A stretch of DNA of 20,170 nt from NCBI GenBank assembly GCA_946886475.1, contig CAMPIQ010000064.1, forward strand, positions 1 to 20,170. The letters run 5' to 3'. The stretch's first letter is position 1. Every line of letters starts with the position of its first letter. The translations under genes were made by a program, and so were the position numbers. The notes under the pieces are model-generated. The model ran no database searches, was not told where the DNA came from, and worked only from the letters and a program-made list of their open reading frames with translations. The stretch comes from an uncultured Chitinophagales bacterium (lineage in GTDB: Bacteria; Bacteroidota; Bacteroidia; Chitinophagales; Chitinophagaceae). Below are positions 1 through 20,170 of this stretch, piece by piece.

Positions 1-99
1 TAGTAATTATAACAGATATTTTGTATATCAAATAGTATTATTACATCTATTGCCCTGATCCTGAATTTTATTAAATAACAATATTTACAAAGACGGTTA

Positions 100-2478
100 A
101 TGGAGGAAATCCAAATCAATAAGAACGACCAAACGGGGCTGAGTATAAAAGAGATCTTTTATAAATACATCCGCTTTCTTCCTCTGTTTATCATTTCCAT
201 TGCCATTTCATTACTTGCAGCGTATGTTTATTTACGTTATGCTACGCTGGTGTATAATTCTTCCGGTACAATGGTAATTCAGGAAGATAAATCTTCCGGA
301 AGCAACAACGATAAATTTGAACAACTTTTTGAAGTTGAAAAAACCAAGAATATTCAGAATGAGATAGAATACATAAAATCCAGGCAGATCATGAACAGGG
401 TAGTGCAATCCCTGAACCTTAACTGGACCTATCTGGCAAAAGGAAACATCAAGGAACTGAATATATATAAGAATAGTCCTTTTAGTGTTGAAGCCTTTGA
501 GATCAACGATTCCACCACTTCATTTGCTCTTGAGATCCATTTCAGGAACGAAAATAATTTTACCATCAATGGTAATGGCCCTTTTACTTTTGGCCAGGTA
601 TTGAAGAATGAATTTGGTGTATTCAAAATAACCAGGAATAAAGGCATCATTGGCAACGATTACATAGTTATGTGGCAACCTACCAGGGTTGTTGCCTCAG
701 GACTTTCGGGTATCAGCGTTGCTCCAAAGCAAAATACCGGCATCCTGGTTTTGTCATATGAATCAACCAATCCACATCTCGCCGCTGATGTCATTAATCA
801 GGTGATGGAAGAATACCAGAAAGCAACCATTGAGGATAAAAACGCTTCAACCCTCCGCCGATTAATGTTTGTAGAAGATGAAAGAAAGATCATAGAAAGG
901 CAGATCGATAGTATTACAGCGGTGCAGCTGGCCTTTATGAAACAAAATGGCCTGATAGATGCGGACGCTCAGTCGGCCATGCATTTTAGCCAGTTGGAAA
1001 GAGCTACAGAAGCATCAAGAGATCAAAGGATCAAACTACAGAATGTTTATCAGATAGAAGGATACATAAGAAACCAAATGGGCGATGTACCCGTTCCTTC
1101 TTCTTTGGGTCTGGAAGATCAGACCCTGAATGATATGGTAAATGCCTATAACCAGGCGCAGGTTGAATTAAACAGTCTTAAAAAATCTGCTCCACCGGGA
1201 AATGCGGCCATCAGGCAAAAAGAATCACTGGTCAATAGCCTGCAGTCAAACATTCTTGAAAGTCTCGGTAATATCAAAAGGGCATTCACCTCATCCATAT
1301 CCAGTCTCAATGGAATAAGTTCCTCAGCCCAGAGTCAGCTCAGTAGCATGCCTGAAAAAAAGCAGGCTATCGAAGGCATCAAAAGACAACTGGAACATAA
1401 GCTGGTTGTGTACAATGCCCTGCTGGAAGAAAGGGAAAAGTCGGCAATTGCGCTGGCCTCCACAATCTCTGATATAAAAGTTTTAACGGAAGCCACACCA
1501 AATAATACACCGGTAAAACCAAACCGCACCAATATTCAATTGCTTGCAGTGGTTGTTGGTATATTCCTGCCTGCCCTGTTTATTTTCATCATTGAATTAT
1601 TAAATGATAAGGTTACAACCAGGCATGATATTGAAAGGCTTACGGATGCAACAATTATTGGCGAGGTTGGCCATTCTTACGGAAAGAACAATCTTGTTGT
1701 GGCTGCCAATAACAGGAGTGTGGTGGCGGAGCAATTCAGGATCATACGTTCCAATCTTCAATATGTATTGAACCATATTCAAAATCCGGTAATCCTGGTT
1801 ACCTCTTCATTCAGTGGCGAAGGAAAATCATTCATCAGTACTAATATTGGTGCTGTGATGGCAGTGGCAGGTAAAAAAACGGTTATCCTTGAATTTGATA
1901 TACGGAAACCCAAGATCCTTTCGCATTTAAACATGACGCGGAAACCCGGATTAACAAATTATCTCCTTGGTAAAGCTAAAATTGAAGAACTCTTTATCGG
2001 TGTTGATGGAAGCGAAAATCTTTTTGTACTTCCCTGCGGACCTGTGCCTCCAAATCCTGCCGAGATCTTACTTGATCCGAAACTGGATGATCTTTTCAGT
2101 TATCTGAAAACAAATTTTGATGTGGTGATCATGGATACGGCACCTGTTGGGATGGTGAGCGATGCCATGACACTAAGCAAATACGCTGATGCCACCCTTT
2201 ACATTGTGCGCCAGGGCCACACTTATAAAAAACAGGTTAACCTCATTGATGAATTTTATGTTCAGGGCAAGTTGCCTAAAATATCAATCATATTGAATGA
2301 TGTAAAGATCAGGAGCGGGTATGGCTATTATGGATATGGCCGTTATGGATATGGATATGGTTATGGTTCCGGATATTTTGAAGAGGAAGAAAAAGCCCCG
2401 GGATTTTTCGGAAGACATTTTAGCTGGCTTGATACAAAAAAATGGTCGAGAAATAAACGTAAAAGAACTAAAGTCTGA
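100..2478 (+). CDS. wzc: Wzc-type polysaccharide co-polymerase with cytoplasmic tyrosine autokinase domain
   Basis: Inner-membrane chain-length regulator of Wzx/Wzy-dependent polysaccharide export. An N-terminal Wzz domain has a first membrane segment at about residues 26-45. A long, helical, probably coiled-coil periplasmic part covers about 240-460. A proline-containing stretch (471-476) precedes a second membrane segment at about 480-502. The cytoplasmic BY-kinase domain follows, with Walker A at S572-GEGKS-577, Walker A' around D600 (FDIRKP) and Walker B ending at D679 (VVIMDTAP). The tail has nine tyrosines between 741 and 759 in a glycine-tyrosine repeat, matching the autophosphorylated cluster of this family, and ends in a basic stretch. 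At 792 residues it is a normal length for the fused Bacteroidota form. The stop overlaps the next start by one base (TGATG), suggesting translational coupling. No Wza-like porin or Wzb-like phosphatase lies in the window. The family assignment is firm; the exact polymer controlled is unknown. Confidence 0.95.
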   Translation: MEEIQINKNDQTGLSIKEIFYKYIRFLPLFIISIAISLLAAYVYLRYATLVYNSSGTMVIQEDKSSGSNNDKFEQLFEVEKTKNIQNEIEYIKSRQIMNRVVQSLNLNWTYLAKGNIKELNIYKNSPFSVEAFEINDSTTSFALEIHFRNENNFTINGNGPFTFGQVLKNEFGVFKITRNKGIIGNDYIVMWQPTRVVASGLSGISVAPKQNTGILVLSYESTNPHLAADVINQVMEEYQKATIEDKNASTLRRLMFVEDERKIIERQIDSITAVQLAFMKQNGLIDADAQSAMHFSQLERATEASRDQRIKLQNVYQIEGYIRNQMGDVPVPSSLGLEDQTLNDMVNAYNQAQVELNSLKKSAPPGNAAIRQKESLVNSLQSNILESLGNIKRAFTSSISSLNGISSSAQSQLSSMPEKKQAIEGIKRQLEHKLVVYNALLEEREKSAIALASTISDIKVLTEATPNNTPVKPNRTNIQLLAVVVGIFLPALFIFIIELLNDKVTTRHDIERLTDATIIGEVGHSYGKNNLVVAANNRSVVAEQFRIIRSNLQYVLNHIQNPVILVTSSFSGEGKSFISTNIGAVMAVAGKKTVILEFDIRKPKILSHLNMTRKPGLTNYLLGKAKIEELFIGVDGSENLFVLPCGPVPPNPAEILLDPKLDDLFSYLKTNFDVVIMDTAPVGMVSDAMTLSKYADATLYIVRQGHTYKKQVNLIDEFYVQGKLPKISIILNDVKIRSGYGYYGYGRYGYGYGYGSGYFEEEEKAPGFFGRHFSWLDTKKWSRNKRKRTKV
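2320..2379 (+). repeat. Low-complexity TATGGN repeat encoding the Gly-Tyr tail of Wzc
   Basis: A short degenerate repeat of the six-base unit TATGGN, with interruptions, inside the 3' end of the kinase gene. It encodes alternating glycine and tyrosine with one arginine and one serine. It is coding DNA, not an intergenic repeat. Such a tract could change length by slippage, altering the number of phosphorylatable tyrosines, but this is inference. Confidence 0.7.
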
Positions 2479-3443
2479 TGCGCATACTGATTACCGGCGG
2501 TGCCGGCTTTATTGGGTCTAATCTTGTTGAAAAACTTCTTCAGAATCCGGATGTGGAATTGATAAGAGTTCTTGATGATCTTTCAACAGGTAATAAAAAG
2601 AACATCGAAAATTTTTCTGCCAACAAAAAATTTGAATTTGTTGAAGGAGATATCAGGGATTTTAATACCTGCCTAACCGCCTGCCATGAAATGGATGTAG
2701 TGTCACACCAGGCTGCACTGGGTTCTGTTCCCCGTTCTATTAACGATCCTCTTAAAACTAATGAAGTAAATATAACGGGTACACTCAACATCTTTACTGC
2801 TGTAAAAGAAAAACGGATCAGGCGTGTGGTATATGCCGCAAGTTCTTCAACCTATGGCGATCATCCCGGACTGCCAAAAGTTGAAGAAAAAATTGGAAAT
2901 CCTCTTTCCCCTTACGCGGTTACCAAGTATGTGAATGAGCTTTATGCCAATGTGTATGCCACTACTTATGGCATTGAATTTATCGGGCTGCGTTATTTTA
3001 ATGTATTCGGACCTCAGCAAAGTCCAAACGGACCTTATGCTGCTGTGATTCCTTTGTTTATAAAATCAGTACTTGACAATGAGCCTCCTACCATTAATGG
3101 GGATGGCGAGCATAGCCGTGATTTTACTTTTGTGGCAAATGCGGTGCAGGCAAACGAGCTGGCCCTGTTCACAGGCAATCCTGCTGCTGTGAATCAGGTA
3201 TACAACATTGCTTATGGTGAGAGAACTTCATTGAACCAGCTTTTCGAAATGATCAAGGAAGTTGCAGGAAGCGACCTGGCTCCAAAATATGGACAGGAAA
3301 GAAAAGGCGATGTAAAACATAGTCTTGCTGATATCAGCAAAGCCGGCAACCTGCTGAATTATAAACCCGGTGTTAGTGTGAAAGATGGTTTGAAAACAAC
3401 TTTTGAATGGTATAGAAAGCATCACCACTTTGCTTACTCTTAA
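2478..3443 (+). CDS. UDP-N-acetylglucosamine 4-epimerase-like SDR (WbpP/TviC family)
   Basis: Extended short-chain dehydrogenase that probably interconverts UDP-GlcNAc and UDP-GalNAc, or their uronic acids, by transient oxidation at C4. The NAD-binding motif GGAGFIGS lies at residues 7-14. The active-site region SSSTYGD begins at S122, and the catalytic pair is Y146 and K150 in YAVTK. The stretches around LRYFNVFGP and the PNGPYAAVIP loop resemble the WbpP/WbgU/TviC group more than classical GalE. Its 321 residues are slightly shorter than WbpP (about 340). It overlaps the stop of wzc by one base. Substrate specificity cannot be fixed from sequence; a role in supplying a GalNAc-type sugar for the repeat unit is inference. 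Confidence 0.85.
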   Translation: MRILITGGAGFIGSNLVEKLLQNPDVELIRVLDDLSTGNKKNIENFSANKKFEFVEGDIRDFNTCLTACHEMDVVSHQAALGSVPRSINDPLKTNEVNITGTLNIFTAVKEKRIRRVVYAASSSTYGDHPGLPKVEEKIGNPLSPYAVTKYVNELYANVYATTYGIEFIGLRYFNVFGPQQSPNGPYAAVIPLFIKSVLDNEPPTINGDGEHSRDFTFVANAVQANELALFTGNPAAVNQVYNIAYGERTSLNQLFEMIKEVAGSDLAPKYGQERKGDVKHSLADISKAGNLLNYKPGVSVKDGLKTTFEWYRKHHHFAYS

Positions 3444-3451
3444 ACTTATTT

Positions 3452-3491
3452 AAAAGAATTGGCGCAGGTTTAATAAGTGCCGGTTCTTTTT
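3452..3491 (+). terminator. Hairpin with T-run between the epimerase and acyltransferase genes
   Basis: The arms 3452-3465 and 3477-3490 can form a 14-pair stem in RNA, with 11 Watson-Crick and three G-U pairs, around an 11-base loop (3466-3476). The 3' arm ends in TTTTT (3487-3491), followed after two bases by a second T-run. This is the form of an intrinsic terminator or attenuator inside the gene cluster. The A-rich 5' arm and T-rich 3' arm could also let it act, more weakly, on the other strand. No termination efficiency can be inferred. Confidence 0.6.
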
Positions 3492-3513
3492 CCATTTTTC
3501 ATTTCTTATTCTC

Positions 3514-4086
3514 ATGTCAATTTTCATCCATCCTACATCCATTATTGATGAAGGCTGTATTATTGGTGATGGAGTCAGGATCTGGCATTTTACGCACCTG
3601 ATGCAGGGTTGTTGTATTGGCAATGATTCTGTGATAGGCCAGAATGTTTTTATTGGCAGTTATGTGAGAATCGGCGCTAATGTACATATCCAGAATAATG
3701 TTTCGGTATATGAGGGCGTTAGCTGTGAAGATGATGTATTTCTTGGACCCTCTGTTGTTTTTACGAATATCAAAAACCCCCGCAGCTCAGTTAGCCGAAA
3801 GGGACAATTTGTGCAAACCATTATCAGGAAAGGCGCTACCATTGGTGCCAACGCAACCATCATTTGTGGGAACGAGATCGGGGCTTATGCATTTATCGGG
3901 GCCGGATCTGTTGTAACAAAACCTGTAAAAGCCTATAGTATTATGACGGGAAACCCTGCAAGGCAATCAGGATGGATGAGTGAAAAGGGATGCCGGCTAC
4001 ATTTTGATGAGCAGGGCTTTGCATTATGCACTGAAACAAATGAGCAATATCAGTTGAAAAACCAAACCGTAACTATTATCAGGTGA
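3514..4086 (+). CDS. Left-handed beta-helix N-acetyltransferase, WbpD/WlbB-like
   Basis: Hexapeptide-repeat acyltransferase of 190 residues, the usual length for WbpD/WlbB. That family acetylates the 3-amino group of UDP-2-acetamido-3-amino-2,3-dideoxy-glucuronate using acetyl-CoA. Imperfect isoleucine/valine hexapeptides run from about residue 8 to 145, for example around CIIGDGVRIWHF, SVIGQNVFIG and ATIGANATIICG. They are broken by the loop with FTNIKNPRS that is typical of this family. The C-terminal tail of about 40 residues follows the conserved TGNPAR. The next gene, a WbpB-like dehydrogenase, overlaps it by four bases (GTGA), the same pairing as in the known diacetamido-uronate pathways. 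The matching aminotransferase (WbpE/WlbC) is not in the window, so the actual substrate is uncertain. Confidence 0.85.
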   Translation: MSIFIHPTSIIDEGCIIGDGVRIWHFTHLMQGCCIGNDSVIGQNVFIGSYVRIGANVHIQNNVSVYEGVSCEDDVFLGPSVVFTNIKNPRSSVSRKGQFVQTIIRKGATIGANATIICGNEIGAYAFIGAGSVVTKPVKAYSIMTGNPARQSGWMSEKGCRLHFDEQGFALCTETNEQYQLKNQTVTIIR

Positions 4087-5021
4087 AGCTGTTTGCACTG
4101 ACCGGAGTTTCAGGTTTTGTAGCACCGAGGCACCTGCATGCCATTAAATCAACCGGCAATGAACTGGTAGCGGCTATGGATATTTCAGATTCGGCGGGTG
4201 TGCTTGACAGTTATTTTCCATCTGCTGATTTTTTTACAGATCCGGGCGAATTCAAACATTTTATTGAGCAATGCAATAAGAAGCGGTCACCCGTTGATTA
4301 TGTCTCGGTTTGTACGCCAAACCATTTGCATGAAGAAAATATCAGGATGGCTGTGCTGTCGGGCGCTGATGTGATCTGCGAAAAACCGCTTGTGCTGGAT
4401 CCGGATGATGCACAAAAACTAAAACACCTTGAAAATAGTTCAGGTAAAAAGATCTTTAATATTCTTCAGTTACGTCATCATCCAGGTATTCTTGATCTGA
4501 AAAAGAAAACAGAGCATGAATCAGCATCCCACAAGTATGAGATAGACCTGGCTTATGTTACTCCCCGGGGTAAGTGGTACCACAACAGCTGGAAAGGCGA
4601 TCCTGCCAGATCCGGAGGCATAGCCACCAATATCGGAATTCATTTTTTTGATATGCTGATCTGGATCTTCGGATCTGTTCAGAATTGTATTGTACAAATG
4701 CACAATGCGGAACGTTCTGCCGGTTTCCTGGAACTGGAAAAGGCAAGGGTCAGATGGTTTTTAAGCATCAATGAAACTGATCTTCCTGATCTGAACAACA
4801 GGAGCGCCGTACGTTCAATGGTGGTGAACGGACACCATGTTGATTTCAGTTCAGGATTTACTGAACTTCATAAAAATAATTATTCATCCATAATGGCAGG
4901 CCAGGGATGCAGAATTGATGATGTGATGCCATCCATTGAACTTGCCCACACCATCAGGTTCCAGGAACCTGTAGGGAAAAAGGGAGAATGGCATCCCATG
5001 GCAAATCTTTTTATCGAATAA
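4083..5021 (+). CDS. Gfo/Idh/MocA oxidoreductase, WbpB/WlbA-like sugar 3-dehydrogenase
   Basis: Probable NAD-dependent dehydrogenase that oxidises C3 of UDP-N-acetyl-glucosaminuronate, the step before 3-amination in the UDP-GlcNAc3NAcA pathway. The N-terminal Rossmann fold is followed by the family signature E100-K101-P102 and the active-site pair H187 and D190 in the GIHFFDML stretch. Its 312 residues match WbpB and WlbA. The best start is GTG at 4083, overlapping the previous stop as GTGA; the resulting N-terminus begins at the nucleotide-binding strand, as in homologues. It pairs with the preceding WbpD-like acetyltransferase. Neither a UDP-GlcNAc 6-dehydrogenase (WbpA) nor a dedicated WbpE aminotransferase is present here, so the pathway depends on genes elsewhere or the enzyme has another substrate. 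Confidence 0.85.
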   Translation: MKLFALTGVSGFVAPRHLHAIKSTGNELVAAMDISDSAGVLDSYFPSADFFTDPGEFKHFIEQCNKKRSPVDYVSVCTPNHLHEENIRMAVLSGADVICEKPLVLDPDDAQKLKHLENSSGKKIFNILQLRHHPGILDLKKKTEHESASHKYEIDLAYVTPRGKWYHNSWKGDPARSGGIATNIGIHFFDMLIWIFGSVQNCIVQMHNAERSAGFLELEKARVRWFLSINETDLPDLNNRSAVRSMVVNGHHVDFSSGFTELHKNNYSSIMAGQGCRIDDVMPSIELAHTIRFQEPVGKKGEWHPMANLFIE

Positions 5022-5023
5022 AA

Positions 5024-6073
5024 ATGAAAAAAACGATCATCATAACCGGCGGTGCCGGTTTTATTGGTTCACATGTAGTAAGATTGTTTGTGATTAAATA
5101 TCCTGATTACAGGATCATCAATCTTGATGCACTTACCTATGCAGGTAATCTTGAAAATCTTCGCGACATTGAATCAAAGCCCAACTATATTTTTGAAAAG
5201 GTGAATATCCTTGATGTAAATGAACTGGACCGTTTGTTCAGTTCCTACCAGCCGGATGGCATTATACACCTTGCCGCGGAATCTCATGTTGACCGTTCTA
5301 TTTTATCTCCCCTTGATTTTGTATATACCAATGTGGTTGGCACCGTAAATCTTTTAAATGCGGCAAACAAATGCTGGAAAGGAAATTCAGAAGGGAAACG
5401 TTTTTATCATGTATCTACAGATGAAGTATATGGTGCATTAGGGGATCAGGGCTTTTTTACGGAGGAAACTCCTTACGATCCGCATTCGCCGTATTCGGCA
5501 TCCAAGGCTTCTTCCGATCATTTTGTCCGGGCTTATCACGATACCTATCAATTGCCTGTTGTTGTCAGTAATTGTTCCAATAATTATGGTCCTTATCATT
5601 TTCCTGAAAAACTGATCCCATTGTTTATCAACAACGTCATAAATAAAAAGCCCTTGCCGGTATATGGAGACGGGCTGTACACGAGGGACTGGCTTTTTGT
5701 TAAGGACCATGCCATTGCCATCGACCTTGTATTTCACAAAGGAAAGAACGGCGGTACGTATAACATCGGAGGATTCAATGAGTGGAGAAATATTGACCTT
5801 GTAAAGCTGCTCTGTAGTTTAATGGATAAAAAGCTGGGCAGGAAGCCTGGCGAAAGCGAAGCGTTGATCACTTATGTGAAGGACCGCCCAGGCCATGACC
5901 GCCGCTATGCCATTGATGCAACAAAGATCAATCAGGAATTGGGATGGAAACCGGGTGTAACTTTTGAAGAAGGGCTTGAGCAAACAATCGACTGGTATCT
6001 TGAAAATACAGAATGGCTTTCGCATGTAACCACCGGAGAATATCAGAAGTATTATGAAAAACAGTATGATTGA
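5024..6073 (+). CDS. rfbB: dTDP-glucose 4,6-dehydratase
   Basis: Converts dTDP-glucose to dTDP-4-keto-6-deoxyglucose, the branch point for dTDP-rhamnose and many deoxy and amino sugars. With the start at 5024, the NAD motif GGAGFIGS lies at residues 9-16. The full catalytic set is visible: T132-D133-E134 in STDEVYG, and Y157 with K161 in YSASK. The sequence continues with the family signatures NCSNNYGPYHFPEKLIPL and VYGDGLYTRDWLFVKDH. The 349 residues match RmlB. An upstream in-frame ATG at 4988 would add 12 residues inside the preceding gene and is not favoured, because homologues begin just before the Rossmann strand. The gene starts two bases after the preceding stop. Assignment is firm. 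Confidence 0.95.
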   Translation: MKKTIIITGGAGFIGSHVVRLFVIKYPDYRIINLDALTYAGNLENLRDIESKPNYIFEKVNILDVNELDRLFSSYQPDGIIHLAAESHVDRSILSPLDFVYTNVVGTVNLLNAANKCWKGNSEGKRFYHVSTDEVYGALGDQGFFTEETPYDPHSPYSASKASSDHFVRAYHDTYQLPVVVSNCSNNYGPYHFPEKLIPLFINNVINKKPLPVYGDGLYTRDWLFVKDHAIAIDLVFHKGKNGGTYNIGGFNEWRNIDLVKLLCSLMDKKLGRKPGESEALITYVKDRPGHDRRYAIDATKINQELGWKPGVTFEEGLEQTIDWYLENTEWLSHVTTGEYQKYYEKQYD

Positions 6074-6120
6074 TAATTAATAATCTTTTTCTTTGAATTG
6101 CAGAAAATCAAAATCCAACC

Positions 6121-6990
6121 ATGAAAGGAATCATTCTGGCAGGCGGTAGCGGTACAAGGCTCTACCCCATTACAAAAGCTATTTCCAAACAGCTGATGCC
6201 CATTTACGATAAGCCTATGATCTATTACCCGCTGTCCATCCTGATGATGGCCGGGATCAGGGAGGTGCTCATCATCACCACACCGGAAGACAATAGTTCT
6301 TTCAGGCGTTTGCTTGGTAACGGTTCGCAAATAGGATGTTCATTCGAATATGCTGTTCAGGAGGTGCCCAATGGGTTGGCACAGGCATTTGTAATAGCCG
6401 AAAAATTTATTGGAGATGATAAGGTGGCTCTGGTGCTGGGGGATAACATTTTTTATGGAACGGGACTGGGAAGACAATTGCGTACGCTTAGTGATGTAGA
6501 TGGAGGATATGTTTTTGCCTACGAGGTATCTGATCCCGAGCGATATGGTGTAGTTGAATTTGATAACGATAATAAAGTTCTTTCCATTGAAGAAAAGCCT
6601 GCCAGGCCTAAATCTAAATATGCAGTTCCCGGATTGTATTTTTATGACAATGAAGTGGTAAGTATTTCAAAGAATCTTAAGCCATCTGCAAGAGGAGAAT
6701 ATGAGATCACAGATGTAAATAAAGTGTACCTGCAAAAAGGAAAATTAAAAGTGGCTATTCTTGACAGGGGAACAGCCTGGCTGGATACCGGAACTTTCGA
6801 ATCGATGAATGATGCAGGTGAATTTGTAAAAGTGATCGAGAAAAGACAGGGTACCAAGATCGGGTGCATCGAAGAAATAGCTTACCGGATGGGCTTTATC
6901 AACAGGGCCCAGCTACTGGAACAGGCGGATGCTCTTGAGAAAAGCGGGTATGGCCACTATCTTAAGAAGGTAGCAGCATATGAAGATTAA
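6121..6990 (+). CDS. rfbA: Glucose-1-phosphate thymidylyltransferase
   Basis: Makes dTDP-glucose from glucose-1-phosphate and dTTP, supplying the substrate of the adjacent RfbB. The nucleotide-binding signature [11 protein letters not shown] begins at residue 8, followed by the [17 protein letters not shown] stretch. The metal- and sugar-binding residues are D108 (LGDNIFYG) and D222 (WLDTGT). The 289 residues are the standard length for RmlA. The gene follows rfbB after 47 bases of AT-rich sequence with no obvious structure. RfbC (3,5-epimerase) and RfbD (4-keto reductase) are not in the window, so the final dTDP sugar is not determined here. Assignment is firm. Confidence 0.95.
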
Positions 6991-7038
6991 TTCAAAACAG
7001 GCCGTGTTCATCATCGGCAGCATTATTATAAATCCAAT

Positions 7039-8037
7039 ATGGAATTAAAAGGTAAAAAAGTACTTGTAACAGGCGCTGATGGTTTTATCGGCAGTCATCT
7101 TGTAGAAAGATTACTTGAGGAAGGTTGTAAGGTAAAGGCATTTTGTTATTACAACTCTTTCAACAGCTGGGGATGGCTGGATACTTTCCCTAAAGAAAAG
7201 ATCAGTGAGATTGAAATTTTTACCGGAGACATCAGGGATCCGAATGGCGTACGCACCTCCATGCAGGATTGTGATATTGTTTTTCATCTGGCAGCATTGA
7301 TAGCTATCCCTTTCAGTTATCATTCTCCCGATTCCTATATCGATACCAATGTAAAAGGAACACTGAATATTGTTCAGGCAGCAAAAGACCTGGGTATCAA
7401 AAGGGTGCTCGTTACTTCTACATCGGAGATATATGGTACTGCCCAATATATTCCCATTGATGAAAAGCATCCAAAGCAACCACAATCACCTTATTCCGCT
7501 TCCAAGATCGGAGCAGACTGCATTGCAGAATCTTTTTACAGAAGCTTCAATCTGCCACTCACCATTGTGCGTCCTTTTAATACTTTTGGTCCCCGTCAGT
7601 CGGCGCGTGCCGTGATACCATCCATTATCATTCAATTATTGAATGGCAAAAATGAGATCCGCCTGGGAGATCTGCGTCCAACACGTGATCTCTTGTTTGT
7701 AAAAGATACCGCAGAGGGCTTTGTTGCCATTGCCAAATCAGACGAATTGATAGGGGAAGACTGCAATATTGCAACCCAGTCGGAGATCAGCATAAAAGAC
7801 CTTGCTCAAAGCCTGATCAATAGGATAAGGCCCGATGCAAAGATCATTACCGACGATGAGAGAATGAGACCTGAGAAAAGTGAAGTGTTCCGTTTATTTG
7901 GATCAAATGAAAAGCTCATTTCAAAAACAACATGGAAAGCCGGTTATACACTGGAAAAAGGGTTGGATGAAACAGTGGCCTGGTTCAGGGATCCTGCCAA
8001 CCTCAGACAGTACAAAGCTGATATTTACAATATCTGA
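7039..8037 (+). CDS. legB: LegB-type NAD-dependent nucleotide-sugar 4,6-dehydratase
   Basis: First committed enzyme of the legionaminic acid pathway. In Campylobacter jejuni, LegB converts GDP-GlcNAc to the 4-keto-6-deoxy sugar. The NAD motif GADGFIGSH is at residues 11-19. The LegB-characteristic YNSFNSWGWLD stretch follows shortly after. The active site comprises STSEIYG and Y152 with K156 in YSASK. The later RPFNTFGPRQSARAVIP and PTRDLLFVKDT stretches also fit this subfamily. Its 332 residues are the family length. It opens the nonulosonic acid block and overlaps the aminotransferase start by one base (TGATG). Nucleotide preference (GDP or UDP) cannot be read from sequence, but the PtmE homologue downstream argues for GDP. 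Confidence 0.9.
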   Translation: MELKGKKVLVTGADGFIGSHLVERLLEEGCKVKAFCYYNSFNSWGWLDTFPKEKISEIEIFTGDIRDPNGVRTSMQDCDIVFHLAALIAIPFSYHSPDSYIDTNVKGTLNIVQAAKDLGIKRVLVTSTSEIYGTAQYIPIDEKHPKQPQSPYSASKIGADCIAESFYRSFNLPLTIVRPFNTFGPRQSARAVIPSIIIQLLNGKNEIRLGDLRPTRDLLFVKDTAEGFVAIAKSDELIGEDCNIATQSEISIKDLAQSLINRIRPDAKIITDDERMRPEKSEVFRLFGSNEKLISKTTWKAGYTLEKGLDETVAWFRDPANLRQYKADIYNI

Positions 8038-9194
8038 TGAATAATAATTACGAACCGGTACTTCAGAAGATCCGGCAACTTTTTAATGAACCCCAGGCCT
8101 TTATTCCTTTGCATGCACCATATTTTGGCGGCAATGAAAAAAAATATGTCCTGGAAACCATCGACTCCACTTTTGTTTCTTCAGTAGGTCCCTTTGTTAG
8201 CAGGTTCGAAGAAATGATGTGCGATATAACCGGTGCGGGTTATGCCATTGCCACCATGAATGGTACCACTGCCCTTCACCTCGCCCTGTTGGTTGCCGGT
8301 GTAAAAGCCGGAGATGCTGTAATAACACAACCTTTAACTTTTGCCGCCACAGCCAATGCTATTGCCCATGCAGGTGCACAGCCCATTTTTGTTGATGTTG
8401 ACAGGGATACTTTAGGTTTGTCTCCACAGGCACTCGAAGTTTGGTTACATGAGCATGCAGAAGTGAAAGAAGGAATATGTAAGATCAAATCAACTGGACA
8501 AAAAATAGCGGCCTGTGTTCCCATGCATAGTTTCGGATTTCCGGTACGCATCCGGGAATTGATGGAAGTGTGTAAAAAGTTTTCCATTGTAATTGTTGAG
8601 GACGCAGCCGAGTCTTTAGGAAGCTATGTTGAAAATAAGCACACAGGTAATTTCGGTTTACTTGGTATTTTCAGTTTCAACGGTAATAAAACTATTACTT
8701 CCGGTGGAGGTGGCGCCATTGTAACCAGTGATGAGAAATTAGGTAAGCTTGCCAAACACCTTTCAACTACGGCCAAGGTGCCGCATGCGTATGAATTCAG
8801 GCATGACCAGGTAGGATACAATTACCGAATGCCCAATCTGAACGCGGCCCTTGCTTGTGCACAGCTTGAGCAGCTGGATATTTTTCTTAAGAACAAAAGA
8901 GAACTGGCCCTTACCTATAAAGAATATTTCAGCAGCAGAAATGAAACATTTGTCTGGGAGCGCGAGGGAACTGTTGCCAATTTCTGGCTCAACACTATCC
9001 TGTTCAGTAACCAGGAAGAGCAAAGGTCTTTTCTTGAGTACAGCAACGAAAACAAAATAATGACAAGGCCCATATGGCAATTAATGAACAAGCTTCCCAT
9101 GTTCCAGACCTGTTTGAAAGGAGATCTTTCCAATGCTATCTGGCTGGAAGAAAGGGTGGTAAATATTCCGAGTAGTTACAGACCTGGTAAATGA
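8037..9194 (+). CDS. legC: LegC-type PLP-dependent aminotransferase
   Basis: Aminates C4 of the 4-keto-6-deoxy intermediate made by LegB, probably with glutamate as donor. It belongs to the DegT/DnrJ/EryC1 sugar aminotransferase family. The opening IPLHAPYFGGNEKKYV and STFVSSVG stretches are typical of LegC. The cofactor residues are D189 in VEDAAES and the Schiff-base lysine K218 in FSFNGNK. The glycine-rich SGGGGA stretch follows, then the RMPNLNAALACAQ substrate-binding region. Its 385 residues match the family. It overlaps both neighbours by one to four bases, and its stop lies inside the ATGATGATG start of the formyltransferase gene. It is the only aminotransferase in the window. Assignment is firm. 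Confidence 0.92.
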   Translation: MNNNYEPVLQKIRQLFNEPQAFIPLHAPYFGGNEKKYVLETIDSTFVSSVGPFVSRFEEMMCDITGAGYAIATMNGTTALHLALLVAGVKAGDAVITQPLTFAATANAIAHAGAQPIFVDVDRDTLGLSPQALEVWLHEHAEVKEGICKIKSTGQKIAACVPMHSFGFPVRIRELMEVCKKFSIVIVEDAAESLGSYVENKHTGNFGLLGIFSFNGNKTITSGGGGAIVTSDEKLGKLAKHLSTTAKVPHAYEFRHDQVGYNYRMPNLNAALACAQLEQLDIFLKNKRELALTYKEYFSSRNETFVWEREGTVANFWLNTILFSNQEEQRSFLEYSNENKIMTRPIWQLMNKLPMFQTCLKGDLSNAIWLEERVVNIPSSYRPGK

Positions 9195-10090
9195 TGATGA
9201 AAAAATTTTCTATAGGATATTTTGCTGATGGGCCCTGGAGCCATCATGCTTTAGATTTATTATTAGCTGATGAATCTCTTGAGGTAAAGTTTGTTGTTCC
9301 GCGCAGGGATACCAAAGATGATATTTTAAAAGGTTTAGCGCTGTCAAATAAAATTGACTACCTGGAAGGTGTTCTGTTGAATTCTAATGAATTCTTTTTG
9401 AAAGCATCCAACTATAATTGCGACCTGTTTGTTTCAATGAGCTATAATCAGATCTTTAAAAACAGGATAACGAATCTTCCGCCATATAAAACAATCAATT
9501 GCCATGCAGGCAAATTGCCATTTTACCGGGGAAGGAATATTCTTAATTGGGTTTTGATAAATGATGAAAAGGAATTTGGAATTACAGTACACTACATTGA
9601 TGAGGGGATTGACACGGGAGATATTATTACTCAGAAAACCTTCCCTATATCTGATAACGATAATTATAAATCATTGCTTACAGTTGCCTTTGTAGAGTGC
9701 GGAAATTTATTATACCAGGCAATTAAGCTGATCCAGTCAGGAAATGCAAATCCCGTTCCTCAGAGATCTATTCATCCGGTTGGATTTTATTGCGGTATCA
9801 GGGGAGAAGGCGATGAAGTGATTAACTGGAATCAGAGTAGCAGGGATGTGTTTAATTTTATTAGAAGCGTTTGTTCACCAGGACCTGTTGCAAGAACAAG
9901 TTTGAATGGCCAGGAGATAAAGATCAATAAGTCAGTTTTAATTTCAAACGCCCCTGCCTATAAATGCATTCCTGGGCAGGTTGTAGGTAAAACAAATGAT
10001 GGATACATAGTCAAGACACTCGATTCATCACTGGAGGTGTTGGAATTGGAAACATCTGTAAAAATAAAAATAGGGGACAGATTTAAATGA
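9191..10090 (+). CDS. Fmt-like sugar N-formyltransferase in the LegH position
   Basis: Member of the methionyl-tRNA formyltransferase superfamily, which includes ArnA, VioF and WlaRD sugar formyltransferases that use N10-formyl-tetrahydrofolate. The catalytic triad is complete: N103 and H105 in INCHAGKLP, and D141 in GIDTGDII. The 36-residue spacing from H105 to D141 equals that of E. coli Fmt (H108 to D144). After the catalytic domain (about 1-190) comes a Fmt-type C-terminal domain (about 205-295) beginning with DEVINWNQSS. Overlaps on both sides (ATGA junctions with legC and the synthase gene) place it at the step between amination and C3 extension. There the known pathway has the acetyltransferase LegH, which is absent. 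A housekeeping Fmt is unlikely given the context and the divergent N-terminus. Formylation of the 4-amino group is inference. Confidence 0.85.
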   Translation: MMMKKFSIGYFADGPWSHHALDLLLADESLEVKFVVPRRDTKDDILKGLALSNKIDYLEGVLLNSNEFFLKASNYNCDLFVSMSYNQIFKNRITNLPPYKTINCHAGKLPFYRGRNILNWVLINDEKEFGITVHYIDEGIDTGDIITQKTFPISDNDNYKSLLTVAFVECGNLLYQAIKLIQSGNANPVPQRSIHPVGFYCGIRGEGDEVINWNQSSRDVFNFIRSVCSPGPVARTSLNGQEIKINKSVLISNAPAYKCIPGQVVGKTNDGYIVKTLDSSLEVLELETSVKIKIGDRFK

Positions 10091-11106
10091 AAGGGGTATT
10101 AATTATAGCTGAAGCCGGCGTTAATCATAATGGTGACCTTTCCCTTGCTTATAAACTAATAGATGAAGCTTTTAATGCCGGTGCAGACATAGTAAAGTTT
10201 CAAACTTTTAAGGCTGAAAAACTTGCGAGCAGGAAAGCTGCGAAAGCTGAATATCAAATTGCAACAACAGGTAAAACTGAAAGCCAGTTTGATATGCTTA
10301 AAAAGCTCGAGCTCTCTGAAGATGATCATGACAACTTAATGGCTTACTGCAGAAAAAAAGGAATTGCATTTCTTTCTACGCCCTTTGATCAGGAAAGCAG
10401 TAAACTATTAAAAGCGAAAGGTATAACCATAGGAAAGATACCATCAGGTGAAATTACCAACCTTCCTTACCTGCAGGATATGGCAAAAAACTTTCCAAGA
10501 ATTATATTATCTACGGGTATGTGTGAAATGGATGAGGTAAAGATGGCGGTAAAGGTTTTGTTAGATGCCGGAGCTTCAAAAGCTAATATTACCATTTTGC
10601 ATTGCAATACGGAATATCCAACACCAATGGCTGATGTAAATCTCAAAGCCATGAACCACATAAAAAATGAGCTGGACATAGAAGTGGGTTATTCTGATCA
10701 TACCCTTGGAATAGAAGTACCTGTTGCTGCCGTTGCATTGGGAGCAACGGTCATAGAAAAACATTTTACCCTTGACCGTAATATGGAAGGTCCTGATCAT
10801 AAGGCTTCATTGGAACCAGACGACTTAAAAGCAATGGTTTCAGCAATAAGAAATATTGAAAAGGCATTGAGCGGCTCCGGTATCAAAGAACCAAGTGCAT
10901 CTGAGATCAAAAACAGGGATATTGCGCGTAAAAGTCTTGTAGCTTCAAAGTACCTGGCCAGTGGTTCCGTAGTAACAGAAAATGATATTGAAATCAAAAG
11001 GCCTGGCAATGGTATATCGCCTATGCGGATTCATGAATTCATAGGAAAAAAATTGAAAAGGTCCATTGAACAGGATGAAATTTTTACAATAGATCATTTT
11101 GAATAA
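10087..11106 (+). CDS. legI: NeuB-family legionaminic acid synthase
   Basis: Condenses phosphoenolpyruvate with the free 2,4-diacylamino-6-deoxymannose to give the nine-carbon acid. The TIM-barrel NeuB domain opens with IAEAGVNHNG (residues 7-16). The metal-binding histidines are H205 (YSDHTLG) and H226 (EKHFTLD), with the 21-residue spacing of Neisseria NeuB (H215 and H236). The LHCNTEYPTP stretch is the usual substrate-binding region. A C-terminal SAF (antifreeze-like) domain occupies about residues 280-339. At 339 residues it is typical. It overlaps the formyltransferase by four bases and abuts the epimerase gene. It could in principle act on a sialic or pseudaminic precursor, but the LegB/LegC context favours a legionaminic-type product. 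Confidence 0.93.
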   Translation: MKGVLIIAEAGVNHNGDLSLAYKLIDEAFNAGADIVKFQTFKAEKLASRKAAKAEYQIATTGKTESQFDMLKKLELSEDDHDNLMAYCRKKGIAFLSTPFDQESSKLLKAKGITIGKIPSGEITNLPYLQDMAKNFPRIILSTGMCEMDEVKMAVKVLLDAGASKANITILHCNTEYPTPMADVNLKAMNHIKNELDIEVGYSDHTLGIEVPVAAVALGATVIEKHFTLDRNMEGPDHKASLEPDDLKAMVSAIRNIEKALSGSGIKEPSASEIKNRDIARKSLVASKYLASGSVVTENDIEIKRPGNGISPMRIHEFIGKKLKRSIEQDEIFTIDHFE

Positions 11107-12207
11107 ATGAGAATAGCTTTATTAACCAGTTCGCGTGCCGATTATGGTATCTACCTTCCATTGATGCGCGCCTTGCATAATGATCCGGCATGTGATCTGA
11201 GGATAATTGCTTTTGGAACACATCTTTCATCCTTTCACGGTCACACAATTGATCAGATCAAAGCAGATGGTTTCCATATAGATTATGAAGTTGAAAACAT
11301 CCTGGCGTCAGACTCTGAATTGTCTGTTGCTTCAAGTATGGCATTAACGTTAATGCGCTTTGCTGAGATCTGGAGCAGGGAAAAAAATAATTATGACCTG
11401 GTATTGTGTCTGGGTGACAGGTATGAGATGTTTAGCGCTGTAAGTGCATCTGTTCCTTTTGGTTTAAAGATCGCACATATTCATGGGGGGGAAACAACTT
11501 TAGGAGCTATCGATAATAGTTTCAGGCACTGCCTCTCTATTTTTTCTGACATGCACTTTGTTTCTGCCGCTATATATGCGCAGCGTGTTGAAGAGATCAG
11601 GGGCAACAATGAAAATATACACGTTGTTGGTTCATTAAGCCTTGATAACCTGAATCATTTACAACTTTATAGCTCCCGGGAATTCAAGGAGCAGTATGAT
11701 ATTGATCTTACCAAGGAAACAATTCTTGTTACCTATCATCCTGAAACAGTAAAAGCAGAATTGAATACTAATCGTGCACAAACCCTTATAAAAGCTTTGG
11801 GTCAGTTAGCCGGTTACCAGATAATAATTACTATGCCCAATGCAGACACAAGTGGCAACAGCATGCGTAATGTATATCTTGAATTTGCATCGGACAATCC
11901 AAATATTAAAATAGTTGAGAATTTTGGTACCAGAGGTTATTTCAGTTGTATGAAGCTTTGTAATCTTGTTGTAGGCAATTCCTCAAGCGGTATAATTGAA
12001 GCTGCAAGTTTTAAAAAACATGTAGTGAATATCGGCGACAGGCAAAAAGGCAGAGCCGTTTCAGATAACGTGATAAATGCAGATAATGAGGAAAGATCTA
12101 TAGTTGAGGCAATCAATAAAGGTTTGTCTCTGGGAGATTACAATGGGGAAAACGTCTATTATAATGGAGGTGCAGTTGAAAAAATCACTAAAATTCTACT
12201 TTCATAG
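11107..12207 (+). CDS. legG: LegG/NeuC-type hydrolysing nucleotide-sugar 2-epimerase
   Basis: Removes the nucleotide and inverts C2 of the diamino sugar, giving the free manno-configured substrate of the synthase. GT-B fold of the UDP-GlcNAc 2-epimerase family. The hydrolysing subgroup signature TSSRADYG lies at residues 7-14. Other conserved elements are D104 (CLGDRYEM), the HIHGGETT stretch around E129, YHPET, and the C-terminal nucleotide-binding NSSSGIIEA. Its 366 residues agree with LegG and NeuC. It begins immediately after the synthase stop and is followed by a 29-base gap before the preferred start of the next gene. It may hydrolyse a GDP sugar (as LegG) or a UDP sugar (as NeuC/PseG-like routes); context supports GDP. 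Confidence 0.92.
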   Translation: MRIALLTSSRADYGIYLPLMRALHNDPACDLRIIAFGTHLSSFHGHTIDQIKADGFHIDYEVENILASDSELSVASSMALTLMRFAEIWSREKNNYDLVLCLGDRYEMFSAVSASVPFGLKIAHIHGGETTLGAIDNSFRHCLSIFSDMHFVSAAIYAQRVEEIRGNNENIHVVGSLSLDNLNHLQLYSSREFKEQYDIDLTKETILVTYHPETVKAELNTNRAQTLIKALGQLAGYQIIITMPNADTSGNSMRNVYLEFASDNPNIKIVENFGTRGYFSCMKLCNLVVGNSSSGIIEAASFKKHVVNIGDRQKGRAVSDNVINADNEERSIVEAINKGLSLGDYNGENVYYNGGAVEKITKILLS

Positions 12208-12236
12208 TTGAATTTCACTTTTAATTTATTTTGGCA

Positions 12237-13289
12237 ATGAAGGACTGGCAAAGACATTTGATGAAAGCATCAACCACACTGAGGGAAGCTATGCTTAGAA
12301 TTGATGATCTTAAGCTGGCAAATGCCGATGTCTTTGTGGTAGATGACAATAATCATTTATTAGGTTCTCTTTCCGATGGCGATATACGGCGTGCTTTGAT
12401 AAATGGTGCGGAAATGTCGCATAGGATAGATTGCGCAATGAACACTGAATGTACATATGCTGTTGGCAGCCAGCCCAACACAGATGTTGTTCGGTATTGT
12501 AAACAAAAATCAATTCGTTTTTTGCCTCTTGTTTCAGAGCAAAAGGAGATTATCCAGGTTATTGATATTGATTTCATTAAGGGAATTGTTCCTGTAGAAG
12601 CTATAATTATGGCTGGAGGTGAAGGCAAACGTTTATTGCCTTTAACCTTAAAGGTTCCCAAACCACTACTTCCGATAGGCGGGAAGCCTATTATTGAACA
12701 CAATATTGAAAGGCTTATTAAATTCGGGGTCAATCATATCAGGATCAGCATCAATTATCTTGGAAACATGTTGCAGGATCACTTCGGAGACGGCTCGGAT
12801 TATAATATCAGGATCGATTATGTACACGAAGATCAACCAATGGGAACCATAGGGGCAGTCCGTAAAGTAACCGACTGGAACTCTGAACACATACTTGTTA
12901 TGAATTCAGATATTCTGACGGATCTTGACTTTTCAGATTTTTATGCCAACTTTTTTGATTCAGGTGCTGACCTTGCAATTGCTGCAACAGTTTATTCTGT
13001 AAATGTTCCATATGCCGTACTTGAAACCAATAAAGGAAATCAGGTATCGGCACTATCTGAAAAGCCTACTTATAATTATTATTCCAATGCCGGTATTTAT
13101 CTTATGAAACGGGAAGTATTATCTCATATTCCCGATAATACAAAGTATGATATGCCTGATTTGATCCAGGCGCTTATGGATAAAGGTTCAAAAGTGGTAA
13201 GCTATCCAATAAGAGGGTATTGGCTTGATATAGGTAAAATGAATGATTATGAAAAAGCCCAGGAAGATATAAAACACCTGAATTTATAA
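12237..13289 (+). CDS. ptmE: PtmE-like CBS-domain sugar-1-phosphate nucleotidyltransferase
   Basis: Resembles Campylobacter PtmE, which makes GDP-glucosamine from glucosamine-1-phosphate to feed the legionaminic pathway. An N-terminal CBS-pair region (about residues 1-118) contains FVVDDNNHLLGSLSDGDIRRAL. A nucleotidyltransferase domain follows, with MAGGEGKRLLPLT starting at M125, then KPLLPIGGKPII, MNSDILTD and the GYWLDIG region near the C-terminus. The preferred start is ATG at 12237; a TTG at 12231 would add two residues. The CBS pair suggests regulation by an adenosyl or other nucleotide ligand, which is inference. It overlaps the cytidylyltransferase by one base. It could instead use another NTP or hexosamine phosphate, since mannose-1-phosphate guanylyltransferase-like proteins share these motifs. 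Confidence 0.85.
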   Translation: MKDWQRHLMKASTTLREAMLRIDDLKLANADVFVVDDNNHLLGSLSDGDIRRALINGAEMSHRIDCAMNTECTYAVGSQPNTDVVRYCKQKSIRFLPLVSEQKEIIQVIDIDFIKGIVPVEAIIMAGGEGKRLLPLTLKVPKPLLPIGGKPIIEHNIERLIKFGVNHIRISINYLGNMLQDHFGDGSDYNIRIDYVHEDQPMGTIGAVRKVTDWNSEHILVMNSDILTDLDFSDFYANFFDSGADLAIAATVYSVNVPYAVLETNKGNQVSALSEKPTYNYYSNAGIYLMKREVLSHIPDNTKYDMPDLIQALMDKGSKVVSYPIRGYWLDIGKMNDYEKAQEDIKHLNL

Positions 13290-13990
13290 TGCCATCAATT
13301 TTATTTCTGATACCGGCAAGAGCCGGATCAAAAGGTGTACCTGGTAAAAATTATAAAGAATTGGCAGGGAAACCATTGATAAAATATCCACTAGAGCTTG
13401 CCCGTAAGTTTACAGCTGACATAAATATTTGTATTAGTACAGATGATAAACATATTGAAGATATTGTAAAGGCAGATGGATATGAATTACCTTTTATCCG
13501 TCCTCCCGAACTTTCATCAGATAAGGCAGGTGCTTATGAAGTGATGCTGCATGCAATAGAACATTACTCCAGTATCGGAAGAAATTATCAACTTCTGGTT
13601 TACCTGCAGCCTACTTCGCCCTTTCGAACTTTTACACATGTAAAGGAAGCCATTTCAAAATTTCAGAGCGGGATGGATATGCTGGTTTCTGTAAAAGAAA
13701 CAAAGGCTAACCCATATTATCTTTTGATGGAAGAAGATGAAAATGGCTGGTTACAACATTCCAAGAAGGCTAATTTTGTAAGAAGGCAGGATACGCCAAC
13801 AGTTTATGAGCTTAATGGAGCCATCTATGTAATAAATGTTGAGAGCCTGAAAAATGGCCCTATTAATTCCTTTAAGAAAATTGGAAAATATGTAATGGAT
13901 GAGGTTCATTCAATAGATATTGATTCTCCGTTGGATTGGATAATTGCTGAGACATTTCTTGAAAAGGGTGTGATTGATCATGAAATATAA
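13289..13990 (+). CDS. legF: CMP-nonulosonic acid synthetase (LegF/NeuA family)
   Basis: Activates the nine-carbon acid with CTP to the CMP-sugar used by glycosyltransferases. The signature IPARAGSKGVPGKN is at residues 8-21. The conserved LQPTSPFR stretch lies mid-protein, and the C-terminal magnesium-binding aspartates are D210 and D212 in IDIDSPLDW. At 233 residues it contains the single cytidylyltransferase domain, without the extra esterase or phosphatase domain of some NeuA proteins. It begins on the last base of the preceding stop and overlaps the following oxidoreductase by 11 bases. The location at the end of the LegB-to-PtmE series indicates a legionaminic-type substrate, possibly N-formylated. 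Confidence 0.92.
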   Translation: MPSILFLIPARAGSKGVPGKNYKELAGKPLIKYPLELARKFTADINICISTDDKHIEDIVKADGYELPFIRPPELSSDKAGAYEVMLHAIEHYSSIGRNYQLLVYLQPTSPFRTFTHVKEAISKFQSGMDMLVSVKETKANPYYLLMEEDENGWLQHSKKANFVRRQDTPTVYELNGAIYVINVESLKNGPINSFKKIGKYVMDEVHSIDIDSPLDWIIAETFLEKGVIDHEI

Positions 13991-14954
13991 TATAGCAATA
14001 GTTGGCTCAGGTCAGTTAGGAAGCCGTCATTTGCAGGCACTCTCGCTGGTAAAACAACCTTTAAATATCTGGGTTATTGATCCAGGCACAGCTTCTCTGG
14101 AAACAGCCCGTCTAAGATGGAATGAGGTTGCTGAAAATACAGTTCATTCAATAAGATTTGAAAGTGATCTATCCGTACTGCCTTCCGATCTGTTTCTTGT
14201 TGTTGTGGCTACGAGTTCAATGGTACGCCGAAAGGTTATAGAATCTTTATTGCAGATCTCAACAATGAAATACCTGGTTCTCGAAAAAATATTATTTCCC
14301 TGTTTGGAAGATTACAATATTGTACGTGATAAATTATCTCAGAAAGGCGTAACGACCTGGGTTAATTGTCCCCGCAGACAATACCCCGGATACATTCAGT
14401 TGAAAAATGAAATTAAGGATGTTCCATTTGTTATGACGGTAAACGGAAGTTCATGGGGATTTGCATGTAATACCATTCACTGGATCGATATCTTTTCCTA
14501 TTTAAGCAATGATCACAATGTTCAGATCACTCCCTTTCTTGATCAGCATTTAATTAAATCGAAAAGAGAAGGTTACCTGGAGCTTTCAGGAATGCTTACG
14601 GTTACAAACGTTAAGGGAAACAAACTGGTAATACAGTGCTTTGATGGTGGCGATCACCCACTGGAGGCTCATATTGAATTGCCAGGCCATTCTTATTTTA
14701 TTGAAGAAAGCAAGCAAAGGATCCAGATAAGGGAATCCGGGAAAGACTGGAAATCTGAAATGGCAGAATTTCCGGTTTTACGGCAAAGTCAGTTAACAAA
14801 CCTTATAACCGAAGATCTGATAGAACAGGGTACCTGCCAACTTACCAGCCTGGAGGAATCATCCATGTTGCATATGCCCATGATTGAGGTATTTCTCGGG
14901 AAGATCAATCAATACAATAATACGCCGTCAAATAAATTATGTCCCTTAACATAG
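13980..14954 (+). CDS. Gfo/Idh/MocA-like oxidoreductase linked to CMP-sugar synthesis
   Basis: Rossmann-fold oxidoreductase of unknown substrate. The nucleotide-binding GSGQLGSRHL lies at residues 9-18. The usual EKP signature is altered to E102-K103-I104, keeping the catalytic lysine. A possible active-site pair H167 and D170 occurs in NTIHWIDIF. The C-terminal half has the mixed beta-sheet character of the family. Chosen start is ATG at 13980; the TTG at 13974 would add two residues. The gene overlaps both neighbours, by 11 and 16 bases, implying translational coupling with legF. Proteins of this type accompany nonulosonic acid genes, but I know no defined reaction for this one. A redox or epimerising change of the sugar before or after CMP activation is inference. 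Confidence 0.8.
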   Translation: MKYNIAIVGSGQLGSRHLQALSLVKQPLNIWVIDPGTASLETARLRWNEVAENTVHSIRFESDLSVLPSDLFLVVVATSSMVRRKVIESLLQISTMKYLVLEKILFPCLEDYNIVRDKLSQKGVTTWVNCPRRQYPGYIQLKNEIKDVPFVMTVNGSSWGFACNTIHWIDIFSYLSNDHNVQITPFLDQHLIKSKREGYLELSGMLTVTNVKGNKLVIQCFDGGDHPLEAHIELPGHSYFIEESKQRIQIRESGKDWKSEMAEFPVLRQSQLTNLITEDLIEQGTCQLTSLEESSMLHMPMIEVFLGKINQYNNTPSNKLCPLT

Positions 14955-15889
14955 ATCAGGTGATAATAGTGGGTGCAGGCCCAATGGCTGTATCTTATGC
15001 CCAGGTACTGAGGTCGGCTTCCATACCAGCCAAAATAATTGGAAGAAGTGAATCTTCTGCCGCAAAATGTTCTGAACAGACAGGTATCAGAGTTGTAACC
15101 GGTGGATTGAGATCTTATTTAAACGATTTTCAAGCGCCGTTACATGCCATTATTGCAACGGGTGTCGATTCTCTTGAAGAAAATACAATCATGCTTTTAG
15201 AGTCCGGGTGTAAAAATATCCTGGTTGAAAAACCCGGGGCGCTTAACAAGGATGGATTAAAGCGGCTGTTAAACGCAACAAGGCAGTATAATGGAAATGT
15301 ATATATCGCATATAACCGGAGATTTTATGCTTCGGTGAATAAGGCAAGACAAATTATTGAAGAAGATGGCGGATTGAGAGAAGTATATTTTGAGTTCACT
15401 GAATGGAGTCATATCATTGAATCTTTGCCAAAAGAGGCAGCTGTGAAATCACATTGGTTTCTGGCTAATTCAACACATGTTGTTGACCTGGCCTTTCATT
15501 TCGCCGGTTTGCCTTCCAATTGGCAGGGTTATGTTTCCGGAGGCAATTCATGGCATAACGCAGCTACCAGATTTGTAGGCAGCGGTATTACTTCCAAAGA
15601 TGTTTTGTTCACCTATCAGGCCGACTGGGAAGGACCCGGAAGGTGGGGGTTGGAGCTGGTTACAAAAAAAAGAAGACTATTCTTAAGACCTCTGGAACAA
15701 CTTTCGGTTCAGGAATCTGGTTCAGTAACCATTCAGAAACTTGAACTTGATGATGAAAAAGATACAACGTTCAAACCAGGCTTGTATGCACAGGTAATGG
15801 CATGGCTCAACAAAAATGAAGAACACCTCTGTTCTGCAGAAGAGCAATGGAACGCAATGGATATATATTATAAAATGGCAGGATATTGA
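14939..15889 (+). CDS. Second Gfo/Idh/MocA-like oxidoreductase
   Basis: Another predicted NAD(P)-dependent sugar oxidoreductase, clearly different in sequence from the one just upstream. The nucleotide-binding VGAGPMAVSYAQVL stretch lies near residue 11. The family signature is intact as VEKPGALNKDG, and STHVVDLAFHF supplies a histidine-aspartate pair as in the family active site. The 316 residues are typical. It overlaps the upstream oxidoreductase by 16 bases and is followed by the preferred start of the 407-residue protein two bases after its stop. Two such enzymes in tandem suggest sequential or paired oxidation and reduction of one substrate. That is inference; neither substrate nor cofactor can be read from the sequence. 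Confidence 0.8.
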   Translation: MSLNIDQVIIVGAGPMAVSYAQVLRSASIPAKIIGRSESSAAKCSEQTGIRVVTGGLRSYLNDFQAPLHAIIATGVDSLEENTIMLLESGCKNILVEKPGALNKDGLKRLLNATRQYNGNVYIAYNRRFYASVNKARQIIEEDGGLREVYFEFTEWSHIIESLPKEAAVKSHWFLANSTHVVDLAFHFAGLPSNWQGYVSGGNSWHNAATRFVGSGITSKDVLFTYQADWEGPGRWGLELVTKKRRLFLRPLEQLSVQESGSVTIQKLELDDEKDTTFKPGLYAQVMAWLNKNEEHLCSAEEQWNAMDIYYKMAGY

Positions 15890-15891
15890 GT

Positions 15892-17115
15892 ATGAAAGCA
15901 CAGACTATATTATGGTGTTGGTGGTATGATAGAAAGGATCTTGTTTCTCCTTTATTCCCAATTATGAATGGTTTGAAAAACCATTTTCTTTTTTACCGGT
16001 TTAAAGCTCAGGAAAAATTAGATTTTCAATTACCAGGAACTATTCATTATTGGACTGATTATAATTCACCTTATCAAATTCTATCCAGGATACAGCCAGA
16101 CAAGGTGGTATTTATGGGAATTGAAAATTTGCTGACAGTTGGTTTGCGCTCAGCCTGCCGGAAGCTGGGTATTAAAACTATTTATTTATCCCATGGGTTG
16201 ACCACCTCATATGAAAACACAGTATCAAATAATAAGCTGGGCCTTTCGCTCATTGATGAAAGGTATTCGAAGTATCAGCATTATTATCAAAAGCAGAAGT
16301 GGCGTACATTACTATTCTGTTTAAATGCCATCTTAAAGGCATCATCTTTAAAAGAGAAAATTTATATAGCCAAACTTGTTTATGTTTTTTCACGTTTCAA
16401 CAATGTTCATGAGCGCCTCGCAAAAAGTAAATCTGAATACCGGTTAGCAGATGCATATGTTGTGTTTACAAAACACCTGGCACGTTTGCTCAAAGAACGC
16501 GATGGAGTGGAGGAATCAAGGATGATTGAAATTGGTCCTTATAGTCTGGATCATTTATTCAAAAAATTAGCATCTCCTGCCAATTCTGATACCTTGAACA
16601 ATTGGGGAAATTATTTGCTGATGATTGACCAGCCATTAGGAAAAGTTTCATTGGAACATCAATTGTTATTCTGGAATAACCTGGCAAATTTTACAGAAAA
16701 GTCTAATCTGAAGCTTGTGGTGAAGCTTCACCCCAGTAGTTATCCCAAATCAAATCCAATTGATCATCCAAATTGTATTTGGGTGCGCGATGAAGAAGAT
16801 ATTTCTGATTTGATTTATGGAGCATCAGGGTGTTTTGGATATTTCTCAGCCTTATTATTGCCCATTATCCTGTTTAAACCTGTAATACTTTTCAACCCAA
16901 CTGATCAGCCTTTGATTGATGAATGGAGCGGCCTTGGTGTAGTTGGATTATTGCCCTATCCGGATTTCACCTTCCAGGACTTCAAAAAGGTATTGAACTA
17001 TTTTGAAACAAATGGATCAATTTCATCGAATATGGATCTCTATATCGAAAAATATATTTATAAAGCCGATGGCGAAGGTACAGCAAGGTTAAGAGATGTT
17101 TTATTAAACCAATGA
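15892..17115 (+). CDS. Predicted GT-B-like glycosyltransferase, candidate nonulosonate transferase
   Basis: I do not recognise this 407-residue protein with certainty. Seen features: no signal peptide, an N-terminal half with basic and aromatic helices, a LLMIDQPLG strand near the middle, then VVKLHP with H280-P281. This is followed by a YGASGCFGYFSALLLP stretch with S312 and S319, and an IILFKPVILFNP strand. An HP motif followed by a serine-containing motif is how bacterial sialyltransferases and CDP-glycerol-transferase-like GT-B enzymes bind a CMP or CDP donor. Its position directly after the CMP-sugar genes fits a transferase for the nonulosonate. The TTG at 15886 is an alternative start; ATG 15892 is preferred. 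The last four bases overlap the flippase start (ATGA). Function is inference. Confidence 0.6.
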   Translation: MKAQTILWCWWYDRKDLVSPLFPIMNGLKNHFLFYRFKAQEKLDFQLPGTIHYWTDYNSPYQILSRIQPDKVVFMGIENLLTVGLRSACRKLGIKTIYLSHGLTTSYENTVSNNKLGLSLIDERYSKYQHYYQKQKWRTLLFCLNAILKASSLKEKIYIAKLVYVFSRFNNVHERLAKSKSEYRLADAYVVFTKHLARLLKERDGVEESRMIEIGPYSLDHLFKKLASPANSDTLNNWGNYLLMIDQPLGKVSLEHQLLFWNNLANFTEKSNLKLVVKLHPSSYPKSNPIDHPNCIWVRDEEDISDLIYGASGCFGYFSALLLPIILFKPVILFNPTDQPLIDEWSGLGVVGLLPYPDFTFQDFKKVLNYFETNGSISSNMDLYIEKYIYKADGEGTARLRDVLLNQ

Positions 17116-18572
17116 GTTCATTAAATAAAACAGCTAAGAATGCATCAATATATGTATTACTGGGATTTCTTGCACCTGCAGTAAATCTTATTCTTATACC
17201 GATTTATACCATTGAACTTAGTACCTCCGACTTTGGGGTAATAACAATTGCAACCATTATCATCAGTGTATTGATAAATCTGACAGGGTTAGGAATTAAC
17301 GGGGCCTTTAACCGGTACTATTATGAATACCTTCAGAACCGCAGCTCGCAATTAAGGTTGTTTTCTACTGCTATTCTTACCATATTGATAAGCGGATTGG
17401 TTATTGGTGCTTTGTTTTGGTGGACGGGACAGGCATTCCTCTCCATGTTGTTTTCGAGTGACACGCTCACAATTGCCATTTACGGCATGGCCATTATTGG
17501 CACTGCTGTGGGGCTAAATATTCAAATGCTTATCCAGTCACTTTACCGGAATGATGAAAATATCAGGTTGTATAGTTTTTGGGCAATAATTTTTTTCCTG
17601 AGTGCTGTAACCGGTATTTACCTGGGGGTTGTAGTTTATAAAATGGGAGCATACGGAAGTATAGCTGGCCGTGCCTGGGGCATTCTGTTTCCAACAGCTC
17701 TATTTCTTGTGGTATATTTTATTAAATATCCACCTGTATGGAATAAGAAGAAAACTATTGCCATGCTTAAATATGGCTGGCCACTTGTTATTTATTTAAT
17801 GGTGAGCCTTGCATTTAATAGTGTGGATAAGGTTATTCTGGAAAGATATTTTGGGGATCTTTCAGTATTGGGAGTATATGGTTTTGCAACATTAATAGCT
17901 TCGGTGATTGAAATATTTTTGAATGCTATCAACGGGGCAGTGAATCCTCAGGTATACCGCCTGTTGAAAGAAAAGGAAAGCGACCATCCTCAGATCAAAA
18001 AGTTATTATCAATAGTGGTGCTGGTTTTGATGTTATTATTGCTGGCATTGATATCCGTAGCCTCTCCGGCCATTCTATGGTTTATAGATCCGGAATATCA
18101 TTCAGCCATTAATTATCTTCCGCTGTTATTTATTTCATATATACCACGTATCTACTTCACAATTTTCAGTATCCCGCTTTTCTATTATAAGAATACCAGG
18201 GTGCTGCCCTGGATAAGTTCCATTTCTTTTTTGGCAGGGCTGGTTTTTAGTGTATTATTTATACCTCTCTTTGGGATTTATGGCGCTTGTTATGCACTGT
18301 TTCTGATCCGATTTATTCAATGTTTACTAACAATCTTTATTGCTTACAGAATGAAATCAGTGAACCTGGATGTTTTTCTTGTGAAAAATACCTACACTTA
18401 TTCAATAATTATTATAGTCTGCACATTGATAATAACATCACTTCAATATTACCTGGCTTCGTCCTGGATCGTGTGGTTGTATTTACCGGTTGCATTGATG
18501 TTTTGCCTTGCAATTTGGATTAAGTTCAGGAATCAATTAGTATTACATTTCAGAAGTATAATAAAATTGTAA
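17112..18572 (+). CDS. wzx: Wzx-type polysaccharide flippase
   Basis: Integral membrane protein of the MOP/MATE-like polysaccharide transporter superfamily, expected to flip undecaprenyl-pyrophosphate-linked repeat units to the periplasm. Many hydrophobic segments cover the whole 486 residues, starting with YVLLGFLAPAVNLILIPIY near residue 13. A short polar stretch containing VDKVILERYFGDLSVLGVYG in the middle is typical of Wzx/RfbX. Charged residues between segments include K and R clusters on predicted cytoplasmic loops. The length is normal. It starts with an ATGA overlap to the preceding gene and is followed by a 47-base AT-rich gap. Its presence next to Wzc indicates a Wzx/Wzy-dependent pathway, though no Wzy polymerase is visible in the window. 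Confidence 0.88.
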   Translation: MSSLNKTAKNASIYVLLGFLAPAVNLILIPIYTIELSTSDFGVITIATIIISVLINLTGLGINGAFNRYYYEYLQNRSSQLRLFSTAILTILISGLVIGALFWWTGQAFLSMLFSSDTLTIAIYGMAIIGTAVGLNIQMLIQSLYRNDENIRLYSFWAIIFFLSAVTGIYLGVVVYKMGAYGSIAGRAWGILFPTALFLVVYFIKYPPVWNKKKTIAMLKYGWPLVIYLMVSLAFNSVDKVILERYFGDLSVLGVYGFATLIASVIEIFLNAINGAVNPQVYRLLKEKESDHPQIKKLLSIVVLVLMLLLLALISVASPAILWFIDPEYHSAINYLPLLFISYIPRIYFTIFSIPLFYYKNTRVLPWISSISFLAGLVFSVLFIPLFGIYGACYALFLIRFIQCLLTIFIAYRMKSVNLDVFLVKNTYTYSIIIIVCTLIITSLQYYLASSWIVWLYLPVALMFCLAIWIKFRNQLVLHFRSIIKL

Positions 18573-18619
18573 AAATCTAAAATAGATCCTGAATAGGAAT
18601 AAGAAATAAATTTTAAAAT

Positions 18620-19273
18620 ATGCAGGCAATCACAAAGGCATTTTATTATTTAAAAGGCGTGGCACGCTCTGTTACGGGTAAAGGCCATTATTCTATAACC
18701 CCGGGGTATATTCACAGAGAGAAGTATAATTATTTCAATGATACAGTTAATACAGACAATTGGCAGAAGGAAGTATATATGAGTGCAAAAAACCTGTGCG
18801 AGTCACACGGTTTGAGAAAAGTGGTTGATGTTGGTTGTGGGTCAGCTTTCAAACTTATTCAATACATGGGGGCGTATGAGTGCATTGGTGTTGATGTGGA
18901 AGATACAGTTAAATGGCTCAATGAGAAATACCCTGAAAGGCAATGGATCACTTTTGATGCCGCCAGGAATACAACGATCAATGCAGACCTGGTTATTTGT
19001 TCAGACGTTATAGAACATGTACTGGATCCGGATGAACTTTTAAATTTTATAAAGGAGCTGAACCCTGAATGGATTGTGATAAGTACCCCAGACAGGAATC
19101 TGGTTCCACTTCAATATAGATTCGGACCTCCTCAAAATCCAACCCATATCAGGGAATGGACCTTTAAGGAATTCAATAATTATTTATCTGGCTTCTTTGA
19201 TATAATTGAACATAAGATATCAAATAAGGAGCAGGGTACTCAAATGGCGATATGCAAAAGGAAGAAAGCTTAG
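18620..19273 (+). CDS. Class I SAM-dependent methyltransferase
   Basis: Small soluble methyltransferase of 217 residues with a single Rossmann-like domain. Motif I is VVDVGCGSAF, residues 68-77, preceded by about 65 residues containing aromatic and basic positions. The acidic residue of motif II is in CIGVDVED. The post-core ICSDVIEHVLDPDELL stretch matches the Methyltransf_11/23 group. It probably methylates a sugar hydroxyl or terminal residue of the glycan, but the acceptor is not deducible. It lies in the transferase and export section of the cluster, and its last bases overlap a possible early start of the GT2 gene. It could also act on a lipid or other small molecule; context makes a sugar more likely. 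Confidence 0.8.
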   Translation: MQAITKAFYYLKGVARSVTGKGHYSITPGYIHREKYNYFNDTVNTDNWQKEVYMSAKNLCESHGLRKVVDVGCGSAFKLIQYMGAYECIGVDVEDTVKWLNEKYPERQWITFDAARNTTINADLVICSDVIEHVLDPDELLNFIKELNPEWIVISTPDRNLVPLQYRFGPPQNPTHIREWTFKEFNNYLSGFFDIIEHKISNKEQGTQMAICKRKKA

Positions 19274-19275
19274 AA

Positions 19276-20079
19276 ATGCAGCCTTTAGTGTCAGTTGTAA
19301 TACCGGTTTATAATGATGGTGTTTATTTAGCCGAATCTTTGAATAGTGCTCTGAGCCAAACTTACGCGAACCTGGAAGTTATTATTGTGAATGATGGTTC
19401 AACCGATAGCTTTACTTTGTCAGTTCTGGAAAATATCAAATTCCCAAATGTCAGGGTTATACATAAAGAGAACGGCCATCTTTCATCTGCAAGAAATGCC
19501 GGTATAGCAATTGCAAATGGTGAATACATCCTTACACTGGACGCGGATGACAGGTTTGACAAAAGATTCGTGCAACTTGCGTTGCCATGCATGAAAGAAG
19601 ATAATGTTGGTGTAGTAACATGTTTCGTAAAATCTTTTGGCGACAAATCATATAAATGGAAGCCTAGAGGAGGTGGTGTGAATTCTTTTATATTAAGAAA
19701 TGAATGTTGTGGCAATTCCCTTTTTAGAAAATCAATTTGGAAGCAGGTGGGGGGGTATGATGAAAATATGAAACTAGGATATGAGGATTGGGAATTTTGG
19801 ATCAGGGTGACCAAAACAGGTTGGAATGTAAAAGTTATAGATCAATATTTATTCAATTACAGGATTAGTTCTAAGTCAATGATGTTATCCTCCTCAGAGC
19901 CAAACAGGAAAGAAATAGTGAAATATATTGCTAAGAAACACGGGGAACTCTATACTGACTATTTTATTGATTCTATATCAAAGTGGACCCTGGTTGACAA
20001 AAGGAAGGTTCCCAGATGGTATGACATTTTAGATCTGTTAAGAAGGAAATTTCAATTGCCATACCGAAAGCAAAAATGA
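19276..20079 (+). CDS. Family 2 glycosyltransferase
   Basis: GT-A glycosyltransferase that would add one sugar to the lipid-linked repeat unit at the cytoplasmic face. With the start at 19276 it opens with PLVSVVIPVYN at residues 3-13. The nucleotide-binding NDGSTDS begins at N39. The metal-binding DXD-type motif is D89-A-D91-D92, and the acceptor-side ED motif is E170-D171 in GYEDWEFW. No membrane segment is seen. An alternative ATG at 19252 would add eight residues and overlap the methyltransferase by 22 bases. The later start is preferred because it sits two bases after the preceding stop, puts the first strand near the N-terminus as usual, and has a GGAAG sequence 11 bases upstream. Donor and acceptor cannot be assigned. 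Confidence 0.88.
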   Translation: MQPLVSVVIPVYNDGVYLAESLNSALSQTYANLEVIIVNDGSTDSFTLSVLENIKFPNVRVIHKENGHLSSARNAGIAIANGEYILTLDADDRFDKRFVQLALPCMKEDNVGVVTCFVKSFGDKSYKWKPRGGGVNSFILRNECCGNSLFRKSIWKQVGGYDENMKLGYEDWEFWIRVTKTGWNVKVIDQYLFNYRISSKSMMLSSSEPNRKEIVKYIAKKHGELYTDYFIDSISKWTLVDKRKVPRWYDILDLLRRKFQLPYRKQK

Positions 20080-20130
20080 TGCTGCTCTTATAAATGAATT
20101 TTTACAACTGATTTGTTGGCAGTGATATGG

Positions 20131-20154
20131 AAAGGATTTAATAAATCCTTTTTT
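20131..20154 (+). terminator. Terminator-like hairpin after the glycosyltransferase gene
   Basis: A perfect nine-base inverted repeat (20131-20139 with 20143-20151) surrounds a three-base loop. The 3' arm runs into six consecutive T residues (20149-20154). This resembles an intrinsic terminator, though the stem is AU-rich with only three G-C pairs. It lies 51 bases after the last stop codon and may mark the end of the transcript seen here. Confidence 0.6.
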
Positions 20155-20170
20155 ACGTTATGTCCGGTCG

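Follow-up and report, generated by a model that had tools for sequence, protein, structure and literature searches.

A Putative Sugar N-Formyltransferase in the LegH Position of a Bacteroidota Legionaminic Acid Operon

Introduction

Sialic-acid-like sugars form part of the coat of flagella, capsules and surface proteins. Among the features by which other cells, viruses and immune proteins can read these sugars are the N-acyl groups. Pairs of enzymes that place an acetyl or a formyl group are known for other amino sugars, namely PerB/WbkC, VioB/VioF and PseH/PseJ. ArnA, which belongs to the UDP-4-amino-arabinose pathway, carries its formyltransferase fused to a second enzyme domain. PseJ (PDB 6ci2 and 6ci4), the formyltransferase of the pseudaminic pathway and the counterpart of PseH, N-formylates a 4-amino sugar en route to a nonulosonate. 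In the legionaminic acid pathway, the single free amine made by LegC lies at C4 of the hexose, which corresponds to C7 of the nonulosonate (PMC6388019; PMC6137143), and in Plesiomonas shigelloides a gene named legH, of the PglD/NeuD kind and adjoining legI, is reported to be required for flagella (PMC4481668).

N-formyl legionaminic acid is already known as a class of sugar, and a formyltransferase dedicated to it has been proposed before. An N-formyl legionaminic acid, assigned as the 5-N-formyl form, was described from Halorubrum sp. PV6 and from a virus propagated in this host, and HrrPV6_1050 (GenBank MH673034), a gene located between legG and a neuD gene, was put forward as a possible formyltransferase (PMC6137143). 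The initial annotation of the DNA studied here knew of no defined enzyme for a legionaminic counterpart of 7-N-formyl pseudaminic acid; this has to be corrected in that a candidate gene, with a proposed activity only, was in print, the formyl group being assigned to C5 (PMC6137143). Like the protein described below, HrrPV6_1050 is a proposed N-formyltransferase of a legionaminic acid cluster, and its RT-PCR product of 953 bp makes two domains probable; compared by description, it differs in its place between legG and neuD and in the assignment of its formyl group to C5 (PMC6137143).

In this report, we describe FT1, a formyltransferase family for which we predict a new acceptor within an established pathway, as a candidate enzyme for a class of sugar that the literature found reports from a single haloarchaeon and its virus only. 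The open-access literature searched yielded no description of a formyltransferase occupying the LegH slot, of such an enzyme alternating with LegH, or of its spread.

The Legionaminic Acid Operon

The window, that is, the whole stretch of 20,170 nucleotides that was analysed, is a surface-polysaccharide locus with 19 main genes, all of them on the + strand. By NCBIfam and Pfam profiles, positions 7039–13990 form a legionaminic acid operon in the order legB, legC, formyltransferase, legI, legG, ptmE-like and legF-like. The genes legB (7039–8037; NDP-GlcNAc 4,6-dehydratase; TIGR04180, 495 bits, cut-off 475), legC (8037–9194; the aminotransferase installing the 4-amine; TIGR04181, 528 bits, cut-off 420), legI (10087–11106; nonulosonate synthase; TIGR03569 (NeuB/LegI), 493 bits, cut-off 400, with PF03102 and PF08666) and legG (11107–12207; hydrolysing 2-epimerase; TIGR03568 (NeuC/LegG), 387 bits, cut-off 236) all exceed curated NCBIfam cut-offs. 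The ptmE-like gene (12231–13289) encodes a nucleotidyltransferase with a CBS domain (PF00483 and PF00571), whose best NCBIfam match is the guanylyltransferase model NF052502 at 161 bits, below the cut-off of 440, and the legF-like CMP-nonulosonate synthetase (13289–13990) is assigned by PF02348 and gene order only, its score against TIGR03584 being 131 bits with a cut-off of 206. Further downstream are a Gfo/Idh/MocA oxidoreductase (13974–14954; PF01408, 26.5 bits), called ptmF-like from gene order, and a candidate nonulosonate transferase (15886–17115), which is polysialyltransferase-like by a weak match to PF07388 (24.2 bits, cut-off 23.3). An operon of pseudaminic type with a PseJ was considered and rejected, as the dehydratase and the aminotransferase fit LegB and LegC and not PseB (86 bits, cut-off 408) or PseC (222 bits, cut-off 424).

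The formyltransferase gene itself, FT1 (9191–10090, + strand), encodes 299 amino acids. The initial annotation had read it as an Fmt-like protein with an intact Asn-His-Asp triad and a retained C-terminal Fmt-type domain, and the profiles show an intact two-domain formyltransferase, with PF00551 at 70.8 bits (cut-off 26.1) and PF02911 at 47.8 bits (cut-off 21.1). N103, H105 and D141 lie where they had been placed and are invariant in the alignment of 83 FT1 proteins (83/83), that of the window included; counted from the start at 9191, the codons of N103-C104-H105 occupy 9497–9505 and that of D141 occupies 9611–9613, although an ATG at 9194 or 9197 is an equally possible start. The stop codon TGA of legC (9192–9194) overlaps the ATG of FT1 at 9191, and the stop codon of FT1 (10088–10090) overlaps the ATG of legI at 10087, so that the ATGA overlaps reported on both sides are present, at 9191–9194 and 10087–10090. 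This double overlap suggests translational coupling of the three genes.

Because the overlaps leave no space, there can be no acetyltransferase between legC and legI, which bears out the claim that neither a GNAT nor a hexapeptide enzyme is encoded there. A Pfam scan of all 28 ORFs of at least 80 amino acids in the window likewise contained no GNAT, no PIG-L deacetylase and no acetyltransferase of the LegH type, whose slot is taken by FT1. The single hexapeptide protein of the window (3514–4086) is WlbB/WbpD-like (3mqg, 209 bits) and overlaps a WbpB-like dehydrogenase (3oa2, 327 bits), and its type and this neighbour led us to reject it as a LegH. The WlbB/WbpD-like and WbpB-like pair (3514–5021) suggests that a diacetamido-uronic acid is also a product of this locus; legC apart, the window showed no recognisable aminotransferase.

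Relation of FT1 to Known Formyltransferases

LegH of the PglD/NeuD type, as in Plesiomonas, occupies the same operon slot as FT1 and presumably acts on the same acceptor amine, but it is an unrelated hexapeptide-repeat enzyme that transfers an acetyl and not a formyl group. FT1 is predicted to have the fold shared by Fmt, ArnA and WbkC. A comparison of structures, which had been suggested at the outset, gave 23–24% identity (structural alignment) to the GDP-perosamine N-formyltransferase WbkC (5vyr–5vyu), whose acceptor is perosamine and not a 2-acetamido sugar, and about 25% to the N-terminal formyltransferase domain of ArnA. PseJ was absent among the best 50 entries listed in this comparison, and matched the FT1 of the window at 48 bits and the FT1 profile at 67 bits, over the N-terminal domain only; its PDB chains have 192–217 residues, as against 299 in the FT1 of the window, and its sugar is of other stereochemistry.

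Judged by sequence, FT1 is a coherent protein family. A search with the protein alone gave 80 loci, from which L080, a true Fmt, and L077, in which no FT1 ORF was recognised at the threshold used, were dropped to leave 78; genome G008 is represented by L010, which is longer than L091. Some genes were retrieved twice, from overlapping loci, and are counted as such in the sets of 98 FT1 and 19 FT2 proteins (FT2 is treated below); 76 of the FT1 proteins served to build the FT1 profile. According to the record titles, the hosts comprise Bacteroidota, Clostridia, Campylobacterota, Alpha-, Beta- and Gammaproteobacteria, SAR86, Prochlorococcus and others. Pedobacter ghigonis (L010) and Labilibacter marinus (L002) are examples of organisms with FT1 only, and Allomuricauda ochracea (L013) is another carrier of FT1. 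Matches in plasmids (256 records) and phages (22 records) were all below 60% identity. One locus, L070, is titled as a Heimdallarchaeota archaeon; its LegI lies very close to that of a SAR86 locus (L071) on the LegI tree, and it is possibly a contaminating contig.

Although the loci were fetched by the protein alone, legC or legI lies within 10 genes of FT1 in 74 of the 78, and for this reason the association of FT1 with legC and legI goes beyond chance; legI is directly downstream of FT1 in 50/78 loci and legC directly upstream in 28/78. This setting also speaks against FT1 being a second methionyl-tRNA formyltransferase that came to lie in the operon by chance, as do the scores, FT1 reaching 129.3 bits in the fmt equivalog model with a cut-off of 201.5. 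Fmt has an insertion loop in its N-terminal domain with a role towards tRNA, and in its place FT1 has a gap of 8 residues relative to L080, the sole true Fmt compared (the protein of the window and five relatives were aligned). Moreover, a separate gene above the fmt cut-off was found in 28 of 30 FT1 genomes, chosen by us from 79 loci and checked for fmt and for NeuD-type genes, the one in G006 having an internal TGA. In view of the low score, the gap and the presence of fmt elsewhere in the genomes of relatives, we rejected the idea of an Fmt duplicate, which appears highly improbable.

Alternation of FT1 and LegH

In order to avoid a choice of loci based on FT1, legC was surveyed with TIGR04181 in three phylum samples (395 + 299 + 398 = 1,092 genomes), centred on G008, G004 and G013, which are known carriers of FT1; 40, 34 and 24 genomes, respectively, exceeded the cut-off. 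The survey yielded 99 legC loci, of which 82 with legI within 6.5 kb were kept and 17 without it within that distance were left out. By profiles, a LegH of the PglD/NeuD type alone was present in 52 of the 82, FT1 alone in 11, both in two and neither in 17, so that 63 of the 65 loci with either gene have just one. FT1 occurs in 13 of these loci (2/13 also having a LegH-type gene), or in 10/79 without the three centre genomes that were chosen for carrying it. The mutual exclusion has a Fisher p of 7e-5 for the 82 loci, which are not independent within a phylum, and of 0.001 without the three centre genomes; taken by sample, it is significant in Bacteroidota (p 0.002), and neither of the remaining samples reaches significance by itself (p 0.12 and 0.23). 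In Bacteroidota, where a survey of gene order had been proposed, FT1 was found without a LegH-type gene at 6 of 34 legC-legI loci by profiles, with LegH-type only at 22, both at 1 and neither at 5; by BLAST, 32 loci gave 7, 20, 1 and 4, respectively. The LegH-type protein of L014, the one protein compared with the PDB, was nearest to perosamine N-acetyltransferase, followed by PglD and VioB.

In a quick tree built from 92 LegI rows, at least 12 changes between FT1 and LegH are needed, from which it follows that related operons have interchanged the two genes repeatedly, as if they served one step. The labels are somewhat clustered (7 of 500 shuffles gave as few FT1 changes), and the inner branches are mostly weakly supported (28/89 starred). 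One starred group of five, for example, has FT1 at three loci and a LegH type at two; the LegI of the window stands beside LegH-type loci on unstarred branches.

The initial proposal that the formyltransferase replaces LegH is supported by the rare co-occurrence of the two genes (2/82) and by their repeated interchange on the LegI tree, but it does not extend to every locus, as a LegH-type gene lies within 10 genes in 18/78 of the loci retrieved with FT1, and directly upstream of FT1 in 13. In those 18 loci, FT1 may therefore have another acceptor, or both acyl forms may be made. A rival explanation is that either enzyme can serve as the acylator, or that FT1 acts on some other 4-amino sugar made in the same cell, the legionaminic acid of the window receiving its acetyl group from a LegH whose gene lies elsewhere. 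A full-length NeuD-type match is present somewhere in 14/30 FT1 genomes among the matches listed (10/30 above the cut-off). Nevertheless, we regard this explanation as unlikely, as the reading frames of legC, FT1 and legI overlap in the window, just one of the two genes is present in 63/65 surveyed loci having either, and 16/30 FT1 genomes have no full-length NeuD-type protein among the matches listed, in a search limited to the NeuD type. In one Campylobacter sp., two LegH-type hexapeptide genes (L072:7363–7962 and 8990–9613) flank FT1, so that acetylating and formylating enzymes coexist.

Since 17 of 82 loci have neither gene, there must be some other acylating enzyme, or one whose gene lies elsewhere. 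Two of these loci (L247 and L248) have a hexapeptide ORF on the opposite strand. At L121:7104–8060, legC is followed by the gene of an ATP-grasp ligase (PF15632, 67 bits) in place of a LegH type or FT1, perhaps for an N-acyl group of aminoacyl type. In L138 (4602–6351, − strand), which has neither a LegH type nor FT1, the region between legF and legI encodes a GNAT/FemAB-like protein together with a methyltransferase.

Predicted Reaction and Product of FT1

We consider it likely that FT1 is a sugar N-formyltransferase which takes over the step of LegH, the predicted product of the pathway being 5-N-acetyl-7-N-formyl-legionaminic acid (Leg5Ac7Fo). The same kind of inference has been made for fdtC in Geobacillus (PMC5109656). 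According to this scheme, PtmE would make GDP-GlcNAc, from which LegB would form the 4-keto-6-deoxy sugar and LegC the 4-amino sugar; FT1 would then transfer the formyl group of N10-formyl-tetrahydrofolate to the 4-amine of the LegC product, its predicted acceptor being GDP- (or other NDP-) 4-amino-4,6-dideoxy-GlcNAc. Asn103 may hold the formyl carbonyl, with His105 and Asp141 engaged in proton transfer. LegG would remove the nucleotide and invert C2, LegI would condense the 4-formamido sugar with PEP, by which the former C4 nitrogen would become N7, and LegF would activate the nonulosonate. The formyl group is placed at C7 because the amine made by LegC is the sole free acceptor known to arise from the operon, the nitrogen at C2 is already acetylated and no deacetylase occurs among the ORFs of the window.

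The computed residue mass is 302.11 for Leg5Ac7Fo and 316.13 for the diacetyl form, in agreement with the 14 Da that had been predicted. Should the proposed function be correct, a gene often named 'methionyl-tRNA formyltransferase' would mark makers of N-formyl legionaminic acid, and the presence of FT1 would provide a sequence rule that predicts a shift of 14 Da in glycan mass data.

A Second Formyltransferase and the C5 Nitrogen

Some legionaminic acid loci carry a second putative formyltransferase family, FT2, which is 24–28% identical to the FT1 of the window and in which the Asn of the triad is replaced by Gly in all of the 12 aligned proteins (for example L016:11049–11930, residue 101, alignment A2), while the His and Asp are kept. 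Without this Asn, formyl transfer is predicted for FT2 as a candidate function only. FT2 is often accompanied by a PIG-L deacetylase gene (PF02585, 79–82 bits in the three tested): among the 82 surveyed loci, FT2 and PIG-L occur together in seven, PIG-L alone in four and FT2 alone in one, and 7/9 survey loci with FT2 also have a LegH-type gene or FT1. The pair is seen at L139:4044–4925 and 3385–4116 (− strand), and also in L009, L016, L044, L055, L113, L127, L233 and L237, beside a LegH-type gene or FT1.

PIG-L could free the other nitrogen, at C5, for re-acylation by FT2, the two making up a candidate module for C5 N-formylation. Such a reading would explain the 5-N-formyl sugar and would predict a 5,7-di-N-formyl form in L139. 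On a broader and tentative view, which may well prove wrong, the N-acyl groups would form an exchangeable code, in which the acyl group on the C7 nitrogen depends on the enzyme that fills the slot around legC and legI (PglD/NeuD-type or FT1, and once each the ATP-grasp ligase and the GNAT/FemAB-like protein), PIG-L and FT2 separately edit the nitrogen at C5, and an operon that combines FT1 with FT2 and PIG-L, as L139 does, leads to 5,7-di-N-formyl-legionaminic acid. We know of no source of the latter sugar.

The spectra reported for Halorubrum include a step of 302.1 Da between doubly charged ions of m/z 1546.65 and 1697.70 (PMC6137143), which fits one acetyl and one formyl group, C5 and C7 not being told apart by mass. 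As the formyl group of that organism is assigned to C5 and its legionaminic acid cluster includes a proposed formyltransferase (PMC6137143), FT1 might be thought to formylate the nitrogen that becomes N5, following removal of the N-acetyl group. This seems quite improbable for the window, whose ORFs include no deacetylase, and it is the other family, FT2, which is paired with PIG-L and looks more like an N5 enzyme; formylation of the future N7 by FT1 is the reading that we prefer. As to the Halorubrum cluster, the gene presented there as 'LegH', HrrPV6_1014, is annotated as a nucleotidyltransferase with a product of 1,368 bp (PMC6137143, Table 1). By name and size it looks more PtmE/GlmU-like, and the neuD HrrPV6_1051 (629 bp) would probably fit LegH better.
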